DNA from: Paracidovorax avenae
GTDB taxonomy: Bacteria > Pseudomonadota > Gammaproteobacteria > Burkholderiales > Burkholderiaceae_C
Reading direction: 5' to 3'
Length of the DNA: 64,000 nt
Assembly: GCF_040892545.1 (NCBI RefSeq)
Contig: NZ_CP156079.1
Span: forward strand, 4,747,501 to 4,811,500
Of the stretch, positions 1-64,000 are shown piece by piece; within the stretch, counting starts at the first letter, position 1; every line of letters begins with the position of its first letter. The position numbers and the translations under genes are program-made. The notes below the pieces were generated by a model that was given only the letters and a program-made list of their open reading frames with translations, did not search any database and was not told the DNA's origin.

Positions 1-1159
1 CTTTTTCATCGGGATGGCTGTGCGCCTTGTCCAGCAGGAGCGTGCAGTAGATCTGCAGCGCACGGGCGCCTTCGGCGTAGGCCTTGGCCGTGAGCAGCAT
101 CTTGCGCACGTCGGGGTGCACGATGATCGGATCGGCCTCCTTGTCCCTGGCCTTGGTGCCCGACAGGCTGCGCATCTGGATACGGTCCTTGGCATAGGCC
201 AGCGCGTTCTGGAAAGCCACTTCGGTCAGGCCCAGCGACTGGTTGCCCACGCCCAGGCGGGCGGCGTTCATCATCACGAACATGGCCTGCAGGCCCTTGT
301 GCGGCTGGCCCACCAGCGTTCCGATGGCACCGTCGATGGAAATCTGGGCAGTGGCATTGCCATGGATGCCCATCTTGTGTTCCAGGCCCGTGCAATAGAT
401 CGGGTTGCGCTCGCCGATCGAGCCATCTGCGTTCACCTGGTACTTGGGCACCACGAACAGGCTGATGCCCTTGCTGCCCTTCGGCGCATCCGGCAGGCGG
501 GCGAGCACCAGGTGCACGATGTTCTCGGTGAAATCATGCTCGCCCGCGCTGATGAAGATCTTGTTGCCGGTGATCTTGTACGTGCCCTCGGGCGCACCGG
601 CCACGGGCTCGGCCTTGGTACGCAGCAGGCCCAGGTCGGTGCCGCAATGGGGCTCGGTCAGGCACATCGTGCCGGTCCACTCGCCGCTGGTGAGCTTGGG
701 CAGGTAGAGCTTCTTCTGCTCTTCGGTGCCGTGCGCATGCAGCGCCTCGTAGGCCCCGTGCGACAGCCCCGGATACATCGTCCAGGCCTGGTTGGCGCTG
801 TTGAGCATTTCATAGAGGCACTGGTTCACGACGAACGGCAGGCCCTGGCCACCATACTCCGGATCGCACGACAGCGCTGCCCATCCACCTTCCACGTATT
901 GCGCGTAGGCATCCTTGAAGCCCTTGGGCGTGGTCACTTCGTGCGTGGCCTTGTCCAGCGTGCAGCCCTCCTCGTCACCGCTCATGTTGAGCGGGAACGC
1001 CACGCCCGCGGCGAACTTGCCAGCCTCTTCCAGCACGGCATTCACGGTGTCGGCATCCACCTCCGCATGGCGCGGGATCGCCTTGAACTCCTCCGTGACC
1101 CGGAAAACCTCGTGGAGGACGAATTGCATGTCGCGCAGGGGGGGCGTATAGGTCGGCAT
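1..1159 (-). CDS. Acyl-CoA dehydrogenase, ~600-residue class (C-terminus outside window)
   Basis: The reading frame opens at an ATG at 1159 with a good ribosome site (AAGGAG, 7 bp ahead) and runs off the left edge, so about 386 N-terminal residues are seen. The N-terminus (MPTYTPPLRDMQFVLHEV) is typical of the long acyl-CoA dehydrogenases that carry an extra C-terminal domain. The middle domain shows the FAD/substrate signature CLTEPHCGTDLG and the following NKIFISAGEHD stretch. The enzyme should catalyse FAD-dependent alpha,beta-dehydrogenation of acyl-CoA thioesters in beta-oxidation, passing electrons to electron-transfer flavoprotein. The TetR gene just upstream on the same strand is a plausible local regulator. 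Chain-length preference cannot be read from the sequence. Confidence 0.93.
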   Translation of the reverse strand, partial: MPTYTPPLRDMQFVLHEVFRVTEEFKAIPRHAEVDADTVNAVLEEAGKFAAGVAFPLNMSGDEEGCTLDKATHEVTTPKGFKDAYAQYVEGGWAALSCDPEYGGQGLPFVVNQCLYEMLNSANQAWTMYPGLSHGAYEALHAHGTEEQKKLYLPKLTSGEWTGTMCLTEPHCGTDLGLLRTKAEPVAGAPEGTYKITGNKIFISAGEHDFTENIVHLVLARLPDAPKGSKGISLFVVPKYQVNADGSIGERNPIYCTGLEHKMGIHGNATAQISIDGAIGTLVGQPHKGLQAMFVMMNAARLGVGNQSLGLTEVAFQNALAYAKDRIQMRSLSGTKARDKEADPIIVHPDVRKMLLTAKAYAEGARALQIYCTLLLDKAHSHPDEK

Positions 1160-1224
1160 GGATGGACTCCTTGTTCGGTGCGTTGGATGGGTGGAATGCG
1201 TAGGCGAAAAAGACGGGAAAACGT

Positions 1225-1884
1225 TCAACCCGCCGGACTGGCGGCATAGCGGGCGAGGATGTTGTCGAAGCCGGCCGTGGCCCGGCCCAGGGAGCCGGGC
1301 GTCTGCAGGAAGCGTGCTTCGTAGTGCAAGGCGAGGATGAGGCCGTGGATCTCGAACAGCATCTGCTCGGACTCCACGTCTGCGCGCACCTCGCCCAGCT
1401 CCTTGCACTGGTCGATCGCCCGCTTCATGGCGGCGTGCCAGGTCAGGACCGAATTCGCGAGCGCGTCGCGCACCGGCCCCGTCCGGTCGTCGAATTCGAC
1501 GGCCCCGCTGATGTAGATGCAGCCCGAGTCGATCTCGATGGAGGTGCGCTTCATCCAGTTGTCGAACAGCGCGCGCAGGCGGGGCAGCCCGCGGGGCGCC
1601 GACATGGCGGGATAGAACACCTCGTGCTCGAACCGCACGTGGTACTCGCGGACGACGGATATCTGCAGCTCCTCGCGCGAGCCGAAGTGAGCGAAGACGC
1701 CCGATTTGCTCATGCCCGTCACGTCGGCGAGGGCGCCGATGGACAGGCCCTCCAGCCCGATATGCGTGGCCAGTCCCAATGCCGCATCGACGATGGCCGC
1801 CTTGGTCTGCTGGCCTTTCTGCAGCGCACGGCCCTCCCGCGCAGTGGCGGGACGCTGGGTTTTGGGGGATACGGTGGACGGCAC
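1225..1884 (-). CDS. TetR/AcrR family transcriptional regulator
   Basis: This 219-residue protein has an N-terminal TetR helix-turn-helix (about residues 25-75, with SIGALADVTGMSKSGVFAHF as recognition region) and a C-terminal ligand-binding half with a TetR_C pattern. The start is GTG at 1884; no clear ribosome site precedes it and a shorter start is possible. A palindrome centred on ACGATCGT lies about 20 bp upstream and is a plausible autoregulatory operator. The gene lies upstream of, and is co-oriented with, the acyl-CoA dehydrogenase gene (65 bp gap), which suggests control of fatty-acid degradation. That role is inference. Confidence 0.9.
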   Translation of the reverse strand: MPSTVSPKTQRPATAREGRALQKGQQTKAAIVDAALGLATHIGLEGLSIGALADVTGMSKSGVFAHFGSREELQISVVREYHVRFEHEVFYPAMSAPRGLPRLRALFDNWMKRTSIEIDSGCIYISGAVEFDDRTGPVRDALANSVLTWHAAMKRAIDQCKELGEVRADVESEQMLFEIHGLILALHYEARFLQTPGSLGRATAGFDNILARYAASPAG

Positions 1885-1894
1885 GGCAGCACGA

Positions 1895-1920
1895 AATAAA
1901 ACGAACGATCGTGCTATTTT
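1895..1920. promoter_or_regulatory. Palindromic operator candidate upstream of tetR
   Basis: The core ACGATCGT (1905-1912) is a perfect 8-bp palindrome with further matching positions in the flanks (G1903/C1914; AAA1898-1900/TTT1917-1919). It sits just ahead of the GTG start of the TetR gene. Palindromes of this size close to a TetR start are usually the regulator's own binding site. No binding data are available. Confidence 0.5.
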
Positions 1921-2010
1921 GCAGCAAAAGGATGGCAGCAGCCAGCCCCGGCCCGGTGGCCGCCATCAATTAAGGGTAAACACCGAGGCCCGCGCCTGCG
2001 GGCCGGCAGC

Positions 2011-2685
2011 TCAGTGCAGCAGCAACGCGAGTGTCGCGTCGAGGTGCTCGGTCGGCGGGCGGCGCAGCCCGCTGCGCGCATAGCGCTGCAGCCTGCCGCG
2101 CACGAGGTCGCACAGCGCCGCGGCGCGGACCTGCGCATCCACCGTCGGAGTGGCGGATCCGGCCGCTTCGGCGGCGCCCCGCAGGCACTGGCGCAGCGTC
2201 GATTCGATCCGGTCGAAGAACTGGCCCATGCGCTGCTGCAGCCGCTCGTTCTCGAAGACGAGGGCGTCTCCCACCATCACGCGCACCATCCCGGGGTTGC
2301 GCTCGCCGAACTGCAGGACCATGGCCACCACGCGGGCAGCGCGGCGCATTCCGTCCGCTGCCTGCGATGCCTCCGGCATGTCGCGGTCCACGATCTGGGC
2401 AACGAGCGCGAAGACCGATTGCTCGATGAAATCGATGAGGCCTTCGAACATCTGCGCCTTGCTGGCGAAGTGCCGGTACAGGGCTGCCTCGCTCACCTCC
2501 AGCCGCGCAGCCAGGGCGGCCGTCGTGATCCGCTCGCCGCCTGGCTGCTCCAGCATGGCCGCCAGGGTCTGCAGGATCTGCTCCCGACGCTCGCCCGGCC
2601 TGGGCCGCCGGCGGGCTGTGGGCGGCGGTGGCGCAGCCTCGGGCTCTGCGCCGTCGTTGGATGTGAGAGGAGAGGATTCAGCCAT
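2011..2685 (-). CDS. slmA: Nucleoid occlusion factor SlmA (TetR family)
   Basis: SlmA binds dispersed DNA sites and blocks FtsZ ring assembly over the nucleoid. The protein (224 residues from the chosen ATG at 2685, MAESSPL) follows the family pattern: an N-terminal HTH with ITTAALAARLEVSEAALYRHF, then MFEGLIDFIEQSVF and GERNPGMVRVMVGDALVFE, close to what I know of E. coli SlmA (SEAALYRHF, FGERNPGLTRIL). The first ~35 residues are a proline/alanine-rich extension not found in E. coli SlmA. An upstream ATG at 2703 would add six residues. In many betaproteobacteria this gene lies close to argB, as here. Confidence 0.9.
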   Translation of the reverse strand: MAESSPLTSNDGAEPEAAPPPPTARRRPRPGERREQILQTLAAMLEQPGGERITTAALAARLEVSEAALYRHFASKAQMFEGLIDFIEQSVFALVAQIVDRDMPEASQAADGMRRAARVVAMVLQFGERNPGMVRVMVGDALVFENERLQQRMGQFFDRIESTLRQCLRGAAEAAGSATPTVDAQVRAAALCDLVRGRLQRYARSGLRRPPTEHLDATLALLLH

Positions 2686-2739
2686 GGCCGCAAATGTATG
2701 CAATTGATTCTCGCATACCGCCCCTGCTGCACGATGACG

Positions 2740-4167
2740 CTAGCCCGCGCCCGGATCCGCATCCGCCGGGATGGCCACGCTGGCCCGCAGCCCGCGGCCC
2801 AGACGGCCCGTGCGCAACTGCAGCGTGCCCCCGTGCCCGCGCGCGATCTCGTCGGCGATCGCCAGCCCCAGGCCGGTACCCTCTCCCGCGGCGCCAGGAA
2901 CCCGATAGAACCGCTGCAGCACCTTGCTGCGCTCGGATTCCGCGATGCCCGGGCCGTCGTCCTCCACCTCCAGGACCGCGCAGCCGTCAGTCTGCATCCC
3001 GCAGCGCAAGGTGACGCTGCCGCCCTCCGGCGTGTAACGGATGGCGTTGTCCACAAGATTGGAAAGCAATTCGCGCAGCAGCCACCCATGGCCCGATGCT
3101 TGGGCCGGCTCCACCTCCAGCCCCAGATCCAGACCACGGGCGGTGGCCACATCCAGGAAATCCTCCAGCAGGCTTTCGCAGAGCACCTTGAGATCGACCC
3201 GCTGCCTGGGCTGGGCATCCACGCTGCCTGCGTCGGCACGGGACAGGGCCAGCAACTGGTGCACGAGCTTGGAGGTGCGGCGCGCCGCCCGGCGCAACGC
3301 CTCGATGTCCTGCACGTCCAGGACAATGCCTTCCTGGACAGACCCATCCTCCTCGGCCCGGCCATGGTTCGCCCCCCGGGAGGCCAGTGCCCAGGCCTCC
3401 ACCTGCGCCTGCAGGCCCGCCAGCGGCGTACGCAACTGGTGCGCCGCATCCGCGACGAAACGGCGTTGCCCCTCGGTTTGCGCATTGACCAGGACGAAGA
3501 GCCGATTGAGCGACCGTACCAGCGGGCGCACTTCGGCGGGCGAGGCCTCTTCCGGTATGGGACTCAGGTCGCGCGGCGAACGGTGCTCGACGGCCTCGGC
3601 CAGATCCACCAGCGGCTTGAACGCCTGGCGGACCGCCCAATGGATCGCCAGCCCTGCCGCCGCGACCAGCACGAGATTGGGCAGCAGAACCCGCAGCAGC
3701 ATCTGCTGCCCCCACTGCTGGCGTGGGTCGGATCCGTCGGCCAGGGAGACCACCAGTTCTCCCGCCCCGGTCCGGGTCCGCTGCACGGCCACGCGATAGA
3801 CCACACTGTCGTGCTCCAGGCTGTGGAACTCCGGCTCATGCGTGAGCGGCACGGCGCTGTACACCCAGTGGTCGCCGAGCAGGATGCGCCCAGACAGGTC
3901 CTGCACGCTGTAGCCCGCATAGCCGGCGTTCTGGCGGAGGAACTCCTCGACCGGAGGCGCCAGCAGCAGCACGGGGGGCTCCCCCTCCCGCCGGGACGGC
4001 CCGGCCAGCGAATCGGCAAGCGCTGGCAGTAACCGCACGAGACGCTGGTCGTGCCGGCTGGCGGCAGCGTCCGCGGAGCGGTAATCGAGCCATGCGCCCG
4101 CCAATGCGAGCGCGCACAGCGGCAGCACCAGAAAGAACAGCAGGCGATTGCGCAGGACCGACGTCAT
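2740..4167 (-). CDS. Sensor histidine kinase, TctE/QseC type
   Basis: This 475-residue inner-membrane kinase starts at the ATG at 4167, giving MTSVLRNRLLFFLVLPLC and a first membrane helix at once. A periplasmic sensor region of about 130 residues, a second helix (LVLVAAAGLAIHWAV) and a HAMP-like linker follow. The phospho-acceptor is His243 in the H-box (DAAHQLRTPLAG). The ATPase domain shows the N-box (LLSNLVDNAIRYTPEGG), G1 (DDGPGI) and G2 (GTGLGLAI). It lies 17 bp after the response-regulator gene, so the two are co-transcribed. The family typically senses tricarboxylates, metals or host signals; the ligand here is unknown. Confidence 0.93.
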   Translation of the reverse strand: MTSVLRNRLLFFLVLPLCALALAGAWLDYRSADAAASRHDQRLVRLLPALADSLAGPSRREGEPPVLLLAPPVEEFLRQNAGYAGYSVQDLSGRILLGDHWVYSAVPLTHEPEFHSLEHDSVVYRVAVQRTRTGAGELVVSLADGSDPRQQWGQQMLLRVLLPNLVLVAAAGLAIHWAVRQAFKPLVDLAEAVEHRSPRDLSPIPEEASPAEVRPLVRSLNRLFVLVNAQTEGQRRFVADAAHQLRTPLAGLQAQVEAWALASRGANHGRAEEDGSVQEGIVLDVQDIEALRRAARRTSKLVHQLLALSRADAGSVDAQPRQRVDLKVLCESLLEDFLDVATARGLDLGLEVEPAQASGHGWLLRELLSNLVDNAIRYTPEGGSVTLRCGMQTDGCAVLEVEDDGPGIAESERSKVLQRFYRVPGAAGEGTGLGLAIADEIARGHGGTLQLRTGRLGRGLRASVAIPADADPGAG

Positions 4168-4184
4168 CGTGCCGGACGCGGCCG

Positions 4185-4904
4185 TCAACCCTGCCCGGGC
4201 GCCAGCAATTCCAGCCGGTAGCCGAAGCCCCGGATCGCCCGCAGCGCCACTCCGCCGGGCTCCAGCTTGCTGCGCAGGCGGGACACATACACCTCCACGG
4301 CATTGGGGGTGATCTCCTTGTCCCACCCGGTCAGCGCCTGGACCAGCTTTTCCTTGCTGGCCGGCTTGGGCGCGTGGATCAGCAGGTACTCCAGCACAGT
4401 CCACTCCCGCGGCCCGAGCTCGATGGGCTGGCGCACCGCCACTCCGCCATCGGCGGCCGGAAAGCGCAGGCTCGCGTGCCGGCCTGCCGTGTCGAGTTCC
4501 AGCGGCCCGAAGCTCAGCACCGCGGTGGTGGCCGCATGCGAGCGACGCAGCAGCGCACGCAGGCGCGCGAGCAGCTCAGGCAGTTCATAGGGCTTGACCA
4601 TGTAGTCGTCCGCCCCGAGGTCCAGACCCTGGACCCGGTCATGCAGGGCGTCGCGTGCAGTGAGGATGAGCACCGGAATGGATGGGTTGGCCATCTCCGG
4701 CTCGCGCAGGCGGCGCGTCAGCTCCAGACCGTCCATGCCCGGCAGTCCGATGTCGATGACGGCGGCATCGAATGTCTCGCCGCGCAGCACCTCTTCCGCC
4801 CGTTCCCCGCTACCCACCCAGTCCACCGCATAGCCCGCGTCGGTCAGGCCCAGCTTGATGCCGCTGGCCAGCATCACGTCGTCCTCGACGAGCAGCAGAC
4901 GCAT
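4185..4904 (-). CDS. Response regulator, OmpR/TctD family
   Basis: This 239-residue protein has an N-terminal receiver (acidic pair Asp8/Asp9, phospho-acceptor Asp51 in VIDIGLPGMDG, conserved Lys in YMVKPYELPEL) and a C-terminal winged helix (GPREWTVLEYLLIHAPKPAS, EVYVSRLRSKLE, RGFGYRL). It is the partner of the downstream histidine kinase and presumably binds direct repeats near its targets. It is longer than a typical OmpR-type regulator by a short insertion after the linker (about residues 135-160). Confidence 0.94.
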   Translation of the reverse strand: MRLLLVEDDVMLASGIKLGLTDAGYAVDWVGSGERAEEVLRGETFDAAVIDIGLPGMDGLELTRRLREPEMANPSIPVLILTARDALHDRVQGLDLGADDYMVKPYELPELLARLRALLRRSHAATTAVLSFGPLELDTAGRHASLRFPAADGGVAVRQPIELGPREWTVLEYLLIHAPKPASKEKLVQALTGWDKEITPNAVEVYVSRLRSKLEPGGVALRAIRGFGYRLELLAPGQG

Positions 4905-4931
4905 GGCAGGAAAGCAGGCCGCCCGCCGCGC

Positions 4932-5822
4932 TCAGTGGCTGCGGATCATGGTGCCGTAGGCCTGCTCGGTCAGGATCTCCAGCAGCATCGCGTGGGGAAC
5001 GCGGCCGTCCACGATATGCACCGCATTGACGCCGCTCTTGGCCGCATCGATGGCGCCCGCGATCTTCGGCAGCATGCCTCCGGAAATCGTGCCATCCACC
5101 ACGAGCTCGTCGATCTCGCGTGCCGTGAGCTCGGTGATGAGTTCGCCGGCCTTGTTCAGCACGCCGGGGATGTTGGTGAGCATCATCAGCTTCTCGGCCT
5201 TGAGCACGGTGGCCAGCTTGCTGGCGACCACGTCGGCGTTGATGTTGTAGCTCTCGTTTTCCTCGCCGAAACCGAGCGGGCTGATCACCGGGATGAAGGC
5301 ATCGTCCTGCAGGGCCTTGACCACGCTGGGATCGATGGACACGATGTCGCCCACCTGCCCGATGTCGTGTTCCTTGCTGGGATCGTCCCTGTCCAGCATT
5401 TTCAGCTTGCGGGCCCGGATCAGGCCGCCGTCACGGCCCGTCAGGCCCACGGCCTTGCCTCCGGCCTGGTTGATCAGGCCCACGATGTCCTGCTGCACCT
5501 CACCGGCCAGCACCCATTCGACCACCTCCATGGTCTCGGCATCGGTCACCCGCATGCCCTGGATGAACTGCCCCTGCTTGCCCAGGCGCTTGAGCGCCGT
5601 CTCGATCTGGGGACCGCCGCCATGCACCACCACCGGGTTCATGCCGACCAGCTTGAGCAGGACCACGTCTTCCGCGAAGTCGGCCTGCAGCGCCGGATCG
5701 GTCATGGCATTGCCGCCATACTTGATGACGATGGTCTTGCCGTGGAACTTGCGGATGTAGGGCAGAGCCTGAGCCAGGATCTCGGCCTTGTCCCGGGGGG
5801 CGATGGATTGCAGATCGGTCAT
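4932..5822 (-). CDS. argB: Acetylglutamate kinase
   Basis: ArgB phosphorylates N-acetyl-L-glutamate with ATP in the second step of arginine biosynthesis. The 296-residue protein has the amino-acid-kinase hallmarks KYGGNAM near residue 37, [17 protein letters not shown], and the C-terminal [12 protein letters not shown] and SGGMLPKI motifs. The start at 5822 (MTDLQSIAP) gives the usual family length; the frame stays open further upstream but that extension does not look like ArgB. The retained C-terminal region suggests an arginine-sensitive hexameric enzyme, but this is not certain from sequence. Confidence 0.97.
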
Positions 5823-5931
5823 GGAACGCTCGACTGGAAAAACAGGGCGGCAGTCAGTGGAGAAGTGCGCATTGTGCCCGCTCCGCCGCGCCTTGCGGAG
5901 CACGGGGGACCCAGCCCCGGCGCACGCCGCT

Positions 5932-7035
5932 TCAGTGCCTCAGCCAGACGGGCACCTTGAACCGCACGATGGCCAGGTAGGCCGTCACGTAGGTCAGGCC
6001 GAACAGCCCGCAGAACACCACCAGGACCGGCGTATTGCTCCAGAACAGCACGGCCGGCACCACGGTGAGCATCGTGAAGCCCCAGAGATAGGGCGACGTG
6101 CGGTTGTTGCGCATGAGCACCCGCCGCGACTCGTCGTCGTGGAACACCCCGCGCACGATGCGCCGGTAGATGAGCTGGTGGAAATGCAGCGCATCGGCCA
6201 CCCCCGGAGAAACGCCCCGCGCCAGCTTGCGGTAGCTGGAAAACAGCGTCTCCCACACGGGATACATCAGCAGCAGCATGGGGAACCAGGGAGACACGTC
6301 GCGGTTGCGCTGCACCAGCGCGATGCTGCTGAGCGCGATCATCACCCCCCAGATGTAGGCACCGCTGTCGCCCGCGAACAGCATGCCCCGCGGGTAATTC
6401 CAGACCAGAAAGCCCACGGTGGCTGCCGCGGTGCAGATCAGCAGGGAAGCCAGTGCGCGGTCGCCCACCTGCAGGCTCACATGCGCCAGCGCGAGGCAGA
6501 TGATCAATGCCACCATGCCGGCCAGCCCGTTGTAGCCGTCGATGATGTTGAACGCATGCGGCAGGCCCGCGACCGCCAGCACCACGATGCACATCCCCAG
6601 CCAGGGCATCTCCACCAGATGTGCGTCCAGCCAGGGCAGTCCCAGCCGGGGTACGTTCATGTTGAGCACCATCAGCGCGATACCGCCGGAGAGCGCGGTG
6701 AGCAGCAGCCTGTAGCGCACGGGCAGTCGCTGCGTCATGTCCTCCGCCATGCCGCCAATGGCCGCCGGCAGCAGACAGGCCATCCACCAGCCGACCCAGA
6801 TGCCCAGCCGCAGGGATCCAGGATCACCCCACAGGATCGACTGGAACGCACCCAGCGCCCAGCTGATGACCATGCCGGCCAGCAGTGCCGCTCCCCCCAG
6901 GCGGGGCACGTCCCCGAGGTGGAAACGCTGCGGCATGGCATCGCCGTAGTTCGCGGCATGGCCTCGCCCCCAACGGACGATGCAGGCGGCGGCGAGGGCC
7001 GTTGCCAGGAAACTGACCAGAGACAACCAGATCAT
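5932..7035 (-). CDS. WecA/MraY-family polyprenyl-phosphate sugar-1-phosphate transferase
   Basis: This is a 367-residue polytopic membrane enzyme with about ten hydrophobic segments. It has the family signatures [11 protein letters not shown] near the start, [12 protein letters not shown] in the Mg-binding loop, the [14 protein letters not shown] catalytic region, and the [12 protein letters not shown] loop corresponding to the HxHH motif. The family starts lipid-linked glycan synthesis by transferring HexNAc-1-P to undecaprenyl phosphate. The ATGA overlap (7032-7035) with the upstream GT2 gene shows a two-gene operon. It is the likely initiating transferase for the polysaccharide exported by the nearby Wzm/Wzt pair. 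The acidic pair reads ED rather than the usual DD. Confidence 0.9.
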
Positions 7036-7829
7036 GGGGCGCCGATCCTACGCGCTTCGGCGGTATCCGCACGCAACAAAGATCGCGCCTGGTGATACAC
7101 CGGCGACGCCCACAGCCTCAGAAGGCTGCGGACATGCCATCCCAGATGGGCCATGCGTCGCCGGCTGGCGCGCTGGCCGACGTGGCCCACGCGCACCGGC
7201 ACCCTGGCCAGCCGCCAGCCCTTCAGACGCAGGCGCAGGCAGAGATCCACATCCTCGCAATACATGAAATAGCGTTCATCGAATCCGCCCACCCCCTTCC
7301 ATGCGGCGGCCGGAAAAACGAGGAACGCGGCGTTCACCCAGTCCGTCCGGCGATCGGGCCGCCGGAGGATGCGCCGGCGCCAGAGGGCGCCGGGGGTCGG
7401 AAGTTCCCGTTCGGAATCCTGGGGCTTTCCACAGAGGTCCACCTGCTCGGGATAGGCGCAACCGATGCCTGGCTCGGATGCAGCCTGGAGCAACCGCTCG
7501 AACGGATCGGCGTCGAGAAAGGCGACATCGGGATTGAGCACGCCCACGAACGGCTCCACGGCTCCGCTCAATGCCATGTTGTGATTGGCGCCGAAACCCA
7601 GGGGCCGGGCGTTGCGGCGGATATCCAGCGCGAACGGCCAGTCCGTGCGTCCCGGTGGGGGGGGCGGGGATGGCTCCGGTATGTTGAGAGTCAACACGAC
7701 CCGCGTCACGCTCCCTGCGCACCAGCGGGCCATGCCGTGCAGCATGGCATGCAAAAGGGGGCCGTGGCCATGGCTGACGACCGATACAGCCAGGCCGCCA
7801 GAAGGGGATAGTGTTGTCATGAACTGCAT
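7032..7829 (-). CDS. Family 2 glycosyltransferase
   Basis: This 265-residue GT-A enzyme starts at the ATG at 7829, preceded by GGGGAGA about 10 bp ahead. It shows the WbbL/rhamnosyltransferase-like pattern: ARPLGFGANHNMAL, a NPDVAF metal-site region, DWVNAAFLVFPAAAW, and GGFDERYFMYCEDVDLCLRL (acceptor/catalytic ED). Such enzymes add rhamnose or another sugar to the lipid-linked primer. It comes before the WecA-like gene in the same operon and is divergent from the giant fusion gene at 7919. The window also has a dTDP-rhamnose operon, so dTDP-rhamnose is a reasonable donor, by inference only. Confidence 0.88.
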   Translation of the reverse strand: MQFMTTLSPSGGLAVSVVSHGHGPLLHAMLHGMARWCAGSVTRVVLTLNIPEPSPPPPPGRTDWPFALDIRRNARPLGFGANHNMALSGAVEPFVGVLNPDVAFLDADPFERLLQAASEPGIGCAYPEQVDLCGKPQDSERELPTPGALWRRRILRRPDRRTDWVNAAFLVFPAAAWKGVGGFDERYFMYCEDVDLCLRLRLKGWRLARVPVRVGHVGQRASRRRMAHLGWHVRSLLRLWASPVYHQARSLLRADTAEARRIGAP

Positions 7830-7918
7830 ATTGTCGTCTCCCCGGGCCGACGGCCCTGTAGGAGACCACTCACGCAGCCCTGGGCCGCAGCCCATCAGGG
7901 GGCCGTCATAATCCCGGG
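7830..7918. promoter_or_regulatory. Divergent intergenic region between two glycosyltransferase transcripts
   Basis: The 89 bp must carry promoters for both the minus-strand GT2/WecA operon and the plus-strand fusion gene. A CATAAT hexamer ends only 6 bp before the ATG at 7919, and I see no ribosome site before that ATG. The plus-strand message may therefore be nearly leaderless, or the promoter may lie further upstream. No clear -35 is visible. Confidence 0.35.
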
Positions 7919-10900
7919 ATGACCCAAACAATCGAGGATTTGCACGTCTATCTCCGCAGCATCCGCCCCGACGAGCGCACCTCCCTTTCGGTATTGGCAG
8001 AGCAGGTACACCCCGGCGCAACGGTGCTGGACCTGGGGTGCGGCAGCGGCGCCTTGGGCCAGTACCTCGCGCAAACCCGCAATGCCGTCAGCGACGGCGT
8101 GACGTGGAGCGAGGCCGAAGCCGGCCATGCACGTCCCCACTACCGCCGCGTCGTGGTCGACGATCTCGAAACATGCGACCTCGTTACCGTTTTTACCGGC
8201 CAGCGCTATGACTATATCGTCTGTGCCGACGTCCTGGAACACCTGCGCCGTCCGGAGCAGGTGTTGCAGCAGTGCCGCCACCTCCTGGCCCCTGCGGGAC
8301 GCGTGCTGATTTCCGTCCCGAATGCCGGCTACTGCGGCCTCGTGGCAGAGTTGCTGCAGGGTGAGTTCCGCTACCGCGAAGAAGGCCTGCTGGACCGCAC
8401 CCACCTGCGCTTCTTCACGCGACGATCACTGGCACGGTTCCTGGGGGAGCATGCCTGGGCCCTGGAAGACATCGACACCATCCGTCGGGAAATACCGGAA
8501 TCCGAGTTCGACGCCGCATTCGACAAGCTGCCACCCTCAGTGGCCCGGCACCTGCTGGCCGCGCCGGACGCCATGGCCTACCAGTTCATCGCGAGGGCCC
8601 TGCCGGCAGCGGAAGCGGTGGCCAACGATGCAGCAGGCGCAGACCAGGGCATGGAGCCCGCCCGGCCGCTTTTCACCGCCCAGCTCTACTGGGGCACCCG
8701 GCACGGCTTCGCCGAAGAGCAGAAGCTCACGGCCCGCGGGACGATCGGCGAGCACCGCCAGACCCTGCGCTTCGACCTTCCATCCTCCAGCGAGCCCATC
8801 ACCCAGCTGCGCCTCGACCCGGCGGACCGGCCCGGCTTCCTGCATTTGCACGGAATCACACTGCGCGCACCAGACGGCAGCCCCACCTGGGCATGGCAGG
8901 CTGACGCCTCCTCGCGCACCTTGATGGAGACACAGCCACAGCAACAGATGGCCTGGAATCTCCAGGCCCTGCCTGCGGCCGCGGCCGCCAGCCTGGTGCT
9001 GCTGACCGGGGACGACCCGTGGATGCAGCTACCGATTCCACCGGAAGCGCTGGCCGCCGCATGCACCCACCCTGGCAACGCCTGGCTGGAAGTGGACCTG
9101 GGCTGGCCCATGTCGGCCGACTATCTCGCGCTTTCGGGCACCGTCCGCCCACTGCAGGACCAGATCGTCCAATTGAAGGACGAGCACCATGCCACGCAGG
9201 TCAGGATGAATGCCGAGCTGGAGACCGCGCGCAACGCCTGGACAGAGGAACGCCAGGCGATGGAAGGCTGGAACCAGACGCTGGAATCGCAACTCAGGTC
9301 TCTCCAGCAGGCAAACGGTAAGGTGCTACAGCAGTTCAACGAAATTCAGCAGCAACGCAGCGAACTGCAGCAGCAGGCCTCCCAGTCCCTGCGCGACATC
9401 ACGCGGCTGCAGCACGAACTGGGATGCGCGCGCCGGGACTTCAACTCGCTCTCCAGCCACCTGCATTCCATCGAAAACTCCACCGTGTTCCGCGCCACGC
9501 GCCCCATCGTCCACGCCAAGATGCGCCTCGACAAAATCCTGGGCCGGGCACCACGCGCCGTGCAACCGGTCCGCCACATCCCCGTTCCCGTCGCGCCTCC
9601 CGCGCATCCTGTCGATGTCATCGTGCCCGTCTACCGCGGATTGGCCGACACCCGGCTGTGCGTGGAGTCGGTCCTCGCCAGCAGCTGCCGCACGCCCTAT
9701 CGCCTCGTCGTCATCAACGACTGCAGCCCCGAGCCCGAAGTCACGGCCTGGCTGCGTGAACGGGCGGCGGGGGACGAGCGCATCCTGCTGCTCGAGAACG
9801 AGGAAAACCTCGGTTTCGTCGGTACGGTCAACCGGGGCATGGCGCTGAGTGGCAGCAACGATGTGCTGCTGCTCAACAGCGACACGGAAGTCGCCAACGA
9901 CTGGCTCGACCGCATCCGCCAGGCTGCCTACGGCGACGCGAAGGTGGCGTCCGTCACCCCGTTCTCCAACAATGCGACGATCTGCAGCTACCCGCGCTTC
10001 TGCAAGGACAACGACCTCCCTCCGGGCTACGACACGGCGCGCCTGGACGCCCTGTGCGCCAGGACGAATCCTGGCGCCGTGGTCGATGTGCCGACGGGCG
10101 TGGGTTTCTGCATGTACATCCGACGGGACTGCCTCCAGCAGGTCGGCCTCTTCGACACGGAACACTTCGGCAAGGGCTACGGTGAAGAGAACGACTTCTG
10201 CCAGCGCGCCCAGGCCGCCGGCTGGCGCAACCTGCACCTGCTGGACACCTTCGTGCTGCACACCGGCGGCGTGAGCTTCGGCGACAGCAAGAGTCCCCGC
10301 GAGTTGGCTGCCATGGAGATCCTGCGCCGCCTGCACCCGAACTACGACCGCGACGTGCATGCCTTCGTGCGCACTGATCCTGCGGCGCCCTACCGGCTGG
10401 CGCTCGATGCGGCACGCATCACGGAGGCCGGCCAACCGCTGGTGCTGACCGTGCTGCACGACCGCGCGGGCGGTACGGTGCGCCATGTCCGCGAGCTGGC
10501 ATCCCACCTGGGCGGGCAGGCGCAGTTCCTCACGCTGACGCCAGCGCACGGCCACAGCGTCAAGCTGCGAATGGCGAGCGAAGAGGAAGGGTTCGAACTG
10601 GCGTTCCGGCTGAACGACCAGTACGACGCACTGATCGACGTGCTGCGCCGCCTGGGCGTGAGCCATGTGCACTTCCACCATCTGCTGGGCCATGGCCAGG
10701 AAGTGCGCAATCTGCCCCATCTGCTGGGCGTGGCCTACGACTTCACGGCACACGACTACTACAGCTATTGCACCCACATCTCCATGACCGGTACCGGCCA
10801 CCGGTATGCCGGGGAGACCGGGCCGGGCCAGTGCCAGTGCTGCCCCGCCGACATGCAGGCGCCGACCGGAGGCACGGTGGCCCAATGGCGCCAGGCCAAT

Positions 10901-11803
10901 GCCCGCCTGCTGGATGGCGCACGCTACGTGCTCGCCCCGAGCCAGGATACGGCCCGCCGCATCGCGGCGTTCGCGCCCAATGCGCGGGTACTCGCCGTGC
11001 CGCACACCGACATGCCGGAAGCTTCCGCGCTGCCGGTGCCAGCGCCCCGCCCGCTGCCGGAAGGCCGCAGGCTGAAGGTGGCGGTCATCGGCGCGCTCAG
11101 CGCCATCAAGGGTGCGGACCTTCTGGAGGCCGTCGCCATCGAAGCCGCGCGCCGCAATGCGCCCGTGGATTTGCATCTCATCGGCTACGGCTATCGCAGC
11201 CTGCAGACCCAGCCCCGCGCGCACCTCACCGTGCACGGCGAATACGCCGAAAAAGACCTGCCACAGCTGCTGGAGTGGCTGCAACCGGACATCGTGTGGT
11301 TCCCGGCCCAGTGGCCCGAGACCTACAGCTACACGCTCAGCGCCGCACTCCTCGCGGGACTGCCCGTGGCCGTTCCGGACATCGGCGCATTCCAGGAGCG
11401 TGTCGTCGGCCGCCCCTGGAGCTGGGTGCGCCCCTGGGATGCCACGGCGCCCCAATGGCTGGCCTGGTTCGACGAGATCCGCAGCATGCACTTCGCGACC
11501 GGCGAAGCACCTGCATTGCCGCAGCCGGTGCCCCTGCCCGACGGCATGGATGGCCAGGCCGCGCCGGCAGGCTTCCGTTATGACACCGATTACCTGTCGG
11601 GCGTCACGCCCGTGGTGCCTTCTCAACCGCTTTCCCTGGAGGAACTACAGCGCCTCCAGCCCCAGGAAACCACCACGGCGGCCGCGAAATCGGGCCTGCT
11701 CTCGGCAGTGGTGTACCTTCGCTCGCTGCCGGTGCTGCGCGGCGTGGCGCGGCGCATCCCGTCCCATTGGCAGCGCCGCGTGAAGAACTGGCTGCAGGCA
11801 TGA
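7919..11803 (+). CDS. Methyltransferase - beta-domain - coiled coil - GT2 - GT4 fusion (polysaccharide synthesis/termination)
   Basis: This is a 1294-residue soluble multidomain protein. About residues 1-225 form a class I SAM-dependent methyltransferase (VLDLGCGSGALGQYL as SAM loop; YDYIVCADVLEHLRRPEQVL). About 245-390 is a beta-rich domain with LRLDPADRPG, a pattern I associate with carbohydrate-linked modules of glycosyltransferases. About 404-525 is a Gln/Glu-rich coiled coil. About 564-815 is a GT2 domain (VDVIVPVYRG, LLLNSDTEV, YGEENDFCQRA). About 840-1185 is a GT4/GT-B domain (GALSAIKGADLL, PETYSYTLSAALLAGLPVAVPD). The neighbouring Wzm/Wzt pair and second methyltransferase place it in an ABC-dependent O-antigen-like pathway. 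There, a methyltransferase on a coiled coil acts as a chain terminator and length ruler (WbdD is the known case). The combined role in elongation and capping is inference. Confidence 0.88.
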   Translation: MTQTIEDLHVYLRSIRPDERTSLSVLAEQVHPGATVLDLGCGSGALGQYLAQTRNAVSDGVTWSEAEAGHARPHYRRVVVDDLETCDLVTVFTGQRYDYIVCADVLEHLRRPEQVLQQCRHLLAPAGRVLISVPNAGYCGLVAELLQGEFRYREEGLLDRTHLRFFTRRSLARFLGEHAWALEDIDTIRREIPESEFDAAFDKLPPSVARHLLAAPDAMAYQFIARALPAAEAVANDAAGADQGMEPARPLFTAQLYWGTRHGFAEEQKLTARGTIGEHRQTLRFDLPSSSEPITQLRLDPADRPGFLHLHGITLRAPDGSPTWAWQADASSRTLMETQPQQQMAWNLQALPAAAAASLVLLTGDDPWMQLPIPPEALAAACTHPGNAWLEVDLGWPMSADYLALSGTVRPLQDQIVQLKDEHHATQVRMNAELETARNAWTEERQAMEGWNQTLESQLRSLQQANGKVLQQFNEIQQQRSELQQQASQSLRDITRLQHELGCARRDFNSLSSHLHSIENSTVFRATRPIVHAKMRLDKILGRAPRAVQPVRHIPVPVAPPAHPVDVIVPVYRGLADTRLCVESVLASSCRTPYRLVVINDCSPEPEVTAWLRERAAGDERILLLENEENLGFVGTVNRGMALSGSNDVLLLNSDTEVANDWLDRIRQAAYGDAKVASVTPFSNNATICSYPRFCKDNDLPPGYDTARLDALCARTNPGAVVDVPTGVGFCMYIRRDCLQQVGLFDTEHFGKGYGEENDFCQRAQAAGWRNLHLLDTFVLHTGGVSFGDSKSPRELAAMEILRRLHPNYDRDVHAFVRTDPAAPYRLALDAARITEAGQPLVLTVLHDRAGGTVRHVRELASHLGGQAQFLTLTPAHGHSVKLRMASEEEGFELAFRLNDQYDALIDVLRRLGVSHVHFHHLLGHGQEVRNLPHLLGVAYDFTAHDYYSYCTHISMTGTGHRYAGETGPGQCQCCPADMQAPTGGTVAQWRQANARLLDGARYVLAPSQDTARRIAAFAPNARVLAVPHTDMPEASALPVPAPRPLPEGRRLKVAVIGALSAIKGADLLEAVAIEAARRNAPVDLHLIGYGYRSLQTQPRAHLTVHGEYAEKDLPQLLEWLQPDIVWFPAQWPETYSYTLSAALLAGLPVAVPDIGAFQERVVGRPWSWVRPWDATAPQWLAWFDEIRSMHFATGEAPALPQPVPLPDGMDGQAAPAGFRYDTDYLSGVTPVVPSQPLSLEELQRLQPQETTTAAAKSGLLSAVVYLRSLPVLRGVARRIPSHWQRRVKNWLQA

Positions 11804-11823
11804 ACTGAACGCCAGGCCGAGGC

Positions 11824-11848
11824 GAGCCAGGCCCGCCCGGCCTGGCTC
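11824..11848. terminator. GC-rich hairpin between convergent genes
   Basis: Perfect 10-bp arms GAGCCAGGCC and GGCCTGGCTC flank a 5-nt loop. It lies in the 71-bp gap between the convergent fusion gene (ends 11803) and the methyltransferase gene (ends 11875). There is no U-tract on either strand, so intrinsic termination would be weak, but it may act as a bidirectional barrier or 3' end stabiliser. Confidence 0.45.
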
Positions 11849-11874
11849 CATCCGCTGCTGCAAGCCGGCAGGCC

Positions 11875-12732
11875 TCAGCGCCCCAGCAACAGGAAGATCT
11901 CGTTGTTGAGCAGCCACTCGGGCGGATACTTGCCCCGCAACTCTTCCGGAATGTCCATCTGCAGGCTCCGGCGTTCCTGCCGGACCACGTGGAAACCCGC
12001 TTCCGCCGTCAGGCCGACCAGCTCGTCCGCCGTGAGACGGTTCAAGGCCCGGTACTCATTGAAGACGAAGCGCTTGTAGCCCTCCGGACCGAAATCCGCA
12101 AAACCGAAGTCGGTCTCCGCAGCATCGATGGGCCCCTCGTGCGCGCGAATGATCTCCCACAGTGCCTCTTCGCTCACCAGCAGGTGGTGCCATGGCACCT
12201 CGTCATAGCGGCGCAGATGCGATCCATACGGGGAGTAGAACAGCGGCTCGATCTGGATGAAGAACACTCCTCCCGGCCGCAGGCAGGCATGCAGATCCTT
12301 CAGGATGGGAAGAAGCTGGCCACGCTCCACGTGCTCGAACGTGGACCAACTCATGATTCCGTCCACCGGGGCCTGCCGGCCTGCCAGGGGAGCCCCGGGC
12401 TGGATGGTTTCGAACGTGAGCGCAGAGGGGATGCGCGACATGCCCAGTTGCTCGCGGGCGATGCGCGGCAGCTTCCGGTATTCCTGGCGGATATCCACGC
12501 CGTGGATGCCCGTGGCACCATGCCTCAGCACCAGCGCCAGATCGGTGATGCCGTCGCCGCATCCGAAATTCAGCAGCCTGGACGTGCGCAGATCCAGGGC
12601 TCCGCCGACCCAGTCGTTGACGACATCCGCGGCATAGTTGAAATGCGCCCGGAACCATTCGTCCGTGATGCGCCCCCCATCCCAGGGAGCCGTCCCCCAG
12701 AGACGCTCCTGCCACCGATTCATCCAGCTCAT
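11875..12732 (-). CDS. SAM-dependent methyltransferase of the polysaccharide cluster
   Basis: This is a 285-residue class I methyltransferase with a SAM-binding loop (LLNFGCGDGITDLAL), then GVDIRQEY and a SWSTFEHVERG strand. LRPGGVFFIQIEPLFYSPYGSHL is like the proteins that modify O-antigen sugars or chain ends. The start at 12732 overlaps the preceding acyltransferase stop as ATGA, so it is the last gene of the wzm-wzt-acyltransferase operon. It may methylate an internal or terminal sugar; the substrate is unknown. Confidence 0.85.
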   Translation of the reverse strand: MSWMNRWQERLWGTAPWDGGRITDEWFRAHFNYAADVVNDWVGGALDLRTSRLLNFGCGDGITDLALVLRHGATGIHGVDIRQEYRKLPRIAREQLGMSRIPSALTFETIQPGAPLAGRQAPVDGIMSWSTFEHVERGQLLPILKDLHACLRPGGVFFIQIEPLFYSPYGSHLRRYDEVPWHHLLVSEEALWEIIRAHEGPIDAAETDFGFADFGPEGYKRFVFNEYRALNRLTADELVGLTAEAGFHVVRQERRSLQMDIPEELRGKYPPEWLLNNEIFLLLGR

Positions 12733-13679
12733 GGGTTCACCGCCTTCTCCTCCATCGGATTGCGCCTGGCATCGGCACGCGCCCGGAAGAAGCGCGGGGC
12801 CTCCGTCCACAAATGCCAGGCGGCGGGCCGCTGCCTGAGCAGCCCGTCAAAATGCCCAAAGATCCTGTCTGTCAGTTCCTGCGGATCGGTGAACGTGCCG
12901 AGCGGTGCGATCCGCAGGGTTCTGCGGCCCGACTGCAGATCGATACCCATGTAGAACACCGTGGCCGGCAATGAGCGGTCCACAGCGATCTGCGGCAGGA
13001 CGGCAGGTACGCTGACCGGCTGCCCCAGGATGGTCGTGGTGCGGGTGACGTTGACCTGATCCTCCGGCACGTCGATGACCACCACCACCTGTTCATCGCG
13101 GCGAAGCGCCTGCCTTACGCCCTCCATGCCGCCAGGCACGAAGACCACCGGGCGATGCAGCGCCATCTCGACCGAGCGCATGCGTGCGCGCACGTAGCGC
13201 CCGAATATCCATCGCCCGATGAAATCTCGGCCGCCGGGGGCTGCCAGCACCATGTTGCCCCGCATTCCTGCAGCGGCCGCATGGCACAGCGCCCACATCC
13301 CGGCCCCCCAATGGAAAGTGAACAGGAGGCCCGGCTTTCCAACGCCGTCCCATGCCCCGTCCACCTCCACATGGCGCCGTAGCCAGGCCGGAGAGCGTGC
13401 GCGGAAAAGGTAATGGTCCGCATGGTCCAGCAAGGTGACCAACCTGCGCTCCGCAAGCCAGTCCTCGCGAGGAATGCGGACCCATCCCTGCGAACTGGCC
13501 TGCGCCAATGCTGCCTCGCAGGCATCGCGGTAAAGCCATCGCCAACGGGCCATGCGGCGGAACAGGCGGAAGCACACCGTCCACGGCAGCACGGCCGCCA
13601 GGCCTGGCAGCAGCACCACTTCCAGCGCGTCCCGGCTTTCCCTTTTCCACCGCGACCAGGCACGGTCCCAACGCGTCAT
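12729..13679 (-). CDS. LpxL/HtrB-like LPLAT-superfamily acyltransferase
   Basis: This 316-residue protein has one N-terminal hydrophobic segment (LEVVLLPGLAAVLPWTVCF). A lipid A acyltransferase-like core follows, with GKPGLLFTFHWGAGMWALCH (catalytic HX4-type box near HWGAGMW), then VVVIDVPEDQVNVTRTTT and FMGIDLQSG-type strands. The family transfers acyl chains from acyl-ACP to lipid A precursors or other membrane or sugar acceptors. Its place between wzt and a methyltransferase gene suggests it acylates the polysaccharide, its lipid carrier or lipid A in a strain-specific way. The HX4D/E box is not clean, so the exact chemistry is uncertain. Confidence 0.75.
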   Translation of the reverse strand: MTRWDRAWSRWKRESRDALEVVLLPGLAAVLPWTVCFRLFRRMARWRWLYRDACEAALAQASSQGWVRIPREDWLAERRLVTLLDHADHYLFRARSPAWLRRHVEVDGAWDGVGKPGLLFTFHWGAGMWALCHAAAAGMRGNMVLAAPGGRDFIGRWIFGRYVRARMRSVEMALHRPVVFVPGGMEGVRQALRRDEQVVVVIDVPEDQVNVTRTTTILGQPVSVPAVLPQIAVDRSLPATVFYMGIDLQSGRRTLRIAPLGTFTDPQELTDRIFGHFDGLLRQRPAAWHLWTEAPRFFRARADARRNPMEEKAVNP

Positions 13680-13686
13680 CACCGGC

Positions 13687-14967
13687 TCATTCCCAGCGAT
13701 GCGGCAAACGGACAAGGCCGGGCATGGGTTTGGGAAAGGAAAAATGGAAATGCAGGAACTGAAACCATTCGTCGTACACGACCAGTCCCGTCTCATCGAA
13801 GAGATAGACGCTGATGACGTAGTCGCCCGTGTGCAGCGGCAACTCGGGGAAGGTCAGCACCGAGCGCCAGGAGCCGTCCTCGAGCCGGACCGGCTCTGCC
13901 CCTTCCTCATGGGTTCCGAGCGAAGTGATGCCGACCCCACGGGATTGCTCGATCATGAATCCGATGTTCGGACGCTCGTCCCCGCGGCCACGCACCACGA
14001 TGGAGACCACCAGATCCTTGCTCTGCAGCATACCGGGACGGTCCCCCTCCGGTTCGGCAAGGTCCTGGACATCCACGGAAACAATGCAGGCGCTGCCTGC
14101 ATCCCCCGAAGCAACGTGTTTCCGGTCAGGGCCTTGCACGGCAGGGGGAACTCCCGGAGCCAGGCCTGCCGCAGGCAATGCGCTCTCCACCTGAAGTGCT
14201 TCTCCCTGAGACGCACCGTCGCGCAACCGGGTGTGCAAATCGTAGGCGGCCAGCACCGGCTCCGTCGGCCCGAACTGCTCCACGCTGCCATCCTTCAACC
14301 ACAAGGCCACATCGCACAGATGCCGGATGTGATAGGGGCTGTGGGAACAGAACAGGATGGTGCAGCCCGCCTCGCGGAAGGCCATGATGCGGTCCACGCA
14401 CTTTTTCTGGAAATGCTGGTCCCCCACCGCCAGTGCCTCGTCGATGATGAGCACGTCAGGCTGCACCGCGGTGACCAGGGCAAAGGCCAGACGCACCGCC
14501 ATGCCGGAGGAATAGGTCTTGACAGGCCGGTCCAGCGCATGCCCGAGTTCGCTGAACTCGACGATCTCGGGCTCCAGGCGCTGCATCGTCTCCCGGTCGA
14601 TACCGATCAGGCTGCCGCCGAAGTACAGATTGTCCCGCCCGCTGAAATCCGGGTGGAACCCGGCCCCGAGCTCCAGAATGGCCGTCACCCGCCCCACCCG
14701 CTCTATCGAACCGGTCGATGGCTGAAGTGTTCCCGCCAGCAGTTTCAGCAGCGAACTCTTGCCGGCACCGTTGTCACCGATCACGCCGATGCACTGGCCA
14801 CGCCGCAACTCGAAAGACACATCCTTCAGTGCCCAGTGACTGCGGTGTCGGGAACGGCCGGTGATAAGCGACTTGAGCCGCTGGCGGGGAGACGCATAGA
14901 TGCGGTACTCCTTGCCAAGGTTCTTCACTCGCAGAACCGTCGACGACAATGACTGCAGGGCACTCAT
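13687..14967 (-). CDS. wzt: Polysaccharide ABC transporter ATP-binding protein Wzt with C-terminal glycan-binding domain
   Basis: The 426-residue protein has an ABC ATPase in residues ~1-250: Walker A GVIGDNGAGKSSLLKLLAG, signature TYSSGMAVRL, Walker B DVLIIDEALAVGD, then SHSPYHIRHLC. The remaining ~170 residues (LQSKDLVVSIVVRG ... LPLHTGDYVISVYLFDE) match the Wzt C-terminal beta-sandwich. In O9a-type systems this domain recognises the capped non-reducing end of the finished glycan. The start at 14967 overlaps the wzm stop as ATGA. It drives export of undecaprenyl-linked polysaccharide across the inner membrane. The C-terminal domain predicts a chain-terminated, probably methylated, glycan. 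Confidence 0.93.
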   Translation of the reverse strand: MSALQSLSSTVLRVKNLGKEYRIYASPRQRLKSLITGRSRHRSHWALKDVSFELRRGQCIGVIGDNGAGKSSLLKLLAGTLQPSTGSIERVGRVTAILELGAGFHPDFSGRDNLYFGGSLIGIDRETMQRLEPEIVEFSELGHALDRPVKTYSSGMAVRLAFALVTAVQPDVLIIDEALAVGDQHFQKKCVDRIMAFREAGCTILFCSHSPYHIRHLCDVALWLKDGSVEQFGPTEPVLAAYDLHTRLRDGASQGEALQVESALPAAGLAPGVPPAVQGPDRKHVASGDAGSACIVSVDVQDLAEPEGDRPGMLQSKDLVVSIVVRGRGDERPNIGFMIEQSRGVGITSLGTHEEGAEPVRLEDGSWRSVLTFPELPLHTGDYVISVYLFDETGLVVYDEWFQFLHFHFSFPKPMPGLVRLPHRWE

Positions 14968-15776
14968 AGCCAGTCCACCAGTTGGTCGCGGCTGCGCCGG
15001 ACGACGACATTCAGCGCCATGGCGACAACCACCAGCCATGCTGCGCCAGCCATCCACACGCTCGCTGGAGGCCAGTCCCCCAGCAGCAGCACCTGCTGAT
15101 ACCCGATGACCAAAGCCGTCATGGGATTGAGCCACAGCACCCAGCGCCAGTTCTCAGGGAACATGGTCAGAGGGAACAGGATGGGAGTGAGATAGATCCC
15201 CACGGAAAGCAGGAAACCCACGATCTGCACCGTGTCGCGCAGGGCGGCGGCAAGAATCGCAAGCAGGTACCCGATGAGCAGACAGAGGAGCAATTGCAGC
15301 GCCAGCAGCGGCACCATGGCCAACAGGGCCGGACGCACTCCGTGCAGAGGGGTATAGACCAAGGCCACCAGCAAAAGCAGCGGCCCGAAGATAACGCCGC
15401 TGGCCAGAACGGCCCGCGTCGTGAAGAGCACGGGCGGCAATGGATTCTTCTGCAGGGTTCCCCCCGCCTCGATCAAGCTGTTCATGCCCCGGGATACGGC
15501 ATCGCAGAATGCCATCCATGGCAGCGCACCCACGACCAGGAACGTGCCTACGGCATGCGTGGGGGCTCCATTGCCGAGGCGCATGGAGAACACGACATCG
15601 AAAACGAGGTAATAGGCCGCGACGGTCAGCAAGGGCTGCAAGTACGGCCACAGGATGCCGACGGCCGTACCTGCGTGGCGCGCCGCCACCTCGCGCCGGG
15701 TCAACACCCACACCAGAGAGCGGGCGCTCCAGACGGCACGCCACTCGTTCCGCAAAATCTGCATGAAGAAAACCAT
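14964..15776 (-). CDS. wzm: Polysaccharide ABC transporter permease Wzm
   Basis: This is a 270-residue inner-membrane ABC-2 permease with six hydrophobic segments. The N-terminal amphipathic segment (LVWVLTRREVAARHAGTAVG) is followed by ILWPYLQPLLTVAAYYLVF and the C-terminal LTPILFPLTMFPENWRWVL loop characteristic of Wzm/TagG proteins. The start was taken at 15776 (MVFFMQ); an ATG at 15764 is equally possible and neither has a strong ribosome site. It forms the channel with Wzt. No Wzx flippase or Wzy polymerase is seen nearby, supporting an ABC-dependent pathway. Confidence 0.92.
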   Translation of the reverse strand: MVFFMQILRNEWRAVWSARSLVWVLTRREVAARHAGTAVGILWPYLQPLLTVAAYYLVFDVVFSMRLGNGAPTHAVGTFLVVGALPWMAFCDAVSRGMNSLIEAGGTLQKNPLPPVLFTTRAVLASGVIFGPLLLLVALVYTPLHGVRPALLAMVPLLALQLLLCLLIGYLLAILAAALRDTVQIVGFLLSVGIYLTPILFPLTMFPENWRWVLWLNPMTALVIGYQQVLLLGDWPPASVWMAGAAWLVVVAMALNVVVRRSRDQLVDWL

Positions 15777-15854
15777 CAGCGGCGGGCCGGGACCCGCCAG
15801 GCAACGCGCAGGAACGGACGTCCTGCGCCTCGAACGCAAACGCAGAGCTTACGC

Positions 15855-16754
15855 TTACGGGGCCGTCTTCACCGGCTGCGGATTGTAGCCAGCTGCAAAA
15901 GCTTCGATGGCTTCCTTGTTGATCTTCGCTTCCTGCTGCAGCGCCTGCGCATCGGCGACCCTGGCCTCCTGCTGCACGTTCGCACGGACTTCCTGCATCA
16001 GTTCGCCACGCACTTCATCGAAGCTGCGCGTTCTCGGAGCATGGCGACCTTCGAGTTGCAGAATGTGATAGCCGAACTTGCTCTGCACTATGCCGCTCAA
16101 CTCACCCGGCTTGGTCAGCGCGAATGCGGCCTTGTCAAACTCCGGCACCATCTTGCCCGCTTCGAAGAAGCCGAGGTCACCGCCCTTGGCGGCGCTGCCC
16201 TTGTCCGCCGAGCGCTCCTTGGCCAGTTGAGCGAAATCCGCCCCGGCCTTGAGCTCCTGCTCGATCTTTTCAATTTGTGCCCGGGAGTCCGCCCCCGTGC
16301 CTGCAATCAGTATGTGCCGAACCTGTACCTGTTCAGGCACCTTGAAACGCTCCAGCTTGGCCTTGTAGATGTTGCGAGCCAGACCTTCGGCAGCCGAGTC
16401 CGAAAGCATGTTGTCCTTGTCCACCTTGGCCAGATAAGCATCGGACAGCACCTTGTCACGCGCCACCCGCAGCGCAGCGGCCACCTCCGGGTCCTTCTCC
16501 AGCGCTGCAGCTTCGGCGCGTTGAGCCATGGCACGGCGTGCATACAGGTTGGAAGCGATCTGGGTCACTGTCTGCGGACGGGACAACACGGTATCGCGCA
16601 TTTCCGGAGGCATGCGCAATGCATCGGCTCGCATATCGCTGCTGTCGATCGCGATATGAGGACCCTGGATCAAAACGGATTCCTGGGCGTGGGCGGACAA
16701 CATCAGTGCGGAGACCAGTGCACCGGCGCAGAGGCGGAAAGCGGAACGTTTCAT
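15855..16754 (-). CDS. Periplasmic parvulin-type peptidyl-prolyl isomerase (PpiC/SurA-like)
   Basis: The 299-residue protein has a Sec signal peptide (MKRSAFRLCAGALVSALMLS, cleavage after AHA), an alpha-helical chaperone-like N-half, and a parvulin domain at ~150-245 (QVRHILIAG, GGDLGFFEAGKMVPEFDKA, FGYHILQLEGR). It ends with a Gln/Glu-rich helix. It should assist folding of exported proteins. Upstream lies the gene for an abundant-looking exported surface protein, separated by a perfect terminator; 78 bp downstream is wzm. The start at 16754 was chosen because it places the signal peptide correctly; an ATG at 16769 is in frame but gives no better ribosome site. Confidence 0.9.
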   Translation of the reverse strand: MKRSAFRLCAGALVSALMLSAHAQESVLIQGPHIAIDSSDMRADALRMPPEMRDTVLSRPQTVTQIASNLYARRAMAQRAEAAALEKDPEVAAALRVARDKVLSDAYLAKVDKDNMLSDSAAEGLARNIYKAKLERFKVPEQVQVRHILIAGTGADSRAQIEKIEQELKAGADFAQLAKERSADKGSAAKGGDLGFFEAGKMVPEFDKAAFALTKPGELSGIVQSKFGYHILQLEGRHAPRTRSFDEVRGELMQEVRANVQQEARVADAQALQQEAKINKEAIEAFAAGYNPQPVKTAP

Positions 16755-16781
16755 GTATGAGTCAACCATCAGTGAGAAATG

Positions 16782-16812
16782 AAAAAAGGCGGGGGAGACC
16801 CCCGCCTTTTTT
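16782..16812 (-). terminator. Perfect intrinsic terminator between surface-protein gene and ppiC
   Basis: Arms AAAAAAGGCGGGGG (16782-16795) and CCCCCGCCTTTTTT (16799-16812) are perfectly complementary over 14 bp around the 3-nt loop AGA. Read on the minus strand, it follows the stop of the surface-protein gene at 16852 and ends in a run of U. It lies only 27 bp before the ppiC start, so it separates the two genes or attenuates read-through. Its symmetry allows termination in both directions. Confidence 0.9.
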
Positions 16813-16851
16813 GGATCACATTGCTGTGAAAAGTGCCGTAGCAACAGTGAA

Positions 16852-18456
16852 TTACTGTGCAGCCGGGAACGTGAAGCGGTGGGGCCACGTGATACCGTAG
16901 GTACCGGACGTGCCAGCCGACGCCAGCGGGTTGGTGAGCTTGATGAACGAGGCGCCGATGATCGGCAGACCACGGCCATTGTTCGGCACGTCCACGCGGC
17001 TCCAGCCGTTCGTGTAGGCACCGGTCGTCAGCTGTTGAGCTGCAACCGAAGCACCCAGCACGGAACCCGAGGAGAAGCTCAGCACGCTGGTTTCGCCGCA
17101 GAAACGGGTCTGCGTCACAGAACCAGGCGAGAACACGGCACCGGCGGTTTGCGTGTTTTCTTCGCGGTCGTAGAAAGCTTGACCGGTGGAGTTCACGCAG
17201 ATGGCACCGCCCACAGCTTGCAGCGAGGTGTTGCTGGGGTTGAAGCGCTCGTCGGCCACGCCGCCGCTGGCGTTCAGGTCAGTGAACAGGCGGATGTTGG
17301 ACGTGTCGGCGGGGCTTTGGTTAGCCGCAGCGTAGTTCGCAGCCACGTTGTAGCGGCGGGTAGGCATGGAGAACAGCCAGTCCGTCTTGGCCGAGATGGA
17401 AGCATCGGTAGCGTACTGGTTGGTGATGGAGGTCACAGCCAGGGCGTTCGTCAGGTTCGTGGCCTGCACCAGAGGCGTCACGGCAACACCGGCATTAGCG
17501 GTGTAAGGCGTGGACATGTCGGGCAGGTCATAGTTCGCAGCAGCGATCTTCGGCAGGTTGCTCGGAACAGCGTTCGCAGAGTTGTACACGTTCAGCGTAC
17601 GGAACAGCGGGTCGGCCGTGTAGGCATCCGGCGTGTTGGCGTTGGACGCCATTTGCGGGAAGTGCACGAAGTTACCGACAGCAGGCAGGCCGTTGTTCTC
17701 GGCACGGATGGCCGTAGCGCCACCAGCGAACGTCGTGGTTTGCGCGACGTTGATGATGTACCAGTCGCCGACCAGACCCGTGGAGGGCGTATCGAAACCA
17801 GCAGCAGCCACGGCGGCGGGGGTCGTGAAGTTCTGCAGCGTGCCGTTCAGGACGGAGGACGTGCAAGGAGCCACGCCGTTCACGTGCTTGATAGCCGTGT
17901 ACAGGGGGTTCGTCGTAGCCGTGCCAGCCAGCGTGGGCGGAATGTCAGCCATGTTGAAGATTTCAACGTAGCCTTCACGGGTCTGGTTGGCTTGGTCGGT
18001 GGACACAATGCCTTGGTTCAGGCGGTCGGTCACGAAACGCTGGGGCACGTTCTTCGTCAGAGCGGGCAGCGTGCAGGTGCCGTCAGCCGTCTGCAGTTGA
18101 GCCACGCCATCGGAGCCAGCCGTCACGGCAGCCGTCCACACGTCGCCAGGCGACATGAAGACTTGGAAGTCCAGAATGTCGTCGGAGTTCAGGGCGCCAC
18201 GGAAACGGACCTTCACGGCCTTGCCGCGGGAGGTGTCGGTGTTCACCACGTGCAGAACGGTCATGTTGCCGTTTTGCGCGTTGAAGTAAGGCACCAGCAG
18301 TGCATGGCCCACGCCGCCTTCGGCGAACGACAGCGTCGTAGCGGTCGTCGTCGTCAGCGGAGCGGCGCCGACGACCACATCAGCGGATGCGGCGCCAGCG
18401 AAGCCCAGGCCACCAATCATGGCAGCAATGCTCAGGGCCAGAACATTTTTCTTCAT
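16852..18456 (-). CDS. Exported surface protein of unknown function, Thr/Asn/Ala-rich
   Basis: The 534-residue protein has a clear signal peptide (MKKNVLALSIAAMIGGLGFA, cleavage after ASA) and a good ribosome site (GGAG, about 9 bp before ATG 18456). The mature chain is rich in Thr, Asn, Ala and Val, low in Lys, has four Cys (near GTCTLP, APCTSS, GAICVN, RFCGET), and no transmembrane helix. It contains phrases such as GHALLVPYFNAQNGNMTVL and PTRRYNVAANYA. The restricted codon use, promoter and perfect terminator suggest high expression as a monocistronic message. I cannot assign a family; an S-layer-like or outer-surface structural role is conceivable. Proteins of this kind are annotated only as cell-surface protein in relatives, as far as I recall. 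Confidence 0.8.
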   Translation of the reverse strand: MKKNVLALSIAAMIGGLGFAGAASADVVVGAAPLTTTTATTLSFAEGGVGHALLVPYFNAQNGNMTVLHVVNTDTSRGKAVKVRFRGALNSDDILDFQVFMSPGDVWTAAVTAGSDGVAQLQTADGTCTLPALTKNVPQRFVTDRLNQGIVSTDQANQTREGYVEIFNMADIPPTLAGTATTNPLYTAIKHVNGVAPCTSSVLNGTLQNFTTPAAVAAAGFDTPSTGLVGDWYIINVAQTTTFAGGATAIRAENNGLPAVGNFVHFPQMASNANTPDAYTADPLFRTLNVYNSANAVPSNLPKIAAANYDLPDMSTPYTANAGVAVTPLVQATNLTNALAVTSITNQYATDASISAKTDWLFSMPTRRYNVAANYAAANQSPADTSNIRLFTDLNASGGVADERFNPSNTSLQAVGGAICVNSTGQAFYDREENTQTAGAVFSPGSVTQTRFCGETSVLSFSSGSVLGASVAAQQLTTGAYTNGWSRVDVPNNGRGLPIIGASFIKLTNPLASAGTSGTYGITWPHRFTFPAAQ

Positions 18457-18516
18457 ATCGAGAACTCCAGTTAAAAAGTTGGTAAGCGCAACTACCACGA
18501 TTGATTACGCCAAAGA

Positions 18517-18525
18517 ATAGTAGCA
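18517..18525 (-). promoter_or_regulatory. Extended -10 promoter for the surface-protein gene
   Basis: On the minus strand the sequence reads TGCTACTAT, an extended -10 (TGn-TATAAT-like) element about 60 bp before the ATG at 18456. No good -35 is seen at 17 bp, as expected for extended -10 promoters. The spacing leaves a leader of roughly 50 nt. Confidence 0.45.
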
Positions 18526-18909
18526 CAGCGCATTCACGGCCTGTACTGCGGAACCTCTGCCAATCCTTCGCCTGTTGATGAAATGCAACAGTGCCTGGAG
18601 ACATCACCGCACGAGGCCCACCCGAGCACGGCGGGGGTGAGCCCGACCATTCTTTGGGGTAGGGCTTGCAGACACGGAAGAGCCTGCGCGAAGCACCCTC
18701 GCGGATGCCCAGCGGGTCTGCCTCTCCGACCTCTACAAACCTTGGGGGCGAACAATACCAAAAGAACCCTGCATTCCCAAGCAAAAAAACCCAAATTCAC
18801 ACACATTTCGCCTGGCGCGAGCAGAGCAGTCGGGGCGCCCCCCTGTCCATAGCCGGGTGCCCACCTGGTTTCAACGGCCTGCATCAGGATATGCGCGCTC
18901 CGGACGCAA
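18526..18909. other. Non-coding stretch, no gene recognised
   Basis: This is part of a ~560-bp gap between the surface-protein gene and a small lipoprotein gene. Open frames here are short and have no recognisable protein character. No tRNA-like cloverleaf or repeat was seen. It is presumably upstream regulatory DNA for the surface-protein gene. Confidence 0.4.
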
Positions 18910-18936
18910 CAACGCCCGGCGCGCGACCGGGCGTTG
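18910..18936 (-). terminator. Hairpin downstream of the lipoprotein gene
   Basis: Perfect 10-bp arms CAACGCCCGG and CCGGGCGTTG surround the 7-nt loop CGCGCGA. It lies about 80 bp after the stop of the minus-strand lipoprotein gene, at the end of the type II secretion operon. The trailing U-tract is poor, so efficiency is uncertain. Confidence 0.5.
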
Positions 18937-19015
18937 CTGCCTGGGGGCTCGCTCAACAGATGATCACGCTCAACACCCAATCATCTTGGCGGTTGCCTCC
19001 GAGCTTCCTGACACA

Positions 19016-19435
19016 TCAAAGATCCTGGAACCTCCACCATTGCCCGTCCTCCTGCACCCAGGTTTCGTCGAGATAGGTATCGATGCTGTTGAGCTTGACG
19101 CCGATGATCATTGGCTTGGCGGTGAGCTTGATCTTCGCGACGCACTTCTCCGGCTGGCACTCCACATTCGTGACCTCGACCGCGGTGACGGAGGCGGCAT
19201 TGCCGAACTGGCGCGCGAATTGCTCCTTGGTGAAGGCCTTCCTGTAAGAAGGAGGCGTCAGCGCATAGGTTTTCTCGTACTGTCCTGCCATGCGGGCCTT
19301 CCAGTACGCTTCAGCCCGCTCCTTCACCGCCTGCTCGGGGGTGGCAGGCGCCAGCGCAGCGCACCCCACCAAGAGCATCGCACCCGCGACCAAGCTTGCC
19401 GAACCTGACTTGAGAATGAGAGTTTTAAAGTTCAT
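19016..19435 (-). CDS. Small lipoprotein downstream of gspD
   Basis: The 139-residue protein carries a lipoprotein signal (GAMLLVGC lipobox, Cys25). The mature part is a small globular domain resembling NTF2-like lipoproteins: an amphipathic helix with AVKERAEAYWKARMAGQYEKT, then YALTPPSYRKAFTKEQFARQF and several strands ending ETWVQEDGQWWRFQDL. The gene starts only 24 bp after the gspD stop on the same strand, so it is probably the last gene of the secretion operon. It is not a recognisable homologue of the GspS or OutS pilotins, but position and lipidation make a secretin-related role possible. The function is unknown. Confidence 0.85.
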   Translation of the reverse strand: MNFKTLILKSGSASLVAGAMLLVGCAALAPATPEQAVKERAEAYWKARMAGQYEKTYALTPPSYRKAFTKEQFARQFGNAASVTAVEVTNVECQPEKCVAKIKLTAKPMIIGVKLNSIDTYLDETWVQEDGQWWRFQDL

Positions 19436-19459
19436 AGGGAAAAATGATAAGTGAATCCA

Positions 19460-21922
19460 TCACTGCGGAGGCAATGGCTGGATCGTTGTCGACGTACCCG
19501 ACGGCGCAGCAGGGGTGCGTCCGTTCTCCTTCAACTCGATGATCTGCAACCCCTTCAGGCGGTCGCGCAATTCATCGCTGACCTCGCGGATGTCGATGTC
19601 GGTCCGCACCACTTTGGGCGTGATCACCACCAGCAGTTCCGTACGATTACCCGTCTTGCCGTTGTTGCTGAAGAGGTTTCCGACAATGGGGATGTCCTGA
19701 AGCAGTGGAACGCCGGATTTCGTTGTATTGCTGGTATCGCGGATGAGCCCACCCAGCACGATGGCCTCGCCCGAACGCACCGCCACCTTGCTGGTGATCT
19801 GGCGCTGCTGGAATACCGGCTGCAACGAGACACTGCCCGAACTGTCCGCTACCGCGTCGGTCACTGCCTGGTCGATCTGCATGGTCACCAGGTTGCCTGC
19901 ATTCACGGAAGGCGTCACCGCCAGGCTCACGCCGGTGTCCCGGTACTGAATCGTGCTTGTGACGGAAGACACGTTGTCGAACCTCGTGGATGCCGTCTGT
20001 ACAGGCTGCTGGTTGCCGACGCTCATCATCGCCGTGTGGTTGTCCAGCACCATCAGCGAGGGGCTAGAGATCACCTTGAGCAACCGCTTGGTGGCCAGGG
20101 CGTTGAGAACCACACGGACTGTTCCGACCGAGTTGGCAAGGGCATAAGAGAAACCCGATGTCGCTGCGGTGGGGATGTTCCCGATGATGCCGCTATCGTT
20201 GCCGTTGGTCAGCAACTGTCCGGTACCGTTGTAACCGGACGGCCCGCTATTGTTGAATGCCCATTGCAGTCCATACTGGAGCGTGTCGTCCAGCGTAACC
20301 TCCACGATGGATGCCTCGATCAGCACCTGCGTCGGAGGCAGGTCGAGCCGCTTCAAAGTCGCCTCGATTTTCATGTAGTTGGACTTCGTTCCCCAGACCA
20401 GCACCGAATTGTTGAGCTCGTCGGCCATCAGCCGGACCCCGCCGAGGTTGGCACTGACGGCGCCTTGCTGGGCGCCCACTTGGTTCTGGTTGCCGCGGTT
20501 ACCCTGGAACGACCCAAAGCCGCTGCCGCTGCTGAAGCCGCCGCCAAAACCTCCGCTGCTGCCGAAACCTCCGCTGCTCCCGAAGCCACCTCCAAAGGAC
20601 GAGTTGCCAAACCCTGACGAGCCGGAGCCATTGTTGAAGGACGAGTTGCCGAAGCCGGAGGAGCCGTACGAATTGGACGACGCGCCCCCGAGGCCGGGTG
20701 CCACCCCGCTGTTCGCGACGCTGCCTCCGGCCTGCCCACCGAAGATTCCGCTCAGCACGCTCGCCAGATGCTTCGCATTGCCGTTCTGCACGTGGTAGAT
20801 GAACAGTTGCGGCTCCGCTCCGTTGTCGCTGGGCTGGTCGAGCTTCTCGATCCAGCGCCGCGCTTCGTCCAGGTAGGCGGCGCGGGGCGTCACCACGAGG
20901 ATGCTGTTGATGCGTTCGATCGGCATGATGCGCAGCGCGCCGAACAGCGGATTGCCCTCTCCGAGCGTCACGGGAGCGGCATTGGCCTGGTTCGCGCCAG
21001 CCGCCGCAGTCGCCGCCGCGGCCGCACCCACGGGCGTCCCGGGAACGGCCCCGGGCGCGCTGCCGCCGCCACTCACCACGCGCAGCGCGGCCTCGACCTC
21101 CTTCACGGAGGCGTACTTGAGCGGGAAGACACCGACGGACATGCCTTTGAGCAGGTCCACGTCGAAGGTGTTCACCAGATCCATCCAGGCCTCCGCCTGG
21201 GTGCGCGTTCCCGACATCACCAGCAGGTTGCGCAGGTTGTCCACCCGGATGATCGCGTCTGGCGTCACCATGGGCCGCAGGATGGCAGCCATCTCGGCCG
21301 CGCCGATGTACTGCAGCGGGATGATGACAGCCCCGTTGCCGGGGGGAAGGGGCTCGCCGCTGCGGAACTGGCGCAGCGTTCCGCCGATGGCGCGCAGGGC
21401 ATCCGGCCGGCCGACGTGGTAGGTACCGCGGGCGTCCCGGATCATCGCCAGGCCGTTGGCCTGCAATGCGCTTTCCAGCAGGAACATGGCCTGGTCGGGA
21501 GGAATGGGATTACGGGTGGACAGCGTGACCGTGCCGTTCAGCGGAGGATGCAGCACGTAATTCGCTTTCGCGATGTCGCCCAGCATCGTGCGGACCACCT
21601 CCGCCACCGGGGCCTCCTCGAAGCTGAAGGTCATGGGCGTGCCGGTCAAGGCAGGAACGGGCTTGGGATCAGCCAGCACTTTGTCGGTACCCCTCATGAT
21701 GCGGGGCTGGCTGCCCTGGTCCTCGGTTGCGGCAGACGCACCACCCCCCTTGCCGGTGGCCGCAGCATCGGTGGCAGCACCGGATCCGACAGTTGCCGGC
21801 ACACCGGCCGACTCGGTGACGACGTTGGTGGCAGGCGCGCCGCCGGGCACGGAGGTCTGTGCAGCAGCCAGCTGGCATACGGCCATGGCGATGGAGGTCA
21901 GAGCGTATCGATAAGAAATCAT
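19460..21922 (-). CDS. gspD: Type II secretion secretin GspD
   Basis: This 820-residue outer-membrane secretin begins with a signal peptide (SIAMAVCQLAAAQ). An N0 domain (MTFSFEEAPVAEVVRTMLGD), N1-N3 repeats (PLQYIGAAEMAAILRPMV; FPLKYASVKEVEAAL; RWIEKLDQP) and the secretin core (QVLIEASIVEVTLDD; VAVRSGEAIVLGGLIRD; PLLQDIPIVGNLF) follow. A Gly/Ser/Phe/Asn-rich insertion of about 60 residues interrupts N3. It makes the gated pore through which folded exoproteins leave. Unlike in many enterobacteria, it is last in the operon, 44 bp after the GspC/N-like gene. A leader of ~80 residues rich in Ala/Gly precedes N0. Confidence 0.96.
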   Translation of the reverse strand: MISYRYALTSIAMAVCQLAAAQTSVPGGAPATNVVTESAGVPATVGSGAATDAAATGKGGGASAATEDQGSQPRIMRGTDKVLADPKPVPALTGTPMTFSFEEAPVAEVVRTMLGDIAKANYVLHPPLNGTVTLSTRNPIPPDQAMFLLESALQANGLAMIRDARGTYHVGRPDALRAIGGTLRQFRSGEPLPPGNGAVIIPLQYIGAAEMAAILRPMVTPDAIIRVDNLRNLLVMSGTRTQAEAWMDLVNTFDVDLLKGMSVGVFPLKYASVKEVEAALRVVSGGGSAPGAVPGTPVGAAAAATAAAGANQANAAPVTLGEGNPLFGALRIMPIERINSILVVTPRAAYLDEARRWIEKLDQPSDNGAEPQLFIYHVQNGNAKHLASVLSGIFGGQAGGSVANSGVAPGLGGASSNSYGSSGFGNSSFNNGSGSSGFGNSSFGGGFGSSGGFGSSGGFGGGFSSGSGFGSFQGNRGNQNQVGAQQGAVSANLGGVRLMADELNNSVLVWGTKSNYMKIEATLKRLDLPPTQVLIEASIVEVTLDDTLQYGLQWAFNNSGPSGYNGTGQLLTNGNDSGIIGNIPTAATSGFSYALANSVGTVRVVLNALATKRLLKVISSPSLMVLDNHTAMMSVGNQQPVQTASTRFDNVSSVTSTIQYRDTGVSLAVTPSVNAGNLVTMQIDQAVTDAVADSSGSVSLQPVFQQRQITSKVAVRSGEAIVLGGLIRDTSNTTKSGVPLLQDIPIVGNLFSNNGKTGNRTELLVVITPKVVRTDIDIREVSDELRDRLKGLQIIELKENGRTPAAPSGTSTTIQPLPPQ
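20508..20684 (-). repeat. Gly/Ser/Phe-rich degenerate repeat inside gspD
   Basis: The DNA encodes repeated units of the type GFGNSSF, GFGSSGG and GFGGGFS, about 58 residues in total. These lie between two halves of the N3 domain, in the place where secretins of this group have an unstructured loop. The units are degenerate at DNA level (repeated CCGAAGCC and CCGCTGCTG blocks), so slippage could change the length. Confidence 0.7.
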
Positions 21923-21966
21923 GACTTACGTACCCAGAAGATGGGAAAGCGCACCTGCGCTGGAAT

Positions 21967-22578
21967 TCAAGGGGTCCGCATTCCGCCGAAGACGGCGCGG
22001 CGGGGCGGGCTGACCGCGCCCGCGGAAGGCGGTGTCGCCGGCGGTTGGCCGACGTTGGAGGCAGGGGAAGGGAGCGGAGCGCCGGAATACACCGTCACGG
22101 CAGCCCTGGGCAACAGCAGCGTCCGCGTCTCGCCACCACGGCTGAAGGAAACCACACGATCCTGGATGGATTTCAGCACCCAGCCGTCGATGTTGTCATT
22201 CATCCGCAAGCGCCGCTGCTTGCCCGCCACCAGGATGATGACGCCGCCCTCCCCGCCTCCGGAATAAACGCCCGACAGGCGTGCCGAGGAAAGGTTGTCC
22301 TGAGGAGGCTCGCTGGCCGACGGAGGAGGAGGCGGCGGCGGAGGACGACGGGTGGCCGAAAAGAGCGGCCTTTCCAGCATGGCGATGAAGGCGCGGGTAT
22401 CGGCCGTGCCGACCGCGGGCAGCACGGGCAACAGGCCACTGATGTCCGACTTGCGCGGTTCCGGGGGCTGCCAGCGGACATTGCGCAACGTTCCGTCCGG
22501 AGAAAGCCACATCCACAGGAGCACCAGCGCCAGGATGGCGTTCACGAAGAGCAGCAGGTGCAGGGAGTAGCGCTTCAT
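21967..22578 (-). CDS. Type II secretion GspC/GspN-like (XpsN-type) inner-membrane protein
   Basis: The 203-residue protein has one N-terminal membrane helix (LHLLLFVNAILALVLLWMW) and a proline-rich linker. The HR-like domain is ARLSGVYSGG, GGVIILVAGKQRRLR, DGWVLKSIQDRVVSFS, and a Pro/Ala-rich tail follows. In GspC the HR domain binds the secretin N0 domain and links the inner-membrane platform to GspD. No PDZ domain follows. ATGA overlap with gspM. Annotated family names differ (GspC, GspN, XpsN); I prefer a GspC-equivalent role because no other gspC is present. Confidence 0.8.
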   Translation of the reverse strand: MKRYSLHLLLFVNAILALVLLWMWLSPDGTLRNVRWQPPEPRKSDISGLLPVLPAVGTADTRAFIAMLERPLFSATRRPPPPPPPPSASEPPQDNLSSARLSGVYSGGGEGGVIILVAGKQRRLRMNDNIDGWVLKSIQDRVVSFSRGGETRTLLLPRAAVTVYSGAPLPSPASNVGQPPATPPSAGAVSPPRRAVFGGMRTP

Positions 22579-23135
22579 GACCGCTCCCTCAGCACGCTCA
22601 GGCCGAACGCAACGGACAACCGCGGCGCGCTCTTCGGGTCCACGTTACCGAATCCCGCATTCACCTGGATTTCGAGGTCGTCGATGAGGACCAGCGGCAA
22701 CTGGCTGTTAAGCACCGCCAGGGCACTCTGAACGGCAAGCAGGTCCCCCTCGGCTCGCACGTTCAGGGGAATGCGATCGAAACCTTTGTCTTCCTTCGCA
22801 GGAAGGACCTGGCTGCTGCTTACCTGGAGCCCTGCCGCGCCGAAGATATCCCGCACCTTCTGCTGGGCTGCGTTGCCGGTCAGGCTCGCGTCCTGGCCGG
22901 CGGGATAGATGTATTGCGCACGCGCCTCGCCCGCGCTCTGGAGGGCAGCGGCAATTTCGGTTTTCTGGGCCTCCAGGCCCAGAAGGCGTGCGTGGCGGGG
23001 TTCCAGCGCATCCAGCCGCTCCTGCGCATCCATATGGCGCTGTGCGACGTACCAGCCGATCAATACCAGGGGTACCAGGACAAGCAGCAGGGTGGCGGCC
23101 AGCATCAGCCGCTCTCGGGAAGGCATGCGTTTCAT
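22575..23135 (-). CDS. gspM: Type II secretion platform protein GspM
   Basis: The 186-residue bitopic protein has a single N-terminal helix (LMLAATLLLVLVPLVLIGWYV). A periplasmic coiled region (LDALEPRHARLLGLEAQKTE) and a small ferredoxin-like domain (IPLNVRAEGDLLAVQSALAVLN) follow, as in PilO/GspM-type proteins. It pairs with GspL. ATGA overlaps with both neighbours (gspL and the GspC/N-like gene) show tight translational coupling. Confidence 0.88.
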   Translation of the reverse strand: MKRMPSRERLMLAATLLLVLVPLVLIGWYVAQRHMDAQERLDALEPRHARLLGLEAQKTEIAAALQSAGEARAQYIYPAGQDASLTGNAAQQKVRDIFGAAGLQVSSSQVLPAKEDKGFDRIPLNVRAEGDLLAVQSALAVLNSQLPLVLIDDLEIQVNAGFGNVDPKSAPRLSVAFGLSVLRERS

Positions 23136-24454
23136 GGTTTGTCGCGCGTCGCCGCAGCGGAAGGAGAAGAGGCGCTCTGCGCAGGCGCTGCCGCCGGCCG
23201 GGGCACGGTACCGCCGAAGGTCGCCACGCCACCAAAACTGGCCCGGGGCGCCGACGCCCCCATCGGCGGAGCTGCCGCCGCAGCCGCGGTGCTGGCGGCA
23301 CTGGCCGCCGGGATGGCCTGCGACGGCATGGAAGCGGCAGAACCGGGAACGGACGCGGGCACTGCTGCAGGCGGGGAGGTCGCGGAGGAAGACGCCGCGG
23401 TTCTGGCAGGTGTGCTGGAGGGCGCGCCGAACACCTGCGGATCGAGCATGAATTCGATCGCGAAGGACTCCTTGCCGGAGTTGCCCATCCGGGTCGCTGC
23501 GGACGGCGCCCGAACTTCCTTGAAACCCGCCTCATTGCCCAGAATCTGCATGAGGGCAGAAGCATTGGCAGTCATGCCGACGATCGTGACTTTGGCCCCC
23601 TGCAGCCGGAAGCTCTGGAGAGCGGTATCGTCCGGCAGCAACTGCGTCAACCGGTCGAGCACCTTCAAGGGTTCGATGCGGCTGGAAACGAGTTCGGACA
23701 ACTGGTTCAGTTTCTCTGCCGACTGCATGAGCGCTTCACGCTGCTGGACGACCGGGGCCACGCGCTGCGCAACCTCGCCATAGGACTGGGCAGCCTCGAG
23801 TGCGCGCTCCCTCAGTTGCAGGCTGGGCGTGACGGCGATGGCCAGCAGCAGCAATCCGATCGTGCCCAGCAGCGCAAGACCGGTGCGCCGCCAGCGCATC
23901 GCATGGGCCTTGCGCAATCCCTCGCCGTACCCCTCCAGCACGATAGGCTCGCCATCCCCGGCACGGACCCAGACTTCCGGCTCCGCACCAGCCAGTGCAT
24001 CGGTCCGGTCCGCCATGTACTGCGCGATCTGCCGGCGAGACACGAGCACCAGGTCCACGCGCACGTTCCCTGCAGGTAGCCAGTGGGCGCGATGGCCCCA
24101 GGCCAGATCGCCGGCAGGAAACGGGCTGATGGAGCGGGCCTCCAGCGAAGACGCGTGGGCCACGTCGGTAGCCGTCATCGGCGGCAGGGCCAGCGAACGG
24201 CGCAGCACCAGATCCTCAGGCAACTCCAGTGCGGCAAAGGGAGGCTTGGCGGCGCCCGCGCGATCGTTGTGGCGCCCCTGCCTCGTCCAGACGGACTGCC
24301 GGCCATCGGGATGGATGACACGCACCGGCGCCTCGGGAGTGAGCCATGCGAAAACAGGCCAGTCATGCATGTGCGACCAGGGCTGGCGAATGTCACGCCA
24401 CAGCACGCGCAGATCGACTCCCAGAAAACGGGCTTCAGAAGAAAAAGAGGGCAT
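23132..24454 (-). CDS. gspL: Type II secretion platform protein GspL
   Basis: The 440-residue protein has an actin-like cytoplasmic half (residues ~1-230) with LGVDLRVLWRDI and LPLPPM-type strands. A membrane helix (ALLGTIGLLLLAIAV), a coiled segment and a periplasmic fold (DTALQSFRLQGAKVTIVGMT) follow, as in GspL/PilN-like proteins. The C-terminal ~80 residues form an unusual Ala/Ser/Pro-rich tail. It recruits the GspE ATPase to the membrane. Confidence 0.9.
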   Translation of the reverse strand: MPSFSSEARFLGVDLRVLWRDIRQPWSHMHDWPVFAWLTPEAPVRVIHPDGRQSVWTRQGRHNDRAGAAKPPFAALELPEDLVLRRSLALPPMTATDVAHASSLEARSISPFPAGDLAWGHRAHWLPAGNVRVDLVLVSRRQIAQYMADRTDALAGAEPEVWVRAGDGEPIVLEGYGEGLRKAHAMRWRRTGLALLGTIGLLLLAIAVTPSLQLRERALEAAQSYGEVAQRVAPVVQQREALMQSAEKLNQLSELVSSRIEPLKVLDRLTQLLPDDTALQSFRLQGAKVTIVGMTANASALMQILGNEAGFKEVRAPSAATRMGNSGKESFAIEFMLDPQVFGAPSSTPARTAASSSATSPPAAVPASVPGSAASMPSQAIPAASAASTAAAAAAPPMGASAPRASFGGVATFGGTVPRPAAAPAQSASSPSAAATRDKP

Positions 24455-24460
24455 CGCTTT

Positions 24461-25324
24461 TCAGGGATTGCGGACTACCGGCTCCACGCTGGAGCCGGTG
24501 CGGAAGGAATACCACGGAGCTCCATCACGGGCGCGTGCGGTCAGATCGACGCTGCGCGATACGCGCAGCCAGGTGCCGTCCGGCATGGGAACCCGGGCCT
24601 CCATGCGGATTCGCCGAACCGAGGAACTATCGAGAAAAGCGCCGTCGAGCGCACTCGTGTCCACCCCTGGTTCACCCGCATCGCGCTTGTCGGCGATGGC
24701 CCTGGCTGCGGCCGCATTCCCGCTGGCCAGCACCGTCAGGACTTCAACGGGCGCGGCCAGGGGATTCACCAGACCACGGCCTCGCAGGTCAGCGGTGACA
24801 AGGGGAAAAAGTCTAGCATAGAGGCCATAGTCGATCCCGGGGACCTTGAGCAGGTCTTCCTCGGCTTCGAAACGCTCCTGCAGCCCTGATGGGGCGCGTT
24901 GCTCACGGACCTGCACGGTGGCCTGCGCCAGTGCATCCGCCTGCCCGGCAGGTACGCCGCCCGCGATGGCATACATCCTGGCCAGCAGAGGAACCGGGGC
25001 ACTGTTGATGTCGATGAGCCCGTTCAGGGGCATGGCCCGCACCTGCATGGCGACGCCTCCGTACCGGATTTCCGACTGCAGCATGCGATTGATGGGCGCG
25101 TTGTTGGCAACGATGGCCTGCAGGGCCAGCTGAATGGCCGCATCGCCCAGGGCCTGTGCCTGGACGTTCTGTCGGGCCAGCGTCATCATGCGAGCCTCTT
25201 CGCGAATGGTCCGCGTAACTCCAGTAACAATAATGCTGAGCGACGCCACGATCCAGAGCACAGCGATGAGCGCCATGCCTTCGGAAGATCGACGGGAAAG
25301 ACGGCAATGCATCGGCGTGCTCAT
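24461..25324 (-). CDS. gspK: Type II secretion minor pseudopilin GspK
   Basis: The 287-residue pseudopilin-tip protein has a short leader and hydrophobic N-helix (SSEGMALIAVLWIVASLSII). A GspK alpha domain follows, with NGLIDINSAPVPLLARMYAI and VNPLAAPVEVLTVLASGN, typical of the helix-hairpin GspK insertion. It caps the pseudopilus with GspI and GspJ. The residue after the predicted prepilin cleavage site is Met, and GspK commonly lacks Glu5, as here. ATGA overlap with gspJ. Confidence 0.92.
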   Translation of the reverse strand: MSTPMHCRLSRRSSEGMALIAVLWIVASLSIIVTGVTRTIREEARMMTLARQNVQAQALGDAAIQLALQAIVANNAPINRMLQSEIRYGGVAMQVRAMPLNGLIDINSAPVPLLARMYAIAGGVPAGQADALAQATVQVREQRAPSGLQERFEAEEDLLKVPGIDYGLYARLFPLVTADLRGRGLVNPLAAPVEVLTVLASGNAAAARAIADKRDAGEPGVDTSALDGAFLDSSSVRRIRMEARVPMPDGTWLRVSRSVDLTARARDGAPWYSFRTGSSVEPVVRNP

Positions 25325-25992
25325 CGGCTTCCCCCGAACGTGGCGCCACCGATGGAAGGATCGCTGCTGGGCAGCGCCCGCAGGGGTACGACGATCTCAG
25401 GCCAGGCATCGGTGGCGGTGCGGATAAGAACCGACACACGCTGGGGAAGGCGGTCTGCGATCGTCCAGGGAGCGCCCCACTGCGGCGGCTCCGGCGAAGC
25501 ATCCTCGTAGCGGAGTTCGAATCCGGAGATGGCCGGTACCAGCACATAGCTCTCGGCCCGCCCCCAGTCGGGCAAGACGGGCGCATCCACGAAGGGAAGA
25601 TATCGGAGCACCAGCGACTGGCCGGCAGGCCCGTCCTCCAGCCCCAGCCGCAAGAAGAAGCGCCCTCCCACGCCATAGCGGGCAGGCATGACACCTACCC
25701 ACGCCATTTCCTGCGGCCCGCCGAAGAAATAGTACGGACTTTCATTGAAGTTGGTGATCCCCGGACGCTTGCGCAGGGATATCCGCCCGAGTACCGACCG
25801 CAGGAAGCCATCGGTGGTCCGCAGGTCGTCCACCTTGCGCAGGCGGGCATCCACGCGCTCTTCCGTCTGCGCGGTGGTGCGCAGAGCGGAGGCCATGGCC
25901 AGCATGACCAGCGACAACAGGGAGATCACGACGAGCAGTTCCACGAGGGTGAACCCCCGGCTTTGCCCGCGGCTTCGACGGATCCGTCCCAT
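25321..25992 (-). CDS. gspJ: Type II secretion minor pseudopilin GspJ
   Basis: The 223-residue prepilin-like protein has the classical cleavage/methylation region RGFTLVELLVVISLLSLVM (Phe+1, Glu+5). A beta-rich GspJ head (YYFFGGPQEMAWVGVMPARY, SLVLRYLPFVD, WGAPWTIADRLP) follows. It joins GspI and GspK at the pseudopilus tip. The start shares one base with the gspI stop (TGATG). Confidence 0.92.
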   Translation of the reverse strand: MGRIRRSRGQSRGFTLVELLVVISLLSLVMLAMASALRTTAQTEERVDARLRKVDDLRTTDGFLRSVLGRISLRKRPGITNFNESPYYFFGGPQEMAWVGVMPARYGVGGRFFLRLGLEDGPAGQSLVLRYLPFVDAPVLPDWGRAESYVLVPAISGFELRYEDASPEPPQWGAPWTIADRLPQRVSVLIRTATDAWPEIVVPLRALPSSDPSIGGATFGGSR

Positions 25993-26399
25993 CAGCCGCG
26001 CCCCGGTTCCGGCAGCCTGCGTTGCGGGCGCAGGGTGCTCAGTTCAAAAGTACGGGTGCGGGTGCCGTCCGACCAGGAGATGACGATGCTCACCTCGTGC
26101 AAGGGTGGGATGTTGGGCCCCTTTACGTCGGTGGGATAGGGCGCACTGGCGATGCGCCATTGGTATCCGGCCGATTCGCCGGACTGGTTCCAGCCCTGCT
26201 CCGGCACGGCATCGCGGAGGGCAAGGAGCGACTGGGCCAGGACCACCGCACGCTGGTAGCGGTCCACGTCCGCGACGCTGCGGGCCGAGCCGCCCATTGC
26301 GCGATAGAGCATGCCCATGGCAAGCGCCATGATGGCGAACGCCACCAGCAGTTCCAGCAGGGTGAGACCCTGCTGGCCACGACGCCTGGGCCCGGTCAT
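25992..26399 (-). CDS. gspI: Type II secretion minor pseudopilin GspI
   Basis: The 135-residue prepilin-like protein has the cleavage region QGLTLLELLVAFAIMALAM (Leu+1, Glu+5). The short head has LLALRDAVPEQGWNQSGESA and YQWRIASAPYP, which fit GspI. It nucleates the tip complex. ATGA overlap with gspH upstream. Confidence 0.9.
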   Translation of the reverse strand: MTGPRRRGQQGLTLLELLVAFAIMALAMGMLYRAMGGSARSVADVDRYQRAVVLAQSLLALRDAVPEQGWNQSGESAGYQWRIASAPYPTDVKGPNIPPLHEVSIVISWSDGTRTRTFELSTLRPQRRLPEPGRG

Positions 26400-26842
26400 C
26401 GGGTCAGCGCCTCTTGCGTCACCCGGCCGGAAAGCCAGTCCACGCGCAGGCGCGTGCCCACACCGGGCGCCCGGAGGATCTCGATGCTGCCGCCCGTGGC
26501 ACCTCCACTGGGCAAAAAGCGGATGGATGCCCGGCTTTGCGGATCCAGTTCGGAGCTGGCCACGATGGCCCGCAGCTGCAGTGGCTCGGGCAAGGGCTTC
26601 ATGGCAGCGCCCACCCCGTAGAGGCGGTTGCGGAGATCGACCGAGAAGCGCACCTCGCGGCCTTCGGCCATGGCATGGAAGCGGGCGGAGCGCATCTGGC
26701 TGGACATGGTGCGGACCGCGTCGCGGTAGGACGAGGCTTCGCGCAGCCGCTCGAAGGCGAGCGGCGTGAGGCCCACCACGAGCGCCATGATGGCGAAGAC
26801 GACCAGCAACTCAACCAGCGTGAAGCCGCGCTCGCGCCGCAT
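26396..26842 (-). CDS. gspH: Type II secretion minor pseudopilin GspH
   Basis: The 148-residue protein starts at ATG 26842 (MRRERGFTLVELLVVFAIMA), giving a 6-residue leader before Phe+1 and Glu+5. The head contains SSYRDAVRTMSSQMRSARFH and a Gly-rich C-terminal part. A frame opening further upstream is not needed. The gene begins 26 bp after gspG. Confidence 0.9.
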   Translation of the reverse strand: MRRERGFTLVELLVVFAIMALVVGLTPLAFERLREASSYRDAVRTMSSQMRSARFHAMAEGREVRFSVDLRNRLYGVGAAMKPLPEPLQLRAIVASSELDPQSRASIRFLPSGGATGGSIEILRAPGVGTRLRVDWLSGRVTQEALTR

Positions 26843-26868
26843 GGCCAAACGGCAGGAAGCCGGAAACG

Positions 26869-27324
26869 TCAGGGTTTGTTGCGGATGTCGGCCGCTTCGC
26901 CTTCTCCGCCCGGTGCGCCGTCCGCGCCCAGCGAGAGGATCTCGATGCCGCCGTTGGGACCGGGACTGGCGTAGCGGTACGGGTGACCCCACGGGTCCGT
27001 AGGTACACCGCCCTTGAGGTAGGGGCCAGCCCAGCCGTTCACGGACCCTGGACGCGTGACGAGGGCATTCAGGCCTTCTTCCGTGGTGGGATAGCGGCCG
27101 ACATCGAGCTTGAAGAGTTCCAGCGACTTGTCCAGGTCGGCGATCTGCACAGCGGCCGTCTTGGCCTTGGCGCCGCCGAGCTGGCCCAGCACGCGAGGGC
27201 CGACCAGGCCGGCGAGCAGCGTCAGGATGGCCAGCACGACCAGCAGTTCGATCAGGGTGAAGCCGCGGGAGGATTTGCGTTGCATGGGCGAGCCACAGGA
27301 GCGGCGGTCAACGATGTGCGCCAT
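26869..27324 (-). CDS. gspG: Type II secretion major pseudopilin GspG
   Basis: The main pseudopilus subunit. It has the prepilin site RGFTLIELLVVLAILTLLAG, the long N-helix and the conserved C-terminal Ca-loop region (TDPWGHPYRYASPGPNGGIE, ILSLGADGAPGGEGEAADI). Two starts are possible. The ATG at 27324 has a clear AAGGAG 9 bp ahead and gives a 21-residue leader. The ATG at 27285 gives the more usual short leader (MQRKSSRG) but has no good ribosome site. I chose the one with the ribosome site. Either way the mature protein is about 130 residues. Confidence 0.94.
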   Translation of the reverse strand: MAHIVDRRSCGSPMQRKSSRGFTLIELLVVLAILTLLAGLVGPRVLGQLGGAKAKTAAVQIADLDKSLELFKLDVGRYPTTEEGLNALVTRPGSVNGWAGPYLKGGVPTDPWGHPYRYASPGPNGGIEILSLGADGAPGGEGEAADIRNKP

Positions 27325-27352
27325 GGAAGAGGACTCCTTGGACAAACGAAAA

Positions 27353-28633
27353 TTATACGGCGAGGTCATTGATGGACAGGATCCCGAGAAGGATGGACAC
27401 GATGATGGCGGCGATCAGCACGCCCAGGACCAGGATGAGCACGGGCTCGACCAGGGTGAGAAGGCGTTTGATACCGGTTTCGACCTCGCGGTTCAATATG
27501 TTGGACAGCTCGAGCATCATCTGGCCGATGCGCCCCGTCTCCTCCCCCACCCGGATCAGGTTGACCGCGATGGGCTCGAAGATGCCGGTGGCGGTGATGG
27601 CCTGCACCACCTTCCCGCCCTCCTTCACGATGGGCGCCACCTTGGAGAGCGCCTGCTGGAGCACGGCGTTGTTCACCGTCTCGGTGGCGATGTGCAGGGC
27701 CGTGAGCATCGGCACCCCGTTGCCGAGCAGCGTGCCCAGGGAGCGGGAGAACAGCGTCAGCTGGTATTTCAGGGCGAGCGGCCCCATGAGGGGCATCTTC
27801 AGCAGCCGCGACTGCCACCACAGGCGGCCGGCCGGGGACGTGGCCCAGCGGCGCACGAGCAGCCCGAGCCCCAGCGCCACGATGCCGATCAGGAGACCGT
27901 AGCGCGTGAAGGCGTGGCCCAGGGCCATGACCAGTTGCGTGGGCAGGGGCAGCGCATCGCCCATGTCGGTGAAGAGCTTCTCGAACTGCGGCACGACGAA
28001 GCCGAGCATGGCGATCAGCGACAGCACCGCCACGCCCAGCAGGATCGCCGGGTAGATGGTGGCCGAGATGACGCTGTCGCGCAGGGCGCGCTGGCGCTCC
28101 ATGTGGGCGACGAGTCGCTCGAGCACGGCGGACATCTGGCCGCTCGCCTCGCCGGAGCGGATCATGTTGATGTAGAAGTCGCCGAACAGGTCCCGGTGCT
28201 GCGAGAGTGCGCGGCTGAGCGGAGTGCCGCCCTTGACCGCATCGAGCACGCCCTGCAGCAGGACGGCCATGCTGGGCTTGTGGCTCATGTCGATGAGCAC
28301 GCGCAGCGCGTTGTCGAGCGCCAGGCCGGCGCGCAGCATGATGGAGAGTTCCGACGTGAGCGCGAGCACGTCCGCCTGCTTGACAGGACCCTTGCTGCCG
28401 CGCCCGCGGGGCGCAGGGGCCACGCCAGCGGCAGCGGCGGTTGCGGCGACGCCCTTGCCCGCGCCGCGGGCGGCGACCGCTGCGGGAGGCGCGCCGGCGG
28501 CATTGCTGATGCCCAGGGGCGTGAGGCCCTGCTCGCGCAATTGCTTGAGCACTTGCGCTTCGCTGGGCGCGGTCTGCCGGCCTTCGACGACCTTGCCGGA
28601 TGCGGCGACGGCGCGCCAGGCGTAATCAGGCAT
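27353..28633 (-). CDS. gspF: Type II secretion inner-membrane protein GspF
   Basis: The 426-residue platform protein has two GspF domains of similar sequence: SIMLRAGLALDNALRVLID ... GGTPLSRALSQHRDLFGDFY and LGNGVPMLTALHIATETVN. Three transmembrane helices include VGVLSLIAMLGFVVPQF-type and VEPVLILVLGVLIAAIIVSI. An Ala/Gly/Pro-rich linker at ~45-80 follows the N-terminal YAWRAVAASGKVVEG domain. It contacts GspE and drives pseudopilus assembly. It overlaps the gspE 3' end by 8 bp. Confidence 0.95.
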   Translation of the reverse strand: MPDYAWRAVAASGKVVEGRQTAPSEAQVLKQLREQGLTPLGISNAAGAPPAAVAARGAGKGVAATAAAAGVAPAPRGRGSKGPVKQADVLALTSELSIMLRAGLALDNALRVLIDMSHKPSMAVLLQGVLDAVKGGTPLSRALSQHRDLFGDFYINMIRSGEASGQMSAVLERLVAHMERQRALRDSVISATIYPAILLGVAVLSLIAMLGFVVPQFEKLFTDMGDALPLPTQLVMALGHAFTRYGLLIGIVALGLGLLVRRWATSPAGRLWWQSRLLKMPLMGPLALKYQLTLFSRSLGTLLGNGVPMLTALHIATETVNNAVLQQALSKVAPIVKEGGKVVQAITATGIFEPIAVNLIRVGEETGRIGQMMLELSNILNREVETGIKRLLTLVEPVLILVLGVLIAAIIVSILLGILSINDLAV

Positions 28634-30362
28634 CGCCCTGGTCCTGGGTGACGCGGCTCAGTTCGTCCAGCGTGGTCATGCCGCCAGCCACCTTGCGCAG
28701 GCCATCCTCGTAGAGGTTGAGCATGCCGCCCTGCGCCGCGAGCGCGTTGAGGGCATTGGCATCCTTGCCGTCGATGATCGCGCGGCGCATGGGTTCGTCC
28801 AGAACGAACAGCTCATGGATGCCCGTGCGCCCCCGGTAGCCGGAGCCGCGGCAATGCTCGCAGCCGACGGCGCGATAGATCGCCTGGCCGAACGTGCTGA
28901 AGCGGTGCAGCCCCGTGGTGCGCCGGACCTCGTCGCCCGGTTCGTAGGGTTCCTTGCAGTGGCTGCACAGCGTGCGCACGAGCCGCTGGGCCAGCACGCC
29001 ATTGACGGAAGAGGTGATCAGGTACCCCTCCACGCCCATGTCCTTCATCCGGATGACCGCACCCGCAGCCGTGTTCGTGTGCAGGGTGGACAGCACCAGG
29101 TGGCCCGTGAGGGCGGATTGCACGGCGATCTGCGCGGTCTCGCCGTCACGCATTTCGCCGATCATGATGATGTCCGGATCCTGGCGCAGGATGGAGCGCA
29201 GCGCGTTGGCGAAGGTCAGGTTGATCTGCGGATGGACCTGGATCTGGTTGATGCCTTCCAGCTGGTATTCCACCGGGTCTTCCACGGTGATGATCTTGTT
29301 GGATTCCGCATCGATCTTGGACAGGGCCGCATACAGCGTGGTGGTCTTGCCGGAACCGGTCGGGCCGGTCACCAGCAGGATGCCGTGCGGCTTGGCCAGC
29401 AGCATGTTGAAGCGCTCGAGCGTGTCCTTCTCGAATCCCATGGTCTCGAGCTGCAGGCGCACGCTTGCACGGTCCAGCACCCGCATGACCACGCTCTCCC
29501 CGTGCACGGTGGGCACGGTGGAAACGCGCAGGTCCAGTTCGCGGCCCTTGACGCGCGTCTTGATGCGCCCGTCCTGTGGCAGGCGCCGCTCCGCGATGTC
29601 GAGGTGGGCCAGCAGCTTGACGCGCGAACTGACGGCGGCGCACAGGCGCGGAGGCACCAGTTCGCCCAGCTGGATGACGCCATCCACCCGGTAGCGCACG
29701 TGCAGGCCGTCGTCGAAGGGTTCCAGGTGGATGTCCGAAGCGCGCAGGTCGATGACGCGGCCGATGATGGCGTTGACCAGGCGGATGACGGGAGCCTCGC
29801 TGGCGAGATCCTTGAGGTGCTCGACGAAATCACCGCCATCGGCGCCGTCGCCGAACCCGTCGTCGCCCTCTTCTTCGCCCGCCTGCTCCACCGGTTCGGC
29901 CAGGGCCTTCTCGATATCGCTTTCGAGCGCCAGGCGCGGCACCACGGCCAGGCCGGTCGCCAGGTGCAGCGCCTTCACGACGAAGGCATCCTGCGGTACG
30001 GCCATGGCCACGTGCAGGTGGCCGTCCTCGGCCGAAAGCGGATACACGCTGTTGGCTTGCAGGAACTCCGGCAGCAGGCCTTCCACCTCCGGCATCATGG
30101 CCGGGAAGTCGTTGGCGGCGATGAGCGGAATGTCCAACTGGCGCGAAAGCGCCTGGATCACGTCGGTTTCGGACACCAGGCCGAGCCGCACGAGCACACG
30201 GCCCAGCAGCCCGCCCATTTCCTGCTGCGCTGAAAGGGCGCGTTCGAGATCCCGCGCACTCAGCTTGCCCGACTGCACCAGCAACTCGCCCAGCAGGGGG
30301 CGCTGCACGGCGACAGCATCGGCGGTCGGCTCTGTACGGTCGGGAAGGATGGTGGTGGTCAT
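28626..30362 (-). CDS. gspE: Type II secretion ATPase GspE
   Basis: The 578-residue cytoplasmic ATPase has an N-terminal MshEN-like domain (LGELLVQSGKLSARDLERAL). The core has Walker A GPTGSGKTTTLYA, Asp/His boxes (TVEDPVEYQLEGINQIQVHP), Walker B (DPDIIMIGEMRDGETA) and an arginine-finger region. A tetracysteine zinc site (CSHCKEP ... CEHCRGSG) marks the GspE branch. The start at 30362 was chosen (MTTTILPDRT) because upstream in-frame codons do not look like a protein. It is the first gene of the gspEFGHIJKLM-C/N-D operon and powers pseudopilus extension. Confidence 0.96.
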   Translation of the reverse strand: MTTTILPDRTEPTADAVAVQRPLLGELLVQSGKLSARDLERALSAQQEMGGLLGRVLVRLGLVSETDVIQALSRQLDIPLIAANDFPAMMPEVEGLLPEFLQANSVYPLSAEDGHLHVAMAVPQDAFVVKALHLATGLAVVPRLALESDIEKALAEPVEQAGEEEGDDGFGDGADGGDFVEHLKDLASEAPVIRLVNAIIGRVIDLRASDIHLEPFDDGLHVRYRVDGVIQLGELVPPRLCAAVSSRVKLLAHLDIAERRLPQDGRIKTRVKGRELDLRVSTVPTVHGESVVMRVLDRASVRLQLETMGFEKDTLERFNMLLAKPHGILLVTGPTGSGKTTTLYAALSKIDAESNKIITVEDPVEYQLEGINQIQVHPQINLTFANALRSILRQDPDIIMIGEMRDGETAQIAVQSALTGHLVLSTLHTNTAAGAVIRMKDMGVEGYLITSSVNGVLAQRLVRTLCSHCKEPYEPGDEVRRTTGLHRFSTFGQAIYRAVGCEHCRGSGYRGRTGIHELFVLDEPMRRAIIDGKDANALNALAAQGGMLNLYEDGLRKVAGGMTTLDELSRVTQDQGDA

Positions 30363-30516
30363 GAACGTGAGGAAGACGCCCGGATGCGGGCAGATCCCGG
30401 CATGGAAAGGCAACCGGGACCGAAGCCCTCAAGTGTAGCCGGCCGTGTCGCGCATGCCGCGCGGCTCCTGCCGCCGTGGCTTACAGTCGCAGGCCACGCG
30501 CCCACACCCCGAACGC

Positions 30517-32427
30517 ATGCAGCCCCAGCACCCGCCCCGACCACCCCGATCGATCCTGCCGCGCGCCGCGATGGCCGCATCCGCCGCCGCCGTGCTCCTG
30601 GCCGGGGCAGCGGGGGTCCGCCTCCTGCACCGCCTGCAACCGGAAGCGCCATCGCCGCATGCGGCGCGCATGCTGCTGGCGCCGATGATCGGAGTGCTGG
30701 AACCGTGCATCTGGAGCTCGCCGCCCCTGTCCGGCCGGTTCGCCGACATGCAGGGCCAGTGCCGCGGTGCGGAAGGATCGGCGGCTGCACTGGTGGAATC
30801 CACTTTGCGGACATTGCAGCCCGCGCCGCAAGCGGACGTTCCCGTGGACCTGGGCTATACGCTGCCGGTACCCCTGCTCAAGCTGTTCCAGCCAGCGCAG
30901 GACGGTGGCTGGCAGATCGACCGGGCGATCGTGGACCGCCTGGTGCGGACCCTCCGTGACACCCCCCGTCCGGCCATCCTCTATCTGTTCTCGACGCACT
31001 TCTCTTCCGAAGCCCCCATCGAGCCGATCCTGGCGGCCGATCCATCGAACATGGGGCAGACGCGCGACGGCCCGCTGGGCATGGACGACTATTACGACTC
31101 GAAGGTCTTCAACTGGTCCTTCGCCACTACGCGCAATGCGCTGACCGAGCGCAGGGTCGAGGCGGTCCGGGCCGTGGTGGACGCAGCCTGCCGGCTTCCC
31201 GAGAAAGACCGCGCGAAGATCCGCGGCATCACGCTCCTGGGCGAGCTGCACCATTTGTTTCCGAATTTTCAGGCCGGGATGGGATTCGGTGGCACCTACC
31301 GGATCACCGATTACAGCCCGGCTTCCGTCGAGGGCTTCCGCCGCTACCTGCGTGCCGAATTCAGGGATATCGCGCAATTCAACCGGGTGGTCGGAGCCGA
31401 CTATGCCTCGTTCGACGAGGTGGTTCCCCCGTCGCGGGACATACGGTCGGAGCCCCTGCGCCGCTTCACGGAACACATCGACGGATTCGCCCAGGGCACG
31501 CTGCCGGTGGCCGGCTGGGCCTATGTGCCGGGCAGCACGCCGGAGCATCCCGCCCGCGTGCATGTGTACCGCAATGGTGAGCTGGCGGGACAGACTACCG
31601 TGCACTGGGGACGGCAGGACGTGCTCGCGGCCAAGCCGGAATTCGGCGACGCGAACACCGGCTGGCGCCTGGACCTGGATTTCCGGAAGCTACCGCCCGG
31701 CATGCACCGGCTGGACATTTTCCTGGAAGCCCGCCCCGGCCAGCTGACGCACCTGGGAACGCGCGAGATCGCCATCATGGACCGGTCGCAATCCACGCCG
31801 AAGCCGATGCCGCAGCACGCCCTGCCGGCCGCGGTTCCGTCGCAGGATGCACGGGTGCAGGCAAGCATCGACTTCCCGGCACAGGCATCGTCGTACTACT
31901 ACAACCCGCTGGTACCGCTGTGGCATGCATTCCGCGCCCGCCAGGTCGTGGACTACCTGCGCTACTTCGACGGAATCGTCAAGCAGTCATGTCTGTCCAG
32001 CGTGCCGCGCTATACCCACCAGATCATTCCGTTCACCAATCCCGGCTGGGATGCCAACAAGTTCGCGATCCAGGACTCGCTGCACCCCTCGCGGACCGGC
32101 ATCCGCCTGGGGGTGAGCCTGTACGGGGAACCGACGTACGGCCGGCCCTACTTCGACTGGCTTGCCGCCAGCGGCACCGCCCATTACGGAGTCACCGAAT
32201 TCCATCCGCTCAAGGCCATGGATGCCGCGGAGATGCGGCGCGTCCTGCAGGCCCACGCGGCGCACGGCGCGGAGTTCCTGTCCTTCTTTCTGGAGCCGCG
32301 CTGGAATGGCGAACTGGTGCCGCGAGGGCACAACATCTTTTCCTTCGACCCGGACAACCGGCAGTTCGCCTCGGACCGGCTGTACGAGGCCGTGCGCGGG
32401 GCCCTCGCACCCGCAGCCCGGCCGTGA
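30517..32427 (+). CDS. Membrane-anchored GH42-like TIM-barrel glycosidase-like protein, unknown substrate
   Basis: The 636-residue protein begins with a basic leader and one hydrophobic anchor (MAASAAAVLLAGAAGVRLL). The central part reads like a glycoside hydrolase TIM barrel: YYDSKVFNWSF, GITLLGELHHLFPNF, then DYSPASVEGFRRYLRAEF and IAQFNRVVGADYASFDEV. The last two are close to the GH42/GHL pattern in which a helix follows 'sp.a...fr.wl...y'. A carbohydrate-module-like insert (PVAGWAYVPGS ... VYRNGELAGQTTVHWG) and a C-terminal barrel half (IPFTNPGWDANKF, HYGVTEFHPL) follow. No standard family name can be given. The start could also be 30571 or 30445; none has a strong ribosome site. It faces the type II operon divergently and converges on rfbC. 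Confidence 0.7.
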   Translation: MQPQHPPRPPRSILPRAAMAASAAAVLLAGAAGVRLLHRLQPEAPSPHAARMLLAPMIGVLEPCIWSSPPLSGRFADMQGQCRGAEGSAAALVESTLRTLQPAPQADVPVDLGYTLPVPLLKLFQPAQDGGWQIDRAIVDRLVRTLRDTPRPAILYLFSTHFSSEAPIEPILAADPSNMGQTRDGPLGMDDYYDSKVFNWSFATTRNALTERRVEAVRAVVDAACRLPEKDRAKIRGITLLGELHHLFPNFQAGMGFGGTYRITDYSPASVEGFRRYLRAEFRDIAQFNRVVGADYASFDEVVPPSRDIRSEPLRRFTEHIDGFAQGTLPVAGWAYVPGSTPEHPARVHVYRNGELAGQTTVHWGRQDVLAAKPEFGDANTGWRLDLDFRKLPPGMHRLDIFLEARPGQLTHLGTREIAIMDRSQSTPKPMPQHALPAAVPSQDARVQASIDFPAQASSYYYNPLVPLWHAFRARQVVDYLRYFDGIVKQSCLSSVPRYTHQIIPFTNPGWDANKFAIQDSLHPSRTGIRLGVSLYGEPTYGRPYFDWLAASGTAHYGVTEFHPLKAMDAAEMRRVLQAHAAHGAEFLSFFLEPRWNGELVPRGHNIFSFDPDNRQFASDRLYEAVRGALAPAARP

Positions 32428-32446
32428 GCGGGCCGGCGGGAACCGC

Positions 32447-32992
32447 TCAGGGAAAGACGTCCGCCTCGCGCAGGGCCGCGCCCTTCGCGTCCTTGGCGGA
32501 CAGGCTGGGCTCACCAGAGAAACGCCAGTCGATGCCGATCTCGGGGTCGTTCCAGGCGATGCAGCGCTCGTGTTCGGGCGCGTAGTAGTCGGTGGTCTTG
32601 TAGAGGAAGTCCGCGCTCTCGCTGAGCACGACGAACCCATGACCGAAGCCCGGGGGCACCCACATCTGGCGCTGGTTCTCTTCGCTCAGTTCCTCGCCGA
32701 CCCATTGCCCGAAGGTGGGCGAACTCCTGCGCAGGTCCACGGCGACGTCGAAGACGGTGCCGCGCACGACACGCACCAGCTTTCCCTGGGGCTGGCGGAT
32801 CTGGTAGTGCAGGCCGCGCAGGACGCCGCGCGCGCTGCGACTGTGGTTGTCCTGCACGAAGGCATGGCGGCTGCCGGTGGCTTCGTCGAAGGCGCGCTGG
32901 TTGAAACTCTCGAAGAAGAAACCGCGTGCGTCGCCGAACACTTTGGGTTCGAGGACGACAACGTCGGGGATGCGCGTGGGAAGGACGTTCAT
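32447..32992 (-). CDS. rfbC: dTDP-4-dehydrorhamnose 3,5-epimerase
   Basis: This 181-residue RmlC-type cupin is the third step of dTDP-L-rhamnose synthesis. It contains FVQDNHSRSARGVLRGLHYQ with the catalytic His, KLVRVVRGTVFDVAVDLRR, MWVPPGFGHGFVVLSE and DFLYKTTDYYAPEHE with the Tyr near the active site. It is the last gene of the rfbB-D-A-C operon and converges on the GH42-like gene (19 bp apart). Confidence 0.97.
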   Translation of the reverse strand: MNVLPTRIPDVVVLEPKVFGDARGFFFESFNQRAFDEATGSRHAFVQDNHSRSARGVLRGLHYQIRQPQGKLVRVVRGTVFDVAVDLRRSSPTFGQWVGEELSEENQRQMWVPPGFGHGFVVLSESADFLYKTTDYYAPEHERCIAWNDPEIGIDWRFSGEPSLSAKDAKGAALREADVFP

Positions 32993-33037
32993 GGGAAAGC
33001 GTTGGATCGGTGGCGCGGTCAGCGATAGGGGTGACGA

Positions 33038-33913
33038 TCAACCGGCCAGCAGCCTGAGGAGGTAGGCACCATACCCGCTCTTGGCGAGCGGCCTGGCGAG
33101 GCGCTCGAGCTGGTCGTCGTCGATGAGGCGGTGCCGCCAGGCGATCTCCTCCGGACAGGCGATCTTGAGCCCCTGCCGATGCTCCAGGGTCGCGATGAAC
33201 TGTCCGGCTTCGAGCAGGCTCTCGTGTGTTCCGGTATCGAGCCAGGCGTATCCGCGGCCCATGATCTCGACGTGCAGGTCTTCGTGCTCGAGGTAGAGGC
33301 GGTTGAGGTCGGTGATTTCCAGTTCGCCGCGCGCGGAGGGCTTCAGGCTGGCGGCGCGTTCGACCACGTGCCGGTCGTAGAAGTAGAGGCCCGTGACGGC
33401 ATAGCTGGACTTCGGGACCTTGGGCTTTTCCTCGATCGACAGGACCTTGCCGGTGGCGTCGAACTCGGCCACGCCGTAGCGTTCGGGATCCTGCACGTGG
33501 TAGGCGAACACGCTGGCCCCCTCCTCGCGCCCCATGGCGCTGCGCAGGAGATCCTCGAAATCATGGCCGTGGAAGATGTTGTCGCCCAGCACGAGCGCGC
33601 TGGGCTGGCCATCCAGGAATTTCTCCCCGATGAGGAAAGCCTGCGCCAGGCCGTCGGGGCTGGGCTGCACGGCATAGCTCAGGCGGATGCCCCACTGGCT
33701 TCCATCGCCCAGCAGCTGCTCGAACCGTGGAGTGTCCTGCGGTGTGCTGATGATGAGGATGTCGCGGATGCCCGCCAGCATCAGGGTGCTCAGCGGGTAG
33801 TAGATCATCGGCTTGTCGTACACCGGAAGCAGTTGCTTGCTGATGGCGAGCGTGGCGGGGTGCAGGCGGGTGCCCGACCCTCCGGCCAGGATGATGCCCT
33901 TGCGTGCTGTCAT
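33038..33913 (-). CDS. rfbA: Glucose-1-phosphate thymidylyltransferase
   Basis: This 291-residue RmlA makes dTDP-glucose from Glc-1-P and dTTP. It shows the nucleotide-binding [30 protein letters not shown], the catalytic VLGDNIFHG and [20 protein letters not shown]. The length and motifs are those of the RmlA class. It sits between rfbD and rfbC in the rhamnose operon. Confidence 0.97.
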
Positions 33914-33941
33914 GGTGTGTGCAGGAAGTTTTTTGGGGTTC

Positions 33942-34832
33942 TCAGAGGATTTCCGCGAGCATCCGCGCGATGCCCGCCTGCCAGTGCGGCAGGGCCAGGC
34001 CGAAGGTGGCCTGGAACCTGCGCGTATCGAGCCGCGAGTTGTGCGGCCGGACGGCGGGCGTGGGAAATGCGCTGGTGGGTACGGCGGCCACGTCGCGCGC
34101 GGCGATCTTCAGCGCAGGCTGAATGCGCTGCGCCTGCTCGAGCACGTAGCAGGCATAGGCATGCCAGTGGGTTTCTCCTGCGGCCACCAGGTGGTAGAGA
34201 CCCGCGTCGGCGGGCCGCTGCTGCAGGTGGCGGATCGCATGGGCCGTGGCGTCGGCCAGCAGGTCGGCGCCCGTGGGTGCCCCCCACTGGTCGTCGATGA
34301 CGGTCAGCCGCTCGCGCTCCTGCGCCAGCCGCAGCATGGTCTTGGCGAAATTTCCGCCGCGGGCGCCATAGACCCAGCTCGTGCGCAGAATGAGGTGCCG
34401 TGCGCCGCTCGCCTGGATCCGCTGTTCGCCTTCGAGCTTCGTACGGCCATAGACCGACAGCGGCGCCGGCACGTCGTCTTCCGTCCAGGGGCGGGAGCCG
34501 CTGCCATCGAACACGTAGTCGGTGCTGTAGTGCACCAGCCATGCCCCCAGGCGGGCGGCTTCCTCGGCCAGCACGCCCGGCGTGGTGGCGTTGAGGGTGC
34601 GGGCCAGGTCCGGCTCGCTCTCGGCCTTGTCCACCGCGGTATGGGCGGCAGCATTGACGATGACATCGGGTCGCAGGGCGCGCACCGTGCGGGCGATGTC
34701 ATCGGGCCGGGAAAAATCCCCGCAGTGCGAAGTGCTGTCGAAATCGAGGGCCGTGACCGTGCCCAGGACGGACAGGCTGCGCTGCAGTTCCCACCCGACC
34801 TGTCCGCCATTGCCGAAGAGAAGGATGTTCAT
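33942..34832 (-). CDS. rfbD: dTDP-4-dehydrorhamnose reductase
   Basis: This 296-residue RmlD-family SDR is the last step to dTDP-L-rhamnose. It has NAD(P)-binding [32 protein letters not shown], the catalytic triad region [14 protein letters not shown] with YGRTKLEGE, and [19 protein letters not shown]. The start at 34832 overlaps the rfbB stop as ATGA. Confidence 0.97.
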
Positions 34833-35914
34833 GCGGTGATGGCGTCCTGCACGGCGGGCTTGCGGTACTGGCGGTCGATCCACTCGCGGTAGGCGCCGCT
34901 GGTCACGGCATCCACCCATTCGCCATGCGCGAGGTACCACTCCACGGTCTTGCGGATGCCGGTCTCGAAGGTTTCGGCGGGCTTCCATCCGAGTTCGCGC
35001 TCGATCTTGCGGGCGTCGATGGCATAGCGGCGGTCGTGGCCCGGGCGATCCTTGACGTAGGCGATCTGGCTTTCATAGCGCTCGCCATCGGCACGCGGGC
35101 GCAGCTCGTCGAGCAGGGCGCAGATGGTCTTCACGATCTCGATGTTGGGCTTTTCGTTCCAGCCGCCCACGTTGTAGGTCTCGCCGGGCTTGCCGGCCTG
35201 CAGCACGCGGCGAATGGCGCTGCAGTGGTCGCGCACATAGAGCCAGTCGCGGATCTGCATGCCGTCGCCATACACGGGCAGCGGCTTGCCGGCCAGTGCG
35301 TTGACGATCATCAGTGGGATCAGCTTCTCGGGGAAGTGGAAGGGGCCGTAGTTGTTGCTGCAATTGGTGGTCAGCACCGGCAGGCCGTAGGTGTGGTGCC
35401 AGGCCCGGACGAGGTGATCACTGGCGGCCTTGCTGGCGGAGTACGGGCTGTTGGGCTCGTAGGAATGGGTTTCGGCGAAGGCCGGGGCCTCGGGCGCCAG
35501 GGTGCCGTAGACCTCGTCGGTGGAGACATGCAGGAACCGGAACGCGGCGCGCTCATCCCCGGGCAGGGACTGCCAGTACTCGCGGACGGCTTCGAGCAGG
35601 CGGAAGGTGCCGACCACGTTGGTCTGGATGAAGTCTTCCGGGCCGTGGATGGAGCGGTCCACATGCGATTCGGCCGCGAAATTCACGATGGCACGCGGCC
35701 GGTGCTCGGTCAGCAGCCGGGAGAGAAGCTCCCGGTCGCCGATGTCCCCCTGGACGAACAGGTGGCGCGCGTCGCCCTGCAGCGAGGCGAGGTTCTGCAG
35801 GTTGCCTGCGTAGGTGAGCTTGTCGAGGTTGACGACGGGCTCATCGCCGCAGGCCAGCCAGTCGAGGACGAAGTTGGCGCCGATGAAACCCGCGCCGCCG
35901 GTGACCAGAATCAT
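34829..35914 (-). CDS. rfbB: dTDP-glucose 4,6-dehydratase
   Basis: This 361-residue RmlB extended SDR is the second step of dTDP-rhamnose synthesis. It contains [19 protein letters not shown], the TDEVYGTL active-site strand, [15 protein letters not shown] (YxxxK), and [18 protein letters not shown]. The start was set at 35914; codons further upstream do not match RmlB. It is the first gene of the rfbBDAC operon. A promoter-like GATAAT lies about 40 bp upstream. Confidence 0.97.
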
Positions 35915-35953
35915 GGATCGTTTGAGCAAAGACGCCTTGCGGCCGAACGCGGG

Positions 35954-35985
35954 ATTATCCCATCGCGTTACAAACGGCCGTAACG
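35954..35985 (-). promoter_or_regulatory. Promoter and inverted repeat upstream of rfbB
   Basis: On the minus strand GATAAT (35954-35959) is a good -10 for the rhamnose operon, with a weak TTACGG -35 at 18 bp. An inverted repeat CGTTAC (35966-35971) / GTAACG (35980-35985) with an 8-bp spacer overlaps the -35 and could be an operator. The interpretation rests on spacing only. Confidence 0.4.
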
Positions 35986-36185
35986 AAGCGCACGAGGAGG
36001 GCCGCGTGGGCCGGAGGACGGCGCTTCGCAAGACCCCGCATGATGCACTGCAACAGGACGCGGAGGCTGCGGCAGGGTAGAGTGGAACGGCAAGGAGCGG
36101 GGAACATGGACCGGGTCCGCCGCGCGCTGGCCGGGCAAGAGCACGTCAACAACTATCCCCCGCCCAAGGCACAAGGGAGGCACCG

Positions 36186-36851
36186 ATGGCAAAGAAAGCG
36201 CCGCGGCGTACCGCGGAGCGCATCCTGGAGACAACGCTGGAGCTGTTCAACCGCTTCGGGGAACCCAATGTGTCCACTACGGCCATCTCGGCGGAGCTGC
36301 GCATCAGCCCGGGCAACCTTTACTACCACTATCCAGCCAAGGATGAGCTGGTCACGGCACTTTATGCGCGCTATGAAGCAGAGTTATCCGAACTGCTGGA
36401 GTCGGCCGCCGGGGTGCGCGACGTGGAGGATGCCCGGCTGTTGCTGCATGCGGTGCTCGAGCGCATCTGGCAGTACCGGTTCCTCTACCGGGACCTCAAC
36501 GACCTGATGTCGCGCAACCGGCATGTGGAGACGCATTTCCGGGAACTGCTGGCACGCAAGGCCGGCGCCGTGCGTGCCATGCTGCGGGGCATGGAGCAGG
36601 CGGGATCGCTGCGGTTCGGCCCGAGGGAACTCGACACCGTGGCCGACAATCTCATGGTCGCCGTCACGTACTGGCTGAGCTTCGAATACGTCCGAGATCC
36701 GCGGCACGCGCTGGAGCCCTCCAATGCACAAACCATGCTGCTGCGCGGGGCGCAGCATGTGCTGGGACTGCTGGGGCCCTACCTCGTCGACGACCAGCGC
36801 CTGCATCTCCAGGCCCTGGACGACAGCCACGAGCCGGCCGATGCCACCTGA
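36186..36851 (+). CDS. TetR/AcrR family regulator
   Basis: The 221-residue regulator has an HTH at ~12-60 (VSTTAISAELRISPGNLYYHY) and a ligand-binding C-half. A strong ribosome site (GGGAGG, ~6 bp) precedes the ATG at 36186. The C-half is rich in Arg/Leu helices (YWLSFEYVRDPRHALEPSNA). A TPR-like gene follows 36 bp downstream on the same strand and may be co-transcribed. The ligand and targets are unknown. Confidence 0.9.
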   Translation: MAKKAPRRTAERILETTLELFNRFGEPNVSTTAISAELRISPGNLYYHYPAKDELVTALYARYEAELSELLESAAGVRDVEDARLLLHAVLERIWQYRFLYRDLNDLMSRNRHVETHFRELLARKAGAVRAMLRGMEQAGSLRFGPRELDTVADNLMVAVTYWLSFEYVRDPRHALEPSNAQTMLLRGAQHVLGLLGPYLVDDQRLHLQALDDSHEPADAT

Positions 36852-36887
36852 TGCGCCCCCTTTTTCCGGACGAACGCAGGACATACC

Positions 36888-37661
36888 ATGCCATGGACCC
36901 CCTTCCCCCATGCCGGCGAGTACGCCTTCACGACCGGCGACGTGCTGCGCGAATGGGAACGGCTGCACCGGGGCGATGCGGAGCCCGTACCGCGGGACCC
37001 AGCGGCGCTCGAGGCCTGGACACTGTTCCACTGCGGAAACTTCGAGGAAGCTGCCCGGGTCGGACTGGCGGCCGGTGGGGCCGGCATCACCGCCGCGAAC
37101 AAGGCCACGATCGTCCATGCGATCTACCTCGAGCCCAGCGAAGGCCGCCGGCTCGAGTTGCTCGGCGCGGCAGCACAGCGTGCGCGCGCGCAGGCGGACG
37201 CGGAACCCGGCAATCCGAATGCCTGGTTCTGGCATGCCTACGCACTCGGGCGGTACAGCCAGGGCATCAGCGTGGCCAAGGCGCTGGCGCTCGGCCTCAC
37301 GCGCCAGGTGCGGACGGCGCTGGACCGCACGATCGCGCTGAGCGAACGCCACGCCGATGCGCGCCTGGCCCTGGCCGTATTCCATGCCGAGGTGATCGAC
37401 AAGGTCGGGGAGATGGTGGGCAGCATCACCCACGGCGCGCGCCGCGAGGAAAGCCTGCGCCTCTTCGCGGAGTCCTTTGCCTTGAATCCCCACTCCGTGA
37501 TCGGACGCATCGAACACGCCAACGCGCTCATGATGCTGGACGGAGCGAAGCAGGAAGAACTGGCCACGAAGCTCTACGAGGAGGCGGCGGACACCGAGGC
37601 CGCCGACGCGGCGGAACGGCTGGCCGTGGAGCTGGCGCGGCTGGAGCTTGCCGAAGGCTAG
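36888..37661 (+). CDS. TPR-like alpha-helical protein of unknown function
   Basis: The 257-residue soluble protein lacks a signal peptide. It shows helix pairs resembling tetratricopeptide repeats ([80 protein letters not shown]). There is no catalytic signature. The ending overlaps the convergent coaX 3' end by 4 bp. It lies 36 bp after the TetR gene, so a regulatory link is likely. Confidence 0.8.
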
Positions 37662-38422
37662 GAGAATCGCTCCGCCGCGATGGCCAGCAATCCCTCGAAG
37701 ATCAGGTTTTCGATGAGATCGAACGGCCGTGTCATGCTGGGCGCCATTTTCCAGCCGGCCCCCCCGGTCATCATGCAGGCGGGCTCTTCGCCGCAGTGCT
37801 GGATGACGTGCTGCACCATGCGCTCGACGGCACCGGCGATGGCGTAGGTGCCGCCGCTGGTGAGCGCATCGCTGGTGTTGGTGGGAAACAGTTTCACTTC
37901 GCCGGTGGGAACATGCAGCCCCGCGGTGCCGGATTCCAGGGCCCGCAGCATGATGCCGTGCCCCGGCAGGATGAGGCCCCCGAGGAAGCGGCCTTCGGCA
38001 TCGATGGCTTCCACGGTCACCGCCGTTCCGACCATCACCACCACCAGGGGCCGCGCAGCGCCCTGCCGCAGCAGCCGATGGCGCGCTCCGATCATGGCCA
38101 CCCAGCGGTCCGAGCCCAGGCGCGTGGGATGGTCATAGCCGTTGACGAGCCCCGCTTCCTGCGCGGAGGGAACGACCCAGTGGGAGGGCACGTCCCACCA
38201 TTCCATCTGCTCCATGACGCGCCGGCGCACGGCATCGCCGGCCACGACGCAGCCGAGCATGCGCGTGGGTGCGGGCAGCCCGGCCCAGGCGCTGTCCGCG
38301 AGGCGCTCGATGTGGTCGAGGAATTCGGCGCCGTGGGCCAGCACGGCGGCGCCCGGCTTGGGAGCGTCATACATCGCCCATTTCAGGCGGGTGTTGCCGA
38401 CGTCGATGGCCAGAAAAGTCAT
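37658..38422 (-). CDS. coaX: Type III pantothenate kinase
   Basis: The 254-residue CoaX phosphorylates pantothenate in the first step of coenzyme A synthesis. It has the ASKHA-type phosphate motif [39 protein letters not shown] and [13 protein letters not shown], a typical type III set. The start at 38422 gives family length. In many relatives birA lies upstream of coaX; here the neighbour is a divergent LysM gene instead. Confidence 0.94.
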
Positions 38423-38601
38423 GCGGCGGATTATCACGAGTTTTACAAAGGCGGCTGTTCCGTGCGGCACACCCCGGTCTGTCCGGTCCACGGCCGGGCT
38501 CGGGCCGATGTCCGACAGGGAGCGCTCGCCACCAGGCGCTAAAGTGGTCCGGGTCGGCAACCCGCCGACCGTTCTTTCATCCAGAAAAAAGGAGCAATGC
38601 C

Positions 38602-39093
38602 ATGGGACTTTTCAGCTTCGTCAAGGAAGCCGGGGAAAAGCTGTTCGGGGGCAAGGATGCGCATGCCGCGCCAGCCGCGGCGCCCGCCGCACCGAGCCAG
38701 GAGGAACTCAATGCCACCGCCGGCAAGGCGATCGAGACCTACATCGCCTCCCAGAACCTGGGCGTGCACGATGTGCGGGTGACGTTCGCGGGCCCGGAGG
38801 GCAAGGTGACCGTGCAAGGCGAGGCGCCGACCCAGGCCGCCAAGGAGAAGGTCACGCTGTGCTGCGGCAATGTGTCCGGCGTGACGAGCGTGGACAACCA
38901 GATGGCCGTGCAGGCGTCCGAGCCCGAAGCGCAATACCACGACGTGGTGCGCGGCGACACACTGTCGGCGATTGCCAAGAAGTACTACGGCGATGCCAAC
39001 AAGTACCCGCGCATCTTCGAGGCCAACCAGCCCATGCTGACCCATCCCGACAAGATCTATCCGGGCCAGAAGCTGCGCATTCCGCCCCTGTGA
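38602..39093 (+). CDS. BON and LysM domain protein (Kbp/YgaU-like)
   Basis: The 163-residue protein has a basic start ([17 protein letters not shown]), an Ala/Pro linker, and a BON domain at ~35-100 ([20 protein letters not shown]). A LysM domain follows at ~110-160 ([20 protein letters not shown] ... [11 protein letters not shown]). It matches E. coli YgaU/Kbp, a cytoplasmic K+-binding protein with BON and LysM domains. A ribosome site GGAG stands 9 bp before ATG 38602. No signal peptide is present. Confidence 0.92.
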
Positions 39094-39097
39094 CGTG

Positions 39098-39120
39098 TGC
39101 CCCGGCCAGCAGGCCGGGCA
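39098..39120 (+). terminator. Hairpin after the BON-LysM gene
   Basis: TGCCCCGGCC and GGCCGGGCA flank an AGCA loop with one bulged base. It lies 5 bp after the stop codon. No U-run follows, so it may be a weak terminator or 3' stabiliser. Confidence 0.4.
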
Positions 39121-39250
39121 CCGGCGTTGCAGCGGCCGGAATGTGCAGCGGTGATGGCCCTTCGGCGGCCGTTCCCATCATGCCCCCGATGGGGCACATT
39201 TGAGGCAGGCTGGCGGGCGTCGCCAGCCACCCACCGCCCTCGCTCCGACC

Positions 39251-39892
39251 ATGTACCTGCCCGCCGCCTTCGCCGAACCCCGGACATCCGAACAGCACCG
39301 CCTCATCGAAAGCCATCCGCTGGGGGTGCTGGTCACCCAGGGGGCGCAGGGACTGGATGCCAACCATCTCCCGTTCCTGCTGGATGCCGGCAAAGGGCCG
39401 CTCGGCACGCTGGCGGGCCACGTGGCCCGCGCCAATCCGGTATGGACGGAGATGGCGGACGGGAACGAGGTGCTGGTGGTGTTCCGCGGTGCCGAGGGGT
39501 ACATCTCGCCGCAGTGGTATCCCGGCAAGGCCGAGCACCACCGGCACGTGCCCACGTGGAACTACGAAGCCGTCCATGTACATGGCCGCATGACCGTGCG
39601 CGACGACGGCGCATTCGTGCGCGGGGTGGTCGCCCGGCTCACGCGCAGGCATGAAGCCGCCATGGAACGGCCCTGGAAAATGGGTGATGCGCCCGCGGAC
39701 TACCTGGATGCGATGGTGCAGCAGATCGTAGGCATCGAGATCGCCATCACCCGGATGGAAGGCAAGCGCAAGCTCAGCCAGAACCGTGACGACCGCGACT
39801 TTGCCGGTGCGGTGCGGTCGCTGCGCGAACGCGGGCAGGAGGCGCTGGCGGATGCCATGCAGGCGGCATCGCCTGCGCGCGGTCCGCTCTGA
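39251..39892 (+). CDS. PaiB-like FMN-binding negative transcriptional regulator
   Basis: The 213-residue protein matches the PaiB (FMN-binding split barrel) family: MYLPAAFAEP at the start, SHPLGVLVTQG, DANHLPFLLD, LAGHVARANPVW, the signature YISPQWYPGK and VPTWNYEAVHVHG. Proteins of this family bind a flavin and are named after a sporulation/protease regulator of Bacillus. In proteobacteria the function is not established; a flavin-dependent redox role is as likely as regulation. Confidence 0.9.
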   Translation: MYLPAAFAEPRTSEQHRLIESHPLGVLVTQGAQGLDANHLPFLLDAGKGPLGTLAGHVARANPVWTEMADGNEVLVVFRGAEGYISPQWYPGKAEHHRHVPTWNYEAVHVHGRMTVRDDGAFVRGVVARLTRRHEAAMERPWKMGDAPADYLDAMVQQIVGIEIAITRMEGKRKLSQNRDDRDFAGAVRSLRERGQEALADAMQAASPARGPL

Positions 39893-39898
39893 GAGGGA

Positions 39899-40342
39899 TC
39901 AGCCCTGGCGCCAGGGCAGGCCGCGGAAGCGCCAGCCGCCCGTGCGATTGCGGTGCCCCTCGGCATCCGCATCGCCTTCGAAACCTTCGAGAATGTTGTA
40001 GGCCGTGAGCCCCAGTTCGGCCGCGCGGCGGGCCGCCGCCACGGAACGCACTCCGCTGCGGCACAGCAGCACGGCCTGCCCGTCCGGAGGCACGGCGGCA
40101 CGCAGGGCTTCGTCGAAGGCGGGATTGAGCGCCATGCCCGGATAGACCTTCCAGGGAATGGCCACGGCCCCCGGCACGAATCCCACCCAGTCGCGCTCCG
40201 CATCGGTGCGCACATCCACCAGCACGGCCCGGCCGCCCTGCACCCACTGCCATGCGGTCTGGGGAGAGACATCGCCCGCGTAGCCCTCGGCTGGAAGGAC
40301 CTCGGCGGTGGGGGAAAAAGAGGAAGGAGAGGAAGTGGTCAT
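39899..40342 (-). CDS. Rhodanese-like sulfurtransferase domain protein
   Basis: The 147-residue single-domain rhodanese has VLVDVRTDAERDWVGFVPGA and the Cys loop LLCRSGVRSVAAARRA (catalytic Cys in CRSGVRS). It ends with AYNILEGFEGDADAEGHRN. The basic loop suits thiosulfate or persulfide sulfurtransferase activity. The substrate is unknown. It converges on the PaiB-like gene 6 bp away. Confidence 0.9.
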   Translation of the reverse strand: MTTSSPSSFSPTAEVLPAEGYAGDVSPQTAWQWVQGGRAVLVDVRTDAERDWVGFVPGAVAIPWKVYPGMALNPAFDEALRAAVPPDGQAVLLCRSGVRSVAAARRAAELGLTAYNILEGFEGDADAEGHRNRTGGWRFRGLPWRQG

Positions 40343-40388
40343 GCCCGCATTCTGTGCCAGCCGGCCGGGCCGAGGCAATGCGGTGCCT

Positions 40389-41261
40389 TCAGTCCCACTG
40401 CGGCGCGGGATCGTCGCGCAGCCGGTCGCGCAGCGCGGCGTAGTCGGGTACCACGGTCGCCACCGTGTCCCAGAAGCGGGGACTATGGTCCATGTGGCGC
40501 AGGTGCGAGAGTTCGTGGGCGACCACGTAGTCGATGATGGCCGGCCGGTAGTGCAGCAGGCGCCAGTTCAGCCGGATGGAACCGTCGGCGCGCGCGCTGC
40601 CCCAGCGGGTGTGGGCACTCGACAGCCGCAGCGTGCGCCATTGCACGCCCAGCAGCGGCGCGAAATGGTCAAGCCGGGCCGTGAAATGGCGGCGCGCGTC
40701 TCGCATGAGCCAGGCCTGGACGGCGTCGCGCACCTGCGCCGGCGTGGCCGCACGGGGCAGGCCGACATGGAGGGCCAGGGTCCCGTCGGGACCGGGAACC
40801 AGCGCTCCGCCCTGCCCCCGGAAGCCGTGCGCCGGGTCCAGCACGATGGCGACCGGCTCGCCCATGTAGGGCAGCACGGCTCCGTCGCCCCAGGCGATGC
40901 GCGCATCGGCCTGGCGCCGCTGGCGCTCCCGGGCCTCGCCGAGCTTGCGCAGGATCCAGGCGGACTTCTCCCGCACGGACGCATCCACGTTGGCGAGCGA
41001 GACCCATGCGGGTGCGCGCACGGACAGCCCGTCCGCGCCCACGGTGAAGCCGATGGTGCGCCGACGGGACCGCTGCAGCGCGTAGGCGACCAGCACGTCG
41101 CCCAACATCAGTTCGCGGTTCGCCCGGGGGTGGCGGAACTCCATGGGCCCGCGCAGCACGGCGCCGTTTCCGCCCGCTGCGGCCGGATCGGCCACGGCCC
41201 GGGGCGCGGCACCACCGTCCCCGCCGAAGAAATTCAGTGCCAGTTGCACCAGGCGCTGCAT
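40389..41261 (-). CDS. YgjP/DUF45 family metallopeptidase
   Basis: The 290-residue protein has the zinc HExxH-like motif in VVAHELSHLRHMDHSPRFW near the C-terminus. Upstream in the chain are RTIGFTVGADGLSVRAPAWV and RLSSAHTRWGSARADGSIRLN, both typical of the M48-related DUF45 (UTP pyrophosphatase/YgjP) group. It is translationally coupled to plsC by a TGATG overlap at 41261. The substrate is unknown. Confidence 0.9.
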   Translation of the reverse strand: MQRLVQLALNFFGGDGGAAPRAVADPAAAGGNGAVLRGPMEFRHPRANRELMLGDVLVAYALQRSRRRTIGFTVGADGLSVRAPAWVSLANVDASVREKSAWILRKLGEARERQRRQADARIAWGDGAVLPYMGEPVAIVLDPAHGFRGQGGALVPGPDGTLALHVGLPRAATPAQVRDAVQAWLMRDARRHFTARLDHFAPLLGVQWRTLRLSSAHTRWGSARADGSIRLNWRLLHYRPAIIDYVVAHELSHLRHMDHSPRFWDTVATVVPDYAALRDRLRDDPAPQWD

Positions 41262-42016
41262 CACCGGTCCGTGCCGGAGGCTCCGTAGGCTTCCGGATCC
41301 AGGCGCCGCATCTCGCCTTCGATCCAGGCTTCGACCTCGGCCATGAGTTCGTCGGGCTTGCGCCCGATGGAGGGAATGGGACGGCCGACGGAAACATCCA
41401 CGGTGCCCGGGCGCTTGACGAAGGCCTTGCGCGGCCAGACCTTGGCCGAAGTCACGGCCACCGGCACCACGGGCACGCCGGCCTCGATGGCGAGGCGCGT
41501 GCCGCCGCTCTTGTAGTCGCCCTTCTCGCCGCGGGCCGTGCGCGTGCCCTCCGGGAACATGATGACCCAGGTGCCTCGTGCCAGGAGCGCACGGCCCTGC
41601 TGCAACACCTTGACGAAGGCGCGCGCGCGCTGGTTGCGGTCGATGTGGATCATGTCGAGGCTGCCGATGGACCAGCCGAAGAACGGGATCTGCAGCAGCT
41701 CCTTCTTGAACACGTAGGCCAGGGGGCGCGGCATGATCGCCGGCATCAGGAAGGTTTCGTAGGTGGACTGGTGCTTGACCAGCAGCACCACGCCCTGCCC
41801 CGGATCCTGCGGCAGGTGTTCCATGCCGGTGATGCGGGTGCGGATGCCCATGATCACGCGGGCCGCATCGGTGCTGAGCTTGAGCCAGGCACGCGCGATG
41901 CGGTAGCGCACCCGCGTGGGCGCGCCGAACAGCCGTGCCACGAGGATCGCAAGGGTGTAGGGCACCACGGTGAGGGCCATCCAGAGCAGATGGAGAACGG
42001 AGCGGATGAAGGCCAT
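41261..42016 (-). CDS. plsC: 1-acyl-sn-glycerol-3-phosphate acyltransferase
   Basis: The 251-residue membrane acyltransferase converts lysophosphatidate to phosphatidate. The catalytic box reads KHQSTYETF (HX4E rather than HX4D), followed by KELLQIPFFGWSIG, IHIDRNQ, VIMFPEGTRTARGEKG and PVVPVAVTS. One N-terminal helix anchors it. The HX4E form is seen in some betaproteobacterial PlsC proteins, as I recall. A 3' neighbour (DUF45 peptidase) overlaps by one base; gmhB lies 83 bp upstream. Confidence 0.92.
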   Translation of the reverse strand: MAFIRSVLHLLWMALTVVPYTLAILVARLFGAPTRVRYRIARAWLKLSTDAARVIMGIRTRITGMEHLPQDPGQGVVLLVKHQSTYETFLMPAIMPRPLAYVFKKELLQIPFFGWSIGSLDMIHIDRNQRARAFVKVLQQGRALLARGTWVIMFPEGTRTARGEKGDYKSGGTRLAIEAGVPVVPVAVTSAKVWPRKAFVKRPGTVDVSVGRPIPSIGRKPDELMAEVEAWIEGEMRRLDPEAYGASGTDR

Positions 42017-42099
42017 GCGATGGATGGGAGGAAGGAAAGGAAAAATTCAGCGGGAGAGGCTGCTGGGAGCGGTCTGGTGCGCAACGCCGCAGGTACCTG

Positions 42100-42651
42100 T
42101 CAGTCGCTGGCTGGCGGAGGACGCTCGCCCGTGGCCAGGAGCTGGTCCGCGAAATCCGCCAGGCTGGCATGGCGTTGCACGCCGGGCGGCCACGGGCGGC
42201 TGCCTTCGGGCGGATCGCCCACCGCATGGAGCCGTGCGCCGATGGCAGCCCCGGCCCACAGGTGCTCCGGGCAGTTGCCCACCACGAGGATCTCGCTGCC
42301 CTCCACGCCGTATCGCTCGCGGATCTGCTCCATCAGCCCCGGCGCCGGCTTGCGGCAGGCACATCCCTCGTCGGGCGCGTGGGGGCAGTAGAACACCGCC
42401 TCGATGCGGCCGCCGGCGGCGGCCAGCACCCGGTGCATGCGCGCATGGATGGCATTGAGCGCCAGCACGTCGAAAAGGCCGCGGCCCAGGCCAGGCTGGT
42501 TGGTGGCCACGGCCAGGCGCCATCCCGCGTGGGTGAGCCGCGCCACGGCCTCGGGCACGCCCGGCATGGGCACCCATTCCTCTGGCGCGGAGATGAATTC
42601 CTCGCCGGACGCATTGAGCGTGCCGTCGCGGTCGAGAATGGCAAGTTTCAT
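42100..42651 (-). CDS. gmhB: D-glycero-beta-D-manno-heptose 1,7-bisphosphate 7-phosphatase
   Basis: The 183-residue HAD phosphatase has motif I LAILDRDGTLN, then TNQPGLGRGLF, and a zinc loop with conserved Cys/His (CPHAPDEGCACRKPAPGLM). GEP-type motifs end with VGNCPEHLWAGAA. It dephosphorylates heptose 1,7-bisphosphate in LPS core heptose synthesis. The start at 42651 fits family length. It belongs to a run of minus-strand genes from glyQ to the DUF45 peptidase. Confidence 0.92.
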   Translation of the reverse strand: MKLAILDRDGTLNASGEEFISAPEEWVPMPGVPEAVARLTHAGWRLAVATNQPGLGRGLFDVLALNAIHARMHRVLAAAGGRIEAVFYCPHAPDEGCACRKPAPGLMEQIRERYGVEGSEILVVGNCPEHLWAGAAIGARLHAVGDPPEGSRPWPPGVQRHASLADFADQLLATGERPPPASD

Positions 42652-42659
42652 GCGCGCGA

Positions 42660-43316
42660 TTATGGAAGATGCGGCCCGCCGGGCACCGCGCCGCCGGTCG
42701 GCGGCGCGTCCCAGCCGGTGGCGTAGAGGCCGCCGAACCGCCCCCGCGCCCACCGCAGGCGCACGGCCTGCCCCGGCTTCCAGGCAGCGGCGGAGTCATC
42801 GGGCAGGGTGGCCTGCCGCAGCAGGGGCCCTGCAGCGCCGTCGTTTTCCGGCTGCCAGCGCAGCACGACCTGCATCCCGCCCGGGCCGCGCAGGCTGGCC
42901 GGCTGCGGCCGGCTGCCCGCCACGACGACGCTGGCATCCGGCAGGGGCTGCAGCAGCCGGGCGTCCCAGTGCCGCAGCGCCAGGGCCACGGCCCCTCCGG
43001 CACAGGCCAGCACCCATGCGCCGATGGCAACGTGCCGTGCGGCCTGCCGGCCCCGGCGCCGGGCCATCCAGCGCAGCAGCATCCCGGCGAGGGCCACGGC
43101 CGCAGCCCCCATGCCGAGGAAGGCCAGGCCCGCACCGGGCGCCCGCGTGCCGTCGAACGGCGCCAGTGCCCAGACGGCCGGCCCGGGCCAGCGGTCGTCG
43201 TGCCATTGCAGCAGCCAGCGCAGCCCTACGAGCGCCGCGGGCGGTGCGAACAGCCACCACGCGGTGCGGGTCGCGCCATCGGCAGCGCCGCGCACAGGCA
43301 TGGCCGGCTCGCCCAT
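42660..43316 (-). CDS. Predicted membrane protein of unknown function
   Basis: The 218-residue protein has three hydrophobic segments (WWLFAPPAALVGLRWLL; GLAFLGMGAAAVALAGMLLR; HVAIGAWVLACAGGAVALAL). A C-terminal domain of ~100 residues rich in Pro/Arg (MQVVLRWQPEND; RLRWARGRFGGLYATGWD) follows. No family is recognised. It lies between glyS (6 bp upstream) and gmhB (8 bp downstream) and is therefore almost certainly translated from the same message. Confidence 0.75.
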   Translation of the reverse strand: MGEPAMPVRGAADGATRTAWWLFAPPAALVGLRWLLQWHDDRWPGPAVWALAPFDGTRAPGAGLAFLGMGAAAVALAGMLLRWMARRRGRQAARHVAIGAWVLACAGGAVALALRHWDARLLQPLPDASVVVAGSRPQPASLRGPGGMQVVLRWQPENDGAAGPLLRQATLPDDSAAAWKPGQAVRLRWARGRFGGLYATGWDAPPTGGAVPGGPHLP

Positions 43317-43322
43317 GCAGGC

Positions 43323-45449
43323 TCAGGCCACGGCCAGGCGGGAGAGATCGGCCACGCGGTTCATCGCCACGTGCAGGCTCTGCAGCAGGCCCTGGCGGTT
43401 CAGGCGCAGGTCCAGTTCCTCGGCGTTGACCATCACGTCGTCGAAGAACGCGTCCACGGGCGCGCGCAGCACGGCCAGGGTCTGCAGGCTGCCCGTGTAG
43501 TCGCCCGCGGCGAAGAGCGCATCGGCCTCGGGCACGAAACGCTGCAGGGCCGCATACAGGTCCTTCTCGGCCTGTTCGCGCAGCAGGTCGGGGTTGACGT
43601 GCGCGTCCACGTCGCCGGCCTTCTTGAGGATGTTGGTGACGCGCTTGTTGGCCGCGGCGAGCGCCGGGGCCTCGGGCAGCGCGGCAAAGGCGCGCACGGC
43701 AGCCAGCTGCTTGCCGACGAGGGCCAGGCGCTGGGGGCGCAGGGCCAGCACGGCATCGACTTCCTGGGCGCTGTAGCCCTGCTCGCGCAGGCTGCCGGCG
43801 AGCCGGTCGTAGATGAAGTCGGCCAGCGGCGCGGTGGGGTCCTGGATCTTGTCGCCGAAGGCCGGCAGCGCGCTGTGCAGCAGGGTTTCCAGGTCGAGCG
43901 GGAGTTCCTTCTCGACCAACATGCGGATCACGCCCAGTGCGTGGCGGCGCAGCGCGAACGGGTCGCGGTCGCCCGTGGGCAGGTTGCCGATGCCGAACAT
44001 GCCGACCAGGGTTTCGAGCTTGTCGGCCAGCGCCACCACCACGCCCACGTCGCCGCGCGGCAGCGTGTCGCCCGCGAAACGGGGCTTGTAGTGGTCTTCG
44101 ATGGCATCGGCCACTTCGGCGGGCAGGCCGTCGGCCTGGGCGTAGTAGCGGCCCATGGTGCCCTGCAGTTCCGGGAATTCGCCCACCATGTCGGTCACGA
44201 GGTCGGCCTTGGCCAGCTGCGCGGCCTGGTCGGCCTGGCGGGCCAGTTCCACGTCGCCGATCTGCTGGGCGATGGCCCGGGCGATGGCGCGCACGCGCTC
44301 CACGCGCTCGCCCTGGGTGCCCAATTGGTTGTGATAGACCACCTTGGCCAGCGAGGCCACGCGGGATTCGAGCGTCTTCTTGCGGTCCTGGTCGAAGAAG
44401 AACTTGGCATCGGCCAGGCGTGGGCGCACCACGCGCTCGTTGCCGCCGACCACGGCGCTCGCGTCGTCGGGGCGGATGTTGCTCACCACCAGGAAGCGGT
44501 GCGTGAGGCGGCCTTCGGCATCGAGCAGCGGGAAGTACTTCTGGTTGGCCTTCATCGTGAGGATCAGGCATTCCTGCGGCACGTCGAGGAACTGCTTCTC
44601 GAATTCGCACACCAGCACGTTGGGCCGTTCGACCAGCGCCGTGACTTCGTCGAGCAGCGCGTCGTCCTCGATGGGCCGCACGCCGCCGCCCACGCGCTCG
44701 GCGGCAGCCTGCAGCTGGCGCGCGATCTCGGCACGGCGATCGGCGAAGGCGGCGATGACGGCGCCCTCCTCGACCAGTTGCTGCGCGTAGGTGTCGGCGC
44801 TGCGGATGACCACCGGGTCCACGGCCGCCTCGAAGCGGTGGCCGTGGGTGGCGTTGCCGGCCGTGAGGCCCAGCACCGAGACGGACAGCAGCACCTCGGT
44901 GCCATGCAGCGCCAGGAGGCCGTGCGCGGGGCGCACGAAACTCACGCTGGTCCAGCCCGGCTGCTCGCAGCCCGAGGAAAGCTGGTAGCGCATCACCTTG
45001 GGGATGGGCAGCTTCGCGACGGATTCCTGCAGGGCCTTCTGCAGCCCTTCGGACAGGGTCGCGCCGCGCACGGTGCTGTCCAGGAACAGGGCCTCGGCCT
45101 TGCCGTCGGGCGCGCGGCGCAGGCCGGGCACGGCGGAAGCGTCGGCGCCCAGGGCGGCGAGCTTCTTGAGCAGCGCAGGCGTGGCATTGCCGGAGGCATC
45201 CAGGCCCACCGTGACGGGCATGAGCTTCTGCGAGACGGCCTTGTCGGCCGCCTGGGGTGCGACTTCGGTGATGTGGGCGGCCAGGCGCCGGGGCGAGGCA
45301 TAGGCCGTCACGCGCGATGCGGCGGAGGCGAGGCCCTGGGCCTGCAGTTGCGCGAGCAGCACGCCGGCGAAGGCGTCGCCGAGCTTCTGCAGGGCCTTCG
45401 GGGGCAGCTCTTCGACGAACAGTTCAACGAGAAGATTCGGATGGGTCAT
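43323..45449 (-). CDS. glyS: Glycine--tRNA ligase beta subunit
   Basis: The 708-residue GlyS is the tRNA-binding beta subunit of the bacterial alpha2beta2 glycyl-tRNA synthetase. It begins MTHPNLLVELFVEELPPKAL, has SSGCEQPGWTSVSFVRPAHG, and ends with a DALR-like anticodon-binding region (AFFDDVMVNAEELDLRLNRQ, LLQSLHVAMNRVADLSRLAV). The length matches the family. It lies 33 bp after glyQ. Confidence 0.97.
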   Translation of the reverse strand: MTHPNLLVELFVEELPPKALQKLGDAFAGVLLAQLQAQGLASAASRVTAYASPRRLAAHITEVAPQAADKAVSQKLMPVTVGLDASGNATPALLKKLAALGADASAVPGLRRAPDGKAEALFLDSTVRGATLSEGLQKALQESVAKLPIPKVMRYQLSSGCEQPGWTSVSFVRPAHGLLALHGTEVLLSVSVLGLTAGNATHGHRFEAAVDPVVIRSADTYAQQLVEEGAVIAAFADRRAEIARQLQAAAERVGGGVRPIEDDALLDEVTALVERPNVLVCEFEKQFLDVPQECLILTMKANQKYFPLLDAEGRLTHRFLVVSNIRPDDASAVVGGNERVVRPRLADAKFFFDQDRKKTLESRVASLAKVVYHNQLGTQGERVERVRAIARAIAQQIGDVELARQADQAAQLAKADLVTDMVGEFPELQGTMGRYYAQADGLPAEVADAIEDHYKPRFAGDTLPRGDVGVVVALADKLETLVGMFGIGNLPTGDRDPFALRRHALGVIRMLVEKELPLDLETLLHSALPAFGDKIQDPTAPLADFIYDRLAGSLREQGYSAQEVDAVLALRPQRLALVGKQLAAVRAFAALPEAPALAAANKRVTNILKKAGDVDAHVNPDLLREQAEKDLYAALQRFVPEADALFAAGDYTGSLQTLAVLRAPVDAFFDDVMVNAEELDLRLNRQGLLQSLHVAMNRVADLSRLAVA

Positions 45450-45482
45450 GGTGGTGTCTCTCGGTCCGTGGTGCCGGCGCCC

Positions 45483-46427
45483 TCAGGCGGCGTCCTTCTT
45501 CTGCGATGGCTGCTGCTCGGCCTTGGCGATGTCGGCCAGCACTTCGTCGGCCCAGGCGCGGGGCGCCATGGGGAAGCCCAGGCGCGCGCGGCTGTCCAGG
45601 TAGCTGCGGGCCACGGCGCGCGCGAGGTTGCGGATGCGGCCGATGTAGGCGGCGCGCTCGGTCACGGAAATGGCGCCGCGCGCGTCCAGCAGGTTGAAGC
45701 TGTGCGCGGCCTTGAGCACCTGCTCGTAGGCAGGCAACGCGAGCTGCTGGCCCATGAGGTACTGCGCCTGCTTTTCGTGCGCCGCGAAGGCGGTGAAGAG
45801 GAAGTCGGCGTCGGAATGCTCGAAGTTGTAGGTGGACTGCTCCACCTCGTTCTGGTGATAGACGTCGCCGTACTTGAGCGTATCGGTCCAGGCCAGGTTA
45901 TAGACGTTGTCCACGCCCTGCAGGTACATGGCCAGGCGCTCCAGGCCATAGGTGATCTCGCCCGTGGCCGGCTTGCAGTCGATGCCGCCCACCTGCTGGA
46001 AATAGGTGAACTGCGTCACCTCCATGCCATTGAGCCAGACCTCCCACCCCAGGCCCCAGGCGCCGAGCGTGGGGTTCTCCCAGTCGTCCTCGACGAAGCG
46101 GATGTCGTTCTTCTTCAGGTCGAAGCCCAGCGCCTCGAGCGAGCCCAGGTACAGCTCCAGGATGTTGTCCGGCGCGGGCTTGAGCACCACCTGGTACTGG
46201 TAGTAGTGCTGCAGGCGGTTCGGGTTCTCTCCGTAGCGGCCGTCCTTGGGCCGGCGGCTGGGCTGCACGTAGGCGGCCTTCCAGGGCTCCGGCCCCAGCG
46301 CGCGCAGGAAGGTCGCGGTATGCGAGGTGCCGGCACCCACTTCCATGTCGTAGGGCTGCAGGAGCGCGCAGCCCTGGGCGTCCCAGTACGACTGCAGCTT
46401 CAGGATGATTTGCTGGAAGGTCAACAT
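45483..46427 (-). CDS. glyQ: Glycine--tRNA ligase alpha subunit
   Basis: The 314-residue catalytic alpha subunit starts at 46427 ([15 protein letters not shown]). It contains [40 protein letters not shown], the ATP/Gly region and [20 protein letters not shown]. The frame stays open further upstream into the divergent promoter region, but those codons are not GlyQ-like. Confidence 0.98.
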
Positions 46428-46616
46428 GCGTGTGTGTCCTGGCGGCCGGGCGGCTGCAAGCCGTCTGCCCGGGCGCGCGGTCTTGGAGGATGGTCGCGCA
46501 GCGCGCGGAACCGGGGATTCTACGGGGCCGGGCCGCCGCGCCTGCGCCCCGGGGGGCGGCGCCGCATTCGCAAGCATGGGCGGAAGCAGGCGCCACGGGG
46601 TGCAGGCGGCCCGCCA

Positions 46617-46645
46617 TTTACAGCCAAAGGCCGCGCAGATATATT
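46617..46645 (+). promoter_or_regulatory. Sigma-70-type promoter for the cytochrome gene
   Basis: TTTACA (46617-46622) and TATATT (46640-46645) are separated by exactly 17 bp, a strong consensus match in this GC-rich DNA. The expected transcript would start near 46652, leaving a leader of about 114 nt before the ATG at 46766. The 338-bp gap between glyQ and the cytochrome gene holds no other gene that I can see. Confidence 0.7.
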
Positions 46646-46765
46646 CCGTACAATGGAATTCAATAGAAGCCGTCGCCTGGATTCTTCCTGGACTCCTGCG
46701 CAGGCTGCGGTACCCACAACGACTTTCCCGCCCCCGAGGTGCGCTCGCCCGGGGCAATCCCGACG

Positions 46766-47809
46766 ATGACCGTGAATCGCACGGGCCTGCAGGCGCTGGC
46801 CCTTGCCCTGGCAGCCATTCCATTGGCCGCCGGCGCCTTCGATATCGCTCCGCACCACGTGGGCGACGCCCTTCCCACCGAACAGGCCCGGGCCATGCTG
46901 GCACGCCATGCCGCCCGGCCGCCGCAGCCATGGCGCGAGCCGGACGCCAATCGGCTGCCCCCGGGGCCGGAGGGCGACGCGGTCCGCGAGGGCATCGATC
47001 TCCTGCGCAACACGTCCTCCCGCGTCGGCCGGCTGGCGCCGGATGCCTCGAAGCGCCTGTCCTGGAACAGCCTGAACTGCGTGCATTGCCACCAGGCCGG
47101 TCCGTCGGGCCTGCCGGGCACCAAGCCCCATGCGCTGCCGCTCGTGAATGCCGTCAACGACTATCCGAAGTTCGACATCAAGTCCGGGAAGATCATCTCG
47201 CTGGAGCAGCGCGTCATCGGCATGTTCGGCCCGGGCAGCGTGCCGGTCGGGCCGAACATGCCCGAGCTGCGGTCCATCATGGCCTACCTGCGCTGGCTGG
47301 CGCAGGGGACGGTGCCGCATTCCGCCATGGAGCGAACGGGGCTGCTGCCCATGCCGTCCGTCGCGCGGGCGGCCGATCCGCAGCGTGGCGCGCGGCTGTT
47401 CGCCTCGCTGTGCAGTGCCTGCCACGGCGCGGACGCCACCGGCCAGCGGCGCCCGGACTACGCCCGGGGCGGCGGCTACCTGTTTCCGCCGATCGCCGGC
47501 ACGGACACGTACGACAACGCGGGCCACATGTTCGCGGTGCCGCTGCTCGCGCGCTACATCCGCGCGTCGATGCCGTCAGGCACCACGTACGAGCGGCCGC
47601 GGCTCACACCCGGGCAGGCGCTCGACATCGCGGCCTTCCTGAACGACGACGCCACGCCCCGCCTGCAGAACCCGAACCGGCTGCGCCTGTATCCGGACCC
47701 GGCCCTGCGGCCGCAGGGCTTCGCGATCCCGGAGCACTTCACCGGCCAGCCGCAGGCCTACCGCCGGGCGAAGTTCGGCCCCTTCCGCGACATCAACGAG
47801 AACTACTGA
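46766..47809 (+). CDS. TsdA-like dihaem c-type cytochrome
   Basis: The 347-residue exported protein has a signal peptide ([15 protein letters not shown]) and two CxxCH haem sites (CVHCH and CSACH). The first domain has [35 protein letters not shown] and [17 protein letters not shown], a layout like thiosulfate dehydrogenase TsdA. The second is a cytochrome c ([39 protein letters not shown]). The TsdA-family Cys that I expect after the first haem (in RxxxC) is not present; the protein reads [10 protein letters not shown]. Substrate oxidation or electron transfer in the periplasm is likely, but thiosulfate activity is doubtful. It overlaps the convergent fabB end by 7 bp. Confidence 0.82.
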
Positions 47810-49029
47810 CCATCCCAGCGCCGCAGCACCAGGCTGGCATTGGTGCCGCCGAAGCCGAAGCTGTTGGACAGCGCGGTGCGCAGCGGCGCCTCGCGCGTGG
47901 TGGTCACCAGGGGCATGCCTTCCACGGCGGGGTCGGGGGTCTCGACATTGGCGGAGCCGGCGATGAAGCCCTTCTGCAGCATGATCAGGCAGTAGATCGC
48001 CTCCTGCACCCCGGTGGCGCCCAGCGAGTGGCCGGTGAGCGACTTGGTGGAGGAGAACGGCGGCACCGCGTCGCCGAAGACCGTGCGGATGGCACGCAGT
48101 TCCGGCACATCGCCGACGGGAGTGGAGGTGCCGTGGGTATTGATGTAGTCGATGGACGCATCCAGGCCCTCGATGGCCTGGCGCATGCACGCGATGGCAC
48201 CGTCGCCCGAAGGCGCGACCATGTCGGCTCCGTCGGACGTGGCACCGAACCCGATCACCTCCCCGAGGATGGTGGCGCCGCGCGCCTGGGCATGCTCCAG
48301 GCTTTCGAGCACCACGGCGCCGCCGCCGCCCGACAGCACGAAACCGTCGCGGTTCGCGTCGTAGGCGCGGGAGGCTTTCTCCGGCGTGTCGTTGTATTTG
48401 CTGGACATCGCGCCCATGGCGTCGAACAGCAGTCCCATGCCCCAGGTGACCTCTTCGCCGCCGCCGGCGAACATCACGTCCTGCATGCCCCAGGCGATCT
48501 GCTGGGCCGCCGCGCCGATGCAGTGCGCGGACGTGCTGCAGGCGGAGGTGATCGAATAGTTGATGCCCTTGATGCCGAAATTCGTCGAAAGGCAGGCCGA
48601 GACGGTCGAGCTCATGCAGCGCGTGACCTGGTAGGGCCCCACGCGGCGGATGCCCTTGGAGCGCAGGATGTCCGCGGATTCGATCTGGTTCTCGGGCGAG
48701 CCCCCGCCCGAGCCCATGATGAGGCCGGTGCGCGGGTGCGAGACCTGGTCCGGTGCCAGGCCCGCCTGGGCGATGGCATCCTCCAGGGCGATGTGGGCAT
48801 AGGCCGCGGCATCGCCCATGAAGCGCAGCTGCTTGCGGTCGATGCGCGCTTCCAGGTCGATGTCGGGCACGCCCGCCACCTGGCTGCGCATGCCCAGCTC
48901 GGTGAACTTCGGCATGGCACGGATGCCCGGGCGGCTCTCGCGCAGCGAGGCCTCCACGGTGGCGAGGTCGTTGCCGATGCAGGAAACGATGCCCGCGCCG
49001 GTGATGACGACACGCTTTCTCATGCTCAT
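47803..49029 (-). CDS. fabB: Beta-ketoacyl-ACP synthase I
   Basis: The 408-residue condensing enzyme of unsaturated fatty-acid synthesis has the Cys164 nucleophile in [13 protein letters not shown], and the two catalytic His in [12 protein letters not shown] and [22 protein letters not shown] closes the chain. The start at 49029 overlaps the fabA stop as ATGA; an in-frame ATG lies six bases later. The fabA-fabB pair makes the anaerobic unsaturated fatty-acid pathway. Confidence 0.96.
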
Positions 49030-49568
49030 GCCCCCGCCTCCTCCCGCGCCGGCGCAGCCGCCGCGGCGTCTTCCTTCTTGAAAAGGCCCACGCGCAGGTC
49101 GGAGGCCACGTAGATTTCCTGGCCGTCGGCCAGGAGGCGCGCATCGCCGATCGCCATGACCAGCTTGCGCTTGATGACGCGCTTGATGTCGATCTCGTAG
49201 GTGACGAGCTTGACGTTGGGGCCCACCTCGCCGGTGAACTTGACCTCGCCCGCGCCCAGTGCGCGCCCCCGGCCCGGCAGTTGCAGCCAGGTCAGGTAGA
49301 AACCGATGAGCTGCCACATCGCGTCCAGGCCCAGGCAGCCCGGCATGACCGGGTCGCCCTGGAAGTGGCAGTCGAAGAACCAGAGATCCGGCCGCACGTC
49401 CAGTTCGGCGCGAATCCTCCCCAGCCCGTGCGCGCCGCCGTCGGCGTCGATGTGCGTGATGCGGTCGAACATCAGCATGGGCGGCAGCGGGAGTCGTCCG
49501 CTGTCAGGGGTGAACAGCCTGCCTTCGCCCGAGGCGATCAGTTGTTCATAGGAAAAGGATTCAGCCAT
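49026..49568 (-). CDS. fabA: 3-hydroxyacyl-ACP dehydratase/isomerase FabA
   Basis: The 180-residue hotdog enzyme dehydrates beta-hydroxydecanoyl-ACP and isomerises the product to the cis-3 isomer. The active site is His68 in [16 protein letters not shown] and Asp82 in [14 protein letters not shown]. The start at 49568 ([10 protein letters not shown]) fits the family length. The C-terminal 12 residues are Ala/Glu-rich. It is first in the fabA-fabB operon. Confidence 0.96.
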
Positions 49569-49736
49569 TGTCAGTCGTGCTCCAGGTCGGCGCTCAGCGC
49601 CGCGTTTCGTGTGCGCGGCCCTGGCATTGCCGGGGCCGCGGATGCGCATTATCCAGTCTGCGGCGGGCGCGCCTACCGCGCGGGGGCGACAGACCCCATG
49701 CGGGAATGCCGCACCCGCTTGACGCCGCGCAATAAA

Positions 49737-49759
49737 AAGGGCCGCACGCGGCGGCCCTT
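49737..49759 (-). terminator. Intrinsic terminator after the asparaginase gene
   Basis: Arms AAGGGCCGC (49737-49745) and GCGGCCCTT (49751-49759) are perfect over 9 bp with a 5-nt loop. Read on the minus strand, the hairpin is followed by a run of U. It lies about 55 bp after the asparaginase stop and separates that gene from fabA. Confidence 0.85.
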
Positions 49760-49812
49760 CGGGAGATCCGGCCCGGTGGCAGGCGAGCCGCCGGACCGTG
49801 CGGCCGAGCCGC

Positions 49813-50937
<1,125 letters not shown>

Positions 50938-51009
50938 TTACAAGCCCGTTGTACGGGTGCCGTATGGTAGGAAGGAGGCAACACGGCAGTGGGGAATAAT
51001 CCGAGGCTG

Positions 51010-51030
51010 GGTATGAATGGAATTCATACC
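51010..51030. promoter_or_regulatory. Perfect palindrome between asparaginase and lysR
   Basis: Arms GGTATGAAT (51010-51018) and ATTCATACC (51022-51030) form a perfect 9-bp inverted repeat around GGA. Within it TGAATGGAATTCA satisfies the LysR-box rule T-N11-A. The site is 25 bp before the lysR start and 100 bp before the divergent asparaginase start. It is a probable LysR operator. Confidence 0.7.
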
Positions 51031-51054
51031 TCTCCCGATCCGCCTCCCCAAGCC

Positions 51055-51993
51055 ATGAACCTACGGCAACTCGAAGTCTTCCAGGCCGTCATGCAGACGG
51101 GCAACATGAGCGCCGCAGCCCGGCTCGTCAGCATCACCCCGTCGGCCGTGAGCAAGACCATCGCCCATGCCGAACTGCAGCTCGGCTATCCGCTGTTCAA
51201 CCGCGTCCGGGGGGCCCTGGTGCCGACGCCCGAGGCGCAGGCATTGTTCGCGGCATCGGTCCAGATCCACCGCCAGCTCGACGAATTGCGCCGCACCGCC
51301 GTCAACCTGCGCCAGCCCGAGGGCGGCCAAGTGCGCCTGGGCGCGATTCCCTCGGTCACGCACACCTTCCTGCCCACGGTGCTGGAGCTGCACGTGCGCG
51401 AATCCCCCCGCGTGAAGGTGGAAGTGCGCACTCTGCACCCCGACCAGATGGCCCAGGCGCTGCTGACCCGAACAGTGGATTTCGCCCTGGGCTTCTATCC
51501 GCACCCGCACCCGCAGGTGTGCAGCGCCATCCTGGTCAGTGGCCCGCTCTCGATCGCGGTGGGCCGCGACATCTGGCAGCGGGCCGTGCGCGTGAGCCGC
51601 AACGACCCGATCTCGTTCCTGTCCAACACCCCCATGATCCAGCTGCTGGGCGACGATCCCATGCGCGGGCCCATGGCCGAACTGGCACGCGACCTGGGGG
51701 TGCATACCGAACTGGGCATCCAGGTGCAGACCTCGCAGCTGGCGGTGGAACTGGTGCGGCGCGGACTGGGATGGACGGTGGTGGACTTCCTCACGGCCGG
51801 CAACCTGGACCCGGCCACGGTGGTGGCGGTACCGCTGCGCCACCTCCCGCCCATTCCCCTGCATGCCTACCATGCCGAGCACCGCCCGCCGGACCGGCAC
51901 GCGGCCCGGATGCTGGCGCGGTTGCCGGGGCTGCTGCACGCAGTGCTGGGACGCGCGCCTTCGGCGGAGCAGCCGGTGCCATCCGGCAGCTGA
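51055..51993 (+). CDS. LysR family transcriptional regulator
   Basis: The 312-residue regulator has an N-terminal HTH (LRQLEVFQAVMQTGNMSAAA, SITPSAVSKTIAHAELQLG). The substrate-binding domain (VRLGAIPSVTHTFLPTVLEL, DFALGFYP, VELVRRGLGWTVVDFL) has a C-terminal Pro/Ala tail. It diverges from the asparaginase gene, with a palindrome in between. The effector may be an amino acid such as Asn/Asp, by inference. Confidence 0.93.
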   Translation: MNLRQLEVFQAVMQTGNMSAAARLVSITPSAVSKTIAHAELQLGYPLFNRVRGALVPTPEAQALFAASVQIHRQLDELRRTAVNLRQPEGGQVRLGAIPSVTHTFLPTVLELHVRESPRVKVEVRTLHPDQMAQALLTRTVDFALGFYPHPHPQVCSAILVSGPLSIAVGRDIWQRAVRVSRNDPISFLSNTPMIQLLGDDPMRGPMAELARDLGVHTELGIQVQTSQLAVELVRRGLGWTVVDFLTAGNLDPATVVAVPLRHLPPIPLHAYHAEHRPPDRHAARMLARLPGLLHAVLGRAPSAEQPVPSGS

Positions 51994-52041
51994 CCCGGGG
52001 CGGCGGACGCCGGCCGGCGGCCGTGGCCCCATGCACTGGTA

Positions 52042-53646
52042 TCAGCGTCCGCGGGAGCGCGCCGCGAAGGCCGCAGCCACCACCAATGCGCCCAGCAGCC
52101 ACAGCGGCCACAACCCGGCCCGCGCCGCCCACCAGGCGAACGGCGTGGGTGGTCCGTCCCGTCCCTCCACCTCGCCGCGCAGGATGCCGCGCTGCACCGA
52201 GGGCAGCCGCGCAGCCACCATGCCGCGGTGGTCGATCAGTGCGGTGGCACCGGTGTTGGTGGCGCGCACCATCGGCCGCTCGAATTCCAGCGCCCGCATG
52301 CGGCTGATCGCCAGGTGCTGGTCGATGGCCACGGAATCGCCGAACCAGGCGATATTGCTCAGGTTGACGAACACCGTCGGGGCGGCGGCCCGGTCCGCGA
52401 AGCGCGCGGCCAGCTCCTCGCCGAACAGATCCTCGTAGCAGATGTTCGGCGCCAGGCGCTGCCCGGCCCAGGCGAAGGGCGCCTGGACCATGCCGCCCCG
52501 GTTGAAATCACCCAGCGGGATGTTCATCAGTTCGGTGAACCACCGGAAGAACGGCGGGACGAACTCCCCGAACGGCACGAGGTGGTGCTTGTCATATTGG
52601 TAGGGCGCCGTCCTGCCCGGCGCGTAACCGATGACGGAATTCGTATAGCCCCGCTCCGGGTCGCCCAGCGGGATGCCGATCAGCGCGGCCCGGCCGCCCT
52701 GCGGGCCGCTGCGGGTGAAACGCTCTGCGATGGACTCCAGGTAGCCTGGCACCAGTTGCTGGGGCAACAGCGGGATGGCGGTCTCCGGCGCCACGACCAG
52801 GGCGGCATCCGCTTCGCGCAACGCATCGCCGTACCAGCGCAGGGCCATCGGCACGCCGCTGCCAGCCTGGAATTTCTCGTCCTGCGGGATATTGCCCTGC
52901 AGCAGCGCAACCGACAGCAGGGAGGGGGCTTCGGCCACCGGCGCGCCGCAGCGGTCCACCGCACAGTGGCGCTGCGCGGCCAACCCTGCCCAGGCGCATG
53001 CCAGCACCACGGCCGCGGCCCAGCACCGGGGACGGCGAAGGTCCGCCACCCGCAGTTGCGCGGCCAGCATCGCCAGCAGGGCCGCCACGGCGCCGATGCC
53101 ATACACCCCCACCCAGCGCGCGAACACCCGCAGCGGGCCCTCGACATGCGCATAGCCACCGGCGCCCCAGGGGAAGCCGGTCCACCACACGCCGCGCGCC
53201 AGTTCGGCCAGCAGCCAGAGTGCGGCGAAGGCGGCGGCCTGCCAGCCCTTGCGGCGCGGGAGGCGGTCGCGCAGGTGCACGAACACCGCCGACGCGGCCG
53301 CGTAGTAGCTGCCCAGGAAGGCCGCCAGCGCCAGCACCGCCAGTGCCGCCAGCGGCGCCGCCAGGCCGCCGTAGGTGTGCATGGAAATGAACAGCCACCA
53401 GAAGGTGCCCGCGAGCCAGGCCGTGGCGAAGGCTGCGCCGAGACCGGCCCCCTGCCCTGCCCCGCGCGCCGACAGCAGGACACGCGCGAAGGCTGCGAGC
53501 GAGGCAATCTGCAGCCACCAGAGCGGCTCGCCGCCCCAGGGCCAGGCGATGGAAGCCGCCTGCGCCAGCCCGGCCAGCACGGCAGCCGTCCAGAGGAGCA
53601 CCGCGGGCGCCCGCGGGCGCCCGGTGCCATAGGCTTGCAGGAGCAT
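52042..53646 (-). CDS. lnt: Apolipoprotein N-acyltransferase
   Basis: The 534-residue Lnt transfers a fatty acyl group to the N-terminal Cys of lipoproteins. It has several N-terminal membrane helices and a nitrilase-like domain. The catalytic residues are seen as Glu in VVAPETAIPLLP, Lys in YDKHHLVPFGEFVP and Cys in NICYEDLFGEELA. It starts 2 bp after the corC stop, so the two are co-transcribed as in other Proteobacteria. Confidence 0.95.
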   Translation of the reverse strand: MLLQAYGTGRPRAPAVLLWTAAVLAGLAQAASIAWPWGGEPLWWLQIASLAAFARVLLSARGAGQGAGLGAAFATAWLAGTFWWLFISMHTYGGLAAPLAALAVLALAAFLGSYYAAASAVFVHLRDRLPRRKGWQAAAFAALWLLAELARGVWWTGFPWGAGGYAHVEGPLRVFARWVGVYGIGAVAALLAMLAAQLRVADLRRPRCWAAAVVLACAWAGLAAQRHCAVDRCGAPVAEAPSLLSVALLQGNIPQDEKFQAGSGVPMALRWYGDALREADAALVVAPETAIPLLPQQLVPGYLESIAERFTRSGPQGGRAALIGIPLGDPERGYTNSVIGYAPGRTAPYQYDKHHLVPFGEFVPPFFRWFTELMNIPLGDFNRGGMVQAPFAWAGQRLAPNICYEDLFGEELAARFADRAAAPTVFVNLSNIAWFGDSVAIDQHLAISRMRALEFERPMVRATNTGATALIDHRGMVAARLPSVQRGILRGEVEGRDGPPTPFAWWAARAGLWPLWLLGALVVAAAFAARSRGR

Positions 53647-53648
53647 GG

Positions 53649-54533
53649 TCAGCCGGCGTCCGGTTCGGCGCCCGGGGGCTGCAGCGAGACCTTGAACCAG
53701 CGCACCGCGCCACCCTTGGTGTGCAGCACCACGAAGCGCAGGCCGCCGAGATCCAGCGATTCCCCGCGGCGCGGCGCATGGCCCAGCTCGTGCGCGATCA
53801 GGCCGCCGATGGTCTCAAACTCCTCGTCCCTGTCGGAGCCCTCGAGGGCGGGCAGGTCGAAGGCCTCGGCCACGCGCTCCACGGGCGTGTCGCCGCTCAC
53901 GCGGTAGGTCCGGTCCGCCAGGGCGAAGATGTCGCCTTCGTCCTCGGGGATGTCGAATTCGTCCTCGATCTCGCCCACGATCTGCTCGAGCACATCCTCG
54001 ATGGTGACCAGCCCGGCCACCCGGCCGAACTCGTCGATCACCACCGCCATGTGGATGCGGTTGGCGCGGAACTCGCGCAGCAGGTCGTTCAGCCCCTTGC
54101 TCTCGGGCACGTACACCACGGAGCGCAGCAGCGCCCGGAGGTTCAGCTCGGGCGCCCGCTGCAGCTTGAGCAGGTCCTTCGCCATGAGGATGCCGATGAT
54201 GTTCTCGCGCTCCCCCTGGTACACCGGGAACCGCGAATGGGCGGTGTCGATCACCTGGTGCAGCAGCGTCTCGAATGGCTGGTCGATGTCGATCAGGTCC
54301 ATGCGCGGCGCGGGCACCATCACGTCGCTGGCCGTCATCTCGGCCATGCGCAGGACGCGTTCGAGCATCACGCGCGCATCGGCATTGATGACGTCGTTGT
54401 CCTCCGCCTCGGCCAGGGTGGCGATCAGTTCATCCTTGGAATCGGGGCCGGGATGGATGAACTCGATGAGGCGCTGCAGGAACGTGCGCTTGTCTTCGCG
54501 GTCGGAGGGGCGCGCAGGGTGGGGGTCGGACAC
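53649..54533 (-). CDS. corC: CorC/HlyC-family CBS-pair protein
   Basis: The 294-residue cytoplasmic protein has two CBS domains (MTASDVMVPAPRMDLID; LNDLLREFRANRIHMAVVID) and a CorC_HlyC C-terminal domain (YRVSGDTPVERVAEAFD, GGLIAHELGHAPRRG). It is linked to Mg/Co efflux in Salmonella and lies next to lnt in many Proteobacteria. No transmembrane helix is present, so an additional partner would do transport. Confidence 0.94.
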   Translation of the reverse strand: MSDPHPARPSDREDKRTFLQRLIEFIHPGPDSKDELIATLAEAEDNDVINADARVMLERVLRMAEMTASDVMVPAPRMDLIDIDQPFETLLHQVIDTAHSRFPVYQGERENIIGILMAKDLLKLQRAPELNLRALLRSVVYVPESKGLNDLLREFRANRIHMAVVIDEFGRVAGLVTIEDVLEQIVGEIEDEFDIPEDEGDIFALADRTYRVSGDTPVERVAEAFDLPALEGSDRDEEFETIGGLIAHELGHAPRRGESLDLGGLRFVVLHTKGGAVRWFKVSLQPPGAEPDAG

Positions 54534-54773
54534 GGTCTCGGTGTGCAGGACGTGCGGTGGTTGTCAGGCCTCCAAGGATAGCGGATGCCCGCGACACCCC
54601 CGCTGGCGTGCCGCGGGCCGGCCTTCACACCCTGACACAAATTCGCGCGGCGCTGCCCGGCCGCTGCGGGCTGCCGCTTCCTATCATGCCGCTTTCCGGG
54701 GCGGCGCCGGCGCAATGCGCGATGGCGACCGGCAGCCCCCCGTACACAGGCAGTACGACAGGAGAACAGCAGC

Positions 54774-57700
54774 ATGGGAGGGATGGCGGCGGCGAGGCAG
54801 GCGGACGAGATAGGACACGTGTCGGTGTGGGCGAGGCTGGCGCGTGTGGGTTTGCGGCTGGCGTCGGGGATGGTGGAGACGCTGCTGGTGGCGGGGGTGG
54901 TGGCGCTGGCGGCGGGGGTGTCGGTGGCGACGATGGGGTGTGGTGCGATCCTGGCGTGCGGGTTGCTGGCGGGGTTCATCGGGGGTGCGACGGGCTGGAG
55001 CGACTACAAGGAAAAAAAGATCCAGGAGATGACCGAGGACATCGGGGAGCTGGACATCACGGGCACGCTGGGCATCCGTGGGGCGGCGACGGTGCGCATC
55101 AATGGCCGGGCTGCGATGCGGGCGGTGGCGGACGCGGCCGTGTGCCGCGACCATGGGCAGCCCAACCCGAACTTCATCGCCGAGGGCTCGGACTCGGTCT
55201 TCATCGAAACCTATCCTGCTGCCCGCAAGGGCGACAAGATGATGTGCGCCGCGCAGATCGCCAGCGGCTCGGACGACGTGCTGGTGGGGGGCAACAAGAC
55301 GGCGTACCTGGAGATCGCCGACGACCGGGCGTGGTGGGAGACGGCGCTGGAGATCGGTGTGGGCCTGGCGATGGGCCGGGGCAACTTCCTGGGCAAGGTG
55401 GGGTGCCTGGCGCTGGGGGCGGTGGTGGGCATGGCGGGCGACGCGCTGGGGCGGGGCTTCCGGGCGCTGATCGGCTACCCGGTGCACCCGGCCACGGGCG
55501 GCAAGGTGCTGGACGGCAGCGAGGACACGGACTTCGTGCTGCCCGGGCCGCTGGGCATTGCCTGGCGGCGCTTCTACAGCAGCCACGACCACCGGGGCGG
55601 CACCCTGCACGGCGCGGGCTGGAGCGTGCCCTACGAGATCGAGCTGCACGTGGAGCGGGCAGCTGCCGGTGCGCCGCCTTCGCGCATCACCTACGTCAAC
55701 CCGCAAGGGCGGCACATCGAGCTGCCGGATGTCGGGCCGGGCACGGCGCTCTTCAACGTCGGCGAAGGCTTCACCCTGGGCTGCACGGCGGGTGGGCACT
55801 ACGAGGTGGGCGAGCTCGACCACGTGGCCTGGCAGTTCGGCCCGGCGCCGCAGGAGGCGGGCAGGCATGTGCTGAAACTGCTGCGCATCCGCGACCGGTT
55901 CGGGCACTGGGTGGGGCTGCGCTACGACGGCGAGCGGCGCCTGGCGGGCATCGCGGACCACCTGGGGCGGCTGCTGCGGCTGGACTATGAGGCGGGCAGC
56001 CGACGACTGGTGGCGATCCACCTCGTGCAGGCGGCGCCGGGCGAGCAGCTGGGCCTGCTGGCGGCCTACCGCCATGACGCGGGCGGCCAGCTGGCCGAAG
56101 TGCAGGACCGCACGCGCGCGACCGTGCGGCGCTTCGCCTACGCCGAAGGCTTGATGGTGCGCCAGGAGGATGCGGCCGGCTTCGCGTGCCACTACGCGTG
56201 GGAGAGCGAAGCGGGGGCGAGCGGCCCCGAGCGCCAGGACGGTGCCCGCGGGCCCGATGGCCGGCGCCTGCGCGACCGCCGGGTGGTGCGGCACTGGACG
56301 GAGGATGGCGAGAGCCATGCCATCACCTATGGCTTCGATGGCAGCTCCGATGGTGGCCCCGATGGCGAGGCCGGCGGCTGGACAAGGTCAACCGACCAGC
56401 TCGGGCGCGAAGAGCGCTGGCAGTGGGACCGCTGGCACAACCTCACGGCCTACACCAACGCGCTGGGCGCCACGTGGCGACTCGTGTGGAACGAGCGACG
56501 CGAGTTGCTGTCGTGCACGCGGCCCTCGGGGGCGACCACCACCTTCCAGTACGACGACAACGGCATGCAGACGGGCGTGGTGGACCCGCTGGGGCGGCTC
56601 ACGCGCACGCTCTGGGACAGCCGGTGGTTCGATCCGCTGCGCACCACGGGTCCGGACGGGGCCACGTGGCGCTACGAATACGACCGCCAGGGCCTGCGGG
56701 TGCAGGAGACGGCGCCCGATGGCGGGGTGACGCGCTACGCCTACGACACGCAGGGCCAGGTGGTGCAGATCGAGGATGCGCTGGGCGGTGCCAAGACCCT
56801 GCAGTGGAACGAGCGGGGCCTGCTGGTGCGGTACACCGACTGCTCGGGGCGCACGACGCGCTACGGCTGGGACGGTTGGGGCCAGCTGCAATCGGTGACC
56901 GATGCGCTGGGCCTGCAGACGCAGGGCGTGGTGGACGCGCGCGGGCAGCTGCGCTCGCTGAGACTGCCCGACGGCAGCAGCCAGGGGTTCGAATACGACG
57001 CGGGCGGGCGGCTGGTGGAGCACACGGACGCGCTCTCGCGGGCCACGCGCTACGGGCACAACGTGCGCGGGCAGCTGCTGTGGCGGCGCGATGCGCAGGG
57101 CCGGGAGATCGGGGCGGCGCACGACGGGGCGCACCGGCTCTCGGCGCTCGCCACGGAAAACGGCGGCGTCTATCGGTTCCGCTACGACGACGCGGACCGG
57201 CTGGTGGAAGAAGAGCGCCTGGACGGCACGCGGGTGGGGCTGGAGTACGACGCGGACGGGCACGTGGTGGCGGTGGTGCACCACCCGGCGCGGGGCGACG
57301 ATGTGTTCCACGAACTGCAGACCCAGGCGCAGGACGGCACGCTGCGGGAAGGCCCGGCAGCCCGGAATACTCAGGTGCCGCGGCGCACGGAACTGCAGCG
57401 CGACGCGCTGGGGCGGCTGGTGCAAAAGCGGGTGGGCGGCAGCGTGCTGCGCTACCGCTACGACGCGGGCGGGCGGCTGGTGGAGGCATCGCGCTGGCGG
57501 CGCCGGGCCGGGGCGCAGGCCGCATCCAAAGCCAGCACTGAAGCCGAAACGGACAACGACACCCTGGAGCTGCAGCACACCACGCGCTTCGAATACGACG
57601 TGCTGGGCCGCATCGTGGCCGAGCACGCGCAGGATGCAGCCAGCGGGCAGGTGCACACGCTGCGGCACGAACACGACGCGCTGGGCAACCGCACGCGCAC

Positions 57701-59687
57701 GCAGCTGCCGGCCGTGGGCGGCGGCCGATCGGGACAGATGCGCCAGGCGGTGCTGCGGCGCAGCCTGAACTACCTGCACTACGGCTCGGGGCATCTGCAC
57801 CAGATCAACCTGGGGCTGGCCGAGGAACTGGCGCAGGAAGCGCCGCCGGGTGAAACGCTGCAGGCCGGCGGTCCGGGCGGCGGTCCGAGTGGCGGTCCGA
57901 GTGGCGGTCCGAGTGGCGACAGCCTGGACGGCATGCTGCCCGAACCGGTGCGTGAAGTGCACCGGCTCATCGCCGACATCGAGCGCGACGCGCTGCATCG
58001 GGAGGTGCTGCGCACGCAGGGCACCTTGGCCACGCGCTACGCGCTGGACGCGCTGGGCCGGCGCACGGGCAGCTGGACGCGCTCGGGCGCGGGCCTGCAG
58101 GATGCGGCGGGCGAGGACTGGCGCGCGGCATGGCAGCAGCAGGTGGAGGCGCTGGCCCAGCGCGGCCCCTCGGCGGCCGTGGGACTGCTCAAGCAGTACC
58201 GCTACGACGCGGTGGGCGAGCTGCGCGAGAGCGTGCACAGCCACAAGGGGCGCACGAGCTGGCGCTACGACGCCACCGGGCGGGTGGAGCAGGCGCTGCG
58301 CGCGGGCCCCGGGGCGCAGCCGGGTGCGGGCGTGCAGGGCCGCTCGGAAGAAGTGTTCCGCTACGACCCGGCAGGCAACCTGCTGGATGCGAGCCTGGCA
58401 TCGCGCATGGCGGCCAACGACGGGCGCCCCAGTGGACCCGGCACGGGCTCCACGGGCTACCTGCGCGACAACCTGGTGCGGGTGTACGAGGACAAGCGCT
58501 TCGCCTACGACGGCTTCGCGCGGCTGCGCGAGAAGCGCATCGGGCGTCACACGGTGCAGCGCTTCGAATGGGACGACGAAGACCAGCTGGTGGCCGTGGA
58601 GACCACGCGCCAGCCGGGCACGGCCCAGGCCACGCGCCAGCGGGTGGAGTTCCGCTACGACGCGCTGGGCCGGCGCATCGCCAAGCAGGACGCGTTCGGG
58701 CGCACGGAGTTCATCTGGGAAGGCATGCGGCTGATCGAGGAGCGGCGCGGCTCCAAGGTGGTGAGCTACGTGTACGAGCCGGGCAGCTACGTGCCGCTGG
58801 CACGCATCGATGCGGACGGGCAGCGGCTGGAGGGCAGCGGGCATGGCGGGCTGGTGGGCGGCGCAGGCTCGGATGCCGCAGGCCGGTCAACCTCAGCCAA
58901 CCCAGGCACCAGCTACGCCGCGCTGAACCCGATGGCCGCGCCCGGCAGCAGCGCGGCAGCGCATGCCGCTTCTGCCCCGGCACAAGTGGCGGAACATGCC
59001 CATGCACTGACCCAGTCCCCGGCCGAATCCCGCCTGCGCGCCAGCGCCCAGGTGAGCTACTTCCACAACGACCCCTCGGGCCTGCCGGAAGAGGTGACGG
59101 ACGAGGCCGGCGAGGTGCGCTGGCGCGCGAGCTGGCGCACCTGGGGCAGTGCGCTGGAGGAGCGCTGGGAGGCCGTGCGCATCGACGGCAGCGCCATTCC
59201 CGCGGTGCAGCAGCGGCACAGGAACGAGGACACGCTGGAGCAGAACCTGCGCCTTCAGGGCCAGTACCTGGACCGCGAGACGGGGCTGCACTACAACACC
59301 TTCCGGTACTACGACCCGGATGTGGGGCGGTTCATCAGTCCGGATCCGATCGGTTTGGCGGGTGGGGTCAACCTGCAACAGTACGCGCCAAATCCATTGG
59401 CTTGGATTGATCCATGGGGCTGGAGCTTCATGGAGTCAGTCGCTGGGGCAATAGAAAGAACAGGGAAAAAATTCCAGGGAGCAGAAATATACAAATTCAC
59501 AGACAAAGTGAAAGTTGGCGAAACCACATTCAAGAGAGGCGACTATTTCTATCTAGACAACTTACACAAAGATCATTACGAAACATTTTCCAAAAATGAT
59601 TCATCAAAGGGTGTCTTCAATTTAGATGGAAGCAAAAATGAGCGAAAAAGCATCAAAGCAGCAAACAGAAAGGGACCTGGATGTTAA
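54774..59687 (+). CDS. PAAR-Rhs polymorphic effector with variable C-terminal toxin
   Basis: The 1637-residue protein begins with a pre-PAAR motif (MAAARQADEIGH) and two helices at ~30-80 (LLVAGVVALAAGVSVATMGC, ILACGLLAGFIGGATG). A PAAR-like domain follows at ~85-185 (KGDKMMCAAQIASGSDDVLV). Then comes an Rhs barrel of YD-type repeats and the core end DPIGLAGGVNLQQYAPNPLAWIDPWGW-like (~1522-1546), which marks autoproteolytic cleavage. The last ~90 residues are the toxin. They have GDYFYLDNLHKDHYETFSKN and NLDGSKNERKSIKAANRKG and are encoded by AT-rich DNA unlike the rest. The Asp-x-x-His and later Arg recall the colicin E3-type 16S rRNA RNase; I cannot verify this. PAAR-Rhs effectors are delivered by type VI secretion. 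Confidence 0.93.
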   Translation: MGGMAAARQADEIGHVSVWARLARVGLRLASGMVETLLVAGVVALAAGVSVATMGCGAILACGLLAGFIGGATGWSDYKEKKIQEMTEDIGELDITGTLGIRGAATVRINGRAAMRAVADAAVCRDHGQPNPNFIAEGSDSVFIETYPAARKGDKMMCAAQIASGSDDVLVGGNKTAYLEIADDRAWWETALEIGVGLAMGRGNFLGKVGCLALGAVVGMAGDALGRGFRALIGYPVHPATGGKVLDGSEDTDFVLPGPLGIAWRRFYSSHDHRGGTLHGAGWSVPYEIELHVERAAAGAPPSRITYVNPQGRHIELPDVGPGTALFNVGEGFTLGCTAGGHYEVGELDHVAWQFGPAPQEAGRHVLKLLRIRDRFGHWVGLRYDGERRLAGIADHLGRLLRLDYEAGSRRLVAIHLVQAAPGEQLGLLAAYRHDAGGQLAEVQDRTRATVRRFAYAEGLMVRQEDAAGFACHYAWESEAGASGPERQDGARGPDGRRLRDRRVVRHWTEDGESHAITYGFDGSSDGGPDGEAGGWTRSTDQLGREERWQWDRWHNLTAYTNALGATWRLVWNERRELLSCTRPSGATTTFQYDDNGMQTGVVDPLGRLTRTLWDSRWFDPLRTTGPDGATWRYEYDRQGLRVQETAPDGGVTRYAYDTQGQVVQIEDALGGAKTLQWNERGLLVRYTDCSGRTTRYGWDGWGQLQSVTDALGLQTQGVVDARGQLRSLRLPDGSSQGFEYDAGGRLVEHTDALSRATRYGHNVRGQLLWRRDAQGREIGAAHDGAHRLSALATENGGVYRFRYDDADRLVEEERLDGTRVGLEYDADGHVVAVVHHPARGDDVFHELQTQAQDGTLREGPAARNTQVPRRTELQRDALGRLVQKRVGGSVLRYRYDAGGRLVEASRWRRRAGAQAASKASTEAETDNDTLELQHTTRFEYDVLGRIVAEHAQDAASGQVHTLRHEHDALGNRTRTQLPAVGGGRSGQMRQAVLRRSLNYLHYGSGHLHQINLGLAEELAQEAPPGETLQAGGPGGGPSGGPSGGPSGDSLDGMLPEPVREVHRLIADIERDALHREVLRTQGTLATRYALDALGRRTGSWTRSGAGLQDAAGEDWRAAWQQQVEALAQRGPSAAVGLLKQYRYDAVGELRESVHSHKGRTSWRYDATGRVEQALRAGPGAQPGAGVQGRSEEVFRYDPAGNLLDASLASRMAANDGRPSGPGTGSTGYLRDNLVRVYEDKRFAYDGFARLREKRIGRHTVQRFEWDDEDQLVAVETTRQPGTAQATRQRVEFRYDALGRRIAKQDAFGRTEFIWEGMRLIEERRGSKVVSYVYEPGSYVPLARIDADGQRLEGSGHGGLVGGAGSDAAGRSTSANPGTSYAALNPMAAPGSSAAAHAASAPAQVAEHAHALTQSPAESRLRASAQVSYFHNDPSGLPEEVTDEAGEVRWRASWRTWGSALEERWEAVRIDGSAIPAVQQRHRNEDTLEQNLRLQGQYLDRETGLHYNTFRYYDPDVGRFISPDPIGLAGGVNLQQYAPNPLAWIDPWGWSFMESVAGAIERTGKKFQGAEIYKFTDKVKVGETTFKRGDYFYLDNLHKDHYETFSKNDSSKGVFNLDGSKNERKSIKAANRKGPGC
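57867..57914 (+). repeat. Four tandem 12-bp repeats within the Rhs gene
   Basis: The unit GGCGGTCCGAGT (first copy GGCGGTCCGGGC) repeats four times head to tail and encodes GGPS-type segments. It is in frame (12 bp), so copy number changes alter the length of a flexible loop without breaking the gene. Confidence 0.85.
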
Positions 59688-60012
59688 AACTGCAGAACAA
59701 AACATCAAGAACAATCAAAATGACGAAGTGGAAGGCACCTTTTGCTATGAACTCTTCGAATTAAACACATTCAATGAGGAACTGCTTCGGAAACTAATAC
59801 TTGACATAAAATTCCTCGCAGCAGGCCCAAGAGAAAAAATTCAATCAAAACCCATAAAATGGATAATATTGAATACCATGAGATGCATAACATCACATTT
59901 CAATAAAAATGATCTATATAAAATAAAAAATCTGAACGAAGAGATTTATTCCAAATGGAGCGATGAGTATTTTGAAGAGTTCAAGGAAATACTGCTTAAT
60001 CTAGACCGATAA
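59638..60012 (+). CDS. Candidate immunity protein, overlapping the Rhs toxin 3' end
   Basis: The 124-residue Glu/Lys/Asn-rich protein (MSEKASKQQTERDLDVKTAE; YELFELNTFNEELLRKLILD; EEIYSKWSDEYFEEFKEILL) has no signal peptide. The ATG at 59638 has a GGA-type ribosome site inside the toxin reading frame; the first 50 bp overlap the toxin in the +1 frame. An earlier in-frame ATG is at 59626. It is the first gene after the toxin, the usual immunity position. No family is recognised. It is AT-rich like the toxin tail. Confidence 0.75.
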   Translation: MSEKASKQQTERDLDVKTAEQNIKNNQNDEVEGTFCYELFELNTFNEELLRKLILDIKFLAAGPREKIQSKPIKWIILNTMRCITSHFNKNDLYKIKNLNEEIYSKWSDEYFEEFKEILLNLDR

Positions 60013-60046
60013 CAGATTTCAGCCAATCACTAGAGATATCAAAGTC

Positions 60047-60367
60047 ATGGCCATGGACAGCGGAAGCAGGCTAATCGACTATACAAACAATATAGAACGA
60101 GGCAAAATAATTCGCTGCCACACTTCCAATGAAGATTTTCTAGATTTCATGGTGATTGAGCTTCATCAAAAAGACGAGCGGCGCTATGCCCTGCTCAACC
60201 TGACAGGTTATAAAGCGGGTCTCATCTATGCTATCCTTCCGCAACACTCCCAGCCTTCAAATGTAGAAGGATACGCAATAGACAAAGACTGGCTTATATC
60301 CAACTGGATTAAATGGGGATATTTTGATTGCCCCATAGACAACGTCTACGCAATAGAAAACTTATAA
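60047..60367 (+). CDS. Imm45-like immunity protein
   Basis: The 106-residue protein (or from ATG 60053) reads SRLIDYTNNIERGKIIRCHT, NEDFLDFMVIELHQKD, ALLNLTGYKAGLIYAILPQH and DWLISNWIKWGYFDCPIDNV. This matches my memory of the Imm45 family (GYKAGLI...LP and WLxxNWxKW features). It lies 34 bp after the nested candidate immunity gene on the same strand, in the AT-rich cassette. It may be cognate to this toxin or a relic of a former one. Confidence 0.7.
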   Translation: MAMDSGSRLIDYTNNIERGKIIRCHTSNEDFLDFMVIELHQKDERRYALLNLTGYKAGLIYAILPQHSQPSNVEGYAIDKDWLISNWIKWGYFDCPIDNVYAIENL

Positions 60368-60413
60368 CTCAGGCAGCATTCATGAGCCAGGCCATCTCAA
60401 ATCCAAAACTCCG

Positions 60414-60899
60414 ATGATCAAGGAACTCATAAGAAACATCAACGCGGAGAGATACCTTAAAGAAGGTGGAATTTCCTCCATTTTATGCAGCAATGGAATA
60501 ACGGCAGCAGATTTACACAATGAGGCTGATGAGCATTTCAAAGGGGGGCGACATACAATAATTACCTTCAACTATGAAAGCTGGTCGGCAAATATAACAC
60601 TGGACAATAAAATAATAAAATTCGATACAATCGACATTTACAACGATTCAACCAATTGGGCTAATCTACAAAGCAAATATAAAGCAGCAATTTTTCTGCA
60701 TCAAAAATCAATACAAGCAGATCAATTCCAACTTGATGACGAGGAAACACTCTTGCTCGAAAATGGAGTGACTCTTCACTATAAAAATGAAAAAAATCAG
60801 TCCGCATTGAATAAGTTGTGTGGTCCATGGGGCTCTTACGATGAGGTGAGGCGTGCCATCTTGCAAATCCACAAGACATCAACCAATAATTGCAGATAA
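60414..60899 (+). CDS. Hypothetical small cytoplasmic protein in the toxin-immunity cassette
   Basis: The 161-residue acidic AT-rich protein (MIKELIRNINAERYLKEGGI; HTIITFNYESWSANITLDNK; LLENGVTLHYKNEKNQSALN) has no signal or membrane segment. No family is recognised. Its place after two likely immunity genes, with the same base composition, suggests another immunity or cassette gene. The stop overlaps the following TTG-start frame by 10 bp. Confidence 0.7.
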   Translation: MIKELIRNINAERYLKEGGISSILCSNGITAADLHNEADEHFKGGRHTIITFNYESWSANITLDNKIIKFDTIDIYNDSTNWANLQSKYKAAIFLHQKSIQADQFQLDDEETLLLENGVTLHYKNEKNQSALNKLCGPWGSYDEVRRAILQIHKTSTNNCR

Positions 60900-61180
60900 T
60901 TGAATTAATTCCAGAACATCTGGAATTCCAAATCAAGCCCATCGGTGTTGAAATCACCTATCCCGAGCAAGAAGGCCTTTCCATCCAGCTTACTGTCATC
61001 GAGGACAAGAGACCGGCCACTACGACGATCCTATTCCCCATCGCCGCGGAGTTCGAATGCGTAGGAATGAAATTTATGATTCGAAGCACGACGGACATCA
61101 AGATAGTCCATCTTCCACCGCGCAATTTGACTCGGCCTTCTAAAGGAACGCGGACAAGGAATCCTGCGCAGGCGAATTAA
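60890..61180 (+). CDS. Hypothetical small protein with TTG start, possibly a fragment
   Basis: The 96-residue frame begins at TTG 60890 and overlaps the previous gene by 10 bp. The first ~80 residues are protein-like with beta-strand character (EFQIKPIGVEITYPEQEGLS; RSTTDIKIVHLPPRN). The last ~15 (RTRNPAQAN) look like noise, so the true 3' end may be frame-shifted. It is perhaps an immunity protein whose C-terminus decayed. Confidence 0.4.
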   Translation: MQIIELIPEHLEFQIKPIGVEITYPEQEGLSIQLTVIEDKRPATTTILFPIAAEFECVGMKFMIRSTTDIKIVHLPPRNLTRPSKGTRTRNPAQAN

Positions 61181-61333
61181 AAATCTATGCCCCGAAGCAA
61201 AGGCTCGGGCTCGAGGAATACTATATCCCCGGCAACGACTCATTCACCAGGTCATGGCATCGCCATATATCACGTGCAAATCGACGGAAGTCAGCCCCAT
61301 CCAGCCTCTTCTTGAAGGCCGAGCCATTCCACG
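61181..61333. other. Degenerate end of the AT-rich cassette
   Basis: In one plus frame the sequence translates to ELKIYAPKQR and LGLEEYYIPGNDSFTRSWHR, protein-like text without a start codon of its own. It stops being coherent near the GNAT gene end at 61334. It may be the lost tail of the preceding frame or a fragment of a former toxin/immunity gene. Confidence 0.3.
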
Positions 61334-62002
61334 TCACGCCCCCGGCGGCGTCCCGCTCCGCGCAGCCTGCATCCCCGCCAGAAATGCCCGGAACTGTCGC
61401 GCCTGGCGCTTGAGCTGGTAATCCATCTCGGCCAGCCGGTGCACCACCTTCTGGGCCATGCGCGATTGCAGGCCCGCGGGTGCGATCTCCAGGTAGGCCT
61501 CCGATTCCGAGCCGTCGCGGCGCACGACGGCGCCGGCCTTGCGGGCGATGCGCAGCATGGCGGTGTTTTCGCTGAGCGCGTGGATGAACACCATGCGCAC
61601 GTCCCGGTTGCGCGCATGCATCACGGCGCGCTCGAAGAGCCGGGCGCCGAAGCCCCGGCCGCGGGCCTGGGCGAGCACGGAGACGCCGAACTCGGCGCAA
61701 CCGCGGTGCTCGGCCGCGTCACCATAGGCCAGGTGGGCGACGGCGATGAGTTCGAGCCGCCGGTTGTAGATGCCGAAGACCTCGTCCCGCACGAAGTCGA
61801 GCTGTTGCACGTAGCGCAGCACCTGTTCGTCCGATGCGGCGTAGCCGAAGCGCAGGTAGCGGTCGCCGGGCTCCAGGCGGAGCAGGTGGACGGCGATGCG
61901 ACCGCGGTGCTCGGGGCCCAGCGAGCGGATGGGCACCACGACGGGCGCACCGCGCCGCACGGGCTGGCGCGGGGGGCGGGTGTCGGTGGCAGGCGCAGGC
62001 AT
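61334..62002 (-). CDS. GNAT family N-acetyltransferase
   Basis: The 222-residue protein has the acetyl-CoA loop in QARGRGFGARLFERAVMHAR and the GNAT strands RRLELIAVAHLAYGD and MVFIHALSENTAMLRIARKA. The start at 62002 removes an implausible N-terminal stretch. The acceptor substrate is not predictable. It marks the return to high-GC chromosomal DNA after the toxin cassette. Confidence 0.88.
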   Translation of the reverse strand: MPAPATDTRPPRQPVRRGAPVVVPIRSLGPEHRGRIAVHLLRLEPGDRYLRFGYAASDEQVLRYVQQLDFVRDEVFGIYNRRLELIAVAHLAYGDAAEHRGCAEFGVSVLAQARGRGFGARLFERAVMHARNRDVRMVFIHALSENTAMLRIARKAGAVVRRDGSESEAYLEIAPAGLQSRMAQKVVHRLAEMDYQLKRQARQFRAFLAGMQAARSGTPPGA

Positions 62003-62162
62003 GGTGCGAATTTTAGGGTTTTCCCCTAGCACATGGTGTGCCGTGGCCTGGAAACCACGCAAGCGACGAACTCACGAGGTTGCGGGCCCAGGCCCCTCCA
62101 GACGACCTACCCTCGCGCCCCAGTTGCTACCTATTCAATAGCAGGCAGCTGTCGCCAATGTG

Positions 62163-62645
62163 TCAGACGGGCACCGCAGTCGTGCTCTTCACGCGGTCGA
62201 GCACGAAGCTGGTCTTGCAGTCCTGCACGCTGGGGTGCTTGAGCAGGGTGTCCATGATGAAGCGGCTGTAGTGGGCCATGTCGGCCACGACCACGCGCAG
62301 CAGGTAGTCCATCTCGCCCGTGAGGGCGGAGCACTCCACCACCTCGGGCCAGGTCTGGACGCTCGCGCGGAACAGGTCCATGGGGTTGCGCTTGTGGCTT
62401 TCGGTGTGCTTTTCCAGGCGGACGTTGAGGTAGGCCGTGAGGCCCAGGCCCACGGCCTCCGGACGCACCAGGGCGACGTAGCGGTCGATCACGCCGGCAT
62501 CCTCCAGGCGCTTGGCGCGGCGCAGCACCGCGCTGGGCGACAGGCCCACCTGCTCGCCGATGACGTCGTAGGTTTCGCGGCCGTTGTCCTGAAGGCAGCG
62601 CAGGATCGCCCGATCAAGCCGGTCCAGTGCGTGGGAAGCGCTCAT
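62163..62645 (-). CDS. Lrp/AsnC family transcriptional regulator
   Basis: The 160-residue regulator has an N-terminal HTH (LDRAILRCLQDNGRETYDVI, VGLSPSAVLRRAKRLEDAGV). The RAM/AsnC effector domain has RASVQTWPEVVECSALTGEM, DYLLRVVVADMAHYSRF and LLKHPSVQDCKTSFVLDRV. It is divergent from the lipase gene and could regulate it. The effector amino acid is unknown. Confidence 0.93.
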   Translation of the reverse strand: MSASHALDRLDRAILRCLQDNGRETYDVIGEQVGLSPSAVLRRAKRLEDAGVIDRYVALVRPEAVGLGLTAYLNVRLEKHTESHKRNPMDLFRASVQTWPEVVECSALTGEMDYLLRVVVADMAHYSRFIMDTLLKHPSVQDCKTSFVLDRVKSTTAVPV

Positions 62646-62748
62646 GGCACAGGATTCTACGAAGCCCAGCACGTGCAGGCACGGCCTGCAGGCACCTCCC
62701 CGGGTTTGTCCGGGTGGAACGCGGCCATGGGCGGCGAATAATGGAATT

Positions 62749-62778
62749 CACAAAAAAGAACGGTCGTTCTTTTTTGTG
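62749..62778. promoter_or_regulatory. Perfect 13-bp inverted repeat upstream of the lipase gene
   Basis: Arms CACAAAAAAGAAC and GTTCTTTTTTGTG surround the 4-bp GGTC. The repeat ends 31 bp before the lipase ATG at 62810 and lies 104 bp from the divergent Lrp gene start. The inner part GAACGGTCGTTC is a TetR-type operator shape; as RNA it would make an A/U-rich hairpin in the lipase leader. It could be an operator or a thermosensitive leader structure. Confidence 0.65.
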
Positions 62779-62809
62779 TACATCACTACAACGACGGAGA
62801 CAAGCAACC

Positions 62810-63766
62810 ATGAACGGAACCCTTCGCGGCCTCGGCCGCTTCAGGGCGCTGGCGGCGCGCGCCGCCCTCGCCTTTTCCCTCGGCTGCGCATTCACCGCGC
62901 CGGCCGCCCATGCGCAAAGCGGCTACACCCAGACGCGCTACCCCATCGTGCTGGTGCACGGCCTGTTCGGGTTCGATTCAGCCCTGGGCGTGGACTATTT
63001 CTACGGCATTCCCGATGCCTTGCGCCGGGACGGTGCGCAGGTGTTCGTGGCCCAGGTGTCGGCCACCAACAGCACCGAGGTGCGCGGCGAGCAACTGCTC
63101 ACCCAGGTCAGGCAGGTGCTGGCCGTCACGGGCGCTGCCAAGGTGAACCTGGTCGGGCATTCCCACGGCGGCCCGACCATCCGCTACGTGGCGGGCGTGG
63201 CGCCGCAACTCGTGGCATCGGTCACGTCGATCGGCGGGGTGAACAAGGGCTCCCGCGTGGCGGACGTGGTGCGCGGCGTGGCGCCGCCGGGCTCGGTGTC
63301 CGAAGCGGTGGCGAGCGCCGCGGCCGGTGCGCTCGCGCAGGTGATCAGCGCTGCCTCGGGCGGCTCCGGCCTGCCGCAGAAGCCGACGGCGGCGCTCGAT
63401 TCGCTCACCACGGCCGGGGCGGCGGACTTCAACCGCCGCTTTCCGCAGGGGCTGGCCAGCGGCTGCGGAAGCGGCGCCGACGTGGTGAACGGCGTGCGCT
63501 ACTACTCCTGGACGGGTACGCAGCCGGTCACGAACGTGCTCGACCCGAGCGATGCGGGCCTGGCCCTGCTGGCGCCCGTGCATGGCGAGGCGAACGACGG
63601 GCTGGTGTCCGCCTGCTCTTCGCGGCTGGGCCGGCACCTGGGGGACTACCGGCAAAACCACCTCGATGAAATCAACCAGCTGGTAGGGCTGCGGGACCTG
63701 TTCTCTCCCGACCCGGTGACGCTCTATCGCCAGCACGCCAACCGGCTGAAGCTGCAGGGGCTCTGA
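62810..63766 (+). CDS. Secreted triacylglycerol lipase, family I.1/I.2 type
   Basis: The 318-residue alpha/beta hydrolase has a signal peptide (ALAFSLGCAFTAPAAHA, mature end near QSGYTQTRY). The oxyanion region is YPIVLVHGLFGFDSALGVDY. The nucleophile elbow is GHSHGG (Ser118), the acid Asp263 in GEANDGLVSACSS and the base His284 in RQNHLDE. Cys219 and Cys269 can form the family's disulfide. Lipases of this class need a specific membrane foldase, encoded immediately downstream, and leave the cell by type II secretion. The start has GGAG 10 bp ahead. Confidence 0.93.
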   Translation: MNGTLRGLGRFRALAARAALAFSLGCAFTAPAAHAQSGYTQTRYPIVLVHGLFGFDSALGVDYFYGIPDALRRDGAQVFVAQVSATNSTEVRGEQLLTQVRQVLAVTGAAKVNLVGHSHGGPTIRYVAGVAPQLVASVTSIGGVNKGSRVADVVRGVAPPGSVSEAVASAAAGALAQVISAASGGSGLPQKPTAALDSLTTAGAADFNRRFPQGLASGCGSGADVVNGVRYYSWTGTQPVTNVLDPSDAGLALLAPVHGEANDGLVSACSSRLGRHLGDYRQNHLDEINQLVGLRDLFSPDPVTLYRQHANRLKLQGL

Positions 63767-63769
63767 CCG

Positions 63770-64000
63770 ATGGCTGCGGCACGCGGGCGGATGGCGGCTG
63801 CGCTGCTGGCGGCCGCGGCGCTGGGCCTGGCCGGCTGGTGGGTACAGCGCTCCACGGCGGGCGGTGCCGGCGAGGCGGGGGGGCGCCCTGCATCCCGCCC
63901 GGCGGCGGACGCCTCCACATCCGCGCTCCGGCCGTCCGGCGGGCCCGATCCGCGGTTCCTGGCGCCGCGCTCCGCGGCCGAGCTGGAAGTGCTCCAGACC
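63770..64000 (+). CDS. Lipase foldase (secretion chaperone), truncated at window end
   Basis: Three bp after the lipase stop, an ATG at 63770 opens a frame that runs to the window end. The 77 residues seen have a single N-terminal membrane anchor (MAAALLAAAALGLAGWWVQR), a Pro/Ala/Ser-rich linker and the beginning of the globular part (PDPRFLAPRSAAELEVLQ). This architecture and position match LifO/LipB lipase chaperones, which fold the lipase in the periplasm. Confidence 0.85.
   Translation, partial: MAAARGRMAAALLAAAALGLAGWWVQRSTAGGAGEAGGRPASRPAADASTSALRPSGGPDPRFLAPRSAAELEVLQT

What the first reader, a model, noticed from the sequence alone, without database searches (positions are those of the whole stretch)
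7919..11803. Single-chain methyltransferase / coiled-coil / GT2 / GT4 protein: possible fused glycan polymerase, terminator and ruler
One reading frame joins a SAM methyltransferase, a beta-rich module, a ~120-residue Gln/Glu-rich coiled coil and two different glycosyltransferase folds. Nearby are Wzm and a Wzt with a C-terminal glycan-binding domain. In known O9a-type pathways, chain termination (WbdD, methyltransferase with a coiled-coil ruler) and elongation (WbdA, tandem glycosyltransferases) are separate proteins. Here both appear in one polypeptide, and the coiled coil lies between the capping and polymerising parts, the layout a built-in molecular ruler would need. This specific combination is the most distinctive system in the window.
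Basis: partly seen in the sequence, partly recalled or inferred. Interest (0 to 1): 0.8.

Follow-up and report, generated by a model that had tools for sequence, protein, structure and literature searches.

The report
Fused sugar-chain builder, capper and ruler
A single large bacterial protein appears to carry the two enzymes that lengthen a surface sugar chain, a rod-like spacer and the enzyme that caps the chain; this is a new variant of a design already known from Klebsiella and Geobacillus, and its relatives form a natural series of rod lengths for testing how cells measure sugar chains.

Summary
ORF 7919-11803 (+, 1294 aa) encodes a class I SAM methyltransferase (13-232), a mostly-beta module (250-398), a ~120-residue coiled-coil helix (400-519), a GT-A/GT2 domain (558-820) and a GT-B/GT4 domain (838-1230). 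WecA-like, Wzm and Wzt genes lie beside it; this Wzt has the genome's only Wzt_C domain. Of 26 full fusions with at least 8 kb of 3' flank, 22 have an adjacent Wzm-Wzt pair.

The layout is not unprecedented. K. pneumoniae O7 ORF6 and O12 WbbB are published single-chain polymerase/coil/terminator proteins, and Geobacillus WsaE fuses a methyltransferase with two GTs. This is a kinase-less variant.

New here: 30 distinct coil lengths (68-242 residues) fall near whole helical turns (period 3.62; 0 of 5000 jittered sets as regular), while catalytic parts hardly vary. Elsewhere the GT2-GT4 pair is a separate gene; in 16 such loci examined, the preceding gene encodes a candidate capping enzyme, mostly coil-tailed (9 sulfotransferase-like, 4 GT2, 3 methyltransferase).

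Best explanation: an O-antigen polymerase-terminator with a built-in ruler. Activity, cap chemistry and length control are inferred, not shown.

The parts
7919..11803 (+). Fused polymerase/terminator, 1294 aa (P0001)
7955..8614 (+). Class I SAM methyltransferase domain, residues 13-232; motif VLDLGCGSG
8666..9112 (+). Mostly-beta module, residues 250-398, unnamed family; possibly carbohydrate-binding (inference)
   Evidence: strands between 251 and 395, short helices 333-337 and 375-382; no Pfam match for the window's own module; no PDB sequence match
9116..9475 (+). Coiled-coil rod, residues 400-519
   Evidence: single helix H400-519; periodicity
9482..9538 (+). Conserved helix after the coil (STVFRATRP... 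motif), residues 522-540; possible membrane contact (inference)
   Evidence: moment 0.52
9590..10378 (+). GT-A / GT2 glycosyltransferase domain, residues 558-820
10430..11608 (+). GT-B / GT4 glycosyltransferase domain, residues 838-1230
11672..11797 (+). C-terminal basic helices, residues 1252-1293
   Evidence: moment 0.65, mean hydrophobicity -0.43
5932..7035 (-). WecA-like polyprenyl-phosphate sugar-phosphate transferase (initiation)
   Evidence: Pfam PF00953 2e-32; WecA model 4.7e-16, below its cut-off
7032..7835 (-). GT2-like glycosyltransferase, candidate adaptor enzyme (start approximate)
   Evidence: weak Pfam hits below cut-off; conserved position
11875..12732 (-). Separate methyltransferase, MT2 (start approximate)
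   Evidence: PF13489 2e-10
12729..13796 (-). Acyltransferase-like protein (my reading by eye; no family match)
   Evidence: found in some relatives
13687..14970 (-). Wzt with C-terminal Wzt_C domain; the only Wzt_C match in the genome
   Evidence: best PDB sequence matches are chains named ABC transporter (6amx, 8dku, 7k2t; Wzt identity recalled), ATPase part only
14964..15776 (-). Wzm (ABC2 membrane)
32450..36031 (-). rmlBDAC, dTDP-L-rhamnose synthesis, a possible donor source

Best explanation
The protein is a single-chain O-polysaccharide polymerase-terminator of the ABC-transporter pathway. A WecA-like enzyme starts the chain on undecaprenol and a small GT2 adds an adaptor sugar (both inferred). 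The C-terminal GT2 and GT4 domains, near the membrane, add the two alternating linkages of the repeat. The coiled coil, probably oligomeric, holds the methyltransferase about 18 nm away (120 residues at 0.15 nm each, inference), so only chains that span the rod are methylated at the growing end. The methyl cap stops growth, and Wzt recognises it through its C-terminal domain for export by Wzm. The beta module may hold the chain near the methyltransferase. Shown: domain folds, gene neighbourhood, coil, coil-length behaviour. Inferred: activities, donors (dTDP-rhamnose is one candidate), cap and ruler.
For: MT, GT-A and GT-B folds. Coil placed as in O7 ORF6 and O12 WbbB. WecA-like, Wzm and Wzt genes adjacent, with the only Wzt_C match of the genome. 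Shared neighbourhood in relatives; 22 of 26 full fusions with at least 8 kb of 3' flank have Wzm-Wzt, and in 22 of all 23 pairs the Wzt aligns to the window's through its C-terminal part. Coil lengths 75-242 while MT+beta varies 377-388 and the GT2 part 281-285. Lengths fall near helical turns. The two halves also occur apart: separate GT2-GT4 proteins and MT-beta-tail proteins without a GT, such as P0194 and P0240 on contigs of 3.5-3.9 Mb.
Against: No glycan structure or assay. WsaE methylation in vitro was independent of chain length, so fusion alone need not give a ruler. L095 and L100 join MT to GT2-GT4 with no matched beta module and only a short gap. Four full fusions with long 3' flank lack Wzm-Wzt nearby (L059, L065, L076, L094), and of 41 loci with GT2-GT4 but no matched MT or beta module only 16 show a Wzm-Wzt pair (several contigs are short). 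Turn-quantised coil lengths are expected of any coiled coil, and the lengths fit 3.6 but not 3.5 residues. Only 15 of 47 MT-beta tails pass the heptad test (some are truncated; P0240 fails). rml genes were found in only 6 of 93 loci, so rhamnose is weakly supported. A second methyltransferase in the locus (MT2) could make the cap instead.
Confidence: 0.66

Rival explanations
1. Polymerase and methyltransferase without a ruler: the MT methylates sugars along or at the end of the chain irrespective of length, as reported for WsaE in vitro, the coil only makes an oligomer, and length is set by expression or export.
For: [quoted passage not shown] L095 and L100 have no matched beta module and no room for a long coil between MT and GT2.
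Against: The coil is the one strongly variable part among otherwise rigid domains and keeps helical phase; a Wzt resembling the window's through its C-terminus accompanies 22 of 23 fusions with a Wzm-Wzt pair.
Confidence: 0.2
2. The capping methyl is made by the separate MT2 (11875-12732) in the wzt-wzm operon; the fused MT has another role.
For: MT2 is convergent with the fusion and was found beside several relatives (for example L038-L043, L046, L056).
Against: MT2 was not detected near other loci that keep the fusion and Wzt (for example L048, L051, L054, L055, L057, L062).
Confidence: 0.08
3. The protein serves another surface glycan (exopolysaccharide or protein glycan) and not the LPS O-chain.
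For: WsaE itself makes an S-layer protein glycan; the genome has three Wzy_C-type proteins, unassigned.
Against: WecA-like, Wzm and Wzt genes beside it, with the only Wzt_C match in the genome.
Confidence: 0.06

Closest known systems
K. pneumoniae O7 ORF6 (PMC11231755; abstract, passages and first part of Discussion read)
   Same: N-terminal methyltransferase, CBM-like module, coiled coil and two C-terminal GT modules in one chain; adaptor GT and Wzm/Wzt in the cluster
   Different: ORF6 has a kinase domain and two GT2 modules and needs a separate ribofuranosyltransferase; here no kinase match, and the GTs are GT2 plus GT4
WbbB of K. pneumoniae O12 / R. terrigena (as described in PMC11231755; the 2017 primary paper is not held)
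   Same: terminator, coil and two polymerising GTs in one polypeptide; coil stated there to be an established ruler
   Different: terminator there is a beta-Kdo glycosyltransferase (GT99); here a methyltransferase
WsaE of Geobacillus stearothermophilus (PMC2943079, PMC3898925; passages read)
   Same: methyltransferase plus two GT domains in one chain beside wzm-wzt; methyl cap
   Different: the repeat there also needs WsaF; whether WsaE has a beta module or coil was not in the passages; sequence not fetched, so homology untested
WbdD of E. coli O9a and O8 (PMC3482155, passages read)
   Same: methyltransferase tip on a coil, methyl-type cap, chain-length control
   Different: separate from its polymerase WbdA; the O9a form has a kinase, the O8 form does not
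E. coli O101 methyltransferase (PMC13168486, passages read)
   Same: methyltransferase with coiled coil, O-methyl group, wzm-wzt; ruler role proposed there
   Different: described as an MT with a C-terminal coil, separate from the GTs

Membership tests
Coil-tipped terminators of ABC-dependent O-chains (general kind) | capping-type enzyme domain at the far end of an extended coiled coil | tested here: met
   (domain order and fold; capping activity itself not tested)
Coil-tipped terminators of ABC-dependent O-chains (general kind) | Wzm/Wzt transporter with C-terminal Wzt_C domain in the same locus | tested here: met
Coil-tipped terminators of ABC-dependent O-chains (general kind) | membrane-proximal amphipathic helix after the coil | tested here: inconclusive
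   helix 522-540, moment 0.52, mean hydrophobicity -0.23
Coil-tipped terminators of ABC-dependent O-chains (general kind) | cap stops growth and coil length sets chain length | not testable with these tools
   needs glycan analysis
WbdD (O9a, methyltransferase-kinase) | kinase domain between methyltransferase and coil | tested here: not met
   no kinase family among the Pfam matches; 250-398 is strands with two short helices in the model
K. pneumoniae O7 ORF6 | kinase domain plus two GT2 modules | tested here: not met
   no kinase match; second GT is GT-B/GT4
WbbB (O12) | N-terminal GT99 Kdo transferase | tested here: not met
   N-terminus is a class I methyltransferase
WsaE | methyltransferase and two GT domains in one chain next to wzm-wzt | tested here: met
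WsaE | alpha-1,2 and alpha-1,3 rhamnosyltransferase activities, 2-O-methylation | not testable with these tools
   activity assay needed; rmlBDAC lies in the window
WsaE | sequence homology over full length | not tested
   WsaE sequence was not fetched

The most novel reading that the evidence does not exclude
One conserved GT2-GT4 polymerase pair has been repeatedly coupled, by fusion or as the next gene, to interchangeable capping enzymes, many of them tipped on coiled coils: methyltransferases, GT2 enzymes and a sulfotransferase-coiled-coil type that would make sulfate-ended chains. Together with coils of 68-242 residues that change by near-whole helical turns, this is a naturally evolved kit of glycan rulers.
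Probability: 0.3. Interest if true: 0.65.

Novelty: new variant of a known kind. Interest (0 to 1): 0.42.

Why it matters
How cells set the length of surface polysaccharides is directly testable here: relatives share the same catalytic parts but differ in coil length over more than threefold, so natural orthologues could show whether chain length follows coil length without engineering. The swap of capping enzymes in front of a conserved polymerase pair suggests how new chain ends evolve, and points to a candidate sulfate-type terminator. Searches listed no paper whose title or shown abstract describes one; most listed papers were not read.

Tried and rejected
Considered and rejected: (a) two genes or a frameshift; the frame is open and relatives are full-length. 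(b) The minus-strand ORF 9326-11626 (766 aa) as the real gene; its codon-position GC pattern (0.86/0.47/0.71) is not that of the neighbouring genes, whereas the plus-strand frame has family matches. (c) WbdD (O9a), O7 ORF6 or WbbB membership; a defining domain is missing. (d) Five + strand ORFs between 14 and 7811 have no family match; on the minus strand five ORFs between 2740 and 8021 do.

Led nowhere: the beta module has no Pfam match for the window copy (of two relatives scanned beside it one gave a chance-level hit, E 0.09) and no PDB sequence match as a profile. A profile of the GT4 half found no PDB sequence relative at 0.01, though the fold is clear. One search listed no paper on this organism's O-chain structure; PMC11597636 passages describe a strain-specific ABC-dependent O-chain cluster in A. 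oryzae, and I did not establish whether it is the same locus. WbdD and WbbB were not among the PDB sequence hits at E<=1; that does not exclude distant kinship. The class-wide genome search gave no match over the whole query in the other 184 genomes; the longest were both in G068, residues 443-1293 and 8-784 (the latter with one stop), so the full fusion is narrow in distribution.

Results against my reading are in the Against line. Further: the gene before GT2-GT4 in L092, also scanned, is a polysaccharide export protein and no capping enzyme. Rows dropped: 7 of 121 proteins lacked a landmark; 10 of 165 lacked coil landmarks, and some of the 155 kept are one gene fetched twice, so distinct lengths were tested; L060, L063 and L072 are frame-broken and were not counted as full fusions. 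L059 starts at a contig end and has only part of the MT, but was counted.
Full report

Surroundings. On the minus strand upstream lie a GT2-like gene (7032-~7835), a WecA-like gene (5932-7035) and an amino-acid kinase family gene that I take for argB (recalled name). Convergent downstream lie a second methyltransferase, an acyltransferase-like protein without family match, Wzt with a Wzt_C domain, and Wzm. Wzt_C matches once in the 5.63 Mb genome; the whole fusion occurs once, the other seven matches being methyltransferase pieces. rmlBDAC lies at 32450-36031. The genus is Paracidovorax, inferred from named homologues.

Relatives. The protein search gave 2377 homologues; the best 120 were listed. 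Among these 80, 32 have methyltransferase, beta module, GT2 and GT4 matches in one open frame; with 13 loci from Paracidovorax the total is 45. Of 26 full fusions with at least 8 kb of 3' flank, 22 have an adjacent Wzm-Wzt pair; counting L053 (7.1 kb) there are 23 pairs, and in 22 of them the Wzt aligns to the window's Wzt through its C-terminal part (L082 is the exception). The four without a pair are L059, L065, L076 and L094. Ten flanking ORFs of these four were scanned, not all of them: none is Wzx or Wzy; L076 has rmlB and rmlA directly after the fusion. Of 41 loci with GT2-GT4 but no matched MT or beta module, 16 have a pair. Of 16 other Paracidovorax genomes, 13 carry a full-length orthologue and three (G192, G197, G200) do not. 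None of the other 184 genomes drawn across the class gave a match over the whole query.

The coil. In 114 of 121 proteins with all landmarks, MT plus beta spans 377-388 residues, the GT2 part 281-285 and the GT4 part 283-292, but the coil spans 75-242. With locus proteins added, 155 of 165 proteins give 30 distinct coil lengths from 68 to 242. These lengths are periodic at 3.62 residues (resultant 0.709, scan 2.2-12); in 5000 sets jittered by up to 3 residues the best resultant was never as high (mean 0.387). At exactly 3.5 residues there is no signal (resultant 0.28; 3729 of 20000 jittered sets as good), so steps mix 7 and 11 residues rather than strict heptads. Linker, C-tail and GT2-part lengths give 0.21, 0.13 and 0.25 at 3.6. 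Insertions therefore keep helical phase, as expected for a true coiled coil, and the rod is the part free to change length. The sequence itself has period 3.5 (0 of 2000 shuffles; 114 of 116 homologues at p<=0.05). Relatedness of sequences is not corrected for.

The parts elsewhere. In many other bacteria the GT2-GT4 pair is a separate protein of about 740 residues. Of the 48 loci without a full fusion, I tested the gene just before GT2-GT4 in the 16 where a candidate capping ORF was apparent; the rest were fused to other parts, cut by contig ends, broken, or not examined, and L092's was an export protein. Nine of the 16 encode mutually homologous sulfotransferase-like proteins with a coil-like C-terminus (E<=5.6e-38 to L069; Pfam Sulfotransfer_3 above its cut-off only in L069 and L093). 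Four encode GT2 plus coil (L070, L080, L083, L107). Three encode methyltransferases: L073 (Methyltransf_24), L089 (FkbM type) and L087 (Methyltransf_23), of which L087 and L089 show no coil by the test used and L073 is borderline (54 of 1000 shuffles). Heptad periodicity at p<=0.02 holds in 8 of the 9 sulfotransferase-like proteins (L093 0.061) and 3 of the 4 GT2 ones (L080 0.029). In fused relatives the part before GT2-GT4 is Methyltransf_24 in L088 and L111 and a GT2 in L103. Five of the nine sulfotransferase loci have a Wzm-Wzt pair, and none of those five Wzt aligns to the window's through the C-terminus, which speaks against cap-dependent export in that group; all four GT2-coil loci have a Wzt that does. 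Conversely, of 120 best hits to the N-terminal half, 47 have MT and beta with a tail of 60 or more residues and no GT match; some are contig fragments, and only 15 of 47 tails pass the heptad test. So both halves exist as separate genes, and the window protein is a fusion of two known kinds of part.

Comparison with the literature. PMC11231755 (abstract, passages and the first part of the Discussion) states that O12 WbbB does polymerisation and termination in one enzyme with a coiled-coil ruler, that O7 ORF6 is methyltransferase-kinase-CBM-coil-two GTs, and that the termination strategy is widespread. [quoted passage not shown] a cluster with wzm, wzt and WsaE/WsaF matches was noted in Xanthomonas oryzae (PMC3898925 passages). 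The E. coli O8 WbdD lacks a kinase and methylates sugar hydroxyls directly (PMC3482155 passages), which is the cap type I predict here. A sulfotransferase-domain ORF next to a WbbB-like gene was noted in Aeromonas salmonicida without an assigned role (PMC4483657 passages).

Judgement. The kinase-less combination methyltransferase, beta module, coil, GT2 and GT4 is a new variant; no title or shown abstract in searches gives a biochemical account of it, and most of those papers were not read. The natural coil-length series and the swapped terminators are the parts worth following.

Noticed in passing
L069:8812-9903, L077, L078, L081, L090, L091, L093, L096, L099 (gene before GT2-GT4): Mutually homologous sulfotransferase-like proteins with coiled-coil-like C-termini directly before the polymerase gene; candidate sulfate-type chain terminators. 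L081 and L096 are near duplicates.
   Followed up: partly
L070, L080, L083, L107: GT2 enzyme with C-terminal coil directly before the same GT2-GT4 gene; all four loci have a Wzt resembling the window's through its C-terminus.
   Followed up: partly
L095:8327-14020, L100:9980-13594: Proteins of Lamprocystis and Allochromatium join methyltransferase to GT2-GT4 with no matched beta module and only a short gap, an exception to the ruler layout.
   Followed up: no
window 12729-13796: Acyltransferase-like protein (by eye) with no Pfam or NCBIfam match, found between MT2 and Wzt or near Wzt in some relatives.
   Followed up: no
P0001 residues 1134-1142: The GT4 domain has an invariant Glu (E1134) but a nearly invariant Ala (A1142) at the +8 place where the recalled GT4 EX7E motif has its second Glu.
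   Followed up: no
G192, G197, G200: Three of 16 other Paracidovorax genomes lack a full-length orthologue; what replaces it was not examined.
   Followed up: no
L060, L063, L072: Relatives whose fusion gene is split over several frames: assembly errors or broken genes.
   Followed up: no
L045:8372-9487, L076:13600-15665: rmlB just before, or rmlB and rmlA just after, the fusion gene, hinting at rhamnose donors; rml genes were found in 6 of 93 loci.
   Followed up: partly
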